Shown here one piece after another: positions 1 to 64,000 of a DNA stretch of 64,000 nt. The position numbers were made by a program, and so were the translations under genes. Source of the stretch: Campylobacteraceae bacterium (GTDB lineage Bacteria; Campylobacterota; Campylobacteria; Campylobacterales; Arcobacteraceae); assembly GCA_013215945.1 (NCBI GenBank), contig JABSOM010000004.1, positions 124,001-188,000 on the forward strand. Reading direction: 5' to 3'. The notes below the pieces were generated by a model. It saw only the letters and a list, made by a program, of their open reading frames with translations. It had not been told where the DNA came from and made no database searches. Within the stretch, counting starts at the first letter, position 1. Every line of letters starts with the position of its first letter.

Positions 1-31
1 TATAAGTGCTTATTCAGTCAGTTTTAATTAT

Positions 32-54
32 TATTATGAGAATTATTATTATAA
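32..54. promoter_or_regulatory. Fur-like box upstream of the TonB operon
   Basis: GAGAAT at 38-43, one spacer base, then ATTATT at 45-50 approximates the 6-1-6 Fur consensus (GATAAT-n-ATTATC). It lies about 30 bp before the first gene of a TonB operon, where iron repression would be expected. The surrounding sequence is AT-rich, so chance similarity is possible. Confidence 0.45.
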
Positions 55-79
55 ACAAATTTAAATAACAAGGAAAAAA

Positions 80-829
80 ATGAACCCCTTTTTAAAAGTG
101 GCTTTACTTATGGCAATTATTATTAATACTGCCTTATCAAATACACTAGAACCAACGATTAAAGTTATTGAAAAGACAAATTCAAAACTTAATACTTTAC
201 AAAAAAAGATTAACAAATCTGAGGACAAACGTTTGGATTTATTTAATGAATACAAATATGTTAATCAGTCTTTAAAAAATACAAAAAACTACAATGCACA
301 ACTGCAAAAAATTCTTGATTCACAAAATAAAGAATTAAACAGTATTGATGAGCAAATAACAGACATATCTCAAACACAAAAACAAATCTTTCCTTTAATG
401 AAAGATATGATTATTTCATTAAAAATGCTTCTAAAAGAAGATACTCCTTTTTTATTGACTGAGCGAAAAAACAGAGTTACAAGAATTGAAAAAGCTCTTG
501 AAGCTGGTGATATTAAAACTCATGAAAAATATAGAATTATTTTAGAAGCTTTTAAAATCGAATACGATTATGCTAAAACAATTGAATCTTACCAAGAAAA
601 TATCAACGATATAACTTATAATATTTTACGTTTAGGTCGAGTGGCACTTTATACTCAAACGCTTGATTTAAAAGAATATGCATATTTTAATAAAGAAACA
701 CAAATTTGGGTAGCCATCACAGATTCATCTGCTAAATCAAATATTAGAAAAGCAATTAAAATAGCTAAAAAACAACAAAATGTTGATTTATTAAGCCTAC
801 CATTTTTAGCACTTAAGGATATAAAATGA
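80..829 (+). CDS. DUF3450 periplasmic protein of a TonB2-type system
   Basis: A 249-residue protein with an N-terminal hydrophobic signal-like segment (about residues 4-20, ending near NTALS). A long charged, Gln/Lys/Asn-rich helical region (about 25-115) with coiled-coil character follows. This is the pattern of DUF3450 proteins, which in Vibrio sit at the head of the TonB2 cluster and act in the periplasm with TtpC. AAGGA at 70-74 supports the ATG. The stop overlaps the next start as ATGA, so the two are translationally coupled. Exact biochemical role is unknown; a structural or regulatory partner of the ExbB/ExbD motor is inferred from the cluster. Confidence 0.75.
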   Translation: MNPFLKVALLMAIIINTALSNTLEPTIKVIEKTNSKLNTLQKKINKSEDKRLDLFNEYKYVNQSLKNTKNYNAQLQKILDSQNKELNSIDEQITDISQTQKQIFPLMKDMIISLKMLLKEDTPFLLTERKNRVTRIEKALEAGDIKTHEKYRIILEAFKIEYDYAKTIESYQENINDITYNILRLGRVALYTQTLDLKEYAYFNKETQIWVAITDSSAKSNIRKAIKIAKKQQNVDLLSLPFLALKDIK

Positions 830-2139
830 TTAGATATATTGTAGCTTTAAGCCTTATTTTTTCATTTTCATTTTCACTTGATCTTGAATCCTTATTAAAA
901 AGCGTTAAAAACGAGTCACAAGTTGAAGTAGCACTTGAGAAACAAAGATTAAATGATTTTATTAACAACAAAGAACAACAAGCTAAAGTTTTAGCCGGCA
1001 CGAAAAAAGCTTTAAAAAAAGCAGAAAAAAGAAGTATTACTCTTAAAAATGCAATAGAAGAAAAAGAGTTAGAGCTTATTGAAAAAGAAGCAGAACTTGA
1101 AAAAAAAGCAGCTAACTTAGGAGAAATGTTTGGAAGTGTTAGACAAAGTTCATCTGATTTTTTAATTAATTTTCAGCACTCCTTAACTGCCTCACAAGAT
1201 GTATCAAAAGAAATGTTCTTTTATAAACTTGCCAATTCAAAAAAACTAGCAAATATTAGTGAACTGACTTTATTTTGGCATGAAATGTTAGATGAAATTA
1301 TCAAAAGTGGTTCTATTTCACAATACGATGCAAAAGTAATTTTAAACTCAGGACAAAGAGCAGAGCAACGTATTACAAGAATAGGACTATTTTCAGCTAC
1401 GAGTAATGGAAAATACTTAAATTATTCTAATGAAATGAAATCGTTAGTTGAATTAGCAGTACAACCAAGCTCAAGTGTTCAAAACAATGCAAAAAACTTT
1501 GAAAATTCATCTGATATTCAAAGTATTTTAATCGATCCTACAAGAGGAACACTCTTAGTAATGCTTGAAAATAACCCAAGCATTCTTGATAGAATAAATC
1601 AAGGTGGAATAGTTGGTTTTATTATTTTAGTACTTGGGGGATCAGGACTGTTATTTGCATTGTATAAGATATTGGTACTAAATATGTATTCACGTAATAT
1701 TAAAAAACAAATTAAAGATTTAGAAAATGCGAATGATAATAATGCTTTAGGAAAAATTGCAAAAGTATTTTATAACAATTTAAATGATTCATTAAATGAT
1801 TTAGAAATTAAAGTGGGGGAAGCCATTTTAAAAGAAAGTAATAAAATACAAAAAGGTCAAAGTTTTGTAAAACTTCTTGCAGCAGTTACACCTTTATTGG
1901 GATTATTAGGAACGGTTACAGGAATGATTACTACTTTTCAAGCCATTACATTATTTGGAACAGGTGATCCTAAACTTATGGCAGGAGGAATATCAACTGC
2001 ATTAATTACTACTGTACTTGGATTAGTTGCTGCTATTCCTTTATTGTTTGCATATACCTATATTTCTTCAAAATCAAGACAACTTATTTCTATTTTAGAA
2101 GAACAAAGTATTGGTTTATTAGCCAAAAATTTAAAATAA
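826..2139 (+). CDS. TtpC-like MotA/TolQ/ExbB proton-channel protein with periplasmic extension
   Basis: 437 residues. A signal-like hydrophobic start (1-18) is followed by a strongly charged coiled coil (about 20-110) and a periplasmic region to about 255. Three membrane segments follow, near 260-285, 345-375 and 395-420. The last two carry the ExbB/TolQ signature, including PLLGLLGTVTGMI. The long N-terminal extension separates it from the 172-residue ExbB next door and matches TtpC of Vibrio TonB2 systems, which bridges the inner-membrane motor to the periplasm. It overlaps the upstream gene by 4 bp and abuts exbB with no gap. Confidence 0.8.
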   Translation: MIRYIVALSLIFSFSFSLDLESLLKSVKNESQVEVALEKQRLNDFINNKEQQAKVLAGTKKALKKAEKRSITLKNAIEEKELELIEKEAELEKKAANLGEMFGSVRQSSSDFLINFQHSLTASQDVSKEMFFYKLANSKKLANISELTLFWHEMLDEIIKSGSISQYDAKVILNSGQRAEQRITRIGLFSATSNGKYLNYSNEMKSLVELAVQPSSSVQNNAKNFENSSDIQSILIDPTRGTLLVMLENNPSILDRINQGGIVGFIILVLGGSGLLFALYKILVLNMYSRNIKKQIKDLENANDNNALGKIAKVFYNNLNDSLNDLEIKVGEAILKESNKIQKGQSFVKLLAAVTPLLGLLGTVTGMITTFQAITLFGTGDPKLMAGGISTALITTVLGLVAAIPLLFAYTYISSKSRQLISILEEQSIGLLAKNLK

Positions 2140-2658
2140 ATGTTTGAATTATATGTAGATGATTTAATGGGTTTCTTTGAAAAAGGAGGCCTGGTATTGT
2201 ATTTAGTATTTATTTTAGCCTTATGTTTATGGGCTTTATTAATTGAACGCTATATTTATATATCTTATGAGTTTAAAGCATTCAAAAAAAATGTTTTAGA
2301 AGAAGTATCTAAAATACAAAAAGATCACCGATTTAAAGAAGAAATTAAACGCTACTTTATTGAGCATTCAGCCATTAAACTTGAAAAAGGTCTGCCTTTT
2401 ATTAATACTATTATTATAGTGTGTCCGCTTGTTGGATTATTAGGAACAGTAACAGGAATGATTGAAGTATTTGATGTTATGGCTGTTCAAGGAAGCTCTA
2501 ACGTCAAATCTATGGCTTCTGGTGTTTCTATGGCTACTATTCCGACAATGGCAGGAATGGTTGTTGCTTTAAGTGGTTTATTATTTGAGAAAAGATTAGA
2601 AATTACGATTACCCAATCCAAACAAAAACTTGAATTTGAAATTCAAAAGGTATTATAA
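2140..2658 (+). CDS. exbB: ExbB-type biopolymer transport protein
   Basis: 172 residues with a first membrane segment at about 15-38. A MotA/TolQ/ExbB core follows, containing PLVGLLGTVTGMIEVF and a final hydrophobic helix around TIPTMAGMVVALSGLLF. With ExbD it forms the inner-membrane proton channel that energises TonB. The ATG follows directly on the ttpC-like stop, and its own stop overlaps the exbD start. It is shorter than E. coli ExbB but normal for the TonB2-type subfamily. Confidence 0.88.
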   Translation: MFELYVDDLMGFFEKGGLVLYLVFILALCLWALLIERYIYISYEFKAFKKNVLEEVSKIQKDHRFKEEIKRYFIEHSAIKLEKGLPFINTIIIVCPLVGLLGTVTGMIEVFDVMAVQGSSNVKSMASGVSMATIPTMAGMVVALSGLLFEKRLEITITQSKQKLEFEIQKVL

Positions 2659-3065
2659 TGAGAAGATTTACACAAAAACATCATAAAGAAGATACAGAAA
2701 TCAATCTAACTCCTATGCTTGATGTTGTTTTTATTATGCTTATATTTTTTATTGTTACAACTTCTTTTATCAAAGAAACGGGAATAGATGTAAACAGACC
2801 CTCTGCTAAAAGCACTCAAAGTAAAGCACAAGCCAATATTTTAATTGCCATAAAAAACAATGATGAAATTTGGATTGATAAAAGAATGGTTGATATCAGA
2901 TCAGTTAGAGCCAATATAGAGCGCTTGAAAGCATCCAATGCAAATAACTCTGTTGTTATTCAATCAGATGAAGCATCCAAAACAGGTACTTTGGTAAAAG
3001 TTATGGATCAAATTAGATTAGCAGGTATATTTGCTATTTCAATTTCTACTTTAGAGACTAATTAA
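2658..3065 (+). CDS. exbD: ExbD biopolymer transport protein
   Basis: 135 residues: a short cytoplasmic N-terminus, one membrane helix (about 17-38) and a periplasmic domain. NLTPMLDVVF carries the membrane aspartate (Asp22) that corresponds to the proton-relaying Asp of ExbD/TolR. It is the partner of the preceding ExbB. The stop and the tonB start share TAATG. Confidence 0.9.
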   Translation: MRRFTQKHHKEDTEINLTPMLDVVFIMLIFFIVTTSFIKETGIDVNRPSAKSTQSKAQANILIAIKNNDEIWIDKRMVDIRSVRANIERLKASNANNSVVIQSDEASKTGTLVKVMDQIRLAGIFAISISTLETN

Positions 3066-3682
3066 TGAAAATAATTTTAAGCCTAATCTTTTCTACCCTT
3101 ATTTGTTTGGGCATGTTTTTTGTTATGCACTTGATGATTTCTTCCGATCAACAAGCATTAAATGAAAAAAAGACAACACCTCATCTTGTTTATTTGAGAG
3201 ATAAACAAGATACACATATTGAGCGTAAAAAAAGAGTGAAACCAAAAGTTCCTCCTAAAGAAATAGTACTTAAAAAAATGAAGTTATTAAGAACACCTCT
3301 TGATCTAAAAACGAATAAAACGATTAAAATTAAACCCTTCAAAATTGAGCACCAGAAAATTGATCTCTCTGCTATTAATTCCTTAGGTGGGGCGCAAATT
3401 GAGATGAATATGGGACTTATTGATGCCAATTCCTTACAGATATTAAGAAGAGCAAATCCACGATACCCTAGGCGCGCAAAACTTAAAAAACTCGATGGCT
3501 TTGTAAAACTTATTTTTACTATTTCAAAAGAAGGTAATGTATCAAATGTGAGAGTCCTAGACTCAAAACCAAAAGGTATTTTTGAGAAATCTGCTATAAA
3601 AGCAATGAAAAGATGGAAGTTTAAACATACGGGCATCCAAAAAGATGCAACGATTACATATAATTATAGGTTGGCAAATTGA
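3065..3682 (+). CDS. tonB: TonB energy transducer
   Basis: 205 residues with an N-terminal membrane anchor (about 4-26). A basic linker with only a short proline patch (KPKVPPKE) follows, then a C-terminal TonB domain from about residue 125, with ANPRYPRRAKLKKLDG and KAMKRWKF as landmarks. It transmits energy from ExbB/ExbD to outer-membrane receptors; the siderophore receptor at 14.7 kb is a plausible client. The linker lacks the long Pro-Glu/Pro-Lys repeats of E. coli TonB, as in TonB2-type proteins. Confidence 0.88.
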   Translation: MKIILSLIFSTLICLGMFFVMHLMISSDQQALNEKKTTPHLVYLRDKQDTHIERKKRVKPKVPPKEIVLKKMKLLRTPLDLKTNKTIKIKPFKIEHQKIDLSAINSLGGAQIEMNMGLIDANSLQILRRANPRYPRRAKLKKLDGFVKLIFTISKEGNVSNVRVLDSKPKGIFEKSAIKAMKRWKFKHTGIQKDATITYNYRLAN

Positions 3683-4848
3683 AAAAATTATTACTTTGTT
3701 TACTTGTTTTAACAAGTTTGTTAAATGCAAAAAATACCATTTCAAAAACAGCATACAAACAATTACAAGAAGCACAAAAGCTAAGCGAAAGTAAGTTATA
3801 TAAAAAGGCTTTATTAATTCTAGAGCCTATTATTAAAACATCTGAAAATAAACTTGAACGTTTATATGCTTATCAAGCAAAAGCAAATATTTATATAAAT
3901 AAAAATGAATATGAAAAAGTTGCCCTTATATATATAAATATTATTAACTTAGAAGTTTCAGAAGAAAAAGATTTAGATACATTAAAAAAGAATCTTTCTC
4001 AAATATATTTAGGAGAATCTTTATACAAAAAATCTTTGAAATACTCTTTTGAAATTCTTGATAGCAAGTATGTAAAAAAAGAAAGTGTTATTAAAAATAT
4101 CGCTTTAGCTTATTATTATGATGAAAAGTACAAAAAATCTGCACCTTATATAAAATCAGTAATTAAAGCAGAAAAGAAAAAAGAATCCTGGTATCGTATG
4201 CTTTATTCTTCTTATATACAAACAAAAGATTATAATTTGGCCATTGGTGTTTTAGAATATATGACACTTCATTATACTAATAAATCATCTTATTGGATGC
4301 AACTTATTTCTTTGTATCAACGTACCAAACAAGATAAAAAATCTTTGGCAACACTTGAACTGGCTTATAATAAAAAATACATTAGTCAAAAAGAAAATGC
4401 TAAATATTTTGTGAATGTTTTATTGCAAAATGACCTTTTTCACAAAGGAAGTCTTGTACTTAAAGATGCAATCAAAAAAGGTTTTATTACAAAAGATAAA
4501 AAGAACTTTGATTTATTAATAGCAGCCTATTTAAATGCCAAAAACTACAAAAGTGCTATTAAAGAATTAAATGCTTCTAAATGGGCACATACTTCTAAAT
4601 ACAGACTTATGCTTGCAAATATTTATTACAATAAAGAGAATTATAAAACAGCTATTAAAGTATTAAAACACTATAAGTTTAAAAAAGGAAGCAGAAAAGA
4701 TGGGGAGAGATATTCATTAATCGCTCTGTGTTTTCATGAACTGGATGATAAAAAATCTTCAAAAACATACCTTCAAAAAGCTGTTTCTAATAAATACCAG
4801 AAAAAAAGAGCGACATACTTAGCAAAAAGTCTGGGTATTAAAATATAA
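3679..4848 (+). CDS. TPR-repeat protein of the TonB cluster
   Basis: 389 residues. It has a signal-like N-terminus (MKKLLLCLLVLTSLLNAK), then helical repeats with TPR character through the rest (for example KALLILEPII, KKSLKYSFEIL, YKTAIKVLKHY). It starts with TTG, overlapping the tonB stop (TTGA), so it is the last gene of the operon; a strong hairpin terminator follows. A TPR protein ends the Vibrio TonB2 cluster too, so it is probably a periplasmic accessory factor. Its precise function is unknown. Confidence 0.75.
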   Translation: MKKLLLCLLVLTSLLNAKNTISKTAYKQLQEAQKLSESKLYKKALLILEPIIKTSENKLERLYAYQAKANIYINKNEYEKVALIYINIINLEVSEEKDLDTLKKNLSQIYLGESLYKKSLKYSFEILDSKYVKKESVIKNIALAYYYDEKYKKSAPYIKSVIKAEKKKESWYRMLYSSYIQTKDYNLAIGVLEYMTLHYTNKSSYWMQLISLYQRTKQDKKSLATLELAYNKKYISQKENAKYFVNVLLQNDLFHKGSLVLKDAIKKGFITKDKKNFDLLIAAYLNAKNYKSAIKELNASKWAHTSKYRLMLANIYYNKENYKTAIKVLKHYKFKKGSRKDGERYSLIALCFHELDDKKSSKTYLQKAVSNKYQKKRATYLAKSLGIKI

Positions 4849-4866
4849 TTTAAAACTTCATAAAAT

Positions 4867-4892
4867 AAAAAGGGCTTTTTAGCCCTTTTTTG
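4867..4892 (+). terminator. Rho-independent terminator of the TonB operon
   Basis: AAAAAGGGCT, a TTTT loop and AGCCCTTTTTT form a GC-capped hairpin with a T-run, 19 bp after the stop of the TPR gene. Confidence 0.9.
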
Positions 4893-4907
4893 TACATTGT
4901 TTTTATC

Positions 4908-4913
4908 TATACT
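4908..4913 (+). promoter_or_regulatory. Candidate -10 element placing transcription start at the ATG
   Basis: TATACT at 4908-4913. A start 6-7 bases downstream would coincide with the ATG at 4919, and no Shine-Dalgarno sequence precedes that ATG. Confidence 0.4.
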
Positions 4914-4918
4914 TTCGC

Positions 4919-5551
4919 ATGAGTAAAAATGAGATATTAAACTATTTAAAAAATGCTAAAATCAAAGATCATATGTTAGCGCAGATTTGTTACTATTTTT
5001 CACTTGATTATACAGCTAGTACAACAGCTAAAGAGCTTAATTTAAGTAGACAAACCATTAATAACTATTACAAGATAATAAGAACCCTACTTCTTAGAAA
5101 ACAAGAAGAATTGATGTTGGATATGGAAGAAACATCTTCTACAAATGGTTTTTCATTAAAATATCTTCAGTCCAGTTCTTATGTAAACTATTTTATTGAA
5201 TACAATGAAAAAGTATTTATTATAGATTCTGATTCTACCTTAGTACCTAAGATTGATAATCTATTAAATGAAGATATAAAAAATTCTCTTCATAACAATT
5301 CAAAATCAAACTGCGCAAAAGTTTTATTTAATCAAAGAAAACAGAGTTATTTAGTGATGAGAATGTTAAATACAAGCAACAATATGCAAGAGTTTGTGGA
5401 TAAAAGATTAAAAAAATTCAGAGGTTTAAATAAAGAGAATTTATTAGTGCATTTAAAAGAATCTCAATTTAGATTTAATTATTCAAATGAATATTTACAC
5501 TCTACTGTTTTGTCTTTGTTAAACCTCAATACAAAATCTTGCACCTTCTAA
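4919..5551 (+). CDS. Short protein derived from an IS1595-type transposase (probably domesticated)
   Basis: 210 residues. Residues about 19-58 form a helix-turn-helix (TAKELNLSRQTINNYYK), like the DNA-binding segment of IS1595/ISXO2 transposases. Residues about 157-205 match the tail of that family: DKRLKKFRGLNKENLLVHLK and then ESQFRFNY. In an intact IS1595 enzyme these regions flank a longer DDE/DDN catalytic core; here the middle is short and no clear DDE triad is visible, so it is probably not a working transposase. No terminal repeats were seen. A TATACT -10 ends 5 bp before the ATG, so the message may be leaderless. The 3' end overlaps the convergent kinase gene by 33 bp. The family link is pattern recognition, not a search result. 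Confidence 0.6.
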   Translation: MSKNEILNYLKNAKIKDHMLAQICYYFSLDYTASTTAKELNLSRQTINNYYKIIRTLLLRKQEELMLDMEETSSTNGFSLKYLQSSSYVNYFIEYNEKVFIIDSDSTLVPKIDNLLNEDIKNSLHNNSKSNCAKVLFNQRKQSYLVMRMLNTSNNMQEFVDKRLKKFRGLNKENLLVHLKESQFRFNYSNEYLHSTVLSLLNLNTKSCTF

Positions 5552-7243
5552 ATCATTAGAAACACTTAATTCACCGCTAAAATGTGTTTCAATAATCATT
5601 TTTGACATATACAATCCAATGCCTGAGCTGTTCTGTTTTGTTGTGAAATAGGGTTCAAATATTTTTTCTATGATATTCGGATTTATTCCACCCGCATTAT
5701 CACTAACACTTAAACAACTTTTATTTTCTTTTGTATCCACGATTACTGTTATTAAAGGATCAGTAATCTTATTCAGAACAAGTGCATCTTTTGCATTTTT
5801 TAATAGATTTAGCAGTACTTGCGAATATTCATTTTCTATTGCTTTTATTTTTTTATCACTTTTTATAATATATTTAATCTTTATATTTGAAGATACTAAA
5901 GAAGGATGAATAATATCTATTGCTTTTTGCACTGCCATACTAATAAAAAACTCTTCTTTTATTTTTGAGAGTTTATAAAAGTCTTTAAAATTATCAATGG
6001 TTTTAGACATAAAATCCAACTGATTATTTGACTCTTCAAGTTTTTCCTCTAAATATTTTTTGCTTAAATCATTGTCATCACTTGCTAGTTGAAGGTTCAT
6101 ATTTATATAAGAAAGATGACTTAAGGGTTGTCTCCATTGATGTGCAATATTATTAATCATTTCACCCATAGAAGCTAATTTACTTTGGTGAACATACATT
6201 TTCTCTTTTTCTTTTTTTTCAAAAATTGTTTCTTTCAGTTTGTAACCTAAAGCAAAAGTCAGAACAAGTGACTCCATGGGTAAGCCAATATGTAAAGTAT
6301 GTACAATATCCAAATCAAAGTAAGGCATATACTCAGTAATAAATAAACTGGCTAATAATACACACCAGCCAAGTACATAAAATCCCGAGCTTTTTGTACC
6401 CTTGAAATAAGATATACTTCCAGCAAGAACCAATGAGGCTATTAAAACACTACGTGGTAAATACAAATATAAAATTGAGTATTGAAGTAAACAAGCTAAA
6501 AGTAAATCAACAATATGTACATAGAGCAAAAAATTAAAGAAAGTATTTATTCTTTTCATTTTGTTTTTGGTATTTAAAATTTCTTTTGTAAATAAAATGG
6601 CAAATAAAGAAGCAAACGTTTCTGCTTGATCAATAATCATTTGTTCAATACTCGTAAAAAAAGTCTGATTTAGAATAGTAGGAATAAGATACAAAGTAAT
6701 TAAAGCAGATAATTGCATGAGAGAATAATAAATAAAAGCTTTCTCAAATGTATAAAGAAATAAAATAAAATTATATAAAAATGCACAAAAAATAATAGCA
6801 TAAGCAATTCCAAAAAACAGACCTTCATTTATTTGTAAACTTTTATATCTACTGTCATTAACCAGTATTCTTCCAAAATTAATTAATTGTGCTTCTTTGT
6901 GTACAAAATAAAAAACAATTTCTTCTGGACTGTCCTTATTAACATCAAAAATAAGAGAATCATAGGTTTTTTCATATTCAATATTTGCATAAAGTAAATC
7001 ATTGACAGCTGTAACTACCTTAAGTGAATAGGTTTTATTTTCTAAAAAACGCTTATCAATGTGAAGTTTTATTGCTACTTGTTTAAATTTCTCTTTTTTG
7101 ATATTGTATTTTTCATAAAGTTTATAATTAATAAAATCTTTTGAAAGATAGGCTTCTTTTATAATTTGATTACGTAAAGGAGCAGCTTCTAAATAAAAAA
7201 ATAAACATAAAAAACAAACAATATATTTAATCAAGAACTTCAA
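5519..7243 (-). CDS. 7TMR-DISM sensor histidine kinase
   Basis: 574 residues. A signal-like start and periplasmic 7TMR-DISM extracellular domain (about 20-135) precede seven hydrophobic helices (about 140-335) and a short linker. The HisKA domain has phospho-acceptor His368 in NNIAHQWRQPLSHL. HATPase features follow: an N box near 480 (LLNLLKNAKDAL), DNAGGI near 520 and SSGIGLYMSK near 545. It starts with TTG, 17 bp inside the 3' end of the response-regulator gene, so the two are cotranscribed and coupled. The signal sensed is not evident. This kinase architecture is common in Campylobacterota. Confidence 0.85.
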   Translation of the reverse strand: MKFLIKYIVCFLCLFFYLEAAPLRNQIIKEAYLSKDFINYKLYEKYNIKKEKFKQVAIKLHIDKRFLENKTYSLKVVTAVNDLLYANIEYEKTYDSLIFDVNKDSPEEIVFYFVHKEAQLINFGRILVNDSRYKSLQINEGLFFGIAYAIIFCAFLYNFILFLYTFEKAFIYYSLMQLSALITLYLIPTILNQTFFTSIEQMIIDQAETFASLFAILFTKEILNTKNKMKRINTFFNFLLYVHIVDLLLACLLQYSILYLYLPRSVLIASLVLAGSISYFKGTKSSGFYVLGWCVLLASLFITEYMPYFDLDIVHTLHIGLPMESLVLTFALGYKLKETIFEKKEKEKMYVHQSKLASMGEMINNIAHQWRQPLSHLSYINMNLQLASDDNDLSKKYLEEKLEESNNQLDFMSKTIDNFKDFYKLSKIKEEFFISMAVQKAIDIIHPSLVSSNIKIKYIIKSDKKIKAIENEYSQVLLNLLKNAKDALVLNKITDPLITVIVDTKENKSCLSVSDNAGGINPNIIEKIFEPYFTTKQNSSGIGLYMSKMIIETHFSGELSVSNDLEGARFCIEV

Positions 7244-7928
7244 TCCTGTAGCCTACTTTTGCTACATTAATTAAACTATCAGCAGGAAGTTTTTTTCTAA
7301 GATTTCTTACAAGTGAGCGAATAGCATCTTCGCTCATTGACGAATCGTACCAAATTTTATTTTCAATTTCTTCATAAGAAACGACCCTACTCTCATTTTT
7401 ATGCAAAATGTCCAAAAATAGAAGCTCATTCTTACTTACTTTTATACTTTTATTATTTTTAATAAGTGTTCGCTTGAAAGGATCGTAATAACACTCTTTA
7501 GAAATATATTTTACCCTGTGAGTATTTTCTTTTATATTTTTAGCACATTGTAATAGTACTGGAAACAAAATATTATGTCGGATGGGTTTAATCATATACT
7601 TAAGTAATCCCAGTTCCACAGCAGAAATTAAATAATTGGTATCTGTAAAAGCTGTCATCATTATTATTTGCGTATTTATTTTTTTTTCTCTTAGTTTTTT
7701 AACAAACTCAATCCCCGTCATTTTAGGCATCTTTATATCTGTAATAATAATATCCGGTTCATATCTTTCTACCATATCTAAAGCTTCAAGTCCATCTTTT
7801 GCTTCATAAACAAAAGGAAATAACCTTTCTAAATAAGAAACTGCATTTTTTCGTATGAATTCTTCATCTTCAACATATAAAATTTTGATATTTTTAAACT
7901 CTTCTCTTTTCATAAGCGAAGTATACAT
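7227..7928 (-). CDS. OmpR-family response regulator
   Basis: 233 residues. The receiver domain (about 14-130) has acidic residues Glu20/Asp21, phospho-acceptor Asp64 (DIIITDIKMPK), a switch Thr in MMTAF and Lys in IKP. The C-terminal winged helix (about 140-230) includes KVSKNELLFLDIL and DAIRSLVRNLRKKL. It is the cognate regulator of the overlapping kinase. A second ATG six codons in is an alternative start; neither has a good ribosome-binding site. Targets are unknown. Confidence 0.87.
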   Translation of the reverse strand: MYTSLMKREEFKNIKILYVEDEEFIRKNAVSYLERLFPFVYEAKDGLEALDMVERYEPDIIITDIKMPKMTGIEFVKKLREKKINTQIIMMTAFTDTNYLISAVELGLLKYMIKPIRHNILFPVLLQCAKNIKENTHRVKYISKECYYDPFKRTLIKNNKSIKVSKNELLFLDILHKNESRVVSYEEIENKIWYDSSMSEDAIRSLVRNLRKKLPADSLINVAKVGYRIEVLD

Positions 7929-8025
7929 TAATTATAATAACAATTATCACAATCGTACATTTATATTTCTTTTTTTCCTAAATTCATTCTTTTTATTATA
8001 TATCAGGCTTTTATATACTTTTTAA

Positions 8026-8031
8026 TATAAT
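8026..8031 (+). promoter_or_regulatory. trpS -10 element
   Basis: TATAAT 38 bp before the trpS start, in the AT-rich gap after the divergent regulator gene. Confidence 0.5.
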
Positions 8032-8068
8032 AAACCCAAAATATCAATTAGAATGATAAGGACAAAGA

Positions 8069-9028
8069 GTGAGAATACTTTCAGGAATACAACCCTCAGG
8101 AACATTACATATAGGTAATTATTTTGGTGCTATGCAAAAAATAGTACAAGCACAAGAAGAAGGTGAACTTTATGCTTTCATAGCTTCGTATCATGCCTTA
8201 ACTTCGGTTAAAAATAAAGATGAATTAAAAAACAATATTTTCGAAGTAGCTGCTAACTTTTTAGCAATAGGAATGGATCCTGAAAAATCTACATTTTGGG
8301 CACAACATGATGTAAAAGAAGTATTAGAACTGTACTGGATTTTGTCAAACTCTTGTTCTATGGGTTTATTAGAACGTGCACACTCTTACAAAGATAAAAC
8401 ATCAAGAGGTTTAGGCGCTAATCATGGTTTGTTTTCTTACCCTGTATTAATGGCTGCTGATATTTTATTATATGATTCACAAATAGTTCCTGTTGGAAAA
8501 GACCAAATTCAACATGTAGAAATGACAAGAGATATTGCAACATCATTTAACCATTTGTATGGAGATATTCTAACAATTCCTCAATCAAAAGTAGATGAAA
8601 AAGTAGCTACCGTTCCAGGAACAGATGGAGCTAAAATGTCTAAATCTTATGGTAATACTATTAATATGTTTGGAAGTAAAAAAGTCATCAAAAAACAAGT
8701 TATGGGAATAGTTACTGATTCTAAAGGCCTAGAAGATGTAAAAGATTATTCTACGTGTAATATTTATACTTTATGTAAATTATTCATGAATGAAAATGAA
8801 CTAGCAAACTTAAGAGATAGATATGAAACACCAGGCGAAGGGTATGGGCATTTTAAACTAACTCTTCTTGATCAAATAACGCAATACTTTGCGCCCTACG
8901 CAACAAAAAGAGAAGCTTTGTTAGCCAATCCAAAACAAGTACAAGAAGCTTTAGATTTTGGAGCACAAAAAGCAAGAAAAGTAGCAGCTGCTAAAATGGA
9001 AATAATAAGAGATGCAGTAGGTTTATAG
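8069..9028 (+). CDS. trpS: Tryptophanyl-tRNA synthetase
   Basis: 319 residues, normal for bacterial TrpRS. It charges tRNA-Trp with tryptophan using ATP. The class I signatures are present: PSGTLHIGNYFG near residue 9 (HIGH motif) and GAKMSKSYGN near 190 (KMSKS). The start is GTG, with AAGGAC just upstream and the usual N-terminus MRILSGIQPSG. It is a single gene flanked by genes on the other strand. Confidence 0.95.
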   Translation: MRILSGIQPSGTLHIGNYFGAMQKIVQAQEEGELYAFIASYHALTSVKNKDELKNNIFEVAANFLAIGMDPEKSTFWAQHDVKEVLELYWILSNSCSMGLLERAHSYKDKTSRGLGANHGLFSYPVLMAADILLYDSQIVPVGKDQIQHVEMTRDIATSFNHLYGDILTIPQSKVDEKVATVPGTDGAKMSKSYGNTINMFGSKKVIKKQVMGIVTDSKGLEDVKDYSTCNIYTLCKLFMNENELANLRDRYETPGEGYGHFKLTLLDQITQYFAPYATKREALLANPKQVQEALDFGAQKARKVAAAKMEIIRDAVGL

Positions 9029-9051
9029 TTAAATTAAAAAAGAAGCTTTGT

Positions 9052-9618
9052 TTATTTTATTTTTATAGGCAATAAACTTAAAAAACTCAAGGCTTCTGGT
9101 AAAGAAAAATATGCACCTTTGATATCATTGTAAGCAGGGTCAATTAAATAGTTTTTTGAGCTTTCAAAATTGGCTTTTTTAAGGCTATTTTTTATAAATA
9201 CGCTTTGTTCTAAATTACAATTATCAAAGAGTGCTTTTTCTAAATTACACTCTTCAAAACCTGTGTCTTTAATCTCTGAGTTTAAAAACTTCATTTGTCG
9301 TAAATCCAAAAGATGAAAAGAATTTTGAGAAAGATTACAGCCATCAAAAATAACATCAAAAGATTCAGAACAGGAACTCCACGAAAGTCCAATAAGTCTT
9401 GACTTTTTAAACGTAACATCATTAAACACGCAGTTTTTTAGCTCAACTAAAGACAAATCACAATCCGTAAAAGTACATTCAATAAACTTGCAATTATAAA
9501 AAACAGCCTTTGAAAAATCACATTTTACAAAAGTACAATTATCAAACTCAATATCTTCTAGATTTTTATCCGTATATTGTTCAAACTCTTCTTCCCAGTA
9601 ATCATTTTTTGAAAACAT
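9052..9618 (-). CDS. Pentapeptide-repeat protein (Qnr/McbG-like layout)
   Basis: 188 residues made largely of tandem five-residue units with a central Phe or Leu (CTFVKCDFSKAVFYNCKF, CNLEKALFDNCNLEQSVF). These should fold as a right-handed quadrilateral beta-helix. The C-terminal tail, NDIKGAYFSLPEALSFL, resembles the end of McbG/Qnr-type proteins, which mimic DNA and protect gyrase. Whether this one does so cannot be told from sequence alone. It is cysteine-rich. Confidence 0.75.
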   Translation of the reverse strand: MFSKNDYWEEEFEQYTDKNLEDIEFDNCTFVKCDFSKAVFYNCKFIECTFTDCDLSLVELKNCVFNDVTFKKSRLIGLSWSSCSESFDVIFDGCNLSQNSFHLLDLRQMKFLNSEIKDTGFEECNLEKALFDNCNLEQSVFIKNSLKKANFESSKNYLIDPAYNDIKGAYFSLPEALSFLSLLPIKIK

Positions 9619-9672
9619 AACACTCTTTTTTATTTTGATTTTATCATATTAAGAATAAATAATACTAAAGTA

Positions 9673-10116
9673 TTAACACATATTGTTTAACAAACCTTCA
9701 TTTTTATAACACAGATTTTTAAATTGACTTTGGAGATATTCACTGCTTCCAATACAATGTTCCATACTTTGTGATATCAATGATATTTCACTGTAAGCAA
9801 TTAGAGCATCTTGTTTAACTCTCTTTGAAAAAAAACCTTCAAGTATAAATGCAAACATATCTCCTGTAGTATTAAGATAATAAGCAGTGTTTTTTTCTTC
9901 ATTGCAGATACAAAAATCCAAACAATCCAAACAAATTTCCAGTGTTCTATTAATAGATTCTATACTTGTATCTTGTATTATAATGTTTCTATTCGTTTCA
10001 AAAGCAAGCGTATAAAAAGAAGATGCTTCTTTTTCTTGCCCATACATAAATACGCTATGAGCTTGTAATTTGTATTGATTGTATTGATTTATCAGTATAT
10101 TTGTTCTTTCAAGCAT
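9673..10116 (-). CDS. Uncharacterised helical protein, cysteine-rich
   Basis: 147 residues, not recognised. It appears mostly alpha-helical with a TPR-like flavour (EKEASSFYTLAFETNRN, KQDALIAYSEISLISQ). Several cysteines occur, including ICLDCLDFCIC in mid-protein and a terminal Cys. There is no signal peptide or membrane segment. It lies 10 bp downstream of cysH on the same strand, so the two are probably cotranscribed; a link to sulfur metabolism is only suggested by position. Confidence 0.55.
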   Translation of the reverse strand: MLERTNILINQYNQYKLQAHSVFMYGQEKEASSFYTLAFETNRNIIIQDTSIESINRTLEICLDCLDFCICNEEKNTAYYLNTTGDMFAFILEGFFSKRVKQDALIAYSEISLISQSMEHCIGSSEYLQSQFKNLCYKNEGLLNNMC

Positions 10117-10126
10117 TTAATACTAC

Positions 10127-10747
10127 TTACAATTTACTGTGTAGTCCACACTCACGATTAGCTAAACCTTTAGTGGGATCAAAATAATTTTTTACATTCT
10201 CTAAATTATGCTTTTTTAAATACGCATTCATATCTTCTTCTTTAAAATGAAGTAAGGGTGCAACTTTAAGAACTCCATTAAGTCCTGTTGAAAATACTTC
10301 CATATTCCCTCTTAGTTCTGTTTGTTCACTTCTAATAGCAGTAAACCATACATCAGGGCTTTCTTCTTTCATAGCTCGTTTAAAGGGCTCTAACTTAAAC
10401 TGCTCCGTAAATAAATCATGTCGTTCATCATCAAGTTCTGGAATTCCTCCAAAAACACAATCATTTCTCATAGTACTCACCTTTGGAGTATAGATTTTAA
10501 TATTTAATTTTAAAGCTTCGATGATTTTTTGTGCCACTAAATAAGTCTCTCTTGTGTTATATCCTGAATCAATCCAAATTACATGAATATCAGGTTTTAT
10601 TTGTGTCACCATATGTAAAATTACTGCTTCGTGATATCCAAAGTTGGTAGTAACTAAAGGTTTAGAAGAATTTTTCAGTACCCAGGAAATAATTTCTTCT
10701 GGTGTTTTACTTCCTAAATCTTTGTTCATTTTTTTAATATCTATCAT
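10127..10747 (-). CDS. cysH: Phosphoadenylyl-sulfate reductase (CysH)
   Basis: 206 residues. It reduces activated sulfate (PAPS, or possibly APS) to sulfite in assimilatory sulfate reduction. Family signs are the modified PP-loop region (TTNFGYHEAVILHMV), WIDSGYNTRETY, and the C-terminal catalytic NRECGLHSKL with Cys200. The CC...CXXC cysteines that bind the Fe-S cluster of APS-type enzymes are absent, favouring the PAPS type. AGGA precedes the ATG. No cysD, cysN or cysI is visible nearby. Confidence 0.88.
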   Translation of the reverse strand: MIDIKKMNKDLGSKTPEEIISWVLKNSSKPLVTTNFGYHEAVILHMVTQIKPDIHVIWIDSGYNTRETYLVAQKIIEALKLNIKIYTPKVSTMRNDCVFGGIPELDDERHDLFTEQFKLEPFKRAMKEESPDVWFTAIRSEQTELRGNMEVFSTGLNGVLKVAPLLHFKEEDMNAYLKKHNLENVKNYFDPTKGLANRECGLHSKL

Positions 10748-10857
10748 TGTATTTCCTATTTAAGGTACATTAAATTAATAATAATTATTACTATTGTATT
10801 TAAAATTTCCTAAATATTTGATTATTGTTTTAAATTAATTTTACACTTCATAAACAA

Positions 10858-11835
10858 TCACAAGGGACAAGATTCATTTTTATACTTTAGTAAAAAAATA
10901 TCTTTTAGGTTTTGATTTAAACCATTGCTATTAAACATTATAATTTCACGATAATATCGTTGAAAAGAAGAATGTGTAAAAATAGATTTTCCACCATTTA
11001 AGACCATTGCAGTTGTAATTAATTCTTGTACAAATAAAAACAACTCTACTCTTAATATACTCAATTCTTTTGCATCCGTACATGCTATAACTGATTCTTG
11101 TTTCTTTTTTAAAAGTAGTTTTGATTCTGTTTTAAAACTAATATTATTGGACTCTTTAATAGCAGCTTTTCCCAAACCGTAAATACAGTAATGTATGCTC
11201 TTAGCTAAAGAACGATTTTTAGAATAATTACCCAAGTTATGTGAAGATACAATATTTTTATCTTTTACAAAAAAATCTTTTAATTCAATATTTACTGTGT
11301 TTATTGAATATCCTACAAAAGTATCACAAGCAGGTGAAATGATAAAACCTTTTCTATTTTTAAAAGAGCTTAATACTTCTAATTCATACTCTTTATAATG
11401 AAAACCTATTAATAAAGAATCAAATATTGTATAACCACTGGCCCATGTTAAAGTACCTGTTAATAGATATCCATTTTTAACTTTTCTTCCCTGTACTTGT
11501 GTGGTTTTTAAATGCAAATGATTAATAGCAATACCACATTTTTTTTTAAAAAACCGTTCTTTTCTTGCAAAGTTATTTTTATTCATAATGGCATTTGCTG
11601 CAAGTATTTGAATAGCCAAAAAAGCAAGAGATCCAGAAAGCTCAGAAAATGTTGACAATAAAATGGCTTTGTATTTTTCTTGTAAAGCTGAAGAATATTT
11701 ATATAAAGCAAAAGTATCGTTATCAAAAGCAATATCAAAGGCATTTTTCAAAGTATTTTTATCTTCATCCATAACATGTAAAGCTAAGTTTTTGATTTTA
11801 CAAAGGGTGCTTTTTATTTTCTTATTGTAATTCAT
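10858..11835 (-). CDS. Divergent acyl-CoA-dehydrogenase/DszC-like flavoprotein
   Basis: 325 residues. The middle beta-domain has NGYLLTGTLTWASGYTIFDS, typical of acyl-CoA dehydrogenases and of the DszC/SfnC-type FMNH2-dependent monooxygenases. A helical C-terminal part follows (LRVELFLFVQELITTAM, NGGKSIF). It is shorter than the usual 380-400 residues and very lysine/asparagine-rich, so it may have diverged or lost activity. Being next to cysH, a role in organosulfur use is a possible inference, but no acyl-CoA pathway or reductase partner is adjacent. I could not place a catalytic base with confidence. Confidence 0.6.
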   Translation of the reverse strand: MNYNKKIKSTLCKIKNLALHVMDEDKNTLKNAFDIAFDNDTFALYKYSSALQEKYKAILLSTFSELSGSLAFLAIQILAANAIMNKNNFARKERFFKKKCGIAINHLHLKTTQVQGRKVKNGYLLTGTLTWASGYTIFDSLLIGFHYKEYELEVLSSFKNRKGFIISPACDTFVGYSINTVNIELKDFFVKDKNIVSSHNLGNYSKNRSLAKSIHYCIYGLGKAAIKESNNISFKTESKLLLKKKQESVIACTDAKELSILRVELFLFVQELITTAMVLNGGKSIFTHSSFQRYYREIIMFNSNGLNQNLKDIFLLKYKNESCPL

Positions 11836-12281
11836 TGATTTTATCTTTGTTCCAAAAGTAAATTTTTATAATATTCATAATCATCATGTTAAAAAAAGAC
11901 AGTTAAAAGTTAACATCTCTTTGTCTAACATAAGGGGGGATATTTATTATTACCACTCTTTTATTCTTGCAATAAGATAATTATATTAGTTATTTAGTTA
12001 ATCTACTATTAAATTCACTGCTTCTTAAATAATTTGATTTTGTGCCATCAAAATTTGGATAATTTGATTTTTTGTCCTCAAAATTTCAAAATAAATATTT
12101 TTTATTCTAGAAAAATAAATAAAAATATAATTTTAAATAATATTTTTTATGCTTATTTTACGCCTAAACTCTTTTTATATATGAATAAATAATTTATATA
12201 AAATTACGAGTAAAGGACTTGTAAATAAACACTTAACACAAAAACTTTACTATTACAAATATTTTATATAAAGGATTTGTA
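11836..12281. other. 446-bp intergenic region with dyads and direct repeats
   Basis: A divergent, very AT-rich gap between the flavoprotein gene and doxX. It holds the perfect dyad GTTAA-AAG-TTAAC at 11902-11914 and a pair of near-identical 30-bp repeats at 12029-12088. Two similar stretches (AAAGGACTTGTAA and AAAGGATTTGTAT) lie near the doxX start. No convincing coding sequence or RNA gene was seen. Confidence 0.6.
12029..12088. repeat. Tandem pair of about 30-bp direct repeats
   Basis: Two copies start with ATAATTTGATTTT and end with TCAAAATTT, 30 bp apart (12029 and 12059). Copy 1 contains ATTTTG-(6)-CAAAAT; copy 2 retains ATTTT...AAAAT. They could be repeated operator sites. Only two copies are present, so this is not a CRISPR array. 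Confidence 0.6.
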
Positions 12282-12704
12282 TTGTACAGATTATTATTTG
12301 GTCAAAAAAGAGTATTCGAAGATTTATCGTTGTTGTTACTTAGGTTATTTATGGGAGGGACTTTTATTGTTTATGTAAGTAAAAAAATACTTAATTTTGA
12401 TAATTATGTCATTTTGTTTTCAGATAAATTAGATTTACCTTTGCCTTTACTAAATCTTTATTTAGTGATTGCAGTTGAAGCAATAGGAGGAGTATTACTT
12501 CTAATAGGATTATTTACGAGATTGGCAACAATACCATTAATTATCACCATGATTACCGCATTATTCTTAGTCAATTTAGAAAAAGGTTTTGCAGCATCCA
12601 ATTTTGGTATGGAAATACCACTTGCGTATATATCCATTTTATTTGTATTATTTGCATTTGGATCCGGTAAATTTAGTCTAGAAAATAAAAAAACAAGTGA
12701 ATAA
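12282..12704 (+). CDS. DoxX-family membrane protein
   Basis: 140 residues with four hydrophobic helices. It shows the DoxX/DoxD pattern: LLRLFMGGTFIVYVSKKI near the start, then VEAIGGVLLLIGLFTRLATIPL. Function in this family is variable and mostly undefined; links to redox or respiratory chemistry have been reported for some members. It starts with TTG, preceded by AAAGGA. It stands alone, with 463 bp before the sigma factor gene. Confidence 0.8.
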   Translation: MYRLLFGQKRVFEDLSLLLLRLFMGGTFIVYVSKKILNFDNYVILFSDKLDLPLPLLNLYLVIAVEAIGGVLLLIGLFTRLATIPLIITMITALFLVNLEKGFAASNFGMEIPLAYISILFVLFAFGSGKFSLENKKTSE

Positions 12705-13167
12705 ATATTCACAGTTTACACTTTATTTTTAAGAAAATTTAAAAAAATCACATTCTAAAGGATCTTAACTCTGACGTTAATAAAGCTAAATCTTTTATTT
12801 TTTAGCCCAAAATGCTGAAAACTGTTAGTACATTTTATCACAGAGAGTGCAGGAACAAGAGAGAATTTTTGGACTTAGCTAACAAATAAAAATATTTAGG
12901 CACCCGAAGGGCTTTATCAATGTGTCAGTTGCTTTCTTGTTTCTTCTTTTCAAGAAAAGAAGATGCTAGAATGTACAGAGAAAATTCTGCTTGCAGACAA
13001 AATAAACGCAAAGGTCACTTTGTATGAGCTCTTAAATAATTACTTTATAAAAAGTTGAGATTCGTCCTCAGGGGCTAAGTAGCTTATTAATAAAGTGATA
13101 AAACAATACTCTTTTTCTTGTATAAGAATGATTATGATAATATCTATCAAAAAAATTTGGAATATTT
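12705..13167. other. 463-bp intergenic region before the FecI-like sigma gene
   Basis: The stretch about 12830-13060 is visibly less AT-rich than other gaps. It holds a dyad near 12950 (CTTCTTTTC-AAG-AAAAGAAG) and a 31-codon reading frame (about 12963-13058, beginning MLECTEKILLAD) without a clear ribosome-binding site. It looks like a leftover or intergenic element; I cannot name it. A Fur box lies at its right end. Confidence 0.5.
13122..13148. promoter_or_regulatory. Fur box upstream of the sigma factor gene
   Basis: GAATGATTATGATAATATC matches the repeated GATAAT/ATTATC Fur pattern. It ends about 20 bp before the ATG, where bound Fur would block transcription. Confidence 0.7.
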
Positions 13168-13641
13168 ATGATAGATTATTATAAAGAACTTTTTTATTAT
13201 GTACAACGCATGGTTAGAGACAAAGATAAAACGCAAGATGTCATTCAAGAAACATATGCTAGAGCCATAGAAGTAGACTCACGAATTAAAATCATTAATA
13301 AGCGCGCCTATTTATATAAAATGGCTCGAAATATTGTAATTGATGAAATAAATAAAAATAAAAATATCTCAAAAGTAGCGTATGAGGACAATTCAAATAT
13401 AATACCTGCATCTGAACAACCAGAAGAAATAATATTAAATCAAAGTTTAGAAAATAATTTAATGGATATCGTAAAAACTCTGCCTTCACGATCAAAACAA
13501 GCCTTCATTTTACATACAATTGATGGATATTCAAGAAAAGAGATTGCCTTAAAAATGGGAATTACGATAAATGCTGTTGAAAAACATATTACAAGAGCAA
13601 CTATGAAAATCCAAGAAAAATTAGAAGAGGTTGAAGCATGA
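13168..13641 (+). CDS. FecI-like ECF sigma factor
   Basis: 157 residues. Region 2 is in the first half (DKTQDVIQETYARAIE and the YLYKMARNIVIDE segment). Region 4 is at 105-150, with LPSRSKQAFILHTIDGYSRK and an HTH ending INAVEKHITRA. There is no long extra domain. It would direct RNA polymerase to the downstream receptor when released or activated through FecR. Its stop overlaps the fecR-like start (ATGA), and a Fur box precedes it. Confidence 0.88.
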   Translation: MIDYYKELFYYVQRMVRDKDKTQDVIQETYARAIEVDSRIKIINKRAYLYKMARNIVIDEINKNKNISKVAYEDNSNIIPASEQPEEIILNQSLENNLMDIVKTLPSRSKQAFILHTIDGYSRKEIALKMGITINAVEKHITRATMKIQEKLEEVEA

Positions 13642-14615
13642 AAAATTTAACAACAATTAATCAAATAGCAAGTTATTGGATAGCCTTAGAGAAAGAAGGG
13701 TTTTCACCAAGTGAAGAAAAAGAATTTAATACTTGGCTAAAAACGAATACTTTACATGAAGAAATATTTGTGAAAGCCAAAAAAACACAAAATTTGTTTA
13801 AAAACTTAAGTAAAAAAAATTCACAACAATTAAGTACTTATGCGAATAAAGCTGCTTTTAGAACAAAAATAATTGAAAAAACAAAACCTTTATTAATGGC
13901 TGCAGTATTTATATTAAGCATAGGTTTTGCAGTTTTTGAAGTCCATGATTATTACACTCCTTCTTACAGTAAAATATATATCACCAATAAAAATATTATC
14001 AAAACAATCAAACTTCCTGATAACTCTTTATTAAGTTTAGATGCAAAATCACAAATGCAAATTGATTTATTCTCTCATAAAAGAGAAATCTCACTTTTAT
14101 ATGGAAGAGCTATGTTTAATGTAGCAAAAGATAAAAACAGAGTGTTTACCATACAAGCAGGAAAAACCTTGATTGAAGTAATAGGCACAAAATTTGAAGT
14201 AAATAAAGAAAAAAACAAAACCTATGTTACAGTTGAAGAAGGAAAAGTAAAAGTTTCTTATATTCTTGCTTCTGGAAAAAATAAAAGTATTGTGCTTTTA
14301 CTTAAAGGTGAGACCCTAAGTTTAAATAATAATGGGAAAGTAGAAAAGTATGAAAAAAGAGATATTTCATCCTTGGCTTCATGGAGAGAAAATCTACTAA
14401 TCTTTAAAGAAACTTCCCTGAATGATGCCTTTAAAGAATTTTCTAGGTATAAACACTTTGATGTTTTATACAAAAACAATGAAATTAAAGATTTTCTTAT
14501 CTCAGGGAAATTTACTAAAGATGAGTTTCAGATATTCTTAACAACCCTTCCTAAGATTTATCCCATTAAAATCACTAAAAATAAGAATTTAATACAAATT
14601 TCAAAAATAAATTAA
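13638..14615 (+). CDS. FecR-like anti-sigma/sigma regulator
   Basis: 325 residues. The N-terminal cytoplasmic DUF4880-type segment (ASYWIALEKEGFSPSEEKEF) is followed by one membrane helix near 84-102. The periplasmic FecR domain (about 105-210) has KTIKLPDNSLLSLDAKSQMQ and VIGTKFEVNKEKNKTYVTVE. A C-terminal domain (about 250-320) is STN/DUF4974-like. It senses the receptor's STN domain across the periplasm and controls the sigma factor encoded 4 bp upstream. Confidence 0.85.
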   Translation: MKNLTTINQIASYWIALEKEGFSPSEEKEFNTWLKTNTLHEEIFVKAKKTQNLFKNLSKKNSQQLSTYANKAAFRTKIIEKTKPLLMAAVFILSIGFAVFEVHDYYTPSYSKIYITNKNIIKTIKLPDNSLLSLDAKSQMQIDLFSHKREISLLYGRAMFNVAKDKNRVFTIQAGKTLIEVIGTKFEVNKEKNKTYVTVEEGKVKVSYILASGKNKSIVLLLKGETLSLNNNGKVEKYEKRDISSLASWRENLLIFKETSLNDAFKEFSRYKHFDVLYKNNEIKDFLISGKFTKDEFQIFLTTLPKIYPIKITKNKNLIQISKIN

Positions 14616-14654
14616 ATTCGTGTCCGCTTTTTGTTCTTTTTTAGTCTTATAGTT

Positions 14655-14685
14655 CAAGAGAATGATTATCAGAATTATTTTCATA
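14655..14685. promoter_or_regulatory. Fur box upstream of the siderophore receptor
   Basis: GAGAATGATTATCAGAATTATT contains an excellent AATGATTATC core. It lies about 50 bp before the receptor start, so the receptor has its own iron-controlled promoter besides any sigma-dependent one. Confidence 0.75.
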
Positions 14686-14733
14686 CAATTTAAAATAAAT
14701 TTAATTAAATTGCTTTAATTCTAAGGAGAACAG

Positions 14734-17100
14734 ATGAATATAAAAAAAACAGTATTATTAAGTCCCCTTGTGGCTATTTTATTAGCTTCAAATGTATATG
14801 CAGCACAAAACTTTTCCATCAAAGCACAAAGTTTACAAGAAGCAATACAAAGTATTTCAAAAAAAGCAAAAATACCTTTTATAGTCGATGCCGTACTATT
14901 AAAAGGAAAAACCTCTAAGAGTATTAAAAATATTGAAGGTCTACAAAATGCCTTAAATAAATTACTTGAAAAAAGTGGTTTAAAAGCAAGTATAGAAGAT
15001 GGCGCAATTATTATTAAACAAATAATAATTATAAAAAATACTTATTCTTCAAATTTAGGAGAAGTGGAAGTTATTGAAAGATCAGGTAATATTACAGAAA
15101 AAAGTGGTTCTTATACTATTAGTTCTATGAATAGTGCTACAAAAATGAACTTATCTATTTTAGATACACCACAAAGTGTAAGTGTAGTTACAAGAGAAAA
15201 AATGAACGACTTTTCACTTAATACAATCAATGATGTTTTACATCAAGTGCCAGGAATTACTGTTGAATTAAGAGAACCTAACAGAGCTAAATTTACAGCA
15301 AGAGGTTTTGCTATTAGTAATTTACAAATGGATGGTTTATCTTTACCACTTGATGCTGAATATTCAATGGGAGGCGTTGCAACTGAGATTTTTGATCATA
15401 TTGAAGTAACTAAAGGTGCTACTGCTCTTACAAGTGGTGCAGGAGATCCAAGTGCAAGTATCAATCTTATTAGAAAAAGACCTACAAAAGAAGCACAACA
15501 TTCTGTTGATGTAAGTTTAGGTTCATGGAATAATAAAAAAATAATGGTGGATAGTAGTGACTCAATTAATGAAAACTTTAGAGCAAGAATTGTTGCTTCC
15601 TACGAAAAATCAGACTCTTATTTAGACAGATATAATTTCGATAATAACTTATTTTATGCTATTTTTGAAGCAGACTTAAGTGATGATACTTTACTCTCTT
15701 TTGGTTTTTCACGTTATCAAAATAACACAAATGAAGGGCCATGGGGAAGTTTACCTTTATATTATACTAATGGTAATGCTACATCTTATGATGTTTCTAA
15801 AAACACCTCATCTGATTGGTCATTTTGGGATACTACTAAAAGTGAAGCTTTTATACAAATTGATCAAAACTTAAAAAATGACTGGAAATTACAAAGTGTT
15901 TTTAAACATAATACGCACAAAGAGCGTTCAAATTTGTTTTATATGTATGGAACTCCCACACAAGGCGATGAATCAGGACTAAAAGCAAGCCAAAGTGATT
16001 ATTCTATTGATGTAAAAGAAAATCTTTTTGACTTATCTGTAAATGGGCCTTTTACATTAGCAAATAGAGAACACGAAGCAGTAATTGGAGTAAGTATTGC
16101 TCAAAGTTCTATTATAAAAGATTCCTTAAATGCAGATAATGGATATCCTATTATTCCAAACTTTGGCACTTGGAATGGAAGTATTGATAAGCCTAACTTT
16201 ATTACAAACAGTAAGCCTTCTGCTGATTTTACAAACAAACAAATAGCAATATATGCAGCAAGTAATATAAATATAACCGATTCACTTTCTTTATTATTAG
16301 GTTCACGAATATCGAATTGGGAAACAAAAGGTTACAGTTACAAAAACAGTGTCAACTCAAAAGATAAAAATGTTCTGACACCTTATGCGGGAATAGTATA
16401 CAAACTTAATGACAATCAAAGTATTTATGCAAGTTATACAACGTCGTTTAAACCTCAGGAAAAAATAGATGCCAATTTTAAACAAATCGAAGCCAGTGAG
16501 GGAAAAAACTATGAACTTGGAACAAAAGCAACATTTTTCGATGGCGCATTAAATGGTACTTTTTCTTTATTTAAAACAAAACAAAAAAATGTTGCTTCAA
16601 AAGGAGCAAAAATATCAGGAATACAAACCTATGATGTGGATGAAGGTTTAGAAAGTAAAGGGTTTGAAGTTGAACTAGTAGGAGAAATATATAAGAATTT
16701 GAACCTAAGTTTTGGATATACTAATCTCCGTATTAAAGACCTAGATGATAACGTAGCAAAAACATATATTCCCCAAGAAACAATAAAAATATCTACTTCA
16801 TATAACTTTGAATCCTTGCCTGCATTAAAAATTGGAACCAGTCTAAGATGGCAAGATGATATTTATAGAAATCAAAAACTAGCAACACAAGGGCCTAAAA
16901 CAGGAGAAATGATTGTTTCTAAACAAAAAGCCTATACCATTATTGATATTATGTCATCGTATAAAATAAGTAAAAACGTATCTACTTCTTTTAATATAAA
17001 GAATATTACCAATAAAAAATACTATTCTAGTTTGTACTGGGCTCAAGGTTCTTATGGTGCACCAAGGTCTTACCATTTTAATTTAAAATGGACATTCTAG
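14734..17100 (+). CDS. TonB-dependent siderophore receptor with STN signalling domain
   Basis: 788 residues. Signal peptide about 1-23 (ending NVYAA). STN (secretin/TonB short N-terminal) domain about 25-100 (FSIKAQSLQEAIQSISKKAK). Plug domain about 135-260, with DTPQSVSVVTREKMNDF and HQVPGITVELREPNRAKFTA. A 22-strand barrel follows and ends in the expected aromatic residue (HFNLKWTF). The plug and barrel resemble FpvA/FhuE-type ferric-siderophore receptors. The STN domain pairs it with the adjacent FecR and sigma genes. AAGGAGA precedes the ATG. The ligand cannot be deduced. Confidence 0.92.
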   Translation: MNIKKTVLLSPLVAILLASNVYAAQNFSIKAQSLQEAIQSISKKAKIPFIVDAVLLKGKTSKSIKNIEGLQNALNKLLEKSGLKASIEDGAIIIKQIIIIKNTYSSNLGEVEVIERSGNITEKSGSYTISSMNSATKMNLSILDTPQSVSVVTREKMNDFSLNTINDVLHQVPGITVELREPNRAKFTARGFAISNLQMDGLSLPLDAEYSMGGVATEIFDHIEVTKGATALTSGAGDPSASINLIRKRPTKEAQHSVDVSLGSWNNKKIMVDSSDSINENFRARIVASYEKSDSYLDRYNFDNNLFYAIFEADLSDDTLLSFGFSRYQNNTNEGPWGSLPLYYTNGNATSYDVSKNTSSDWSFWDTTKSEAFIQIDQNLKNDWKLQSVFKHNTHKERSNLFYMYGTPTQGDESGLKASQSDYSIDVKENLFDLSVNGPFTLANREHEAVIGVSIAQSSIIKDSLNADNGYPIIPNFGTWNGSIDKPNFITNSKPSADFTNKQIAIYAASNINITDSLSLLLGSRISNWETKGYSYKNSVNSKDKNVLTPYAGIVYKLNDNQSIYASYTTSFKPQEKIDANFKQIEASEGKNYELGTKATFFDGALNGTFSLFKTKQKNVASKGAKISGIQTYDVDEGLESKGFEVELVGEIYKNLNLSFGYTNLRIKDLDDNVAKTYIPQETIKISTSYNFESLPALKIGTSLRWQDDIYRNQKLATQGPKTGEMIVSKQKAYTIIDIMSSYKISKNVSTSFNIKNITNKKYYSSLYWAQGSYGAPRSYHFNLKWTF

Positions 17101-17103
17101 TAA

Positions 17104-18144
17104 ATGACTAAGTCACTTCGTAGTATTCACAAATATTTGTCCTTAGCGGTATTTATACCCATTATAATTATTTCATTAAGCGGATCTATTCTTGTTTATA
17201 AATATGAAGTTGACAACATTTTAATGCCTAAAGTAACAAAAGTACAGATAAAAAAGAAACAACTTTCTTATGAAAAATTAAAAAAAATAGTGAATCAAAG
17301 CCAGCCTAGGCACGAAATTGTAGGCTGGTTAATTCCCACTAAAAAAGATCAAGCTCACAGAGTTTATTTAATCAAACACCATACGAAAATATGGGAATCT
17401 CTTTACTTAAACCCTTATACAGGTGAATTACTAGACGTATTAAAAAACCATGATTCTTATTTTAGCGATATTATAGTAGAACTTCATGCAAATTTTCTTC
17501 TGGAAAAAAAGGGGTTATATTTGCTTTTACTTGTTGGGATTTTTTATTGTTTTATAGCCATAAGTGGCATTATTATTTATAAAAACTTTTGGAAAAACTT
17601 TTTTATACTCAGATTTAATAAAAACCTTTTAGTATATTTTAAAGATTTTCATAAAATGATTGGGATTCTATCTTCTCCACTTATCTTAATCATAGCGATA
17701 ATAGGCAGTTATTGGAGTATTAATTCCATATTAAAAAAAGAAATTCCTTATCATGTCAAAGAAAATTTATATAATAAAAATCTTTCACTTGATACCTTAC
17801 ATCAAGAAGCAAAAAATAGTATAAAAGATTTTAAACTTACCTATATCAGTTTTCCATATAAAGGAAAAAAACAGCTCAGCTATTATGGAGAAATAAAATC
17901 TCAAAACATTATTCATAATCAGTATTCAAGCAGCATTATTTTTGACAAACACACAGGAAATATTATAAGAGTATCTAATGTCAATGATTTATCAATATAC
18001 CACAAGTTTCTAGGAAGTTTGAGAAAACTTCATTTTGGTTATTATAATGAAGGCACAAAATTATTTTGGTTTTTTCTTGGATTAAGTCCACTCTTGTTAA
18101 GTATTACAGGTATTACTTTAATGTATAAAAAAAGAAAAAAATAG
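17104..18144 (+). CDS. PepSY-domain inner-membrane protein (PiuB-like)
   Basis: 346 residues with four membrane helices (about 13-35, 140-160, 190-212, 320-342) and PepSY-type periplasmic regions. It starts in the usual way, SLRSIHKYLSLAVFIPIIII, and has the HGYYNEG/KLFWFFLGLSP-like C-terminal part (here LHFGYYNEGTKLFWFFLG). Such proteins accompany siderophore receptors and are implicated in iron release or reduction at the membrane. It lies 3 bp after the receptor stop with no strong ribosome-binding site, so it is probably coupled. Confidence 0.82.
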   Translation: MTKSLRSIHKYLSLAVFIPIIIISLSGSILVYKYEVDNILMPKVTKVQIKKKQLSYEKLKKIVNQSQPRHEIVGWLIPTKKDQAHRVYLIKHHTKIWESLYLNPYTGELLDVLKNHDSYFSDIIVELHANFLLEKKGLYLLLLVGIFYCFIAISGIIIYKNFWKNFFILRFNKNLLVYFKDFHKMIGILSSPLILIIAIIGSYWSINSILKKEIPYHVKENLYNKNLSLDTLHQEAKNSIKDFKLTYISFPYKGKKQLSYYGEIKSQNIIHNQYSSSIIFDKHTGNIIRVSNVNDLSIYHKFLGSLRKLHFGYYNEGTKLFWFFLGLSPLLLSITGITLMYKKRKK

Positions 18145-18154
18145 TTATTTTCTA

Positions 18155-18177
18155 TTCATTAAAGTGAGAGTAATGAA
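18155..18177 (+). terminator. Weak hairpin after the PepSY gene
   Basis: TTCATTA, a 9-base spacer and TAATGAA form a 7-bp stem 11 bp after the stop. There is no clear T-run, so termination is uncertain. Confidence 0.35.
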
Positions 18178-18239
18178 ATACCAAGTAGTAAATAATATAT
18201 ATTGTATTTCGTTTATATAAAAAGTCTTTTTATATTCCT

Positions 18240-18848
18240 CTATATAACACTAGGTACAAGGGAGAGTACTAATATTATTGCCATAATAACATTAAAGCGT
18301 TTTATACCCTTAGGACTTTTAATAAGTTTTTTAAGAACTACTCCACCTATAGCCCAAGAATTTGCGGAAACAAGCACCGTTAAAAAGAAGATGATACTTA
18401 TTATTATGATTTGTATACTTGCATACTCAACAGATGTAACATATACAGACATACCCGTAATAATTTTAATCCAGTTTTTTGGATTTAGCCATTGAAACAA
18501 TACAATAGGCAAAAACTTCATGGGTTGAGAGTCTTCATCCTTTTTTTTGAATTCTGGACTTGAATTTGCAATTTTCCAAGCTAAAAAAAGTAAATAGGCA
18601 ATTCCTATGACTTTTAATACGTCCAAAGCAGAAGGATAGATTTTAAAAAACTCTCCTAATCCAAGCCCCACAAAAATAGTCATTAAAGGAAAACCAAGAA
18701 CAACGCCTAACATATGAGGAACAGTTCTTCTGTATCCAAATGTTAAACCAGAAGATAAAAGCATGATATTGTTAGGCCCTGGCGTAATAGAGCTTGCAAA
18801 AGAGAACATAAAAATTGATATTAAGATTGTTAGAGTAAATGTTTCCAT
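18240..18848 (-). CDS. LysE/RhtB-family amino-acid exporter
   Basis: 202 residues and about six hydrophobic helices. The family signature SSITPGPNNIMLLSSGLTFG sits in the first helices and QWLNPKNWIKIITG in the middle. The family exports amino acids such as threonine, homoserine or lysine; the substrate here is not evident. AAGGAAA precedes the ATG. It is convergent with the PepSY gene and follows the methyltransferase gene by 29 bp. Confidence 0.87.
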   Translation of the reverse strand: METFTLTILISIFMFSFASSITPGPNNIMLLSSGLTFGYRRTVPHMLGVVLGFPLMTIFVGLGLGEFFKIYPSALDVLKVIGIAYLLFLAWKIANSSPEFKKKDEDSQPMKFLPIVLFQWLNPKNWIKIITGMSVYVTSVEYASIQIIIISIIFFLTVLVSANSWAIGGVVLKKLIKSPKGIKRFNVIMAIILVLSLVPSVI

Positions 18849-18877
18849 AATACTATTTCCTTAAATATTTTCTAGGT

Positions 18878-19573
18878 TTATATCTTTTTAGCGATAAAGA
18901 TATATTTATCCGCATCTTCATCACTGTGAAGATTAAAATTAATTATTTGCTCTATTTTGAAACCACAAGAACTTAATAGAGTTTTTAAATAATCTAAAGC
19001 ATGATAGTATTGGGTAATACTGTCTTGTTCTTTAGTATAGGTATTGTTTTTAGTTTTTGAAAACAGTGTCATATCTGTTTTTAATTCATTGTTTTCAAAA
19101 ATTGCATCTATGGCTATAAATTTATCTTTTTGATTAATGTTTAAAGAACCTTGAGCTATTTCTTCAAAACCAAAAAGGGTATTAACATCAAAGATAAAAT
19201 ATCCATTAGGGTTTAATATTTTGTGGGTATTTTTTAAAAAGTCTTCTAAAGAGGTTTTTGGAATATAATTAAGCACATCAAAAATAGCTGTTGCACAAGC
19301 AAAAGTATCTTCTACTTCTTTTACATCTATGGCATCTGCACGTAAGTTAAAACTTTGGCAGACTTTTATTTGTTCTACACTTAAATCTATTCCATACACT
19401 TCTATACCATTGGCTAAAAGATGCATCATAAATGCACCTTGACCACAACCAATATCGATAATATCGTTTAAATTCTTTTCAAAAATAAGACCTAAAAAAG
19501 CTGAGTGTAATTCTTTTACTTCCTCTTCTAATTCTAAATAAGGTTCAATTTTTGAATATAAATCCAATCCCAC
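18878..19573 (-). CDS. SAM-dependent class I methyltransferase
   Basis: 231 residues. Motif I is IIDIGCGQGAFMMHLLANG (near residue 39), followed by the acidic loop EVYGIDLS. Later motifs are ATAIFDVLNYIP and NPNGYFIFDVNTLFGF, typical of Methyltransf_11/25 proteins. The acceptor is unknown. It starts with GTG overlapping the hisG stop (TAGTG), so it is coupled to hisG. Confidence 0.8.
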   Translation of the reverse strand: MGLDLYSKIEPYLELEEEVKELHSAFLGLIFEKNLNDIIDIGCGQGAFMMHLLANGIEVYGIDLSVEQIKVCQSFNLRADAIDVKEVEDTFACATAIFDVLNYIPKTSLEDFLKNTHKILNPNGYFIFDVNTLFGFEEIAQGSLNINQKDKFIAIDAIFENNELKTDMTLFSKTKNNTYTKEQDSITQYYHALDYLKTLLSSCGFKIEQIINFNLHSDEDADKYIFIAKKI

Positions 19574-20181
19574 TATAAAACAGCTTCTATTTTCTCTTTT
19601 AATGAAAAAATCGCTGCTTTTTTTGAGTAATAAGCATTTTTATTTACAATTAAATGAGCAGACGTTTCCATAATAGTAGCCCCTACTTCTAAACCGTTTT
19701 GTTTCATTGTTGCACCTGTTTCAACAATATCAACAATACAATCAGCAAGTCCAACCAAAGGTGCTAATTCAATAGAACCATAAAGTTTAATAATTTCTAC
19801 TGCCATTGCTTTTTTTTCAAAGTATTTTTTAGCAATTACTTCATGTTTTGTTGCTACTTTTATAATACTCTTACTCCAATCCAGTTCTTCTCCCGCTCGA
19901 AGACCAATTGCAACCTTACATTTACCTAATTGTAAATCTAGTAGTTTAATTAAATCGTATTCTTTTTCTTCTAAAACATCTAATCCAACTACTCCTAAAT
20001 CAGCAGCACCATGCATAACATAGGTTGGCACATCTTGATTTCTTACATTTAAAAATGTAAATCCCGCTTTTACTAAAATTAGTTTCCTGTCTTCAAATAC
20101 AAATTTTTCTCCAAAAGCTTTTTCAAACTTCTCTAGAGTATCTTGTGCTATTCGTCCCTTAGGTAATGCAATTGTTAGCAT
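19573..20181 (-). CDS. hisG: ATP phosphoribosyltransferase, short form
   Basis: 202 residues. It catalyses the first step of histidine synthesis, joining ATP and PRPP. Landmarks are LTIALPKGRIAQDTLE at the start, GAADLGVVGLDVLEE and ADCIVDIVETGATMKQNGL (PRPP loop). It lacks the C-terminal regulatory domain of the long form, so it should need HisZ, which is not in this window. It overlaps the 3' end of coaX by 23 bp. Confidence 0.93.
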   Translation of the reverse strand: MLTIALPKGRIAQDTLEKFEKAFGEKFVFEDRKLILVKAGFTFLNVRNQDVPTYVMHGAADLGVVGLDVLEEKEYDLIKLLDLQLGKCKVAIGLRAGEELDWSKSIIKVATKHEVIAKKYFEKKAMAVEIIKLYGSIELAPLVGLADCIVDIVETGATMKQNGLEVGATIMETSAHLIVNKNAYYSKKAAIFSLKEKIEAVL

Positions 20182-20785
20182 TAATAAGTCCTTTCATATT
20201 GTTAAAAATTAAATGTTCATCGTAGGTACACGTAGGAAAAAAAGAAGAAAGTTCTTTTGCATCCCCACCAGTAATTATGATTTGTTTGTTTTTTGCAAAC
20301 TCTTTTATGGGTAAAATAATTGCTTTTAATATCCCATAAGAGATTGCTTCTTGCGTACTTAATGGGATTTTATCTAAATCTTGCTTTAAATTTAAATCAT
20401 AGTTTAAAACAGGAGATATAGTAGGATATAAATCATGGAGTTTTTTTAAACCTGGAAGAATAAAACCACCTCTGTGAATTCCATTTTCCATTAAATCTAC
20501 TTTTATACAAGAACCCGCATCTATTATTACTTCATTTTTGGCATTTAAACACGCCAGTTTTCGATCAAGTCCCAAACCTTTATATCGCGTAGGGAAGTTC
20601 AAATATTTTTCTACATCTATTAATGTATTTGTCGTTTCTTTTAACCTTGCAAGTGCAGTTAAATTAACAGATATATAATAAATAGGCTCATTAAAAACAG
20701 GAAGTGTTTCATTCATATAATATTTTTTAGATTCATTGTTAATTAAAAAATGAAAAGAGGTATTTCCAATATCACATAAAATCAA
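20159..20785 (-). CDS. coaX: Type III pantothenate kinase
   Basis: About 208 residues. It phosphorylates pantothenate in coenzyme A synthesis and belongs to the ASKHA fold. LILCDIGNTSFHF is the phosphate-binding start, GLDRKLACLNAKNEVIIDAG holds the catalytic and pantothenate-binding segment, and RGGFILPGLKKL follows. I chose the TTG at 20785, giving MILCDIGNT as in CoaX relatives. It has GGAGA 8 bp upstream, whereas the in-frame TTG at 20812 lies deep in the upstream gene. It belongs to an overlapping chain with hisG and the methyltransferase. Confidence 0.88.
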   Translation of the reverse strand: MILCDIGNTSFHFLINNESKKYYMNETLPVFNEPIYYISVNLTALARLKETTNTLIDVEKYLNFPTRYKGLGLDRKLACLNAKNEVIIDAGSCIKVDLMENGIHRGGFILPGLKKLHDLYPTISPVLNYDLNLKQDLDKIPLSTQEAISYGILKAIILPIKEFAKNKQIIITGGDAKELSSFFPTCTYDEHLIFNNMKGLINANNCIT

Positions 20786-21104
20786 TTTCAATTCTCCAAT
20801 CATTTTCTTCAAGATATTTTTTAGACTTAGAACAAAGAGGCGAAGATATTAACAAAATTTTCTTTTTAAAATTGTGTTCTTTATATAAAGCCAGATTTTC
20901 ACATAAAATCATAAGTTCATCCGCATTTTTTCTTATAAATCTTGATTTTGCCACTAATATAAAAATAGCATAAAACTCTCTTTTAACACTGGTTGCTGTA
21001 AAAATATCTATTTTTTTTCTTGTACCCAAATCTTTTAGATTAATAGCTTCTATTTTTTTAAATAAAATATTCTTCTCTAAAAAGTAACCTGTTATGTCTT
21101 TCAA
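20772..21104 (-). CDS. Small protein upstream of coaX, possible degenerate PD-(D/E)XK fold
   Basis: 110 residues, starting with TTG. No firm family. Layout: RKKIDIFTA (Asp33), then YAIFILVAKSRF (Lys53), then a helix (NADELMILCENLALYKE), then a strand and helix (KKILLISSPLCSKSKKYLEE). This order resembles a PD-(D/E)XK nuclease-like core in which the Glu of ExK is replaced (VAK). If so it is probably inactive. It overlaps coaX and is likely in its operon. Confidence 0.5.
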   Translation of the reverse strand: MKDITGYFLEKNILFKKIEAINLKDLGTRKKIDIFTATSVKREFYAIFILVAKSRFIRKNADELMILCENLALYKEHNFKKKILLISSPLCSKSKKYLEENDWRIEIDFM

Positions 21105-21161
21105 TATTTTTCCATTTTTTGTGAATTATAGCGTAGTTTGAGAGTTTTTTGAAGGCTTAAG

Positions 21162-21187
21162 AACAAGGAAAATAGTATTTCCTTGTT
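21162..21187 (-). terminator. Hairpin terminator after the haem-binding protein gene
   Basis: AACAAGGAAA and TTTCCTTGTT form a perfect 10-bp stem with a 6-base loop, starting 9 bp beyond the stop of the minus-strand gene. The T-run is better on the plus strand, so it may act in both directions. Confidence 0.6.
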
Positions 21188-21195
21188 TGTTTAAT

Positions 21196-21954
21196 TTATT
21201 TTTTACTTAGGGGATGAGTTGAAGCAAAGTTTTTAGCTATGTTTGTAGCTTCAGGACTACATTTGGGATGTCCCCATCCACTTTTACTTATTTTATTTGT
21301 AATGTCATTTACTATATTATCACTACCATCACTGTTAACTCCACCAGGAATAGTATCAAGTTTTAATGCAGATCTCAGTTTCCATGCAATATTGTGATCC
21401 GCACAAGAGCTGTCTCCACTTACACCTAAAGCCCCAAGAAGTTCGCCACTTTTAGAATATAAAGCCAAGCCTCCACCAAATACATTTACTCCGCCAATTT
21501 TTTTACCTACCATGTAGTCATTTTTCATACCAATAGTTTCATTTGAGCCGCCATATGCAACACTGGTATCTACAGGATTACTGTGTTGAAGTCCAAATAA
21601 ACTTCCCCCATCTTGAGTTGCTGTAAATAAGTTTGCAGTTGAAAGAGATAAGTTTGTTAAACTAAAAGCATTAGCCGTATTTGCTTTTTGAGCTGAAATC
21701 ACTCTACTTCCTGGCCATTGATCTGCTCTTGTTTTTCCTGAAAAAGTTACTACTTTTACTACCCCATCTCTATTAACAAGTGTAGCCCACATGTTTAATG
21801 AAAAACCACCATTGTTTTCTTTTACAATTTTAATTAATTCTTTTTTTACTTCATCATACGTAGGTAAAACTTCCATTGAACTTTTTGCTTCACTTAAACT
21901 AGCTACTAACATTAGTGCTGAAAATATACCTGTGTTAATTTTGTTTTTAATCAT
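21196..21954 (-). CDS. Secreted haem-binding GlcG/HbpS-family protein
   Basis: 252 residues from the ATG at 21954, which has AAGGA just upstream and gives a clear signal peptide (MIKNKINTGIFSALMLVASLSEA). An earlier in-frame ATG (22059) would put a second hydrophobic stretch before it and is less likely. The mature part is a GlcG/HbpS (DUF336) domain: TRADQWPGSRVISAQKANTA, NVFGGGLALYSKSGELLGAL, GDSSCADHNIAWKLR. These proteins bind haem or sense redox state extracellularly. The gene is divergent from an HxlR regulator with a palindrome between them. Confidence 0.82.
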   Translation of the reverse strand: MIKNKINTGIFSALMLVASLSEAKSSMEVLPTYDEVKKELIKIVKENNGGFSLNMWATLVNRDGVVKVVTFSGKTRADQWPGSRVISAQKANTANAFSLTNLSLSTANLFTATQDGGSLFGLQHSNPVDTSVAYGGSNETIGMKNDYMVGKKIGGVNVFGGGLALYSKSGELLGALGVSGDSSCADHNIAWKLRSALKLDTIPGGVNSDGSDNIVNDITNKISKSGWGHPKCSPEATNIAKNFASTHPLSKK

Positions 21955-21994
21955 TTTTTTTCCTTTTTGATTTCTCTTTTTATATGAGAATAAT

Positions 21995-22008
21995 GCTAGA
22001 ATACTAGC
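21995..22008. promoter_or_regulatory. Palindrome between the haem-binding and hxlR genes (possible operator)
   Basis: GCTAG-AATA-CTAGC is a 5-bp inverted repeat about 40 bp before the haem-binding gene start. HxlR-type regulators commonly bind short inverted repeats in a divergent promoter. A second partial dyad (AGTATAC) lies near 22051. Confidence 0.5.
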
Positions 22009-22114
22009 AAAGCATAGTATGTTCGTCAAGAAGTTTACCTTTGGTAGGATAGTATACAAAAGGTTTGATTTGTGCTAAAACAGTGCTTTAATTAAAATAA
22101 AAAAATGAGAATTT

Positions 22115-22459
22115 ATGCCAAATGTAAGACAAAATAAAGTGCATTGCAATAATTATACATCTGAAATTGAAATCACAGTAGAAATATTAAGTGGAAAATG
22201 GATTGTGCTTATACTTTCGCATTTAAGTGAAAAAAAAATAATACGCTTTAATGAGTTCAGAAAAGTATTACCAGATATAACTCAAAAAATGTTATCGCAA
22301 CAGCTAAAAAAACTAGAGCAAAATAAAATAATTTCAAAAAAAATCTACAATGAAGTACCACCAAAAGTAGAATATATGTTAACAAAAGAAGGTGAGAAAC
22401 TTATTCCAATTATGGAAAAAATGCAGCTGTGGGGACAAGAATATTTAAAGAAAGAATAG
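22115..22459 (+). CDS. HxlR-family transcriptional regulator
   Basis: 114 residues, the normal size. The winged helix has the family signature LSGKWIVLILSHLSEKKIIR, then FNEFRKVLPDITQKMLSQQL and a wing ending VPPKVEYMLTKEG. One N-terminal cysteine (Cys11, KVHCNNYTSEIEI) occupies the place where thiol-sensing HxlR members such as YodB and HypR carry their redox Cys. It probably controls the divergent haem-binding gene. Confidence 0.87.
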   Translation: MPNVRQNKVHCNNYTSEIEITVEILSGKWIVLILSHLSEKKIIRFNEFRKVLPDITQKMLSQQLKKLEQNKIISKKIYNEVPPKVEYMLTKEGEKLIPIMEKMQLWGQEYLKKE

Positions 22460-22465
22460 CCCTGA

Positions 22466-23098
22466 CTATTTTTTCTTTATTTCTAAACGTTGAGCTCGCA
22501 CAGTAATATCTGTAATAACCCCATTAAAGTTAAGAATATCTATTACTGTAGATGCGATATCTTTAGCTAATAAATGGGTATTTTCTTTTTCACTTGGTTC
22601 AAAATTCAAAGCATCGAAAAAAGAAGTTTTTGTAAGGTCTGGATTAATAGATGTTACTTTAACATCAGCTCGTCTTAACTCTTCAAATAATGTTAAAGAA
22701 AAGTCCCTTAAACCTGCTTTACTTGCTGTGTACAAAGCAGAAAACTTTGAATGTTTTGTAGCTTCAATGGAAGCTATATTTATAATATGACCTTTTGTTT
22801 TTTTCAAAGATCTTAATAAAAGTGACGTTAAAATAATAGGCGCAGTCAAATTCACATCAATTAATTCTTTTATTTTTGCAACTTCGATTTCTTCATGGGG
22901 TTTAAATATTCCAAAACCAGCACAATTTACTAAAACAGATATATCTTTCGTTTTTAAAAGTTCTTTGATTTCTTTCTCTAAAGATATACTATCTTCTAAT
23001 CTTGATTTTAAACGAATGATTTCATAGTTATTTTCCTCTAAACTCACGCATATTTCTTTTCCAATACCAGAGCTATAACCTGTAACCACTGCTGTCAT
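22466..23098 (-). CDS. Short-chain dehydrogenase/reductase
   Basis: 210 residues. The Rossmann nucleotide motif is TGYSSGIGKEIC near the start, NCAGFGIF follows, and the catalytic Ser-Tyr-Lys set is INIASIEA...YTASKAG. The substrate is unknown. It lies 1 bp after dedA on the same strand, so it is in the operon that runs down from trmD. Confidence 0.85.
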   Translation of the reverse strand: MTAVVTGYSSGIGKEICVSLEENNYEIIRLKSRLEDSISLEKEIKELLKTKDISVLVNCAGFGIFKPHEEIEVAKIKELIDVNLTAPIILTSLLLRSLKKTKGHIINIASIEATKHSKFSALYTASKAGLRDFSLTLFEELRRADVKVTSINPDLTKTSFFDALNFEPSEKENTHLLAKDIASTVIDILNFNGVITDITVRAQRLEIKKK

Positions 23099-23099
23099 T

Positions 23100-23690
23100 T
23101 TAAGCCTTCTTTTTATAGTAAATTAAAACAATTATACTTAAAATAAACAAAAGTGAATAAATAATATAGGAAAGGTATTCTTTAATTAAGTCTTGCTTAT
23201 CACCTATGTAATAACCCAAAAGAGTAAGAATTACAACCCAAATACTAGCACCCAGTGTAGTATAAAAACAAAAAGTAAAAAGGTTCATCTTTGCAAGCCC
23301 TGCAGGAAAAGAAATAAGCTGTCTAATTCCAGGGATCAATCTTCCTGTAAATGTAGATATATGCCCATGACTTAGGAAAAAGTCTTCCATTTTTGTTATA
23401 GTAGCTTCACTAATAAAAGCGTATTTACCAAAACGAATTAATAAAACACGTCCCAGTTTTAATGCAAGAAAATAATTAAATAAAGCCCCTGCTAAACTTC
23501 CCGAAATCCCACAAAATAATACAGCTGCCATATTCATTTCACCTTTATATACTAAATAACCAGCTGGAACCATAACAATCTCAGAAGGAAAAGGGAAAAA
23601 AGTACTTTCTAAAAACATCATAATAAAGATTCCAGCATATCCAAAACTAGAAACTATATCTACAATATAAAGAGCAATATCATGTAACAT
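23100..23690 (-). CDS. DedA-family membrane protein
   Basis: About 196 residues with several hydrophobic helices. The DedA/SNARE-associated core is present: FLESTFFPFPSEIVMVPAGY, then FFLSHGHISTFTGRLIPGIR (conserved Arg) and FPAGLAKMNLFTF. The family are undecaprenyl-phosphate or phospholipid flippase-type transporters. I place the start at the ATG at 23690 (AAGG 6 bp before) rather than the TTG one codon earlier. It overlaps the radical SAM gene. Confidence 0.87.
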   Translation of the reverse strand: MLHDIALYIVDIVSSFGYAGIFIMMFLESTFFPFPSEIVMVPAGYLVYKGEMNMAAVLFCGISGSLAGALFNYFLALKLGRVLLIRFGKYAFISEATITKMEDFFLSHGHISTFTGRLIPGIRQLISFPAGLAKMNLFTFCFYTTLGASIWVVILTLLGYYIGDKQDLIKEYLSYIIYSLLFILSIIVLIYYKKKA

Positions 23691-24930
23691 CAAGAGCCTT
23701 GATTTTAGAATAGTAGGATGTTTTCATTCTGTCTTCCATGTCATCATTCGTAGCATATTCATAACCAAAAACTTCTTTCCATAAAGTATGATTTTCCATA
23801 CATAAATAAAAATACACATCTTCATGCCAAGCTTTAAAGGAATCGTAAGCATGTTTAAACATTTCTCTTTTTACATCTAAAGAATAAGAAACTTTTCCAT
23901 TGGCATTTTCAAAAGGCATTTGTAAAATCTTTGTTTTAAAAGAACGGGCTTGAATTTTTTTAATCACAGGTTTAATAAAAGTTAGTGTTCCAAAAGATAT
24001 CAAAACTACTTTTTTTGAATCAAACATATCAACCACACGTTTGTATACTTCCCCATACTCTTCTAAATAATTCTCATACTGAACAATGGGATGAAAATGA
24101 AAACCAATTAGAACATTTTTATCACTTAAAGCTTTTGCAGCAGCAAGCCTTTTATCTAAACTTGCAGTTAAGTGTTCTTCATTGGTAATAATAGTAGGCG
24201 TACTTAAAGACCAAGTACAAATGATATTTTTAGGAACATCATTTTCTAAAAAATATTTAATATTATTTGATTTTGTTTTAAACTCTAAAATCACATTAGG
24301 GTTTGCACGTGCGAAATCAAAAAGTGCATCTAAAATACCTTCTTTGTTTCCCCACATTAAAGAATCAGAACTTTGTCCTGTTCCAATGTGATACATTTTA
24401 GAAGGGTCCAGTTTAAGTGAGAGTAAGTTCTTTTTAAAATTCTCATCAAAACCAATTTTATTTTGATTGTAAAAAGATTGAATGGAACAATACGAACAAT
24501 CAAAACCACAGGACTGTACGGCATCAAGAGTCATTAAATTACAGCATCGTGTACCTGAACTTGCTACAGGACAGGCCCCAAGTGCAGAAGTATCACTTTT
24601 AAATTTAGTAAAAGATACTTTCCTTACATCTTTTTTATACAAGTCTTTTGAAAAGTTACTGTACGAATTGGGTTTGTTTTTCAAAGCTGTCCAAACTCCC
24701 CTTATATGATTAAAGGCTTCTTTTTTAGAAGAATATTCATCTTTGAAAATATTAACAATATTATCTTCATTCCATAAAACAAAATCGATTGAGAAATCAA
24801 TTATTTGTTTTAATTCTTGATAAGAAAATTTGTATTCCAAGAATTTTTCTTTGACAAACGTTTGGTTGTCTAAACTTAGATTTTTATAATTTGTTTTTAA
24901 AATATGTTCATTAAATTTGTTCAAACTCAT
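23680..24930 (-). CDS. Spore photoproduct lyase-like radical SAM protein
   Basis: About 416 residues. The radical SAM cluster motif CX3CX2C is CGFDCSYC, preceded by further cysteines (CPVASSGTRCCNL). Downstream blocks are IGTGQSSDSL, LEFKTKSNN and LIGFHFHPIVQYENYLEEYG. These fit the SplB/spore photoproduct lyase family, which repairs thymine dimers using SAM and 4Fe-4S. There is no sporulation gene here, so the substrate may differ. I chose the ATG at 24930, which makes an ATGA overlap with the upstream gene. Confidence 0.78.
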   Translation of the reverse strand: MSLNKFNEHILKTNYKNLSLDNQTFVKEKFLEYKFSYQELKQIIDFSIDFVLWNEDNIVNIFKDEYSSKKEAFNHIRGVWTALKNKPNSYSNFSKDLYKKDVRKVSFTKFKSDTSALGACPVASSGTRCCNLMTLDAVQSCGFDCSYCSIQSFYNQNKIGFDENFKKNLLSLKLDPSKMYHIGTGQSSDSLMWGNKEGILDALFDFARANPNVILEFKTKSNNIKYFLENDVPKNIICTWSLSTPTIITNEEHLTASLDKRLAAAKALSDKNVLIGFHFHPIVQYENYLEEYGEVYKRVVDMFDSKKVVLISFGTLTFIKPVIKKIQARSFKTKILQMPFENANGKVSYSLDVKREMFKHAYDSFKAWHEDVYFYLCMENHTLWKEVFGYEYATNDDMEDRMKTSYYSKIKALDVT

Positions 24931-25457
24931 AATAGGTGTTTCCATTCTTTAAAGGTATTTTGTATCAATTGTATTACAAAAGATTTTGTAGGTATTTGTT
25001 CTTCTAAATGATCAGAGACCACTTTTATTATATAGATATCTTCTAGGTGAAAAGAAGCTATTTCATCAAAATATTGGCTTTCCATATCCACTAAAACGGT
25101 AGAAATTTGATTTTTATTAGTACATATTGTATCTAATGTTGTAATTCTTGCATGGTTTAAGTTTTCAAGTTTTTTATTCGTACAAAAAAGACTTCCAATT
25201 TTTATATTTTCATCTACACATCCTGCAATACCTAAATTAATAGCTTTTGATATTTGATAGTTTTTAAATATATATTTTAAAGTATTTTGTGTATTAATTT
25301 TACCTACGCCAGAAATCACTATTACTAGTGTATCATTGCTGTATATTTTAATGTGTGTTGCTTGGTTTGGTTTTGTTCTATCAAGTGATAGTTTGTAATA
25401 GTTAATAAGTGCTTGTGCCTCACAAAGTAAGGCACAATGAATTAATGTTTTAAACAT
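24927..25457 (-). CDS. Short nucleoside-phosphorylase/MTAN-like protein
   Basis: 176 residues, shorter than the usual 230 of MTA/SAH nucleosidases. Landmarks are the N-terminal LIHCALLCEAQALI, VISGVGKINTQNT, INLGIAGCVDENIKIGSLF and STVLVDMESQYFDEIA, which match the phosphorylase superfamily including the DMES nucleoside-binding motif. Function is uncertain; hydrolysis of a SAM-derived nucleoside would suit its radical SAM neighbour. It lies 16 bp after rplS. Confidence 0.65.
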   Translation of the reverse strand: MFKTLIHCALLCEAQALINYYKLSLDRTKPNQATHIKIYSNDTLVIVISGVGKINTQNTLKYIFKNYQISKAINLGIAGCVDENIKIGSLFCTNKKLENLNHARITTLDTICTNKNQISTVLVDMESQYFDEIASFHLEDIYIIKVVSDHLEEQIPTKSFVIQLIQNTFKEWKHLL

Positions 25458-25473
25458 TAAAAGTGTGTTAAGA

Positions 25474-25842
25474 CTAAGCCTTAACGTTCTTTTTTAATTC
25501 TTTAATTCTAGCAGCTTTACCAGTTAATCCTCTTAAGAAATGTAACTTAGCTCTTCTAACTCTACCTCTTCTTAGTACTTCAAAAGTTTTGATTGAATCA
25601 GAGTATAATGGAAAGATTCTTTCAACTCCAATTTGATTTGCAGCAATTTTTCTTACTGTAAATGTAGCTGCAGTACCTTCTGCATGTCTAGCAATAACTA
25701 TACCTTCAAAAGATTGAACTCTTTTTTTAGTCCCTTCTTTAATTTCAATACCAAGTCTTACTGTATCTCCAGCTCTAAACTGAGGGATTTCTTTAGACTC
25801 CATTTGTGCTGCTTCAAAGCTAGCAATATATCTGTTTTTCAT
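25474..25842 (-). CDS. rplS: 50S ribosomal protein L19
   Basis: 122 residues, normal length. L19 lies at the 30S-50S interface. Landmarks are [44 protein letters not shown] and [19 protein letters not shown]. The start overlaps the trmD stop (ATGA), the classical trmD-rplS pair, with AAGGA upstream. Confidence 0.95.
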
Positions 25843-26516
25843 TTCTTTTCCTTATTAGGTCTGTAATATCTTGTTCTACAAATAGACATTTTTAATTTTA
25901 AGTCGTGAATTTTACTATGATTTCCCTTTAAGAATTCTTTAGTGACACTTAAATTTTGGAAATTTTCAGGTTTCGCAAAAGATGGCGCTTCTAAAAGATT
26001 GTTTTCATAGGATTCCATGTCCAAGGATTGGGCATTTCCAAGTACTCCTTGTACATTTCTAGAAATTGCATCTGCCATTACTAAAGAAGGCAATTCTCCT
26101 CCTGTTAAAACATATTCACCAATACAAAACACTTCATTGGCATATTTTTCAATAACTCTCTCATCAATTCCTTCATATCTACCAGAAACAAAAACAATAT
26201 TTTTTTTCTTAGCAAGTCGTTTTGCATCGTTTTGTTTGAAAGCTTTTGCAGCAGCTAAGGGAAAAATAATATATGCATCTTCATTTTTAGCTTTTATGTC
26301 ATCAAGGCAATCAAATAAGGGTTGGCAAGTCATTAACATACCAGCTCCTCCACTGATTATTTGTTTATCAACTTTATGATGTTTATTAGTAGTATAAGCT
26401 CTGGGATCATAAAACTCGTAAGATATAAAATTTGAAGCAATGGCCCTTTTTAAGATAGAGTCTTGAAAATAAAACTCTATTAAATTAGGGAACAAAGTAA
26501 CAAAAGTAAAATTCAT
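25839..26516 (-). CDS. trmD: tRNA (guanine-37-N1)-methyltransferase
   Basis: 225 residues. It methylates G37 of tRNAs with SAM and prevents frameshifting. SPOUT-fold trefoil-knot motifs: [16 protein letters not shown] and [22 protein letters not shown]-terminal [18 protein letters not shown] precedes the ATG. It is first in the visible minus-strand operon trmD-rplS-phosphorylase-radical SAM-dedA-SDR. Confidence 0.95.
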
Positions 26517-26655
26517 TTTTTTCCTTATACATTATTCAATACAAAATTCTTTTTAATCATTATATTATGAAAAATATTTTAGTGAATAATTGTAAGTTTC
26601 TTTCTTTAGTAAATTTAGGCTAGAATGTAAGCCAAAATTTCTATAAAGATATGAC

Positions 26656-27861
26656 ATGATAACATTAACTGACATAAACCAAGCAAAAGAAAAATTAGAA
26701 GGAATAATAAATAAAACTTCTATTACGTACGCACCTTTTTTAAGCCAAGATTCAAAAGGGCAAGTTTACTTAAAAAAAGAGAACTTACAATTAACAGGTT
26801 CTTTTAAATTAAGAGGTGCTTTTAATAAGATTTCAACGCTAAGCCAAGAAGAAAAAGACAGAGGAGTAGTTGCAGCTAGTGCTGGAAATCATGCCCAAGG
26901 TTTATCTTATGCTGCCAAACATTTTGGAATAAGTGCAACTATATTTATGCCTGAATCAACACCTCTTACTAAAGTATCTGGGGTTAAACTTTATGGTGCG
27001 ACTGTTGTTTTACAAGGTGCTAATTATGATGAAGCATATGAAGCAGCAAAAGAATTTTCAAATAAAAACAATCAGCCTTTTATTCATCCTTTTGCTGATG
27101 ATAAAGTTATTGCGGGACAAGGAACACTTGGTCTTGAAATTCTTGAGCAATGTGAAAACGTAGAAGAAATACTTGTTCCTATTGGTGGTGGAGGTTTAAT
27201 TGCAGGAATTGCAATTGCTGCTAAAAGTATGAATCCTGATATCAAAATAATTGGAGTAGTTGCAACTGGTGCTAGAGCAATGAAAGAATCTTTTGAAGCC
27301 AAACTACCTATTGATTCTAAAAGTGTTAAAACCATAGCTGATGGAATAGCAGTACGCTGTGTTATGCCAAAAAACCTGGACTATGCCCTTGAATATGTAG
27401 ATGAAATTGTTGAAGTAAGTGAACAAGAAATTGCCAATGCTATTTTATTTTTATTAGAGCGTCATAAATTAGTTGTTGAAGGAGCAGGCGCTGTTACTGT
27501 GGCTGCTATTATGCATAAAAAAGTTGATATTGAAAATAAAAAAGTCTGCGCATTAGTAAGTGGTGGTAATATTGATGTTACTATGCTTTCTTTAATAATC
27601 GAAAAAGGTTTGGTTAAATCTTATAGAAAATTAAATTTATTGGTTACGTTAATGGATAAACCAGGTGCGTTAATGGATATTACAGATGTGTTTACACAAT
27701 GTGATGCGAATATAGTACAAATTGATTTTGATAGAAATTCTGTAGAAATTGATTTTGGAGAAGCGTATGTAACTATTGCTTTAGAGACAAAAGGTCCTGA
27801 GCATCAAAAAGAAATAAAAGAACATTTGAAAAATAATGGTTACAAATTTAAACAAATATAA
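26656..27861 (+). CDS. ilvA: Threonine ammonia-lyase
   Basis: 401 residues. A PLP enzyme that makes 2-oxobutanoate from threonine for isoleucine synthesis. LTGSFKLRGAFNK holds the PLP lysine, SAGNHAQGLSYAAKHFG follows, and PIGGGGLIAGIA is the phosphate-binding glycine loop. A single ACT-like domain ends the protein (about 325-400). The length fits the short one-ACT form. A TAGAAT-like -10 lies about 35 bp upstream. Confidence 0.92.
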   Translation: MITLTDINQAKEKLEGIINKTSITYAPFLSQDSKGQVYLKKENLQLTGSFKLRGAFNKISTLSQEEKDRGVVAASAGNHAQGLSYAAKHFGISATIFMPESTPLTKVSGVKLYGATVVLQGANYDEAYEAAKEFSNKNNQPFIHPFADDKVIAGQGTLGLEILEQCENVEEILVPIGGGGLIAGIAIAAKSMNPDIKIIGVVATGARAMKESFEAKLPIDSKSVKTIADGIAVRCVMPKNLDYALEYVDEIVEVSEQEIANAILFLLERHKLVVEGAGAVTVAAIMHKKVDIENKKVCALVSGGNIDVTMLSLIIEKGLVKSYRKLNLLVTLMDKPGALMDITDVFTQCDANIVQIDFDRNSVEIDFGEAYVTIALETKGPEHQKEIKEHLKNNGYKFKQI

Positions 27862-27903
27862 GTTTTTGCTTAATGATTCATAAGGTATTTAGATTAATGT
27901 CAT

Positions 27904-27909
27904 TATAAT
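27904..27909 (+). promoter_or_regulatory. atpB -10 element
   Basis: TATAAT 45 bp before the atpB start, in the gap after ilvA. Confidence 0.5.
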
Positions 27910-27954
27910 ACGTGAAATAATTAATAAATAGAAACAACAAAATAAAGGAAGACA

Positions 27955-28641
27955 ATGGAAGGAAGACTATTTACGTTCTTAGGTGCTATTGGTGGGCATG
28001 GTCAAGAATGGATAATCTTATCGCATTATGCATTAGTAATCGGTATTATCGTTTTATTAGTAAGAGCAGCTACGAGTAAGATACAATTAGTACCATCTGG
28101 TACACAAAACGTTATGGAAGCATATATTACAGGTATTATCGCAATGGGTAGTGATAGTATGGGTGAAAAAAATGCTAGAAGATATTTACCATTAATTGGT
28201 TCATTAGCGCTTGTAATTTTTTTATCAAATATGATGGGAGTTATTCCAGGTTTTGAATCTCCTACTTCAAACATTAACTTTACTGCTGCATTAGCAATTA
28301 TGGTATTTGTATACTATAACTATGTAGGTATTAAAATCAATGGTTTTGTGAATTACTTCAAACACTTTATGGGTCCTATGCCTATATTAGCACCTTTGAT
28401 GTTTCCAATCGAGATTATATCTCACTTCTCAAGAATCATATCTTTAGCATTTAGATTATTTGGTTCAGTAAGAGGGGATGATATGTTCTTAATGGTATTA
28501 TTAATGTTAGTTCCTTGGATTGTGCCTTTACCTGGGTTTTTCTTATTAACTGCATTTGGTGTACTTCAAGCCTTTATTTTTGCAATGTTAACATATGTTT
28601 ATATTGCAGGTTCAGTTATGATGGCTGAAGAAGATCACTAG
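27955..28641 (+). CDS. atpB: ATP synthase F0 subunit a
   Basis: 228 residues with five to six hydrophobic helices. Subunit a forms the proton half-channels against the c-ring. The conserved helix SRIISLAFRLFGSVRGDD carries the essential arginine in the LAFRLF context. AAAGGA precedes the ATG. It is a single gene with its own terminator, away from any other atp gene, as in many Campylobacterota. Confidence 0.94.
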   Translation: MEGRLFTFLGAIGGHGQEWIILSHYALVIGIIVLLVRAATSKIQLVPSGTQNVMEAYITGIIAMGSDSMGEKNARRYLPLIGSLALVIFLSNMMGVIPGFESPTSNINFTAALAIMVFVYYNYVGIKINGFVNYFKHFMGPMPILAPLMFPIEIISHFSRIISLAFRLFGSVRGDDMFLMVLLMLVPWIVPLPGFFLLTAFGVLQAFIFAMLTYVYIAGSVMMAEEDH

Positions 28642-28657
28642 TAATTTAGCTTAATTT

Positions 28658-28692
28658 TTAAAAGGGGAGACAGAAATGTTTCCCCTTTTTTT
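28658..28692 (+). terminator. Rho-independent terminator of atpB
   Basis: AAAAGGGGA and TCCCCTTTTTTT pair across a 12-base loop and end in a T-run, about 18 bp after the atpB stop. Confidence 0.9.
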
Positions 28693-28756
28693 ATGTCTGA
28701 TAATTATTATTTTAATTTTTTAGGTATAAAAAGTATTTTATACTGTTATTTTTATC

Positions 28757-28790
28757 TTTATTTTGGTAATATATTTTTTACCAAAATAAA
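28757..28790 (+). promoter_or_regulatory. Perfect 13-bp inverted repeat in the chemoreceptor leader
   Basis: TTTATTTTGGTAA at 28757-28769 and TTACCAAAATAAA at 28778-28790 are exact reverse complements around an 8-base loop. The right arm runs into AAAGGA, the ribosome-binding site of the chemoreceptor (ATG at 28799). It may be an operator or an RNA hairpin that limits translation. Confidence 0.65.
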
Positions 28791-28798
28791 GGATACAA

Positions 28799-31069
28799 AT
28801 GTTTACTTTCTTTTCGAATTTAAGTTTAAGACTCAAAAGTACTATTATTTTAGCAAGTATTTTAACTGTAATATTACTGGCTTTCAATATATTTTCTATG
28901 AGAAGTTCAGAAGATCTCATTACAAAACAAATATACTCTCAGCTAAAAGTACAATTACATCAAGTCAATCAAACACTGGAAACCTTTGATGGTTTATTAA
29001 AAGATGTAGCAGACAGTTTATATGAAGCTTTTGACAGTCAATTTAATGATATTTCTTTGGATACAAGTAAAAGTATTCTAGTAAATAATGTAAGCACCCC
29101 AGAGATCACTTCACAAGGTATTGTTTTGAATAATAATTTCACTTATGTGGATGATTATACAAAATTAAAAGGCTCTACTGCCACCGTTTTTGCAAGAATA
29201 GGAGATGATTTTATAAGAGTAAGTACTTCTTTAAAAAGAGGTGATGGTTCAAGAACCTTAGGAACTTACTTAGGTAAAAAATCACCCGCTTATGCACCTA
29301 TAATGCAAGGTAAAAAATATTTTGGAACTGCTTATTTATTTGGGGAACATTATATGGCAGTATATAATCCTATTATGAAGAACAATGAAGTTATAGGAAT
29401 CTTATATGTAGGGTATAACTATACAAAAAGTTTTAATAAACTAATAAAAAGACTTAAAGATATCAAAATTGGTAAGAGTGGTTATTTATATATATTAAGT
29501 ACCAAAGAAAAAGATTTAGGTACATTAATTTTGCATCCTACAAAAGAAGGTGAAAATATTATAAACCTTAGTGATATTAATGGAAAAAAATACATAAAAG
29601 ATTTATATAAAAAAACAATAGGTCAAGACTCCTATATTTGGACAAATTCTAATGGTGAGCGTTTTCATAAAACAGTTTTACATGAAAACTATACAGATAG
29701 AAAATGGAAATTAGTATTAGGAAGTACAAAAGAAGACTTCTTAAAAGAAAGTAATGAATTCTCTATGCTCTTATTAGTATTGAGTATAGTTTCAATCCTT
29801 CTAATTGTTTTATGTATTTATTTAGTAATAAAAACCTTAGTCATTAATCCAATGAATAACTTACAGCATGGCTTGGTTGATTTTTTTGATTTTCTTAATA
29901 ATAAAAAAGACGATACTTCTTTAATCACAATTAAAAACAATGACGAAATTGGCCAAATGGCCTCTCTTATAAACAAAAATATTTCGCAAATAAAAGAAAA
30001 TTTATCCATAGATAATATTTTGATAAAAGATACTGTTTTGGTTGCGTCAAAAGTAAAAGAAGGGTATTTAGATAAACGTATTTTGGCACATTCAAATAAT
30101 AAAGAATTAAATGAATTAAAAGATGTAGTTAATTCAATGTTGGATGGAATATCCTACAATATAAAAAATGTTCAAGAAGTTTTATCTTCTTATGCCTCAT
30201 ATAACTACATAAACTCTGTACCCACAAAAGACATTCACGCAGATATCAAAAAACTCTATGAAGATGTAAATGCTCTGGGAATTTCAACAACATCCATGTT
30301 ACAAGTTAATTTAAAAAATGGAAACAAATTAAAAGATAATTCTAAAAATCTTAAAGATATTACGAATACTTTAAATACTTCAAGTACAGCTCAAGCTGTT
30401 TCTTTAGAAGAAACAGCAGCTTCAATAGAAGAACTTAGCATGAATATGACAAACAACGAAAACAATATGTCAAATATGGCGAATAATTCAAATGTTTTAC
30501 AAGATTCCATAACAAAAGGCCAAGAATTAGCCAATAAAACGCTTTCTTCTATGGATTCAATTAATAAACAAACCGACTCAATTTCACAAGCCATTGTCAT
30601 AATTGACCAAATTGCATTTCAAACCAATATATTATCTCTAAATGCAGCCGTTGAAGCAGCAACAGCAGGAGAAGCAGGAAAAGGTTTTGCAGTAGTTGCG
30701 CAAGAAGTAAGAAATCTTGCAAGTAGATCAGCACAAGCAGCCAAAGAGATCAAAGACTTAGTAGAAAATGCAACAGTAAAAGCGAATGAAGGAAAAAATA
30801 TTGCCACTGAAATGATTGAAGGATATGAAGATTTAAATAAAAATGTAGAACAAAATACGCAAATGATTAAAGAAGTTATTCATAACTTTAAAGAACAAGT
30901 ATCGGGCATATCACAAATTAATCATACTATCTCTCGTTTAGATTCTATGACACAAGAAAATGCAGCTATTGCACAAAAAGCAAATGATATTGCAAGTACC
31001 ACAGATGATATTGCAAGTAAAATACTTGAAGACAGTCTTGAAAAAGAGTTTGAAGGAAAAAATAGTTAA
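28799..31069 (+). CDS. Methyl-accepting chemotaxis protein with Cache sensor
   Basis: 756 residues. TM1 is about 13-34. The periplasmic Cache_3-Cache_2-type sensor (about 35-320) has [33 protein letters not shown] and [12 protein letters not shown]2 is about 323-347, followed by HAMP and a linker. The signalling domain tip is [20 protein letters not shown] and then [20 protein letters not shown]. It feeds the CheA/CheW pathway; the ligand is unknown, though small organic acids are typical for this sensor type. There is no CheR-binding pentapeptide at the C-terminus. Confidence 0.92.
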
Positions 31070-31089
31070 ATAAGAGTTTTCTCTTATTT
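31068..31089 (+). terminator. Hairpin after the chemoreceptor gene
   Basis: AAATAAGAG-TTTT-CTCTTATTT forms a 9-bp stem beginning in the stop codon. It lacks a strong T-run downstream. Confidence 0.5.
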
Positions 31090-31156
31090 ATCGTGAATTT
31101 AACACTTTTTTAGTTCTTAGATATTATACTTCTACATACATGCAAAAAGGTAAAAA

Positions 31157-31708
31157 GTGAAATCTTATTTAATAACAGATCCCAATTATTATAAAGAAAC
31201 AAAAGAAGTGTTTGAAAAAAACCTTTTAGATGTTTTGTCTAAAAATAAACCTGACTTTATTTGTTTTAGAGACAAAACAAATAATGACTATGAAAATTTA
31301 GCCAAAACATTTATTAATATTTGCAAAACTTCAAACATCAAAAATATCTTACTGAATCAAGAATATCTTTTAGCCCATAAATTAAAAGCAAGTGGGGTTC
31401 ATTTAACATCACAACAGTTTGATAAAATAAAAGAAGCCAAAGAATTAGCTTTATATGTCATTATTTCTTGCCATAATGAAGAAGATATAAAAAAAGCAAT
31501 TCTAAATAAAGCAGATGCTGTTTCTTTCTCTCCTATTTTTGATACTCCTAATAAAGGAAAAAACAAAGGAATAGAAGAATTAATACGTATTTGTAATACG
31601 TATGAAATCAAGGTTTTTGCACTTGGTGGAATTATTACAAAAGCGCATCTTAAAGAAATAAAGAAAAGCAAAGCGTATGGTTTTGCTTCTATAAGGTATT
31701 TTCTTTAA
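31157..31708 (+). CDS. ThiE/TenI-like thiamine phosphate synthase family protein
   Basis: 183 residues, shorter than standard ThiE (about 210). It is a TIM-barrel fragment with MKSYLITDPNYY at the start, ICFRDKTNNDYE, ASGVHLTSQQF, DAVSFSPIFDTPNKGKNKG and FALGGI near the end. These match the ThiE/TenI family, which couples thiazole and pyrimidine phosphates or acts as a thiazole tautomerase. No thiamine genes are adjacent, so it may be TenI-like. It starts with GTG. The stop overlaps the convergent addA-like gene by 4 bp. Confidence 0.75.
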   Translation: MKSYLITDPNYYKETKEVFEKNLLDVLSKNKPDFICFRDKTNNDYENLAKTFINICKTSNIKNILLNQEYLLAHKLKASGVHLTSQQFDKIKEAKELALYVIISCHNEEDIKKAILNKADAVSFSPIFDTPNKGKNKGIEELIRICNTYEIKVFALGGIITKAHLKEIKKSKAYGFASIRYFL

Positions 31709-34434
31709 AAAGTTTCTTTTATTTTTGTTCCTTTTTCATTTAAATAAATAACATAGGTTTTAATATTTTTTGTTTTAAAAATATCTGCTATGGCTTTTTT
31801 ATAATAGGAAACTTGAACCTCATGCTCAAGGAGTTCGTCTTTTGTGGTTTTATAATCACAAATAATAAAAGAATCCTCTTTATATAAAAGTAAATCCAAT
31901 ATCTTAATTTCATTTTTATACATTACTGCTTGTTCTGCTATAAACGTACTGTCTTTAAGTAAAGATATAAAAAGATCATTCTTAAGTAAGTGTTCAACTC
32001 TTTTATAGATTGATATAAAATCAGCTGTGCTTAAATAATTCATATATCTACTTTTAGTTAATTTAAGCGCATAAACCAGAGAATCTAAGGTAAATTCATT
32101 CATCATTTCAAGCGTATAATGAGTAGCAAGTCCAAAATATTTTGCATGCAAAGTATAAGAAGTATCTTTTTCTTTTTTAATTTGTTTTTCTTGTTTTCCT
32201 AAATCTAGTGCAGTATAAGAAATAGCTTGAACTTTCTCTTTGGCTTTTGGAACAATTTCTTTGCTAAAAAGTGTACCATTTTGATAGGCTTCTAAATTTA
32301 ATAAATCAAAAACAGAAGTTTCATCTTTTTTAAAAATAATCAGATTATTTTTTGCTCGTGTAATTGCCACATATAAAATATTTAATTCATCGTCCCTTGA
32401 AAGTGCTTTTTCTTTTAAAAGTGCATTTTTATACTCTTCATTATAGTGTTCAAAATTAGGTATTTTATAATAAATATTTTTTAAAACCACATCTTCGTAT
32501 TCAAATAACAAAGAAGAACGGTCTACATTTTTTCTTTTAATTCTATCTAATAAAAGGACGGTATCAAACTCTAAACCTTTTGATTTAAAGATAGTAAGTA
32601 TTTGTAAACCATGCTGTTCTTTATTTTCAATACTGCTTTCAAGTTTATCTATTTCATATACAAAAGAAACAATATTAGAATACGTTTTACTTAAATCAAT
32701 TAGTTTAATTACATTGTCATCTATTAACTTTAAATATTTAGCCACATACATTAAATTTTTACTTAGATTAGCTTGGATATCAATGTGCAGAGTTAATTCT
32801 TCTAAGGGTTTTTTACCAATTAAAGCATGTAGATTTTCTTTATAAATGTCTTCTTTGAAATATAAATATTTTATAGTATTAATCAAAGCTTTTACATTTT
32901 CTTGATTTTTTAACCTTGACGTCATTTCTGTTGAAATTTTAAGATGAGGAAACTTCTCACTTAAATACGAGTATAAAGATAAAACATCTGCATTGGTATA
33001 CGTAAGAATGGCTACATCATTAATATCAACACCATTTTGTAATAAATAAGATATTTTGGAAGCCACATTGATAAATTTCTCATCTTCTTTTAAAGCAGTA
33101 TCTATAAATACTTCTACATATCCATCTTTATTAATAGATTCTTGTTTGATGTATTCATAATTATGTACTTTTAAAAAGATTTCATTCACAAAAGAAACAA
33201 TATTCTCTTTTGAACGGTAATTGGTATTAAGACTGTCCATTTCAATTAAGGGAAACGCATTACTAAGATGATCAAAGAGTTCTCTTCGTCCACCTCTGAA
33301 TCTATATATACTTTGTTTCGTATCTCCTACATAAAAAAAACTTTTTTCGCTTGAGCTGGAACCAGATAATATCTCATTAATTAAAGGTTCTAGAATTTTA
33401 TATTGCAAGGTAGAGGTATCTTGAAACTCATCTATCATCATATGTTTATATTTAGCATCCAATCTAAAATACAAAAAATCTTTATCAATTTTATTTTGCA
33501 GTAAATCATAAACCAAATTTGAAATATCATTAAATTCTAAATAATTCTTTTCTTTGTTATACGATTTTTTAAAATTCACAAACATACGATATAAACGCAG
33601 TAAATTACCTAAAGAATACGTAGATTTTAGTTTAAAATATATTTCTAGTTGTTCTTTTAAAAGGGTAAAATTGTTTTCCATAATATCATTACAGCATTTT
33701 TTAAAATAAGAATATTCTTTGGCTGCATTTTTATTTAACCATGTTTTTTTAATAAGTTCTTCAAAGCTGACAAAATCAACTGCTTTTTTTGCAGAATTTG
33801 AAGCGACATCAGAATTAAGCACTTGTTCTTTAATGATATAAGCATATTTCATTAAAGATTCTTTTTGTGCAAAAATCAAATCTTTTTCTATATTTATCGT
33901 TTTAAAGTCTTCATTTTTTTCATACAAAACTTTAAATAAATCAAAAATAGAATGATATTTTTTATTTTCAAAATGAGAAAAATCCAAAAGAAGTGAAAAC
34001 TCTTTTTCATCCAATGAGTTTAATAACTTTAAAGAGATATCATCTAAATCATCTTCTTTAATATCAAAATCATCACTAATTCCTATATATCCACAAAATT
34101 CTCGTAAAATTTTATTTACAAATTTATCTATAGTATAAATGGAAAGTTCAGAATTTCTAAATTTTTTTAATAAAATATTCTTTTTATTTAAAATTACTTG
34201 TTTTGCAAGGCCCGATTCTTTTATAATATTGTCTAAATATATTTCATCATCCCCTAAAGTAAGCAAAGTATTGTATATTCGCTCACTCATTTCACTGGCT
34301 GCTTTATTTGTAAAAGTAAGAGTTAATATTTCATTGGGTTTTGCATCAAGCAACAATAAAGAGATGTATCGGACCGTTAATGCAAAGGTTTTTCCGGAGC
34401 CTGCACTGGCTTTTAGGGCTAAAAATTGTTTCAT
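31705..34434 (-). CDS. addA: AddA/RecB-like helicase-nuclease
   Basis: 909 residues. UvrD/Rep helicase core: Walker A LKASAGSGKTFALTVRY near residue 7, LTFTNKAASEMSERI, MIDEFQDTSTLQYKIL (Walker B), FYVGDTKQSIYRFRGG, and LNILYVAITRAKNNL near 690. The C-terminal PD-(D/E)XK nuclease part has IICDYKTTKDELLEHEVQVSYYKKAI. It processes double-strand breaks for recombination. Its AddB partner is not visible here. It is divergent from argB. Confidence 0.87.
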   Translation of the reverse strand: MKQFLALKASAGSGKTFALTVRYISLLLLDAKPNEILTLTFTNKAASEMSERIYNTLLTLGDDEIYLDNIIKESGLAKQVILNKKNILLKKFRNSELSIYTIDKFVNKILREFCGYIGISDDFDIKEDDLDDISLKLLNSLDEKEFSLLLDFSHFENKKYHSIFDLFKVLYEKNEDFKTINIEKDLIFAQKESLMKYAYIIKEQVLNSDVASNSAKKAVDFVSFEELIKKTWLNKNAAKEYSYFKKCCNDIMENNFTLLKEQLEIYFKLKSTYSLGNLLRLYRMFVNFKKSYNKEKNYLEFNDISNLVYDLLQNKIDKDFLYFRLDAKYKHMMIDEFQDTSTLQYKILEPLINEILSGSSSSEKSFFYVGDTKQSIYRFRGGRRELFDHLSNAFPLIEMDSLNTNYRSKENIVSFVNEIFLKVHNYEYIKQESINKDGYVEVFIDTALKEDEKFINVASKISYLLQNGVDINDVAILTYTNADVLSLYSYLSEKFPHLKISTEMTSRLKNQENVKALINTIKYLYFKEDIYKENLHALIGKKPLEELTLHIDIQANLSKNLMYVAKYLKLIDDNVIKLIDLSKTYSNIVSFVYEIDKLESSIENKEQHGLQILTIFKSKGLEFDTVLLLDRIKRKNVDRSSLLFEYEDVVLKNIYYKIPNFEHYNEEYKNALLKEKALSRDDELNILYVAITRAKNNLIIFKKDETSVFDLLNLEAYQNGTLFSKEIVPKAKEKVQAISYTALDLGKQEKQIKKEKDTSYTLHAKYFGLATHYTLEMMNEFTLDSLVYALKLTKSRYMNYLSTADFISIYKRVEHLLKNDLFISLLKDSTFIAEQAVMYKNEIKILDLLLYKEDSFIICDYKTTKDELLEHEVQVSYYKKAIADIFKTKNIKTYVIYLNEKGTKIKETF

Positions 34435-34560
34435 AAATGTATTCTACTCAAAAACAAATTAGAAGCAATTTTATCTACTTTCAAAAATAAAAAAATTTAC
34501 CTTAGGACTTAGAAAGTTTAATTTTAGTACAATTCCAACTATTAAAATATTAAAGAAGAT

Positions 34561-35466
34561 ATGGAAATGGAAAAAAAACTTAAAAAAATTGAAACGCTAC
34601 TTGATGCGATTCCACATATTAAAAAATTCTATGGAAAAACTATTGTAATAAAATATGGTGGCTCAGCTCAAACGTCACCTGAATTACAAGAAAAGTTTGC
34701 GGAAGATATTGTTTTACTTAAACTTGTAGGAATGAATCCTGTAATAGTTCATGGTGGAGGTGCTAGAATATCTGAGCTTTTAGAACAACTTAATATTACA
34801 TCTGAATTTATAGAAGGTCAAAGAGTTACGTCTAAAGAAACAATGAGAGTTGTAGAGATGGTACTTTCAGGTGAGATTAATAAAAACCTAACTTCTTTAT
34901 TAAACTATCATGGAGCAAAAGCCATTGGTATTTCAGGAAAAGATTCTTCTTTAATACAAGCAAAAGCAAAAGATCATGGAAAATTTGGTTATACAGGTGA
35001 AATTACTAAAGTAGATGCCAAACTTATTAATGCTTTAATTCACGAAGGTTTTATTCCTGTAATTGCACCAATTGCTGACTCATTAAAACCCAATCATCCA
35101 GGCTTTAATATTAATGCAGACCTAGCAGCATCTAAAATTGCAGCTGCATTAGATGCCCAAAAAGTAATCTTCTTAACAGATATTGTAGGTGTATTAGATA
35201 AAGATAAAAATTTATTATCAACATTAACACAAGAACAAGTAGAAGCATACAAAAAAGATGGAACCATACATGGCGGAATGATACCTAAAGTAGATTCTTG
35301 TTTAGAAGCTATTAATAATGGGGTTAATAAAGCGCACATACTTGATGGAAGAGTTGAACATTCAATTATTCTAGAGCTGTTTACAAGTGATGGAGTTGGA
35401 ACTCAATTTATTCGAGAAAACAATGCAAATAACGGTATAGATATCGAAAAACTATTACAAGATTAA
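34561..35466 (+). CDS. argB: Acetylglutamate kinase
   Basis: 301 residues. It phosphorylates N-acetylglutamate in arginine synthesis. Amino-acid-kinase motifs: VIKYGGSAQTSPELQEKFA, NPVIVHGGGARISELLEQL, FINADLAASKIAAAL (here FNINADLAA) and KVIFLTDIVGV. The Met-Glu-Met start offers two ATGs; the first is used here, with AAAGAAG upstream. thrC follows by 10 bp, so they are probably cotranscribed. Confidence 0.94.
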   Translation: MEMEKKLKKIETLLDAIPHIKKFYGKTIVIKYGGSAQTSPELQEKFAEDIVLLKLVGMNPVIVHGGGARISELLEQLNITSEFIEGQRVTSKETMRVVEMVLSGEINKNLTSLLNYHGAKAIGISGKDSSLIQAKAKDHGKFGYTGEITKVDAKLINALIHEGFIPVIAPIADSLKPNHPGFNINADLAASKIAAALDAQKVIFLTDIVGVLDKDKNLLSTLTQEQVEAYKKDGTIHGGMIPKVDSCLEAINNGVNKAHILDGRVEHSIILELFTSDGVGTQFIRENNANNGIDIEKLLQD

Positions 35467-35476
35467 AAGGGAAAAC

Positions 35477-36952
35477 ATGCAATTTATAGAAACCAGAGGA
35501 AATGATGGAAAACACGAAGAAGAAGTTGCTTTTTCACATGCAATTTTAAATCCAAGTGCTTCATTTGGAGGTTTATATGTTCCAAAAACATTGCCTATTT
35601 TAGGAAATGCATTTATTGAAGCACATATAGACTCTTCTTATAAAGAATTGGCATTTAGTTTTTTAAAAACATTTAGAATTGATATTGAAGATGAGGAATT
35701 AGAAAAAGCATTGTCTTTGTATGATGCTTTTGATGATAAAGATAATCCAGCGCCTGTTGTAAAAATTAAAGATGATTTATTTATTCAAGAACAATATCAT
35801 GGACCAACAAGGGCGTTTAAAGATATGGCTTTACAACCATTTGGCTCAATTTTAAGTGCTCTTGCTAAAAAAGAAAATCAAGAATATTTAATTTTAGCTG
35901 CAACTTCTGGAGATACTGGACCTGCTGCTTTAAATACATTTAGAGACAAAGAAAATATCAAAGTTGCTTGTTTATACCCACAAGGTGGAACTTCTGATGT
36001 ACAGCGTCTACAAATGGTATGTGAAACAGGTAAAAATTTAAAAGTAATTGGAATTAATGGGAATTTTGATGATGCGCAAGCTGCACTTAAAAATCTATTA
36101 GCTTCCCAAACATTTAAAGATGAATTACAAAAAGAGGGGATTAAACTCTCAGCTGCTAATTCAGTAAACTTTGGACGAATTCTATTTCAAATTATTTACC
36201 ATATTCACTCCTATATCCAGCTCTTAAAACAAGAAGAAATCACTTTAGGTGAAAAAATCTATTTAATTGTACCTTCTGGAAATTTTGGAAATGCACTTGG
36301 CGGGTATTATGCGCGTTTAATGGGTATTCCAATAGAAAAAATTCTTATTGCTTCTAATGAAAACAATATTTTAACCCAATGGATTAATACTGGAATTTAT
36401 GATATTAGAGGAAAAGAATTAAAATTAACAAGCTCTCCTGCTATGGATATTTTAAAATCGTCTAATATTGAAAGAATTATATTTGATTTATATGGACCTT
36501 TAAGAACAAAAGAATTAATGGACAATTTAAATGAAGAAAATAAATTTTCTTTAACAAAAGAAGAATTAGTTTTATTGCAAAATGTATTTTCTGCTATAAA
36601 CTCTGATGACGATTATGGTTTAAATATCATAAAAGAAGCAAGTCTGGATGGATATTTAATGGATCCTCATACAGCTACGTGTTTTAAAGCATACGAAAAT
36701 TTAAAAGAAAAGAAACTTAAAACAGTAATGTACTCAACTGCTGAGTGGACAAAATTTTCTCCTACTGTACTTAATGCTTTAAAAAGTGATAAAGTAAAAT
36801 ACTCTGATAAAGAAGCTTTAGATGAAATATCTTCAAGTTTTGATATAAAAATCACAGATTCTATAAAAAATTTATTTAACGCAGAAATTATTCATAAGTC
36901 AGTTATCAACAAAGATGAGATAGAAAAAGAAATAATAAATTTTATTAAATAA
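35477..36952 (+). CDS. thrC: Threonine synthase
   Basis: 491 residues, the long form. A PLP enzyme that converts O-phosphohomoserine to threonine. Landmarks are HGPTRAFKDMALQPFGSIL (PLP lysine), AATSGDTGPAALNTF, CLYPQGGTSDVQRLQM and VPSGNFGNALGGYYA. AAAAGGG precedes the ATG. It supplies threonine, substrate of the IlvA encoded at 26.7 kb. Confidence 0.94.
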   Translation: MQFIETRGNDGKHEEEVAFSHAILNPSASFGGLYVPKTLPILGNAFIEAHIDSSYKELAFSFLKTFRIDIEDEELEKALSLYDAFDDKDNPAPVVKIKDDLFIQEQYHGPTRAFKDMALQPFGSILSALAKKENQEYLILAATSGDTGPAALNTFRDKENIKVACLYPQGGTSDVQRLQMVCETGKNLKVIGINGNFDDAQAALKNLLASQTFKDELQKEGIKLSAANSVNFGRILFQIIYHIHSYIQLLKQEEITLGEKIYLIVPSGNFGNALGGYYARLMGIPIEKILIASNENNILTQWINTGIYDIRGKELKLTSSPAMDILKSSNIERIIFDLYGPLRTKELMDNLNEENKFSLTKEELVLLQNVFSAINSDDDYGLNIIKEASLDGYLMDPHTATCFKAYENLKEKKLKTVMYSTAEWTKFSPTVLNALKSDKVKYSDKEALDEISSSFDIKITDSIKNLFNAEIIHKSVINKDEIEKEIINFIK

Positions 36953-36988
36953 TAAGAATCATTCTCAATAAATAATCATTATCAAGTC
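36953..36988. promoter_or_regulatory. Tandem Fur-like boxes between thrC and petA
   Basis: On the minus strand this reads GATAATGATTATTTATTG followed by GAGAATGATTC, two good matches to the Fur hexamer array. It is 110-150 bp upstream of the petA -10 element, farther than an ordinary repressor site. Confidence 0.6.
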
Positions 36989-36992
36989 ATAA

Positions 36993-37015
36993 CAGTTACC
37001 ATCTTTAGGTAGCTG
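36993..37015 (+). terminator. Stem-loop after thrC
   Basis: CAGTTACC, a 7-base loop and GGTAGCTG pair over 8 bp with one G-T wobble; TTTTTT follows at about 37031. It may end thrC transcription, or belong to a short RNA starting at the Fur-like boxes. Confidence 0.45.
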
Positions 37016-37099
37016 TAACCATCTGTATCATTTTTTCATCACATCTTTCAATTTCGTTATTAATTATTCATTAACATATATTTTTAAGTGAAGTTTAAT

Positions 37100-37105
37100 T
37101 ATAAT
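37100..37105 (+). promoter_or_regulatory. petABC -10 element
   Basis: TATAAT 31 bp before the petA ATG, followed by AAGGA at 37126-37130. Confidence 0.6.
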
Positions 37106-37136
37106 GGGACAATTTATTTTAAAATAAGGAAGATTA

Positions 37137-37643
37137 ATGTCTAACGATACTAATAGACGTGATTTTATTGGTTATTCATTTGCAGCTGTTGCAGCTGTAG
37201 GTGGTGGATTTGCACTTGTTGGAATGAAGCGAGCTTGGGATCCATTACCAAGTGTACTTGCTGGTGGATTCACAACAATTGACTTAACCCCAATGAAACC
37301 AGGTAAACCAGAAACATTTGAGTGGAGAGGTAAGCCAATATTTGTGCTTAAGAAATCTGAAAGTATGGATGATTCTGAGCGAGATTTAATTGTAGGTAAA
37401 GAGAGATTTACTGTTGCAATTGGTTTATGTACTCACCTAGGTTGTATTCCTGCATGGAAAAAAGATACTTGGAAATGTGCCTGTCACGGCGGTCAGTTTA
37501 ATGCGAGTGGAACACAAACATTTGGACCACCCCCTAGACCACTTGATTTACCACCATTTTCTGTTGAAGGAAATACTATCGTTTTAGGTAACGAAGGTCC
37601 TGAATTCAAAAAAATTGCTGCTTTTTTAGCAACACAAGCGTAA
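37137..37643 (+). CDS. petA: Rieske iron-sulfur subunit of the bc1 complex
   Basis: 168 residues. The twin-arginine-type N-terminus (TNRRDFIGYSFAAVAAVGGG) gives a membrane anchor. Rieske cluster motifs CTHLGCIP and CACHGGQFN bind the 2Fe-2S, followed by GPPPRPLDLPPF. It accepts electrons from quinol in complex III. First gene of petABC, 10 bp before petB. Confidence 0.95.
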   Translation: MSNDTNRRDFIGYSFAAVAAVGGGFALVGMKRAWDPLPSVLAGGFTTIDLTPMKPGKPETFEWRGKPIFVLKKSESMDDSERDLIVGKERFTVAIGLCTHLGCIPAWKKDTWKCACHGGQFNASGTQTFGPPPRPLDLPPFSVEGNTIVLGNEGPEFKKIAAFLATQA

Positions 37644-37653
37644 GGGGTAGCGA

Positions 37654-38901
37654 ATGGCAAAATTAACAAAAGCAAACTCTCTTGGTGAGTGGTTTGATCA
37701 ACGATTAAATACCACACAATTCAATAAAGTTATGATGACTGAATATTGGATTCCAAAAGATATTAACTTCTTATGGGCAATGGGTGTTTTATTAGCAACT
37801 ACTTTTGGAATATTAATTATTTCAGGTATTTTTTTGATGATGTATTACAAACCTGATATTAACTTAGCATTTGATTCTGTTAACTACACAATTATGCAAG
37901 AAGTTGCATTTGGTTGGTTGTTTAGACATATGCATGGTGTTGCAGCTTCGGTTATCTTCTTAATTATTTATATTCATATGTTTACTGGAATTTATTATGG
38001 TTCTTATAAACAAGGTAGAGAAATGATTTGGATTTCTGGTATGTTATTGTTTATGACATTTTCAGCAGCTGGATTCTCTGGATATATGTTACCTTGGGGA
38101 CAAATGTCTTACTGGGCAGCTATGGTTATTACCAATCTATTTGGTGGAGTTCCAATTATTGGGGATGCACTTGTAGTTTGGATTAGAGGGGACTTTAATG
38201 TAGCAGATGCTACGTTAACAAGATTCTTTATGTTACATGTATTTTTATTACCTATTACTATTATGGGATTAATTGGATTACACTTTTATACATTAAGAAT
38301 TCCTCATGTTAATAATCAAAGTTCGGAAGAAATTGATTATGATTTAGAAGCACAAAAATATTTATCTGGAAATAAAAAAGAATCTAAAGTTATTCCTTTT
38401 TGGCCTGTATTTATCTCAAAAGATTTAGCAGTTCTAGGTGTATTTTTGATTTTCTATTTTTACTTAGTATTCTTCCATTATAACTTTGCTATGGATCCAG
38501 TTAACTTTGATCCTGCTGATAATATGGTTACACCTGCACATATTTACCCAGAGTGGTATTTTTTATGGTCGTATGAAGTATTAAGAGGTTTCTTCTTTGA
38601 TATTGCTGGAATTAAGGCTTTTGATATTGGATTAGCTGCATTTGGTTTTGCCAATGTTGCATTCTTGTTATTACCGTTCTTAGACAGAGATCCTGAAATT
38701 TTACCAGCTCATAAAAGACCACTATTCTTTATTTGGTTCTGGATTTTAATGGCCGATTTAATTGTATTAACTGTTTATGGAAAACTTCCTCCAACAGGTT
38801 CTAATGCATGGGTAGGATTCTACGCAGCCGTTGCATTCTTAGTAATTTTTGCAGTATTACCATTAGTTACTAAAATGGACGCTAAAAAGAGAGGTAAGTA
38901 A
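37654..38901 (+). CDS. petB: Cytochrome b of the bc1 complex
   Basis: 415 residues with eight or more membrane helices. Haem-ligand histidines sit in FRHMHGVAASVIFLIIYIHM and MLHVFLLPITIMGLIGLHFY. The quinol-site motif PEWYFLW is present, as is GYMLPWGQMSYW. It is a fused full-length cytochrome b rather than the split b6/subunit IV. petC begins 1 bp after its stop. Confidence 0.96.
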   Translation: MAKLTKANSLGEWFDQRLNTTQFNKVMMTEYWIPKDINFLWAMGVLLATTFGILIISGIFLMMYYKPDINLAFDSVNYTIMQEVAFGWLFRHMHGVAASVIFLIIYIHMFTGIYYGSYKQGREMIWISGMLLFMTFSAAGFSGYMLPWGQMSYWAAMVITNLFGGVPIIGDALVVWIRGDFNVADATLTRFFMLHVFLLPITIMGLIGLHFYTLRIPHVNNQSSEEIDYDLEAQKYLSGNKKESKVIPFWPVFISKDLAVLGVFLIFYFYLVFFHYNFAMDPVNFDPADNMVTPAHIYPEWYFLWSYEVLRGFFFDIAGIKAFDIGLAAFGFANVAFLLLPFLDRDPEILPAHKRPLFFIWFWILMADLIVLTVYGKLPPTGSNAWVGFYAAVAFLVIFAVLPLVTKMDAKKRGK

Positions 38902-38902
38902 A

Positions 38903-39775
38903 ATGAGAGAATTAAAAATACTTGCAGTTGTTGTTGGTCTTACTCTTGTGATGTATTGGGGTGTTGAACCTTATGCTCATCACGAGATGCATCCAACAGT
39001 TGCAGAAGCTGATTTTGATTTTAAAGATGTTGATGGATTAAATGGAGCTAAAGGTGATGCTGTAAATGGTGCTACTTTAGTTCAAGCTAATTGTACAGCA
39101 TGTCACTCTATTGAAGTTGCTAACTTTCCTGCTTTAATGTCTAACGCGGATAATGGAGCAGCTTATGGTGTTGTTCCACCTGATTTATCCTCAGCTGGTA
39201 AGATTTATTCTGGTGATTATTTAGCAGCATTTATTAAGAATCCTGCTAAAGCTGCAAAAGTTGAGCATAAATTCGTAGATGATGCAGTTCACCCTATGCC
39301 TAATTATGATTGGATGCCTGCATCTGATATTGCTGATATGGTTGCATATTTACAAACAATTGCTCCTAAAGAAATGTCAAATAAAGAAGTGTTTACTGAT
39401 GCTTGTTTAAGATGTCATGGTATTAAATACGCAGATATGAAAGGTGGCTCAATGGCTGCTCAAACTCCTGCTGATAACATCAAAGCATATATGGGAAAAA
39501 CTCCTCCAGATTTATCTCAGTACATCAGATCAAGAGGACATGAATACTTAGGAACATTTATTAATGATCCTGCTAAACATCTTGAAGGTACAGCAATGCC
39601 AAGAGTGGGACTTAATGAAGAAGCTCAAGCTCAAGTAATTGCATATATGGAAGACATAGGAGATTCTAAAAAATCTCAAAGAGAAGAATTAGGACCTAAG
39701 TTCTTAATTTATATGGTTATCTTTGCTATTTTTGCTTTCCTTTGGAAAAACAGTAAATGGAGAGAAGTTCACTAG
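38903..39775 (+). CDS. petC: Di-haem cytochrome c1-type subunit of the bc1 complex
   Basis: 290 residues. An N-terminal hydrophobic anchor (about 5-22) precedes two c-type haem sites, CTACHS (about residue 66) and CLRCHG (about 172), and a C-terminal membrane helix (IYMVIFAIFAFLW). Two tandem cytochrome c domains replace the mono-haem c1 of mitochondria, as expected in Campylobacterota. MPNYDWMPASD and GTAMPRVGL hold likely axial methionines. A strong terminator follows. Confidence 0.93.
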   Translation: MRELKILAVVVGLTLVMYWGVEPYAHHEMHPTVAEADFDFKDVDGLNGAKGDAVNGATLVQANCTACHSIEVANFPALMSNADNGAAYGVVPPDLSSAGKIYSGDYLAAFIKNPAKAAKVEHKFVDDAVHPMPNYDWMPASDIADMVAYLQTIAPKEMSNKEVFTDACLRCHGIKYADMKGGSMAAQTPADNIKAYMGKTPPDLSQYIRSRGHEYLGTFINDPAKHLEGTAMPRVGLNEEAQAQVIAYMEDIGDSKKSQREELGPKFLIYMVIFAIFAFLWKNSKWREVH

Positions 39776-39791
39776 AACATCTCTTCTAAAT

Positions 39792-39827
39792 AAAAAAGGG
39801 CACAGAGAAATCTGTGCCCTTTTTTTA
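39792..39827 (+). terminator. Rho-independent terminator of petABC
   Basis: AAAAAAGGGCACAGA and TCTGTGCCCTTTTTTT form a long perfect stem with a GAAA tetraloop and a T-run, 17 bp after petC. Confidence 0.95.
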
Positions 39828-39918
39828 TGCCTAAAATAAAGAAATTATCTGTAAGAGTGAAGGATATACTAAGGATAAAGAAAGAATATAATAAATATAC
39901 TATTATTCAAAGGGCTTA

Positions 39919-40584
39919 TTAAAGTAATACTTTAGAAGCCATTGCTGTAATAGCAGTTTCTGAGCGTAATATAAGCTTAGATGAAAAACCAACAATATTT
40001 TCTTCTTTAAATAAAGAAAGTTCTTCTTTTGAGAAACCACCTTCACACCCAAGTGCGACAGATGAAAAATCTGCTTGTGAAACATTTTTTTTAGAAAAAT
40101 TAAGCGCATGTGTATCTGGGTTTAAAGCTAAAAATTCTTTTAAAGAAGTAATTAATTCAAGTTTTATAATAGAAGAACGTCCACATTGCCCAGATGAATT
40201 AATTAGTATTTTTTCAAACTTTTCAAAATTTAATTTAAAGTTTTTTTGAGAAAAAGATCCATAATAAAAAGATATTTTATCTACTCCTATTTCATTTAAA
40301 TAAGGAAGTTGTTTTTCTATTGTTTTAGGATCAACCACTGCCCATAAAATATGAAGTTTTTTATGAGCTTCTATGCATTTTTCTTCATTTTTTATAAGAG
40401 TAAGTATTGCTTCTTTTTTAAGAATATTGAAAATTTCATAGGTATAAAGTGAAGTGTCTTGTAAGTTTCTAAAAAATATTTGATCTTGTAGTTTGTGACG
40501 TCTGGCTTTAATTAGATATTTGTAAGCATCTTCTTTTATAACAAGAGAAGATGCTCCTGCATCACTATGATGTAAAAACTGCAT
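39919..40584 (-). CDS. rsmE: 16S rRNA m3U1498 methyltransferase
   Basis: 221 residues. It methylates U1498 of 16S rRNA. N-terminal PUA-like part with HHSDAGASSLVIKE and KARRHKLQDQIFFRNL. C-terminal SPOUT domain with ERK-like QCGRSSIIKLE, then VALGCEGGFSKEEL, and the knot end LRSETAITAMASKVLL. The start overlaps the preceding gene's stop by one base, so they are coupled. Confidence 0.87.
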   Translation of the reverse strand: MQFLHHSDAGASSLVIKEDAYKYLIKARRHKLQDQIFFRNLQDTSLYTYEIFNILKKEAILTLIKNEEKCIEAHKKLHILWAVVDPKTIEKQLPYLNEIGVDKISFYYGSFSQKNFKLNFEKFEKILINSSGQCGRSSIIKLELITSLKEFLALNPDTHALNFSKKNVSQADFSSVALGCEGGFSKEELSLFKEENIVGFSSKLILRSETAITAMASKVLL

Positions 40585-40988
40585 TAAATTAAAGAAATAA
40601 TGGTTGACATTACAATAAGCACTGCCATTTCAATTCTATAAATCTTTTTTGCATAAGGAATAAAAGCTTTTTGTAGTTCTATATCTGTACTTTTAATAAC
40701 TCTCATTTTTTTGAAACGTTTAATTTCAATAACCATTAAAAAGATTCCTGTTGGAATCATTAATAATACTTTAAATGCTAAGTCATGATAAAAGGCTGAT
40801 AAAATCATTCCTGTATAAATAATCATTGCATTTGCAATATGATAGATTGATGTCATAGCTTTTAGTCGTTTAGCCATTTTAATAAAGTTCTTAACGGTAG
40901 AAACAGTATAGTAATTAAACAACATAATACCAAAAAAAACAAAGAGCATAAAAACATGCATTTGTACGGAAGAACTCATTACGTCCAT
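40584..40988 (-). CDS. Four-helix membrane protein of unknown function
   Basis: 134 residues with hydrophobic helices at about 9-27, 48-65, 70-88 and 115-133, separated by basic loops (IKMAKRLKAMT, IKRFKKMRVIK). No known catalytic motif was seen. Its stop touches the rsmE start (TAATG), so the two form a small operon. Confidence 0.65.
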   Translation of the reverse strand: MDVMSSSVQMHVFMLFVFFGIMLFNYYTVSTVKNFIKMAKRLKAMTSIYHIANAMIIYTGMILSAFYHDLAFKVLLMIPTGIFLMVIEIKRFKKMRVIKSTDIELQKAFIPYAKKIYRIEMAVLIVMSTIISLI

Positions 40989-41094
40989 ATTATCTCACTT
41001 TTAAAAATTTTGGGTATTATATCAAAGATATACCAAATAAAAGATTTATATTTTATCTTAATATTATGGACTAAAAGACGCAAGAAGGAACAAA

Positions 41095-42318
41095 ATGGCA
41101 GTTACTCCCAAAATAGCAAATGAAATAATTTTAACAAGTATCAAAAATGAAGTTTGTGAATTTTTACCTTTTGAACAAGCCAATCAAAGAGTACTGGGTC
41201 AAGATATAGTTGCCACTTCTTCTTTGCCTAAGTTTGACAATTCAGCAATGGACGGTTATGCCATTTTGCTTGAAGATGAAAATAAAATACTTACACTAAT
41301 TGATACTATTTTTGCAGGTGATAACAATACTAAAATGCTGGAAGAAGGTACTTGCATTAAAATTATGACAGGAGCAAGAGTTCCATCTAATTGTACAGCA
41401 GTTGTTCCCAAAGAAGATGTTGAAGTTTTTAGTGATAAATCAATAAAACTTCATAAACAAATTAAAGAATATCAACATATTCGTTTTATTGGCGAAGATA
41501 TTAAAAGCGGTGAAGTTTTGATTAAAAAAGGTGAGATACTTAATTTCTCACATATTACACTCTTAGCATCACAAGGAATTTCACATATAAAAGTTATCAA
41601 AAAACCTAAAATTGTTGTTTTTTCTTCAGGAGAAGAACTAAAATTACATTATGAAAAGATTGAACCTTACCAAATATACAATTCAAATACCCCCACTTTA
41701 CTCTCTCGTTGTAAAGAATTAGGTTGTGAGGTGAGTTTTATAGGCCAAGCACAAGACAGTATAGAATCTATTAAAGATTCTGTTTTAAATGCATTGGATG
41801 CAGATTTGATTATTACTTCAGGTGGGGTTTCTGTAGGAGATGCTGATTTTACAAAAGCTGCTTTCAATGAGCTTTCTTTTACAACACTTTTTGATGGTAT
41901 TTTTATTAAACCAGGGAAACCAACAGTATTTGGGAAAATAGATAATTCTTATGTATTGAATTTACCAGGAAATCCCTTAGCAGCTGCATTAATTTTTGAG
42001 CTCTTTGGAAAACTAATAATTAACAAACTTTTAGGCGTAAATGTCATTTACCATAATTATATAGAAACATCTTTAGAAGGTGAATATATTAATAATAAAG
42101 CGCAAATGAGTATTGTTCCTGGTTTTTTTGATGGCTCAACTTTTACTATATGTAAAAAAATGCGTCCAGGTATGGTCTCTACCTTAAGTCATTGTAATTC
42201 TTTAATTGTAGTAGATAAAAGTGTAAAAAAATTAAGCAATAAAACAAAAGTAAAAGTTCTTCCTATTTCATGGAAGTTTTTTACGAACAAAGAAAAGGAT
42301 TATTTAACCTATGAGTAA
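41095..42318 (+). CDS. moeA: Molybdopterin molybdenumtransferase
   Basis: 407 residues. It inserts molybdate into adenylated molybdopterin. Motifs: FDNSAMDGYAI, CIKIMTGARVPSNCTAVVPK, LIITSGGVSVGDADFTKAAF, FIKPGKPTVFG and VLNLPGNPLAAALIF, then domain IV. GAAGGA precedes the ATG. It overlaps queC by 8 bp, giving an unusual moeA-queCDE operon. Confidence 0.93.
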   Translation: MAVTPKIANEIILTSIKNEVCEFLPFEQANQRVLGQDIVATSSLPKFDNSAMDGYAILLEDENKILTLIDTIFAGDNNTKMLEEGTCIKIMTGARVPSNCTAVVPKEDVEVFSDKSIKLHKQIKEYQHIRFIGEDIKSGEVLIKKGEILNFSHITLLASQGISHIKVIKKPKIVVFSSGEELKLHYEKIEPYQIYNSNTPTLLSRCKELGCEVSFIGQAQDSIESIKDSVLNALDADLIITSGGVSVGDADFTKAAFNELSFTTLFDGIFIKPGKPTVFGKIDNSYVLNLPGNPLAAALIFELFGKLIINKLLGVNVIYHNYIETSLEGEYINNKAQMSIVPGFFDGSTFTICKKMRPGMVSTLSHCNSLIVVDKSVKKLSNKTKVKVLPISWKFFTNKEKDYLTYE

Positions 42319-42982
42319 AAAAGCAATATGTATTTTAAGCGGAGGGATGGATTCAACCCTAGCTTCCTATATGGCAAAAAATGAAGGTTATGATCTTGTA
42401 GCTGTTCATTTTAATTATGGTCAAAGAACACAAGAGCGAGAATTAAAAGCATTTAGAGATGTTTGTAAATCTTTGGAGATAGAAAACAAATATGAAATTG
42501 ATATTCCTTTTTTTGCACAAATTGGTGCTTCTTCTTTAACAGATAAAAGTATAGAAATTCCCACTTCTGGAATTGAAGAAGGAGTTCCAAGTACTTATGT
42601 TCCTTTTAGAAATGGAATATTTTTATCCATTGCTTCTGCAATAGCAGAAAAAGAAGGAGCACAAGCTTTATTTATAGGCGTTGTGCAAGAAGATGGTTCG
42701 GGATATCCAGACTGTACAAACTCTTTTATAGGAAAAATGTTAGCAGCTATTAATCAAGGAACTAAAGAAAGCACAAAAATTAGTATTCAAACACCCTTGG
42801 TTAATTTAATGAAAGAAGATATAGTAAGAAAAGCTTTAGAATTAGATGTTCCACTAAAACTTACTTGGTCTTGTTATCAAGAAGAAAAAGAGGCTTGTGG
42901 TTTATGTGATTCCTGTCGTTTACGCTTAAATGGTTTTGCACTTGCAAATACTATTGACCCAATTCCTTATAAGGCTAAATAA
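42311..42982 (+). CDS. queC: 7-cyano-7-deazaguanine synthase
   Basis: 223 residues. It makes preQ0 from carboxydeazaguanine and ammonia with ATP. PP-loop CILSGGMDSTLASYMA, FNYGQRTQERELKAF, PFRNGIFLSIA, and the C-terminal zinc site SCYQEEKEACGLCDSCRLR. The start is inside the 3' end of moeA, so it is coupled. Confidence 0.95.
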   Translation: MSKKAICILSGGMDSTLASYMAKNEGYDLVAVHFNYGQRTQERELKAFRDVCKSLEIENKYEIDIPFFAQIGASSLTDKSIEIPTSGIEEGVPSTYVPFRNGIFLSIASAIAEKEGAQALFIGVVQEDGSGYPDCTNSFIGKMLAAINQGTKESTKISIQTPLVNLMKEDIVRKALELDVPLKLTWSCYQEEKEACGLCDSCRLRLNGFALANTIDPIPYKAK

Positions 42983-43518
42983 TGAAATGGAATATTTCAA
43001 AAGAATTTGATTTTTGTTATGGACATCGTGTTTGGTCACAAGAGCTTGATATTGAATTTGCACTGGATGACTGTTTAGTATGCAGACACCTTCATGGGCA
43101 TCAAGGTAAAATCATTATTCATTTAGAATCTGATAAATTAAAAGGTGGTATGGTAACTGATTTTAAACATTTAAATTGGTTTAAAGTTTTTTTAGATAAA
43201 ACACTGGATCATAAATTTATAATAGATATTAATGACCCTTTATTTCCTACCCTACTGCCTCATTATACAAATAAAGAAAATCTTATTTCTTTTGAAGAAA
43301 ATTATAAACGTCCGGATATGGATTTTATTAAAAATGAAGAAGATCATATCAAAGAAATGTATGAAGGTTATATCATAGTTGATTATGTTCCTACTAGTGA
43401 AAATATATCAACATGGTTATTAAAAATCATCGAAAAGAAAATGAAACGCTTAGATGTAAAAGTTTCACATTTAGAATTTTTAGAAACGCCTAAAAGTAAA
43501 AGCACGGTATATGCTTGA
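42982..43518 (+). CDS. queD: 6-carboxytetrahydropterin synthase (QueD)
   Basis: 178 residues, longer than the 120-residue E. coli enzyme because of insertions in the second half. FDFCYGHRVW starts the fold, then CRHLHGHQGKIIIHLE contributes Zn-binding His residues; MVTDFKHLNWF and TSENISTWL follow. It produces the substrate of QueE for queuosine synthesis. The start shares TAATG with queC. Confidence 0.92.
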   Translation: MKWNISKEFDFCYGHRVWSQELDIEFALDDCLVCRHLHGHQGKIIIHLESDKLKGGMVTDFKHLNWFKVFLDKTLDHKFIIDINDPLFPTLLPHYTNKENLISFEENYKRPDMDFIKNEEDHIKEMYEGYIIVDYVPTSENISTWLLKIIEKKMKRLDVKVSHLEFLETPKSKSTVYA

Positions 43519-44260
43519 CCTAAATGAAATTTTTGGGCCTACTATTCAAGGAGAAGGAAAAAGAATAGGTAAGGTTTCAATTTTCATTCGTTTTTCTAAG
43601 TGTAATTTTTCCTGCTCTGGTTTTGCTGTTGAATACATCACGCCTAAGGGTGAAAAAAAATGGGGTTGCGATACTTATTATGCCGTGGATAAAAGTTTTA
43701 AAAACGAATGGAAAAAAACCTCTTATGAAGATATTATCAAAGAGGTTAATCAACGCTGTAATAAAAAACTCTATGATATTGTTATTACAGGAGGAGAACC
43801 CCTTCTTCTTTGGAATAAAAAAGAATTTCAAGAAATCTTAAAATATTTAATTCTTAAAGGGCATAAAGTAACTATTGAAACAAATGCTTCATTAAATATT
43901 GATTTTACATGTAACTATCAAAAAAGTATTCTCTTTTCAATGAGTGTTAAATTATCCAATGCAAATGAAAAATATGAAAAAAGAATAAATATTTCTGCAC
44001 TTAAAAATATAATACAAAATACTAAAGATGCGTATTTAAAATTTGTACTTAATGAAAAAAACATACAAGAGCTCGAAAAAGAAATTGAAGATCTTAAAAA
44101 TGTTTTGCCAAAAATTGATATTTATTTAATGCCCATGGGAGATAAAGTCAAAGACTTAAGTTTAAATGACAAGCGTATTATTGAATTATGTATTAAACAT
44201 GATTACATTTATTGCGACAGAACCCATATTAGAATTTGGGGTGACAAACGTGGAGTGTAA
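43511..44260 (+). CDS. queE: 7-carboxy-7-deazaguanine synthase (QueE), variant cysteine motif
   Basis: 249 residues. A radical SAM enzyme that makes carboxydeazaguanine. MLDLNEIFGPTIQGEGKRIG starts it. The cluster cysteines are Cys31, Cys35 and Cys53 (SKCNFSCSGF...WGCDT), a CX3CX17C spacing instead of CX3CX2C, because an insert separates the last two. VITGGEPLLL and the AETNA-like IETNAS follow. Similar inserted QueE sequences occur in Campylobacterota. It overlaps queD by 8 bp. Confidence 0.9.
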   Translation: MLDLNEIFGPTIQGEGKRIGKVSIFIRFSKCNFSCSGFAVEYITPKGEKKWGCDTYYAVDKSFKNEWKKTSYEDIIKEVNQRCNKKLYDIVITGGEPLLLWNKKEFQEILKYLILKGHKVTIETNASLNIDFTCNYQKSILFSMSVKLSNANEKYEKRINISALKNIIQNTKDAYLKFVLNEKNIQELEKEIEDLKNVLPKIDIYLMPMGDKVKDLSLNDKRIIELCIKHDYIYCDRTHIRIWGDKRGV

Positions 44261-44346
44261 ATCACTTAATTAGTAAAAAGTAGGAAAAGATGAATAAAGT
44301 CAAATTTTGCTAAAAAATGATAAAATAAATTTTTAAAAGGATACAA

Positions 44347-45090
44347 ATGAAATTTACAGGAACAAATGTATTAGTAACAGGTGCAAGCAAAGGTATTGGA
44401 GCACAAATTGCCAAAACTCTTGGTAGTTTTGGATTAAAAGTTTGGATTAATTACCGTTCTAGTGCAGATGCTGCGAACATAATCAAAGAAGAAATTGAAA
44501 GTGCTGGTGGAAGTGCTGCTATTATTAAAGCAGATGTTTCAATAGAAGAAGAATTTGTAGCTGCTATTAAAACAATTGTAGATGCAGATGGTCAAATTTC
44601 GTATTTAGTTAATAATGCTGGAATTACTAAAGATAAATTGGCATTAAGAATGTCTGTTAATGATTTTAATGATGTATTAAGTGCTAATTTAACGTCTACT
44701 TTTATTGGGTGTAAAGCGGCTTTAAAATTTATGGGTAAAAAAAGATTTGGTTCTATTGTAAATATTTCATCAATTATTGGAGAAATGGGAAATGCAGGTC
44801 AAACCAATTATGCCGCTTCAAAAGGTGGAGTTAATGCAATGACAAAATCATTTGCTAAAGAAGCTTCGGTGCGAAACTTAAGATACAACGCTGTAACTCC
44901 TGGTTTTATAATTTCTGACATGACTAAAGAATTAAGTGATGAAGTAAAAGATAATTATGAAAAAAATATTCCTCTTGGAAGAATGGGCGCTGCTAGCGAA
45001 GTTGCTGATGCAGTTGCGTTTTTATTAAGTGATCATTCTTCATATATAACGGGAGAGATATTAAAAGTTAATGGTGGATTATACGTATAA
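44347..45090 (+). CDS. fabG: 3-oxoacyl-ACP reductase
   Basis: 247 residues. An NADPH-dependent step of fatty-acid elongation. SDR motifs: VTGASKGIGAQIAKTL, NNAGITKDKLALRM, NISSIIGEMGNAGQTNYAAS with the catalytic Ser-Tyr-Lys, and the C-terminal YITGEILKVNGGLYV. AAAAGGA precedes the ATG. Followed by acpP and fabF. Confidence 0.94.
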   Translation: MKFTGTNVLVTGASKGIGAQIAKTLGSFGLKVWINYRSSADAANIIKEEIESAGGSAAIIKADVSIEEEFVAAIKTIVDADGQISYLVNNAGITKDKLALRMSVNDFNDVLSANLTSTFIGCKAALKFMGKKRFGSIVNISSIIGEMGNAGQTNYAASKGGVNAMTKSFAKEASVRNLRYNAVTPGFIISDMTKELSDEVKDNYEKNIPLGRMGAASEVADAVAFLLSDHSSYITGEILKVNGGLYV

Positions 45091-45103
45091 TTCAAAAGCA
45101 AAG

Positions 45104-45122
45104 AAGATTTAAAATCTTTTTT
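45104..45122 (+). terminator. Weak hairpin between fabG and acpP
   Basis: AAGATT-TAA-AATCTT followed by T's lies 14 bp after the fabG stop and runs directly into the acpP promoter. The stem is short and AT-rich. Confidence 0.45.
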
Positions 45123-45124
45123 GA

Positions 45125-45130
45125 TATAAT
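45125..45130 (+). promoter_or_regulatory. acpP -10 element
   Basis: TATAAT within TTGATATAATACT, 31 bp before the acpP ATG. Confidence 0.6.
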
Positions 45131-45160
45131 ACTAAGATAATTTTTTAAAAGGAACAAAAA

Positions 45161-45391
45161 ATGGCATTATTAGATGATGTAAAAGAAGTAGTAGTTGAGC
45201 AATTAGATTGTGAAGCAGCAGAAGTTAAAGAAGATTCAAAGTTCATCGAAGATTTAGGTGCAGATTCACTAGATGTAGTTGAATTAGTTATGGCTTTAGA
45301 AGAAAAGTTTGATATTGAAATTCCAGATGAAGATGCAGAAGGTATTTTAACTGTTCAAGATGCGATTTCTTACATCGAAAACCACCAATAG
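45161..45391 (+). CDS. acpP: Acyl carrier protein
   Basis: 76 residues, acidic. The phosphopantetheine serine lies in [20 protein letters not shown]. It carries acyl chains for the FabG and FabF enzymes encoded beside it. Strong AAAAGGA site and its own promoter and terminator, consistent with high expression. Confidence 0.97.
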
Positions 45392-45415
45392 ACCATAATA
45401 ATATTAATACATTCT

Positions 45416-45446
45416 AAATAAAAAATCACTTTGTGGTTTTTTATTT
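45416..45446 (+). terminator. Rho-independent terminator of acpP
   Basis: AAATAAAAAATCAC pairs with GTGGTTTTTTATTT (one T-G wobble) around a 3-base loop, 24 bp after the acpP stop. Confidence 0.8.
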
Positions 45447-45516
45447 AAAGTATTGAGTCTTTAATGGAAGATTAAATACTTTAAATAAACATAAATTATA
45501 ATACGGAGTTAAATAT

Positions 45517-46773
45517 ATGAAAAGAGTTGTTGTAACTGGATTAGGTACTATAAACTGTATAGGACATAATGTAGAGGATTCATTTAATGCAGTTGTTAAT
45601 GGAGTAAGTGGAATAGATACTATTACACTTTTTGATGCGGAAGCATTTTCTGTTAAAATTGCGGGAGAAGTAAAAGACTTTGATCCAACAACAATTATGG
45701 ATAAAAAAGACGTTAAAAAAGCCGATCGTTTTATTCAATTGGGATTAAAAGCCGCACAAGAAGCAATGAATGACTGTGGATTAGTAGATGAGAATGGTAA
45801 AGTATCAGATGAGGATGCAAACAGATTTGGAATGATTTCTGCTTCTGGAATTGGTGGTTTAGGTACTATTGAAAAAAATTCTATTGCTTTAAATACAAAA
45901 GGACCTAGACGGGTTTCTCCTTTTTTCATTCCTTCATCATTGGTTAATATGTTAGGTGGATTTATTTCAATTTCTCATAATTTAAAAGGCCCTTCTTTAT
46001 CTCATGTTACTGCTTGTGCTGCTTCTACTCATGCAATTGCAGATGCTTGTAAAACAATTATGTTAAATGGTGCTGATCGTATTTTAGTTGTTGGAGCTGA
46101 AAGTGCAATATGTGGAGTAGGAATTGCTGGTTTTGCTGCAATGAAAGCTTTATCTACTAGAAATGATGATCCAAAAACTGCTTCAAGACCTTTTGATAAA
46201 GACAGAGATGGTTTTGTTATGGGAGAAGGTGCAGGAGCACTGGTACTAGAAACACTTGAATCTGCGGAAGCAAGAGGTGCTAAAATCTATGCTGAAGTAA
46301 TTGGTTTTGGAGAAAGTGCTGATGCAAATCATATTACTTCTCCTGTAATGGACGGCCCACTAAGAGCAATGCAAGCTGCATTTGATATGGCAGAACATCT
46401 TACAGGTGAAAAACCAAAGATTGATTATGTTAATGCTCATGGAACGTCCACTCCTGTTGGAGATGTAAATGAATCTGCTGCTTTAGTTGCAATCTTTGGA
46501 GGGGCTGATAATTGTCCTCCTGTTTCTTCAACAAAAGGACAAATTGGTCATTGTTTAGGAGCAGCTGGAGCTATTGAGGCTATTTTTGCTATAAAAGCAA
46601 TGAACGAAGGTGTAATTCCACCTACTATTAACATAGAAAATCAAGATGAGAATTGTCCTTTAGATTATGTAGCAAATAAATCAATAAAAGCTGATTTAAA
46701 TATAGTAATGAGTAATAACTTTGGTTTTGGTGGAACAAATGGTTCTATCATCTTAAGAAAATACAGTAAATAA
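45517..46773 (+). CDS. fabF: 3-oxoacyl-ACP synthase II
   Basis: 418 residues. A condensing enzyme of fatty-acid elongation. MKRVVVTGLGTINCIGHNVE starts it. Catalytic Cys in HVTACAASTHAIADA, histidines in VNAHGTSTPVGDVNE and STKGQIGHCLGAAGA, and the end SNNFGFGGTNGSIIL. GGAG at 45505-45508 is the ribosome-binding site. Confidence 0.96.
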   Translation: MKRVVVTGLGTINCIGHNVEDSFNAVVNGVSGIDTITLFDAEAFSVKIAGEVKDFDPTTIMDKKDVKKADRFIQLGLKAAQEAMNDCGLVDENGKVSDEDANRFGMISASGIGGLGTIEKNSIALNTKGPRRVSPFFIPSSLVNMLGGFISISHNLKGPSLSHVTACAASTHAIADACKTIMLNGADRILVVGAESAICGVGIAGFAAMKALSTRNDDPKTASRPFDKDRDGFVMGEGAGALVLETLESAEARGAKIYAEVIGFGESADANHITSPVMDGPLRAMQAAFDMAEHLTGEKPKIDYVNAHGTSTPVGDVNESAALVAIFGGADNCPPVSSTKGQIGHCLGAAGAIEAIFAIKAMNEGVIPPTINIENQDENCPLDYVANKSIKADLNIVMSNNFGFGGTNGSIILRKYSK

Positions 46774-46782
46774 CTAGAACGT

Positions 46783-46801
46783 TTAAGGGCTTTGCCCTTA
46801 A
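46783..46801 (+). other. Small GC hairpin between fabF and accA
   Basis: TTTAAGGGC-TTT-GCCCTTA forms a 7-bp GC-containing stem 11 bp after fabF. No T-run follows; the accA ribosome-binding site comes next, so it may act as a processing or attenuation site. Confidence 0.5.
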
Positions 46802-46815
46802 TGAAAAGGAAACGC

Positions 46816-47751
46816 TTGGCGACTTATTTAGCATTTGAAGAAAAAATAAAAAGTATAGAAGAAGATATTATTCTTGCGAGAACAAAAGCAGATGATCCCG
46901 CAGTAGATATCTTAAAAAACAAACTTGAAAAAGAAGTAAAAAAAACCTTTTCTAACTTAAGCGATTACCAAAAACTACAACTTGCACGACATGCAGATAG
47001 ACCTTATACAATGGATTATATTAAAGGTTTAATGACAGATTCTTATGAAATTCATGGAGACCGACATTTTGATGATGACAGTGCTTTAGTATGTTTTTTA
47101 GGTTATATTGGCGAAGAAAAAGTAATGGTTATTGGAGAGCAAAAAGGTAGAGGGACTAAAGACAAATTAAGAAGAAATTTTGGAATGCCCTCTCCTGAAG
47201 GTTATAGAAAAGCATTAAGAGCTGCTAAAATGGCAGAAAAATTTGGTATCCCTATTTTAATGTTAGTAGATACTCCAGGTGCTTTTCCAGGCCTGGGAGC
47301 AGAAGAGCGAAATCAAAGTGAAGCAATTGCTAGAAACTTATATGAGTTTTCTGATTTAAATACTATTACTATTTCTGTAGTTATTGGAGAAGGTGGTTCG
47401 GGAGGAGCATTAGCAATTTCTATTGCAGATAAACTAGCAATGATGCAATACTCAATTTATGCCGTTATTTCACCAGAAGGCTGTGCAGCTATTTTATGGA
47501 ATGATCCAGCACAAGCAGAAACTGCTGCAAATGCTTTAAAAATTACAGCCTCTTCTTTAAAAGAGTTGAATTTAATTGATGATATTATAGAAGAGCCATT
47601 AATTGGAGCGCACAGAAAAAAAGATGAAGCAATAAAAGCTTTAGGTGATTATTTTCTTAATACTTTAAATGAGATTAGAAAATTAACACCTGAACAACGG
47701 TATAAAAAAAGATATGAAAAACTTGTGAATTTAGGTTCTTTTGAAGAGTAA
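46816..47751 (+). CDS. accA: Acetyl-CoA carboxylase carboxyltransferase subunit alpha
   Basis: About 311 residues. It transfers carboxyl from biotin to acetyl-CoA to make malonyl-CoA. I chose the TTG at 46816, which gives [11 protein letters not shown] as in AccA relatives and has AAGGAA 6-7 bp before it. In-frame starts at 46792 (TTG) and 46801 (ATG) lie in or beside a hairpin. Motifs: [51 protein letters not shown]. Confidence 0.93.
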
Positions 47752-47759
47752 TATTTTAT

Positions 47760-47785
47760 AAAGTAAGGAAATCTTCCTTACTTTT
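47760..47785. terminator. Bidirectional terminator between accA and the HIT gene
   Basis: AAAGTAAGGAA-ATC-TTCCTTACTTTT forms a stem with T-runs on both strands, between convergent genes. Confidence 0.8.
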
Positions 47786-47794
47786 AAGACTAAT

Positions 47795-48130
47795 TTATTT
47801 ATTTCCTACTAATTTTCCAACATACTCACCTGCTAATAAATGAAAATGTAAATGATGTACTTCTTGTCCACCATGATCACCAATATTAGTGATTATTCTA
47901 TAACCAGAGTCTTTAATCTCCAAGTTTGATGCCAGTTTTTGAATAAATTCTGTCATATCAGCCATTACTTTTGGAGGCATAACATCAAAAGAAGAAATAT
48001 GCTCTTTTGGAATTATTAAAGCATGAATTTTTGAAGCAGCATTAATGTCTTCAAACGCTAAAAAATCTTCATTTTCTAATAACGTTTTATTTGGAATTTC
48101 GCCTTTTACTATCTTACAAAATATACACAT
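47795..48130 (-). CDS. HIT-family nucleotide hydrolase
   Basis: 111 residues. MCIFCKIVKGEIPNKTL starts it, then DINAASKIHALIIPKEHI, and the histidine triad EVHHLHFHLLAG. HINT-type proteins hydrolyse AMP-linked amines; the physiological substrate is not clear. AAGGA precedes the ATG. It is convergent with accA. Confidence 0.92.
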   Translation of the reverse strand: MCIFCKIVKGEIPNKTLLENEDFLAFEDINAASKIHALIIPKEHISSFDVMPPKVMADMTEFIQKLASNLEIKDSGYRIITNIGDHGGQEVHHLHFHLLAGEYVGKLVGNK

Positions 48131-48235
48131 AATCGTCCTTGTTATTATTAAAAATCAATTATAACCAAACTCTAATAAATTCTTAAGTATAATCCTCAAA
48201 CTATAAAAATAAATGACATGTAAAATGGAGACAGA

Positions 48236-49228
48236 TTGAAAGAGTGGTTAGAAAAAATTAAAACTTCATCATCTTTAGATGGGTTAGAAACGTTAAGAGT
48301 TGATATACTTGGGAAAAAAGGTGTATTAACAAAAGAATTTGCAAAACTTAAAGACATTCCAAATCAAGAAAAAAAAGCTTTTGCTCAAGATCTTAATACT
48401 AAAAAAGTATCAATTAACCAAGCAATTGATGATCAAAAAATAATACTTGAAAAAGATGCTTTAAATAAACAATTGCAAAGTGAAAAGATTGATGTTTCAA
48501 AATTTAACAATGATTTATCTTGTGCAGCGTTACATCCTGTAAACTTTACAATGGACAGAGTGATTTCTTATTTTCAAAATCTTAACTTTTCTGTAGAAGA
48601 AGGTCCTTTAGTAGAAGATGATTTTCATAACTTTGAAAGTTTAAATCTTCCTAAGTACCATCCTGCAAGAGATATGCAAGATACTTTTTACAATAAAGAT
48701 TATTCACTTTTAAGAACACATACTTCTCCTGTTCAAATTAGAACCATGTTAAAACAAAAACCACCCATACGAATGATAGCACCTGGAACTGTGTTTAGAA
48801 GAGACTTTGACATTACTCACACTCCTATGTTTCATCAAATTGAAGGTTTGGTTGTAGATTCAAGCGATAAAATTTCTTTTGCAAATTTAAAACATGTTAT
48901 GGAAGAATTTTTACACAATATGTTTGGAGATGTAGAAGTTAGATTTAGACCCTCTTTTTTTCCTTTTACAGAACCATCTGCTGAAGTTGATATTTCTTGT
49001 GTTTTCTGTGAAGCAAAAGGATGTAGAGTTTGTTCACAAACAGGATGGATTGAAATTCTAGGATGTGGAATAGTGGATGAAAATGTATTTAAATCAGTAG
49101 GTTATGAAAACGTATCTGGTTATGCATTTGGTTTGGGAATCGAACGAATGGCAATGCTTATCCATAACATTGGAGATTTACGATCACTGTTTGAAGGTGA
49201 CTTAAGACTATTAGGACAATATAAATGA
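48236..49228 (+). CDS. pheS: Phenylalanyl-tRNA synthetase alpha subunit
   Basis: 330 residues. A class II catalytic subunit charging tRNA-Phe. N-terminal coiled coil (about 1-85), then [53 protein letters not shown] (motif 2) and [13 protein letters not shown] (motif 3). It starts with TTG after TGGAGA. The stop overlaps pheT (ATGA). Confidence 0.95.
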
Positions 49229-51549
49229 TTATTTCAAGAACATGGTTACAAGAATTTGTTGATATCTCTCAAGTTTCTACTGAAGATATTTGTGCAACAT
49301 TAAATTCTATTGGTTTAGAAGTTGATTCTACAAGTAAAAACAGAATTCCAGAAGGTGTTGTAATTGGAAAAGTTACCCAAAAGATAAAACATCCTGATGC
49401 AGATAAATTAAATATTTGTCAAGTTGATGTAGGAGATCAAAGCGTACAAATTGTTTGTGGAGCAAAAAATGTTGCCCAAGGTCAATATGTACCAGTAGCT
49501 ATGGTTGGTTGTAATTTAGGGGATGATTTTAAAATTAAAAAAGCCAAACTTAGAGGAGTTGAATCAAATGGAATGATTTGTTCGTCAAGTGAAATTGGTT
49601 TGACAAAACTTAATAATGGTATCTTAGAATTAGATGATTCTATTGGCAAGCTTATTTTAGGAAAAGAATTAAATGAATACAAACTATTAAATGATGACAT
49701 TATTGAAATAGAATTAACTGCCAATAGAGGAGATTGTTTAAGTATCCACGGAGTAGCAAGGGAACTTGCAGCTTACTACAATTTAAAAACCTATGAATTT
49801 GAGAAAAAATTAAACTACAATGATTCAGGAATTGGACAAAGCCTGGAAATAGAATGTGATTCAAAAATGGACGCATCGCTTATTTTTAAAGCCATTGATT
49901 TTTCTGATTTTAAATTACCAATTATGCACAAACTTCGTCTTGCATTATTAAATAAATATGAAAATAATGACATACAAGATGCTATTAATTATGCCATTCA
50001 TACCAATGGTGTTTTATTAAATGCTTATGCTAAAAATCAAACAGATAAATGCAATGATTTATCTGTTTTACATATTAAAAAAGATGAAAACAATTTTGAT
50101 TGTGTTTATGGAAAAGAAAAATTAAGTACTATTTGTATTTCACATGAAAAAGTATCGCAAGAAGACACAGAATATATCTTAGAAGCTTCCTACATAAACC
50201 CAGAATTATTGGCTAAAAACGTATTTGAAAAGAAAATTAAAACGGGTGATGTTTATTATAAAAGTTCAAGAGGAAGCGAACCTGATATTTCTTATGGTAT
50301 TGATTATTTTACAACACTTGTATCTTCTTTTGGTGCTTTAATTCATAAAGGAAGTGAAATATTTGTTGATGACAAACAAAAACTTGCTTTAGATGTTAGT
50401 GTTAAAAAAGTAAACTCAATAATTGGACAAGTTACAAAAAAAGCAAAAATAGAATCTATTTTATCTTCTTTAGGTTTTGAAGTAAGAGAAGGTATTGATA
50501 ATGTTCTTGGAGTAAAAGTACCCTTATACAGACATGATATTAAAAATATTGCTGATGTAACAGAAGAAATTGTAAGAATTATTGGAATTGATAATATTAA
50601 AGCAAAACCTTTAAGCATAGAAGAAGTAAACAGAACAAATAAAACATCACAAGCGTACGAAAAGAAGAATATTATAAGACAAAGATCGGTTTCAAATGGT
50701 TTTTATGAGACCTTGACTTATGTATTTACCAATAAAGATATTTTAGAGAAATATCATTTTCCTGTAGTAGAGGAAAGCTTGGATATTTTAAACCCTATTG
50801 TAAAAGAGTTAAATACCTATAGAACTTCTTTGCTTCCTAATTTAATTGAATCTCTTGGATTAAATGTAAAACATGGATTTAAATCCATTGCATTTTTTGA
50901 GATTGGTACTGTATTTAATGAAAAACGTGAAGAAAGTTCTAAAATCGCTTTTGTTTTTTCAGGTGAAAAAGAACAAGAACAATTATCAAATGCAGGAAAA
51001 CCTCAAAACATTAACTTTTTTGAGTTTGCTAAAAAAGTATTAAATTGTATTGGTACTTTTGAAATAGTAAAAAATGAAGATAATGAAAAATTAAATGATT
51101 TTATTCACCCTTTTCAAAATGGTGATATTGTAATAAACAATAAAAAAGTAGGTTATATCTCTAAACTTCATCCAAGTGTAGCACGTGATTATTCATTAAA
51201 TGATACCTTTATTGCAGAACTTGATTTTACTGCTATTAAAAATAATTTAGTAAAATCTCAAACATATTCTAAATTTCAAGCCTCTAAAAAAGATTTATCT
51301 CTTATAGTTCCTAGAGATTTAGAATATGCAAAAATTAAAAAATGTATTATTAATTTAAAAAATGAAAATATTCAACAATTTAATTTAATTGATATTTATT
51401 CTGATGATAAATTAGGAGAATTTGATTCTCTTACTATTCGTTTTGTTTTACAAAACTTTAATAAAACAATGGAAGAAGAAGATATTACATCCACAATGGA
51501 TGCACTGGTTAAAACATTAAATGAAGAATTAAGTATTACACTAAGGTAA
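49225..51549 (+). CDS. pheT: Phenylalanyl-tRNA synthetase beta subunit
   Basis: 774 residues. N-terminal tRNA-binding OB fold ([36 protein letters not shown]), then [20 protein letters not shown]. Central B5 domain ([20 protein letters not shown]). C-terminal ferredoxin-like anticodon-binding domain ([20 protein letters not shown]). Heterotetramer partner of PheS. The B3/B4 region looks divergent, so editing ability cannot be judged. Confidence 0.94.
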
Positions 51550-51552
51550 GAA

Positions 51553-52833
51553 ATGGAAAGTATAAATATTGAAGCAGTAAAACAAAGTTTTAACAAAACA
51601 ATTGACACAATAGCAAGTGATAAATCTATTTCACACAGATGTGCAATGTTTTCAATTTTTTCGAATAAAACAAGTAAAATTAAAAATTTTTTAACAGCAG
51701 AAGATACACTTAATTCCTTAAGTATTATTGAGCAATTAGGTGCAAGTGTAAAAAGAGACGGTTCTTACATTGAAATTACTCCTAATGAGAATTTCATTGA
51801 ACCAGAAGAAATTTTGGACTGTGGTAATGCTGGTACAGGAATGCGTTTATTTACGGGTTTATTGTCTTCAATGAATGGTGCTTTTGTTTTAAGTGGAGAT
51901 AAATATTTAAACAACAGGCCAATGAACCGTGTGGTTAAACCTTTACGTAGTATTGGAGCAAATATTGATGGACGTGAGAATGGAAACAAAGCGCCTTTAT
52001 TTATAAGAGGTGGAACATTAAAAGCGTTTACCTATACTTCTCCCATTGATTCAGCTCAAATAAAATCTGCAATGATTTTAGCTGCTTTAAAAGCAGATGG
52101 CATTTGTAAATATAAAGAAAACGAATTAACAAGAGACCATACAGAGAGAATGCTTAAAGGGATGGGAGCTGATATTTTTACAGATGAAGAAGGTTTTATT
52201 AATATAAGCCCCTTAAAAGGAAAACTTAAACCTCTAGAAATTACTGTTCCAACGGATCCCTCCTCTGCCTTCTTTTTTGCAGTGGCAGCTGCAATTACTC
52301 CTAATGCAAAAGTTGTATTAAAGAATGTAACCTTAAATCCTACACGAATAGAAGCCTATAAAATTCTTGAGAAAATGGGTGCAAAAATAGAGTTTATATT
52401 GAAAGAAAATAAATATGAACCTATGGGAGATATTGTAGTAGAACAGAGTGAATTAAAGCCTGTTCATATTAAAGACAATATTCCTTGGTTAATAGATGAA
52501 TTACCTGCTCTTGCTATTGCTATGGCTTGTGCTAAAGGAATATCTAAAGTTTCTAATGCAAAAGAGTTAAGAGTAAAAGAAAGTGACAGAATAGCTTCTG
52601 TTGTAAATAACCTTAAACTGTGCAATATAAACTTCAATGAGTTTGATGATGGTTACGAAATAATAGGTGGAAACTTACAAAAAGCAAGTATCGATTCACA
52701 TGGAGATCATAGAATTGCCATGAGTTTTGCAATTGCAGGACTTAAGTGTGGTATGGAAATTAAAGACATAGAATGTATTCAAACCTCCTTTCCTAATTTT
52801 TTTGATATCTTAGATGATTTAAGGAAAACATAA
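51553..52833 (+). CDS. aroA: EPSP synthase
   Basis: 426 residues. It joins shikimate-3-phosphate and PEP in the chorismate pathway. Motifs: [61 protein letters not shown] and [13 protein letters not shown]. It shares a stop/start TAATG with ispH and lies 3 bp after pheT. Confidence 0.95.
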
Positions 52834-53666
52834 TGAAAGTAGAACTAGCGGCTTCTTATGGTTTTTGTTTTGGTGTAAAAAGAGCCATTGAAATCGCAGA
52901 GAAACATAAAAATGCTGCAACAATGGGACCTTTAATACATAATCAAAATGAAATCGATCGTTTACAAAATGATTATAATGTAGGTTTATATGAAAAACTA
53001 GAAGATGTAAAAGACAATCAAACCATAATTATTAGAACCCATGGAATTCCTAAAAATGATTTGAAGTTTTTAAGAGCTAAAGATACAAAAGTAATTAATG
53101 CAACCTGCCCTTTTGTAACAACGCCTCAACAAATTGTTAAAAAGATGTCTAAAGAAGGGTATTCCATTTTAATTTTTGGAGACAGTAATCATCCAGAAGT
53201 TAAGGGTGTACAGTCTTATGGTGAAGACCAAGAGGATGTTCATATTGTAATCAATCCAAAAGAGATAGATAGCATTAAATTTAAACACGATAAAGTTGCA
53301 ACCATTGCGCAAACAACAAAAAAGAAAGAAAAATATCTTGAAATTGTAAACGCGCTTATTTTAAAAAACAAAGAAGTAAGAGTATTTAATACTATTTGTG
53401 ATGCAACGCTTGAAAATCAAGATGCAGCAAAAGAACTGTCTCAAAAAGTTGACATTATGATAGTAATTGGTGGAAAAAACTCGTCCAATACCAAACAACT
53501 TCATTCCATTTGTATTGAGAACTGCAAAGACTCGTATTTAATCGAAAACGAGAAAGATTTAAAACCCCAATGGTTCAATAATAAAAGTAACTGTGGACTT
53601 ACTGCAGGTGCTTCAACACCTGATTGGGTAATACAAGCTGTACAGAAATATATAGAAAAAATATAG
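52833..53666 (+). CDS. ispH: HMB-PP reductase
   Basis: 277 residues. The last step of the MEP isoprenoid pathway, with a 4Fe-4S cluster. Cluster cysteines are in SYGFCFGVKRAIEIA, NATCPFVTTPQQ and NTICDATLENQ. HNQNEIDRL and TAGASTPDWVIQ are also conserved. The neighbours aroA, ispH and rpsA keep an order common in Campylobacterota. Confidence 0.96.
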   Translation: MKVELAASYGFCFGVKRAIEIAEKHKNAATMGPLIHNQNEIDRLQNDYNVGLYEKLEDVKDNQTIIIRTHGIPKNDLKFLRAKDTKVINATCPFVTTPQQIVKKMSKEGYSILIFGDSNHPEVKGVQSYGEDQEDVHIVINPKEIDSIKFKHDKVATIAQTTKKKEKYLEIVNALILKNKEVRVFNTICDATLENQDAAKELSQKVDIMIVIGGKNSSNTKQLHSICIENCKDSYLIENEKDLKPQWFNNKSNCGLTAGASTPDWVIQAVQKYIEKI

Positions 53667-53690
53667 GGCAAGTATTAAGGGAAACTTAGA

Positions 53691-53696
53691 TATAAT
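53691..53696 (+). promoter_or_regulatory. rpsA -10 element
   Basis: TATAAT 39 bp before the rpsA ATG, in the 69-bp gap after ispH. Confidence 0.55.
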
Positions 53697-53735
53697 CTTC
53701 GCATTTAATAAATACGGTAAATACGAAGGAATAAT

Positions 53736-55394
53736 ATGGGTATTGATGACATTGATTTAGGCGAAGAGTTCGATTTTGAGCAAATGCTTAACGAGTCTTT
53801 TGAAAATACAGAGAATAACTCTGTAGTAACAGGTGTGGTTGTAGAAATCGAAGGTGACAGAGTTTTAGTAGACGTTGGTCAAAAGATCGAAGGTCAACTT
53901 TATGTTTCTGAAATCACAGTTAATGGTGAATTAAAGTTTAATAAGGGTGATGATATCCCTGTTATGCTTTTAGGTGTAAGAGGTGAAAGACCTTCTATTT
54001 CTTACAGAAAAGTACTTCAAAAAGAAAAATTTGATGCATTTATCGCTGAACACGGTGAAGATGTTGAAGGTATTGTAATTGAGGGTAAAATTATTTCTGT
54101 AAAAAACAGAGGTGGATTTGTACTTGAAGATGAGAATGGTTGTGAATATTTCATGCCTATGGCTCAGTCTTACTTAAAAGCAATTGGTGCTGTTGGTAAA
54201 AAAATTAAAGCGAAAGTTTTAAAAGTAAATGCAGCACAAAATTCAATTATTGTTTCTAGAAAAAAATTAATTGAAGATTCTAAAGCTGAAAAAGATTCTA
54301 AAGTTGCAATCATAATTGAAAAAGGTGAACCAGTTAATGGAATCATCAAAAAAATTACATCTTACGGTATGTTTATTGATTTAGACGGTATTGATGGATT
54401 GGTTAACTATAACGAGATTTCTTATAAAGGTCCTGTTAATCCTGCAAATTATTATGATGAAGGTGATGAAGTTACTGTTGCTATTCTTTCATATGAAAAA
54501 ACAAAACAACATTTATCATTATCAATCAAAGCAGCACTTCCAAACCCTTGGGAAGAAATTAGAGACGAATTAGAAGTAGGTGATACTATTACTGTTACTG
54601 TTTCTAACTTTGAATCTTATGGTGCATTTGTTGATTTAGGAAATGATATTGAAGGTTTATTACATATTTCTGAAATTTCATGGAATAAAAACTTAAAAAA
54701 CCCAAAAGACATTCTTACTTTAGGTGAAGAAATTAATGTTGAAGTAATTGAACTTGAAATTGATAAAAAAAGATTAAGAGTATCATTAAAAACATTACAA
54801 GAAAAACCTTTTGCTAAATTCAAAAAAGAAAATAAAACAGGTGACATTGTTACTGGTAAAATTGCAACATTAACTGAATTTGGTGCTTTTGTTACTATTG
54901 GTGAAGTTGATGGTTTATTACACAATGAAGAAGCTTCTTGGGAATCAAATGCTAAATGTAAATTAATTTACAAAAAAGGCGATGATGTTGAAGTTAAAAT
55001 CATTAAAATTGATTCTGACAAAGAAAATATTTCTTTATCTGTTAAAGAAATTTCTGAATCACCTGCACAAGCATTCCAAGCAGCTAATAAAGTTGGAGAC
55101 ATTATTAAAGGGCAAATTAAAGACTTAAAAGACTTTGGTTTATTCATTAAAATTGAAGATAACTTAGATGGTCTTGTACGAACTGAAGACTTTGGACCTT
55201 TAGCTGAAGAACCAGAAGCATTAGAAATTGGTAAAGAAATTGAAGCAGTAATTGTGAATATTGATACTAAAAGAAATAGAGTTAGATTATCTATTAAAAG
55301 ATTAGAGCAACAACAACAAAGAGAATTATTAAAAGAAGTAAATGATACTTCATCTATGACTTTAGGTGATTTATTAAAAGACCAAATGAAATAA
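53736..55394 (+). CDS. rpsA: 30S ribosomal protein S1
   Basis: 552 residues with about six S1 RNA-binding repeats. Typical repeat texts include SVVTGVVVEIEGDRVLVDVG, GIIKKITSYGMFIDLDGIDG, NFESYGAFVDLGNDIEGLLH and GKIATLTEFGAFVTIGEVDG. It brings mRNA to the ribosome. The gene has its own promoter, AAGGA site and less AT-rich codon choice at repeats, as expected for a highly expressed gene. Confidence 0.95.
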   Translation: MGIDDIDLGEEFDFEQMLNESFENTENNSVVTGVVVEIEGDRVLVDVGQKIEGQLYVSEITVNGELKFNKGDDIPVMLLGVRGERPSISYRKVLQKEKFDAFIAEHGEDVEGIVIEGKIISVKNRGGFVLEDENGCEYFMPMAQSYLKAIGAVGKKIKAKVLKVNAAQNSIIVSRKKLIEDSKAEKDSKVAIIIEKGEPVNGIIKKITSYGMFIDLDGIDGLVNYNEISYKGPVNPANYYDEGDEVTVAILSYEKTKQHLSLSIKAALPNPWEEIRDELEVGDTITVTVSNFESYGAFVDLGNDIEGLLHISEISWNKNLKNPKDILTLGEEINVEVIELEIDKKRLRVSLKTLQEKPFAKFKKENKTGDIVTGKIATLTEFGAFVTIGEVDGLLHNEEASWESNAKCKLIYKKGDDVEVKIIKIDSDKENISLSVKEISESPAQAFQAANKVGDIIKGQIKDLKDFGLFIKIEDNLDGLVRTEDFGPLAEEPEALEIGKEIEAVIVNIDTKRNRVRLSIKRLEQQQQRELLKEVNDTSSMTLGDLLKDQMK

Positions 55395-55407
55395 GGATTT
55401 ACATAAT

Positions 55408-56991
55408 ATGACTAAGCATACAATTGTAGTTTGTGACCATATCCATGAAGATGGATTAAATATTTTACAAAATACGCAAGACATAAATTACGTTTACGCG
55501 GCCGATATTGATAAAACTGCTTTATTAGATGTAGTTAAAGATGCTGATGTCGTAATTACGAGATCCTCAACAGATGTAGATGAAAGATTTCTTTCATCTG
55601 CAACAAATTTAAAAGCTCTTATTAGAGCTGGTGTTGGTTATGATAATGTAGATATGGATGGTTGTAGTAAAAGAGGAATCATCGCTATGAACGTTCCTAC
55701 AGCTAATACAATTGCAGCAGTTGAACTTACTATGACTCATTTACTTTCTTGTATGAGAAAAATGCCTTATGCACACTCTCAATTAAAAGATCAAAGAATC
55801 TGGAAAAGAGAAGACTGGTATGGTAGAGAATTATTTGGTAAAAAATTAGGTGTTATTGGTTTTGGTAACATAGGTCACAGAGTTGCACTTAGAGCTAAAT
55901 CTTTTGAAATGGACGTAATAACGTTTGATCCATATGTTCCTTCGACAAAAGCAACAGATTTAGGGATTAAGTATGCATCCTCTTTTGAAGAAATTCTTGA
56001 CTGTGATATTATTACTATACATACACCAAAAAATAAAGAAACTCTAAATATAATAGGCGAAGAAGAAATAGCAAGAATGAAAGATGGTGTGGTTTTAATT
56101 AACTGTGCTAGAGGTGGTTTATATAATGAAGATGCATTGTATAACAACCTTAAATCTGGAAAAATTTCTATGGCAGGAATAGATGTATTTATTAAAGAAC
56201 CTGCTACTTCAAACAAATTATTAGATTTAGACAATATTATAGTAACTGCACATTTAGGTGCAAATACAAAAGAATCACAAAAACAAATTTCAATTCAAGC
56301 GGCACAAAATGCTATTGAAGCAGCACGTGGAATTGCTTATCCAAATGCTTTAAATTTACCAATTGATGAGAGTAAAATTCCTAATTTTGTTAAACCATAT
56401 ATTGAATTAACTCAAAAAATGGCTTTTTTATTAGCACAAAGTGATAAAGCGGCAATACGTTCAATTACTATTTCTGCTCAAGGTGATATTAAAGAGTATT
56501 TAGATTCTTTAACTACTTTTGCAACAGTAGGAGCATTAAGTGTTAGTGCTGAGAATGATGTTAATTATGTAAATGCTTCTTTTATTGCAAAAGAAAAAAA
56601 CATAACATTTGAAGAAACAGAAGTTCTAAGCTCTACTGGTTATTCTAATAGAGTTAAAATTACTATTACTACCGAAAATGGTATTAATACTATTTCTGGT
56701 ACTGTTTTTGATAATGATGTTCTTAGAATTGTTGAATTTAATGGTTTTACTTTTGATATCGAACCTAAGGGAAATATGATTCTAATTAGAAATTCTGATG
56801 TACCTGGTGTTATTGGGGAAGTTGGAAGATTATTAGGTGATAATGGTGTTAATATTGCAGACTTTAGACTGGCACGTGGAAAAGAGTGTGCTTTAGCTGT
56901 AATCTTAGTCGATTCAAAAATAGATCATACCGTATTAAAAAAATTAGAAAACATAGAAGCTGCTATTAGCGTTTCTTATGTAGAAATCTAA
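55408..56991 (+). CDS. serA: D-3-phosphoglycerate dehydrogenase
   Basis: 527 residues, the long form. It opens serine synthesis. Motifs: VITRSSTDVDERFLSSATNL, the NAD-binding GKKLGVIGFGNIGHRVALRA, INCARGGLYNEDALYN and VTAHLGANTKESQ. An intervening domain and a C-terminal ACT domain follow (MILIRNSDVPGVIGEVGRLL). Follows rpsA by 13 bp; efp is 9 bp downstream. Confidence 0.95.
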   Translation: MTKHTIVVCDHIHEDGLNILQNTQDINYVYAADIDKTALLDVVKDADVVITRSSTDVDERFLSSATNLKALIRAGVGYDNVDMDGCSKRGIIAMNVPTANTIAAVELTMTHLLSCMRKMPYAHSQLKDQRIWKREDWYGRELFGKKLGVIGFGNIGHRVALRAKSFEMDVITFDPYVPSTKATDLGIKYASSFEEILDCDIITIHTPKNKETLNIIGEEEIARMKDGVVLINCARGGLYNEDALYNNLKSGKISMAGIDVFIKEPATSNKLLDLDNIIVTAHLGANTKESQKQISIQAAQNAIEAARGIAYPNALNLPIDESKIPNFVKPYIELTQKMAFLLAQSDKAAIRSITISAQGDIKEYLDSLTTFATVGALSVSAENDVNYVNASFIAKEKNITFEETEVLSSTGYSNRVKITITTENGINTISGTVFDNDVLRIVEFNGFTFDIEPKGNMILIRNSDVPGVIGEVGRLLGDNGVNIADFRLARGKECALAVILVDSKIDHTVLKKLENIEAAISVSYVEI

Positions 56992-57000
56992 GGAGAAATA

Positions 57001-57561
57001 ATGGCAATAGGAATGAGTGAATTAAAAAAAGGTATGAAAATCGAATTCGATGGAACACCTTATAAAATTACAGATTATCAACATGTAAAACCTGGAAAAG
57101 GTGCTGCTTTTGTAAGATGTAAAATCAAATCATTTTTAAATGGAAAAGTAATTGAAAAAACTTTCCATGCTGGTGATAAGTGTGAAAAACCTGATTTAGA
57201 ACAAAAAGTTATGCAATTTTTGTATGATGATGGTGAAATGTTGCAATTCATGGACACTAAAACTTATGACCAAATTGGTTTAACGTATTCCCAAGTTGGT
57301 GATACTGAAAAATGGATTATAGATGGAATGAATGTAGATATGTTATTCTTTAATGGTGTAGCTATTACAGTTGAACCACCTGCTACAGTTGAACTAATTA
57401 TTACTGAAACTCCTCCTAACTTTAAAGGGGATTCTCAAGGTGGTAAAAAACCTGCAACCTTAGAATCAGGAGCTGTTGTACAAATTCCTTTTCATTTAAT
57501 TGAAGGTGATAAAATTAAAGTAGACACCAAAACAGGTGACTATGTAGAAAAAGTAAAATAA
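57001..57561 (+). CDS. efp: Elongation factor P
   Basis: 186 residues. It helps the ribosome through polyproline stretches. The N-terminal KOW domain has the modification loop [16 protein letters not shown] with a lysine at the tip; [15 protein letters not shown] and the C-terminal [20 protein letters not shown] follow. AAGGAG precedes the ATG. Any lysine-modifying enzymes are outside the window. Confidence 0.96.
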
Positions 57562-57871
57562 AATAAAAAGGCAAAACTATATCGTGTAAATACTGCGATA
57601 TAGCTGCTTTTCTTTCTTTCACCTACAAATGTAGGCTTTTCAATAAAAACAAAATATCTTATTTACCCAATATTTTTTATCTTTTTTTAAATTTAACTGT
57701 ATTAAAATTCTTCAAATGCTTTAATTCTTAAACACTAATTTACATTATTCAAATAATTTATTATTAATAAAATATTGTTATACTTTATATATGAATAATT
57801 AATAAGTTAAGCTACTCCAATAAGCTAAATAGGATAAGCTCTTTCTTTCAGTATTTACACAAAGGAAATAC
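57562..57871. other. 310-bp gap between efp and the aminotransferase gene
   Basis: It contains the two hairpins, a very AT-rich stretch, and a TATACT -10 candidate (57779-57784). The following leader has three AAGCT repeats (57809, 57822, 57836) spaced 13 and 14 bp. No coding region or RNA gene was seen. Confidence 0.55.
57565..57638 (+). terminator. Two consecutive hairpins after efp
   Basis: Hairpin 1: CTATATCG (57577-57584) and CGATATAG (57596-57603), flanked by AAAAGGCA and CTGCTTTTC. Hairpin 2: CCTAC-AAAT-GTAGG (57622-57635) followed by CTTTTC. Either could end the serA-efp transcript. Confidence 0.65.
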
Positions 57872-59080
57872 ATGAATGATTATCTCTCTACTCGCATTAA
57901 AAATATATCTGAATCTCTCACTCTCTCTTTAGTAGCAAAAACACTTGAATTAAAAAAAAGGAATAAACCTGTTATTTCTCTAGCAATCGGTGAACCTGAT
58001 TGGTCTTGTTTAGAATGTGCTAAAAATGCAGCAATTACAGCTATAAATGCTAATAAAATAAAATATACATCAGCAAATGGAATGCTTGAGTTAAGAAGAG
58101 AAATTTCCAATAGATTTGAAGAATTATATGGTATTTATTATAATATGGATGAAATAACAGCTGGAAGTGGAGCAAAATACATACTTACTTCTGTTTTTCA
58201 AACTCTTTTAAATGAAAAAGATGAAGTAATTTTATTGGCACCTTATTGGTTGAGTTATCCTGATATGATTGAATTAACAGGTGCAAAATGTAAAATAATT
58301 AAAAATGATTCTTTTAAAATAAGCCCTGATGATTTAAAGAATGCAATAAATAAAAAAACAAAAATCTTATTATTAAACTCTCCTTCTAATCCAAGTGGAA
58401 TTATGTATTCAAAAGATGAACTTTTATTATTGGCCCAAGAGTTAAGAAAACATGAACAAATAATAATTGTATCGGATGAAATATACAATGAAATTATTTT
58501 TGATAAAGATTTATCTCTTGCACACAATCTTGTTTCACTTGCACCTGATTTAAAAAATAGAATTGTATGTATTAATGGTGCATCTAAAACGTATGCGATG
58601 ACGGGATATAGAATTGGTTGGGCCTTGGGTCCCAAAAAAATTATTAATAAAATGACTGCGTATCAAAGTCAAACAACAGGTTCTGCATCTCAAGTATCAC
58701 AAATAGCTTGTATTGCAGCATTAAAAGACAAATCTTCTTATATTAAAGATCTTAATCTTACACTTTTAAAGAAAAAAATTCTTGTATGTTTAACTATAGA
58801 AAAAATAAAAAACCTAGATTATATAAATCCAGATGGAGCTTTTTATATATTTTTGAATATTAAAAATTTTTTCAATCTTAGCTATAAAGGTAAAATAATT
58901 AGTAATTCAGAGGATTTTGCAAATATTTTACTTAATGAGTTTTATGTAGTTACACTAGCTGGCTCTTATTTTGGAACAGAGGGATACTTAAGAATTACAC
59001 TGGCTACGTCAACAAAACAAATATTAGAAGGTTTAGAAAGATTGGAAAATTTTGTTAATACTCTAAAGCATGTTAATTGA
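57872..59080 (+). CDS. Class I aminotransferase, aspartate-type
   Basis: 402 residues. A PLP fold-type I enzyme resembling AspC/AspB. Motifs: ISLAIGEPDW near residue 36, KYTSANGMLELRREISNRFE, APYWLSYPDMIELTG, LNSPSNPSGIMYSKDEL, SDEIYNEI, the PLP-lysine NGASKTYAMTGYRIGW and a final GYLRITLATS. AAAGGA precedes the ATG. Codon choice looks even more AT-rich than upstream genes. It transfers amino groups probably between aspartate and 2-oxoglutarate; the exact substrate is inferred. Confidence 0.88.
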   Translation: MNDYLSTRIKNISESLTLSLVAKTLELKKRNKPVISLAIGEPDWSCLECAKNAAITAINANKIKYTSANGMLELRREISNRFEELYGIYYNMDEITAGSGAKYILTSVFQTLLNEKDEVILLAPYWLSYPDMIELTGAKCKIIKNDSFKISPDDLKNAINKKTKILLLNSPSNPSGIMYSKDELLLLAQELRKHEQIIIVSDEIYNEIIFDKDLSLAHNLVSLAPDLKNRIVCINGASKTYAMTGYRIGWALGPKKIINKMTAYQSQTTGSASQVSQIACIAALKDKSSYIKDLNLTLLKKKILVCLTIEKIKNLDYINPDGAFYIFLNIKNFFNLSYKGKIISNSEDFANILLNEFYVVTLAGSYFGTEGYLRITLATSTKQILEGLERLENFVNTLKHVN

Positions 59081-59182
59081 CTGTATAAATATTTTTTAAT
59101 AAAAGATATAAAGATTCTAATAATAATTTATACGATGGTTTACAGTAAATTTCTGATGAATTTTTGAGAGTAGTAATAAAAG

Positions 59183-59217
59183 AGTATATTTAAAGAGTTA
59201 ATCTTTTTAAATATACT
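59183..59217 (-). terminator. Hairpin at the end of ribD
   Basis: AGTATATTTAAA and TTTAAATATACT are exact reverse complements (12 bp) around an 11-base loop, overlapping the ribD stop. The stem is AT-rich, and CTCTTTTATT follows on the minus strand. Confidence 0.55.
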
Positions 59218-60197
59218 ATTTTTTCTTTTCCAATGTAGTTTTCATGTACTACTTTGAAATTTTGTTCAATTGCAATAGCATTTAGACCTGTTCTCATTTT
59301 GGGAGAGATGATTAATACTAGATAATCAATTCTTTCTTTTAGTACTTCAAGGAGCGTATAAGTACCTTCAAACATAATGAATTTATAATCCAGAAGTTTA
59401 AATAAATCATCACTTATTATTACTTTTCTATTGGGAATTTTAAATAAAGGAATGTTTGTATCAAAGACTTTGTTTTTTGAATAAATAAATACATCAGGTG
59501 CTCGTCCTGCAATATATCTGGCATCAAGTGTAGGTTTATCAATCCTTACAGTATTTCCACCAATGGCTAAAAGATCAATTTTTTCTCTTAATGCATGAAC
59601 ATAAGCCAAAGCTTGGTTTCCTGATATTTTTCCTGAAACAGTACCATTTAATGTTTGTGCCATTTTAAAAAAAATGAAATTGCTTTTACTCCATTTTAAA
59701 AATGGGTATAGAAGCTCATAGGCCTCTTTTTTCATACAACCTAGATCAATATCTATATTATCTGCTTTAAGAGTGTCTATCCCCTTAGCTGCTTCTTTAT
59801 TCATATCCTCATGGGCAATAATCACTCTCTTTAACTTTAATTCTTTTATTAAGTTTGCACAAGAAGGTGTTTTTCCTATATGATTACAAGGTTCCAGCGT
59901 TACATAAATTTCACAATCTTTAAAAAAACCCTTATGATTTTTAATTAAATATTCATGAATTTTGAAAGGATCATGCATTGTTTTTAAAACATCATTTTTG
60001 TGTATTTTTAAATATGCAGCTTTTAAAGCATTTACTTCGGCATGTGCTTGGCCAGCACTTTTGTGTGCTTCAATGCTTAATATTGCCCCATTTTTAACTA
60101 CCACTGATCCAACTGCTGGATTAGGATAGGTTAATAATTGATATTTCCACGCTTCATCAAGTGCTAACTTCATATAAAAATTATCATCAATTTTCAT
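59190..60197 (-). CDS. ribD: Bifunctional riboflavin deaminase/reductase
   Basis: 335 residues, slightly short. The N-terminal cytidine-deaminase-like domain has zinc motifs AHAEVNALKAAYL and LEPCNHIGKTPSC. The C-terminal reductase domain begins near residue 175 (FIFFKMAQTLNGTVSGKISG) with AIGGNTVRIDKPTLDAR. It carries out two steps of riboflavin synthesis. AAAGGA precedes the ATG. A terminator separates it from rimP. Confidence 0.92.
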   Translation of the reverse strand: MKIDDNFYMKLALDEAWKYQLLTYPNPAVGSVVVKNGAILSIEAHKSAGQAHAEVNALKAAYLKIHKNDVLKTMHDPFKIHEYLIKNHKGFFKDCEIYVTLEPCNHIGKTPSCANLIKELKLKRVIIAHEDMNKEAAKGIDTLKADNIDIDLGCMKKEAYELLYPFLKWSKSNFIFFKMAQTLNGTVSGKISGNQALAYVHALREKIDLLAIGGNTVRIDKPTLDARYIAGRAPDVFIYSKNKVFDTNIPLFKIPNRKVIISDDLFKLLDYKFIMFEGTYTLLEVLKERIDYLVLIISPKMRTGLNAIAIEQNFKVVHENYIGKEKIVYLKRLTL

Positions 60198-60218
60198 TTT
60201 TTTCCTTTAAAAAATGTA

Positions 60219-60255
60219 AAAAAAAAGGAAGCTGAATATTCAACTTCCTTTTTTA
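60219..60255 (-). terminator. Rho-independent terminator of infB-rbfA-rimP
   Basis: AAAAAAGGAAG and CTTCCTTTTTT pair with an inner TGAATATTCA palindrome, between rimP and ribD; T-run on the minus strand. Confidence 0.85.
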
Positions 60256-60270
60256 TGTTTTACTTATATT

Positions 60271-60699
60271 CTACCATTCAAAATAAGTAGCTGCTGAAAG
60301 AATAGAATCATAATCTAAGGTTTCTTCACCAAATTCAGTTTTAATAACAATATTATCATTATTAGCACTTAATAATTCGCCTCTGAAAACTTCAGTTGCA
60401 ATATTTTTAACTTTAATTTTTTCACCAACTGAACCTAAATAATGATGAGGATATTTAAGTTTTCGCTCAATACCAGGAGAGCTTACTTCTAATATATAAT
60501 CCCCATTTAAAGGCTCATTTAAATCCAAAATAGGAGAAATCAATCTTGAGATTTCAGCACATTTATCTAAGTTAATACCGCCCTTTGCAGTAACTAAAAC
60601 TCTGTAAATATTCCTATTATGTTCTTTAGCTGTAACAATATCATACAACATTGCATCACAACCTTCGACAGTTATTCTAATTGATTCTTCTAAATTCAC
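60271..60699 (-). CDS. rimP: Ribosome maturation factor RimP
   Basis: 142 residues. It supports 30S subunit assembly. Motifs: [39 protein letters not shown] and a C-terminal SH3-like part ([17 protein letters not shown]). It starts with GTG overlapping the rbfA stop (GTGA), so it is coupled. Confidence 0.92.
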
Positions 60700-61052
60700 G
60701 ATTCACTCTTTTTATTTTTAATTTGAGAAAATAAAGCTTCTATATTAAGACTTTTTTCTAATCCTGTATCTGCTTTAAATTTAAAGTCTGGACATTTATA
60801 CCAGCCTGTTGAATTTAAACAATAAGACTTAATTGCGCCAGATGCTTTTATAAGAAGTTTATTCAAAACCTGATGCTCAGGTTTTGAAAAGTCACTTCCA
60901 TCATAATAAACAATAGCATCATATTTACCATTTTTACAGTTAACTGCTGTAATAGATAAAGAATTAATTCTGGTATCATTTAATGTAGCTAATGCCTCAG
61001 GTATTAGCTCCATTAATAAAGATTCTGTTCGTTGTAAGTTTACGCTTTTCAA
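60696..61052 (-). CDS. rbfA: Ribosome-binding factor A
   Basis: 118 residues. A KH-fold 16S rRNA maturation factor. [39 protein letters not shown] and the conserved hydrophobic helix [20 protein letters not shown]. It starts with TTG, 8 bp after infB, with AGGA upstream. Length is normal. Confidence 0.87.
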
Positions 61053-61060
61053 ATATTATC

Positions 61061-63730
61061 CTAGTCGTCTATACTAACTTTTTCTTCAATTTCAATGAAT
61101 GTTTCAATGAAATCTCCGACTTTAATGTCATTAAAGTTTTCAAATATAATACCACATTCGTAACCATTTGATACTTCTTTAACATCGTCTTTAAATCGTT
61201 TAAGCGATTTAATTTTACCAGTATATGTAATAACACCATCTCTAATGATTCGTGCTAATCCACCTTTAATTACTTTACCATCAGTTACAACTGTTCCTGC
61301 AACTGTTCCTATTTTAGGAACAACAAAAGTATCTCTAACTTCTGCTTGACCAGTATTTTCTTCTCTAATAATAGCTGACATCATACCAGATAATGCAGCT
61401 TTAACATCGTCAATTAAATCATAAATAATAGTATAAGTATTAATAGTTACACCATCCGCTTTAGCTTTAGCTTTAACAGAACCAGTAGGTCTTACATTAA
61501 ATCCTAAGATAATACAACCCTCAGATGCATTTGCTAATACTAAATCTGAATCAGTAATCCCACCAACAGCAGCATGTAAAACTTTCACTTTTACTTCATC
61601 ATTTCTAATTTTTTCTAATGAACCTTTTATTGCTTCCAATGATCCTGAAACATCTGTTTTAATGATTACTGGTAATTGTTTAATTTTACCTTCAGCAATT
61701 AATCCTGACATTTCTTCTAAAGTAACTTTAGTAGATTTAGACAATTCTTTAGCACGTGCATGCTCAGCTCTAGTAGTTGCGATATCTTTTGCTTCTTTAT
61801 CCGAATCTTGTGCAACCATAACAGCACCAGCAACTGGAACCATATTTAAACCTAAAACATTTCCAGTTTCACTTAGTCCTAATTCTTTTACAGGTTTTCC
61901 AGCATCGTTAGTTAAAGCTTTTACTCTACCGTAAGTAGTATCACAAACAATATTGTCACCTACTCTTAATGTACCATTTTGAACTATAATAGTTGCAACG
62001 GGACCTCTTCCTTTTTCAATAGTAGCTTCAACAACAGCAGCTTTTGCTTTACCAGTAGGATCTGCTTGTAATTCTAGAATTTCTGCTTGAATTAAAATAT
62101 TTTCTAATAAATCATCAATTCCTTTACCTGTTAGTGCAGAAACTCCAATAAATTCAACATCTCCACCCCAATCAGCAGGTGTTAAATCTTTTTCTGCCAT
62201 TTGAGCTTTAACCATATCCATATTAGCAGCTTCTTTATCCATTTTGTTAACAGCAACTATAATAGGACAACCACTTGCTTTAGCATGTGAAATTACTTCT
62301 TCAGTTTGAGGTTTAACCCCATCATCAGCAGCAACAACAATTACAATAATATCAGTAATGGCTGCTCCTCTAGCTCTCATAGCTGAGAAAGCAGCATGTC
62401 CTGGAGTATCAACAAAAGTAATTTTTTCATTATTTTGTGTAATTGTATAAGCCGTAATATGTTGAGTAATACCACCTGCTTCAGAAGCAGCAACTTTTGC
62501 AGATCTGATTTTATCCAATAAAGATGTTTTACCATGATCAACATGACCCATTATAGTAACCACTGGTGGTCTTGTTACAAAGTTTGTTGCATCAATTTCT
62601 TCTGCATAATCTTCAATATAATTTACATCTTCTAATGCATCTTTAACAGTAACTTCAATACCAAATTCTTCACCAAGTATTTCTAATTCGTCTTGTTTTA
62701 AAAAGTCATTTTTAGTAACTAACATTCCTAAACCAAATAAAACAGTAATAACTTCAGAAGCGGATTTTCCACAAGCTTCAGCAAATTCGTAAACTCTTAC
62801 ATCTTCAGGAATAGTAACAGCTGTAATATCTTCAATTATTTCTTCTCTTGTATATCTTTTTTTACGTTTACCACGTCTTAAACCTCTAGGTCTGTTACCA
62901 AAAGCAGAAGGTCTTGTAGTTCTTAGTTGTTGTGCTTGTTGTTGTTTTTTTCTTTCATCTTCAAATAATTTTGAAGTATCAGATAAATCCATATCTAATA
63001 AAACAACTTCTTCACCTAATAATGAAGAAGTAGAATTATTAAATTCATTAGCATGATTTTGATTGTTATTGATATGCATAACTTTACCATGCTCATGAGC
63101 TTTTGCACTAACTCTCTTTTTTTCTTTTCTTACTCTTTGAGCTTGTGCTACTTTATTATCATCTGAATTATTTCCAAGTATTTCACTTAAAGATTTCATT
63201 TGTTTTTTTGATGAAGAGAAGTTATTAAATACTTCTTCTTTTACAACAGGTGCTGGTTTTGCTTTTTTAACAATTTTTAAACCTCTACGTTTTGGAACAA
63301 TTCTTCTTGAATCAGAGGCATTCTTTACAGGTTCACTTACAACTGGTTTAGCTGTAACTTCAACTTTAACTTCAACTTTTGCCTCAGTGTGTTCAACTTT
63401 TGCAACTTCTGTTTCAGTTTTAGGACTTTCGTCTTTTTTAACTTCTGATGTTTTTTCTTCTGTTGTAGAAACTTCAGTTTTTTCTTCTTCTTTTTTTTCT
63501 ACGATTTTCATTGCTCTTTTAACAGGTACTTTTTTCTCTTCTACTTTTTGTGGTAGTTTTGAACTTTTACCCGTCATTATATAATTTGCAATTTCTTCCG
63601 CATCTGCATATGAAACTGCGCTCTGAGGTGATTTTAGTTCAATCCCTAAATCTTTTGCTTTCGTAATAACATCATTGCTACTAGCTCCAGCCTCTTCAGC
63701 TATTTCATAAACTCTTACTTTTTCTGACAT
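61061..63730 (-). CDS. infB: Translation initiation factor IF-2
   Basis: 889 residues. IF2_N domain (about 1-55), then a long Lys/Glu/Val-rich low-complexity linker (about 60-290) and a second IF2_N-type domain (about 300-365). G domain: [16 protein letters not shown] (G1), [18 protein letters not shown] (G3) and [10 protein letters not shown] (G4). C-terminal beta-barrel and fMet-tRNA-binding domains follow. AAGGAG lies 11 bp before the ATG, inside the 3' end of the ylxR-like gene. Confidence 0.96.
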
Positions 63731-64000
63731 GCGTTAATATCTCCTTAAGTTGTACAAGGTACTCATCTTTATTTTTACACTCTCTAAAAAGTGATTTTTC
63801 TAGTTTTTTTATACTTTTTAGATTTTTTGTTTCATCTGTAACATCGAAACATACATCTAAGCATTGGTTACAAATATAAAAACTTCTGCCATAGTTATTG
63901 TATGGTACAAGTTTTTTATTTTCACACCTTAGCCTTAATAAATCAACTTTTTCAAGTTTACTTCTACAGACAATACACGTTCTTAAACACTTTTTTAAAT
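63705..64000 (-). CDS. YlxR/DUF448-family protein, partial (5' end outside window)
   Basis: 98 codons are visible, beginning LKKCLRTCIVCRSKLEK and continuing to the TGA at 63705. LRTCIVCR, NNYGRSFYICNQCLDVC and the basic tail match YlxR (DUF448) proteins, RNA-binding factors encoded just before infB in many bacteria. No start codon lies in frame within the window, so the true start is beyond base 64000. It overlaps the infB start by 26 bp. Confidence 0.85.
   Translation of the reverse strand, partial: LKKCLRTCIVCRSKLEKVDLLRLRCENKKLVPYNNYGRSFYICNQCLDVCFDVTDETKNLKSIKKLEKSLFRECKNKDEYLVQLKEILTHVRKSKSL

Follow-up and report, generated by a model that had tools for sequence, protein, structure and literature searches.

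Genes at the famA locus

The window, that is the whole stretch of 64,000 nucleotides that was analysed, opens with a TonB operon on the forward strand, made up of the genes for a DUF3450 protein (80..829), two MotA/TolQ/ExbB-type proton channel proteins (826..2139 and 2140..2658), ExbD (2658..3065), TonB (3065..3682) and, as the last gene, a TPR-repeat protein (3679..4848). Downstream on the same strand lies the ORF 4919..5551, whose product we have named FamA. It codes for 210 amino acids from an ATG to its end without internal stops and is real and intact, as the first-pass annotation of this DNA had stated of its frame. At its 3' end, 33 nt are shared in a tail-to-tail overlap with the convergent gene of a 7TMR-DISM sensor histidine kinase (5519..7243, reverse strand), next to which we found an OmpR/PhoB-type response regulator with receiver and Trans_reg_C domains (7227..7928, reverse strand). 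Farther along (13168-17100) a FecI-like sigma factor, a FecR-like protein and a TonB-dependent receptor follow one another and form a cell-surface signalling set of their own.

The neighbourhood reported earlier, a two-component system and a TonB operon, is thus present, and it is also conserved. Orthologs of the kinase and the regulator, mostly 41-65% identical, were detected within the fetched stretch of most FamA loci. In most of these loci famA adjoins a TonB-dependent receptor gene, usually divergently and about 90-210 bp apart, in others it adjoins the DUF3450-ExbB-ExbB-ExbD-TonB-TPR operon, and in two a feoB operon (FeoB being named from sequence) lies beside it. In the RefSeq annotation of Arcobacter cloacae the gene of the FamA ortholog, labelled 'hypothetical protein', and one labelled 'TonB-dependent siderophore receptor' point away from each other, and the kinase and regulator are nearby. 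Since the genomes contain 4-32 plug domains (median about 13), adjacency of famA and a receptor would be expected by chance near 1% of the time, an estimate given without a p-value because the loci share descent.

Origin of FamA from IS1595-type transposases

The N-terminal HTH (residues about 17-58) gave only sub-threshold Pfam matches, the window protein reaching 17.5 bits with HTH_11, and such matches recur in most of the 28 orthologs aligned (two of them from one genome), as expected of a transcription factor and in agreement with the HTH noted before. The AlphaFold2 model, built from the window protein and one related locus, is poor (mean pLDDT 53); it places helices at residues 17-28, 33-40 and 44-71, and its pLDDT rises to about 83-86 at residues 31-50. 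Behind the HTH come a remodelled core and a C-terminal block (about 150-200) that had been said to resemble IS1595. In a direct HMM search residues 138-188 weakly matched the IS1595 profile NF033547 (161-214 of 215), with 13.6 bits against a cut-off of 75, so that the resemblance rests on profile evidence: hhalign of the 28 orthologs against six IS1595-type transposases of Campylobacterota, three of which were scanned and matched PF12762 at 90-95 bits, gave a probability of 99% and an E value of 5e-18 over 192 columns. The match to these IS1595/IS1016-type transposases spans nearly the whole length of FamA, with the HTH and the RLKKFRG..HLKES.FRFN block aligned and the catalytic residues not. 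Searched against PDB sequences, the family profile returned matches at chance level (E of 0.04 and up).

In the maximum-likelihood tree FamA forms one clade (support 98/91) next to the IS1016-type transposases, and a 100/100 branch parts both from a second family, FamB, described below; the tree is midpoint-rooted and hence without direction. FamA shares with the IS1595 family (ISXO2/IS1016-type; PF12762/NF033547) the HTH and the C-terminal block. Some members of that family have a zinc ribbon (PF12760), which is absent from FamA and also from its nearest intact relatives (L074-L079); among 397 Campylobacterota genomes, intact IS1595-type transposases that share this HTH and likewise lack the zinc ribbon occur in other families of the order.

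FamA differs from these transposases in its core, its flanks, its copy number and its conserved place. The only acidic residues invariant in the 28 orthologs are D30 and E181, both outside the core, and none is invariant at positions 56-180, indicating that the DDE triad, which the first reading of this protein had not found, was indeed lost and the core replaced or shortened. No IS-like repeats or target duplication bracket the FamA ORF of the window, again as had been observed; the inverted repeats around it are imperfect, mostly 73-92% complementary, AT-rich and not placed like those of an IS. A related intact IS measures 754 bp, carries the TIR GGCTCAAGATAAGTTA and is found as two copies 99.9% identical in one genome. 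We considered whether such a TIR could have become an operator, an idea that was rejected as the TIR is unlike either of the promoter elements described below.

Full-length FamA was confined to Arcobacteraceae within the 397 genomes of the phylum. Of 104 Arcobacteraceae genomes, 29 contain it: in 28 the match has E < 1e-25, and in G013, which is counted here, a masked stretch breaks up the gene. The genome of the window, 3.24 Mb in size, has one copy of famA and no IS1595 transposase above the cut-off. Neither an unrelated family nor many near-identical copies turned up, and one copy with conserved neighbours is not what the mobility of a functional IS1595 transposase produces. In one genome (G091) two diverged FamA copies (L035:7527-8159 and 12269-12883) are found in a single cluster with a receptor, kinases and regulators.

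FamA could also be a functionless, decaying IS1595 remnant that came to lie near TonB genes by accident, in keeping with the absent triad and with the broken and frameshifted IS1595 copies that are common in other Campylobacterota genomes. However, dN/dS in the closest pairs was 0.10-0.24, indicating purifying selection as in a domesticated transposase, the frames are intact in nearly all orthologs, and neighbours and promoter are conserved across species in the way of a gene with a fixed place; we regard decay as extremely improbable. Judged from homology, loss of the triad, selection and context, FamA is a domesticated IS1595/IS1016-type transposase in which the DNA-binding N terminus and the C-terminal block survive and the catalytic core is gone. 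The proposal of the first-pass annotation, a protein built from the ends of such a transposase and probably domesticated, is therefore upheld both by the profile-profile comparison with the tree and by the ortholog survey.

A tandem 11-bp box at the famA promoter

Motif finding detected a tandem 11-bp direct repeat, GCCCTTTTTTG/TACATTGTTTT (4882..4903, forward strand), at the -35 position of famA, followed after 4 nt by a predicted -10 box TATACT (4908..4913, forward strand) that ends 5 nt ahead of the ATG. The repeat was found in 28 of 28 famA upstream regions with the consensus [GC][AC]CATTTTTTN twice, always with the -10 box 4 nt downstream and usually with the ATG 5-6 nt further (20 of 27 loci as annotated, the exceptions being mostly start-codon choices). 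With this spacing the famA mRNA is predicted to be leaderless, and the same prediction applies to most loci. A symmetric hairpin AAAAAGGGC...GCCCTTTTT (4867..4890; one found, 0.0 expected), probably the terminator of the TPR gene, overlaps the first repeat with its 3' arm.

The copy at famA is the highest-scoring box of the window. When 684 kb of related DNA were scanned, the best matches were the famA promoters, feoAB in two genomes and a pair inside a PepSY gene, the latter presumably due to chance. Searching 104 genomes for the exact box with the fixed -10 spacing gave 21 matches, 14 at famA, 2 at feoAB and 5 at TonB receptors, and these five were all in genomes that lack FamA (G012 and G031). 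When one mismatch was allowed, at least 13 of 52 other matches had the gene of a regulator paralog within 3 kb, and in G012 and G014 the box sits between the regulator gene and the receptor gene. Degenerate copies in FamA's own genome (53 against 26 in a reversed control) were too noisy to name a regulon.

Our first reading, in which FamA owned this box, was dropped when the box was found at receptors of FamA-less genomes. A version of it would be autoregulation, with FamA rather than the regulator binding the repeats at its own promoter and so repressing or activating itself. The box is indeed found at every famA promoter and, within the fetched FamA loci, is nearly private to famA. Yet the exact box precedes receptors in genomes without FamA and occurs near regulator paralogs, from which it follows that it is independent of FamA and goes with the regulator. 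Besides, head-to-tail 11-bp repeats in place of the -35 element are the known format of OmpR/PhoB-family sites. We consider autoregulation quite unlikely; the box is best read as the predicted site of the response regulator, an OmpR/PhoB-type box linked to the regulator gene even where FamA is missing.

Two further observations concern the same box. In two loci (L037:11986 and L038:11414, both on the reverse strand) it is found with the same -10 spacing ahead of a feo operon just upstream of famA. Near-copies are located directly upstream of paralogous response-regulator genes in four genomes (G058:C1:682056, G060:C18:54920, G067:C1:82043 and G085:C3:278046), suggesting autoregulation in that regulator family.

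A different element at the receptor promoters

The receptor promoters in most FamA loci do not have the 11-bp box. They carry the element TTGTCATGA-N23-TAAG-N9-GAAATAATTCC ahead of a Fur-like site. With up to three mismatches it was found in 22 of 29 genomes with FamA and in 0 of 75 without it, and the reversed control gave no matches over the 104 genomes. The Fisher value of 8e-17 ignores relatedness, and as the genomes are related the counts overstate independence. Of the sites that could be located, 25 of 26 precede a receptor gene and the remaining one is near a locus edge (one locus was counted twice).

The box-carrying receptors of the FamA-less genomes (L139, L141, L143 and L144, loci that were reached through the box) are 72-79% identical to the element-carrying receptors of genomes with FamA. 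Orthologous receptors are thus found under the box in one set of genomes and under the element in the other, and no other observation suggests as strongly that FamA was either inserted between the regulator and the receptor or removed from that position. These promoter elements also lend support to the earlier suggestion that the transposase was reused as a DNA-binding protein, and they assign it to a particular circuit that was beyond the reach of the first-pass annotation.

FamA might have a role other than transcription, for instance in DNA bending, as an accessory of recombination or as a modulator of the kinase or regulator, in which case the receptor-side element would belong to another factor. 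In favour of this, no regulatory role is known for the C-terminal block, and the gene is tightly linked to the kinase and regulator. Against it, the element tracks the presence of FamA even at a receptor located on a different contig from famA (G085), and divergent transcription is the usual arrangement for a regulator and the gene it controls. We find a non-transcriptional FamA unlikely, although some other protein that was inherited together with the locus might bind the element.

In the clade of the window the situation is less clear. The 56-bp N23 element in its fixed form is absent from the seven genomes of this clade (G091 has one with N22, a spacer 1 nt shorter), and the pattern TCATGA-N20-25-TAAG-N8-10-GAAAT had no site in FamA's own genome. 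A shorter element, TTRTCATGW-N11-13-TAAG, has three matches in the 313 kb searched from this clade, before the TonB operon of the window's genome and of its sister species and before a receptor gene in G095. In the window this candidate FamA site belongs to the TonB-operon promoter region (1..79, forward strand), where TTGTCATGT starts 19 bases ahead of base 1, TAAG is at 3-6 and a Fur-like AT-rich palindrome spans about 28-54. The target of FamA here may therefore be the TonB operon whose last gene lies immediately upstream of famA. This is the weakest link of our reading, since in the window's genome it depends on the shorter element with its three occurrences.

A proposed relay from the two-component system to the receptor

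The reading that we favour, and consider reasonably probable, is that FamA would be a dedicated transcription factor in a relay that runs from kinase to regulator to FamA and from there to the receptor or TonB genes. The 7TMR-DISM kinase and the OmpR-type regulator would act on the tandem box that replaces the -35 element of famA. FamA would then act at the N23 element upstream of the promoters of TonB-dependent receptors or TonB operons, and in the window's own clade at the shorter TTGTCATGW-N12-TAAG, one helical turn shorter than the N23 form. Fur would be a second input, as the target promoters also carry Fur-like sites. The position of both elements suggests that the two steps are activations, and the regulated outer-membrane uptake genes probably serve iron. 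From the sequences we infer the binding partners, the sign of regulation, the signal and iron as the nutrient.

FamA would join other systems known at TonB-dependent receptors. FecI/FecR-type signalling and direct two-component control are found at the same kind of gene, with an ECF sigma factor or the regulator itself acting directly, whereas in the present case a protein of transposase origin seems to stand in between. In eukaryotes it is well established that transposases can give rise to transcription factors. The plant proteins FHY3/FAR1 are an example (PMC6000157), to which FamA, if it is the transcription factor that we propose, would be similar in being derived from a transposase, although of another superfamily. 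TldR are RNA-guided transcription factors derived from TnpB (PMC13418256); like them FamA would be a transposon-encoded protein turned transcription factor, but its origin is a DDE transposase and nothing indicates a guide RNA. The parts of a 2022 review of prokaryotic element recruitment that we consulted list transcription factors from phage, antitoxin and other sources (PMC8987985), and a DDE-transposase-derived one is not named among them. Searches of the literature, which covered few subscription journals, found nothing on IS1595-derived regulators and no bacterial transcription factor derived from a DDE transposase.

If confirmed, the relay would give a regulator and an element a name in the control of TonB receptors in Arcobacteraceae. 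It would also offer a comparison of before and after, in which orthologous receptors stand under a two-component box in one genome and under a transposase-derived factor in another, so that the addition of a regulatory step to a circuit could be tested.

FamB, a second degenerate IS1595 lineage

FamB consists of zinc-ribbon IS1595-like proteins with a shrunken core and no evident triad, mostly in single copy (L060:5577-6206, reverse strand, and 36 other loci within L054-L111). They are found throughout the 397-genome sample of Campylobacterota, and in Arcobacteraceae almost only in genomes with HypD. Most of the 37 loci adjoin hyp (hypBCDEAF), hydrogenase-protease or nickel-transport genes; the identities of these neighbours were read from sequence and agree with the annotation in two plasmids. 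Like FamA, FamB has a degenerate IS1595-type core and is fixed beside a metal-related cluster. It differs from FamA in the zinc ribbon that it kept, in its separate branch of the tree and in having hyp and nickel genes as neighbours instead of TonB genes. A study of the hydrogenases of Sulfurospirillum did not report regulators other than NikR (PMC5357620), and within a literature that included few subscription journals we found nothing on a transposase-like gene in hydrogenase regulation.

Both families together may indicate that IS1595-superfamily DDE transposases have been domesticated on two or more occasions in Campylobacterota, becoming dedicated regulators of metal-related gene sets, FamA between a two-component regulator and TonB receptors in Arcobacteraceae and FamB, so far unrecognised, for [NiFe]-hydrogenase maturation and nickel uptake across the phylum. 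Related genomes would then show the FamA circuit both with and without the added step. We put this joint reading forward tentatively, as plausible but slightly on the doubtful side. Confirmation of the role of FamA would suggest that some Campylobacterota genes labelled 'transposase' or 'hypothetical' are host regulators; in the two plasmids mentioned above, the RefSeq annotation of FamB is 'transposase'.
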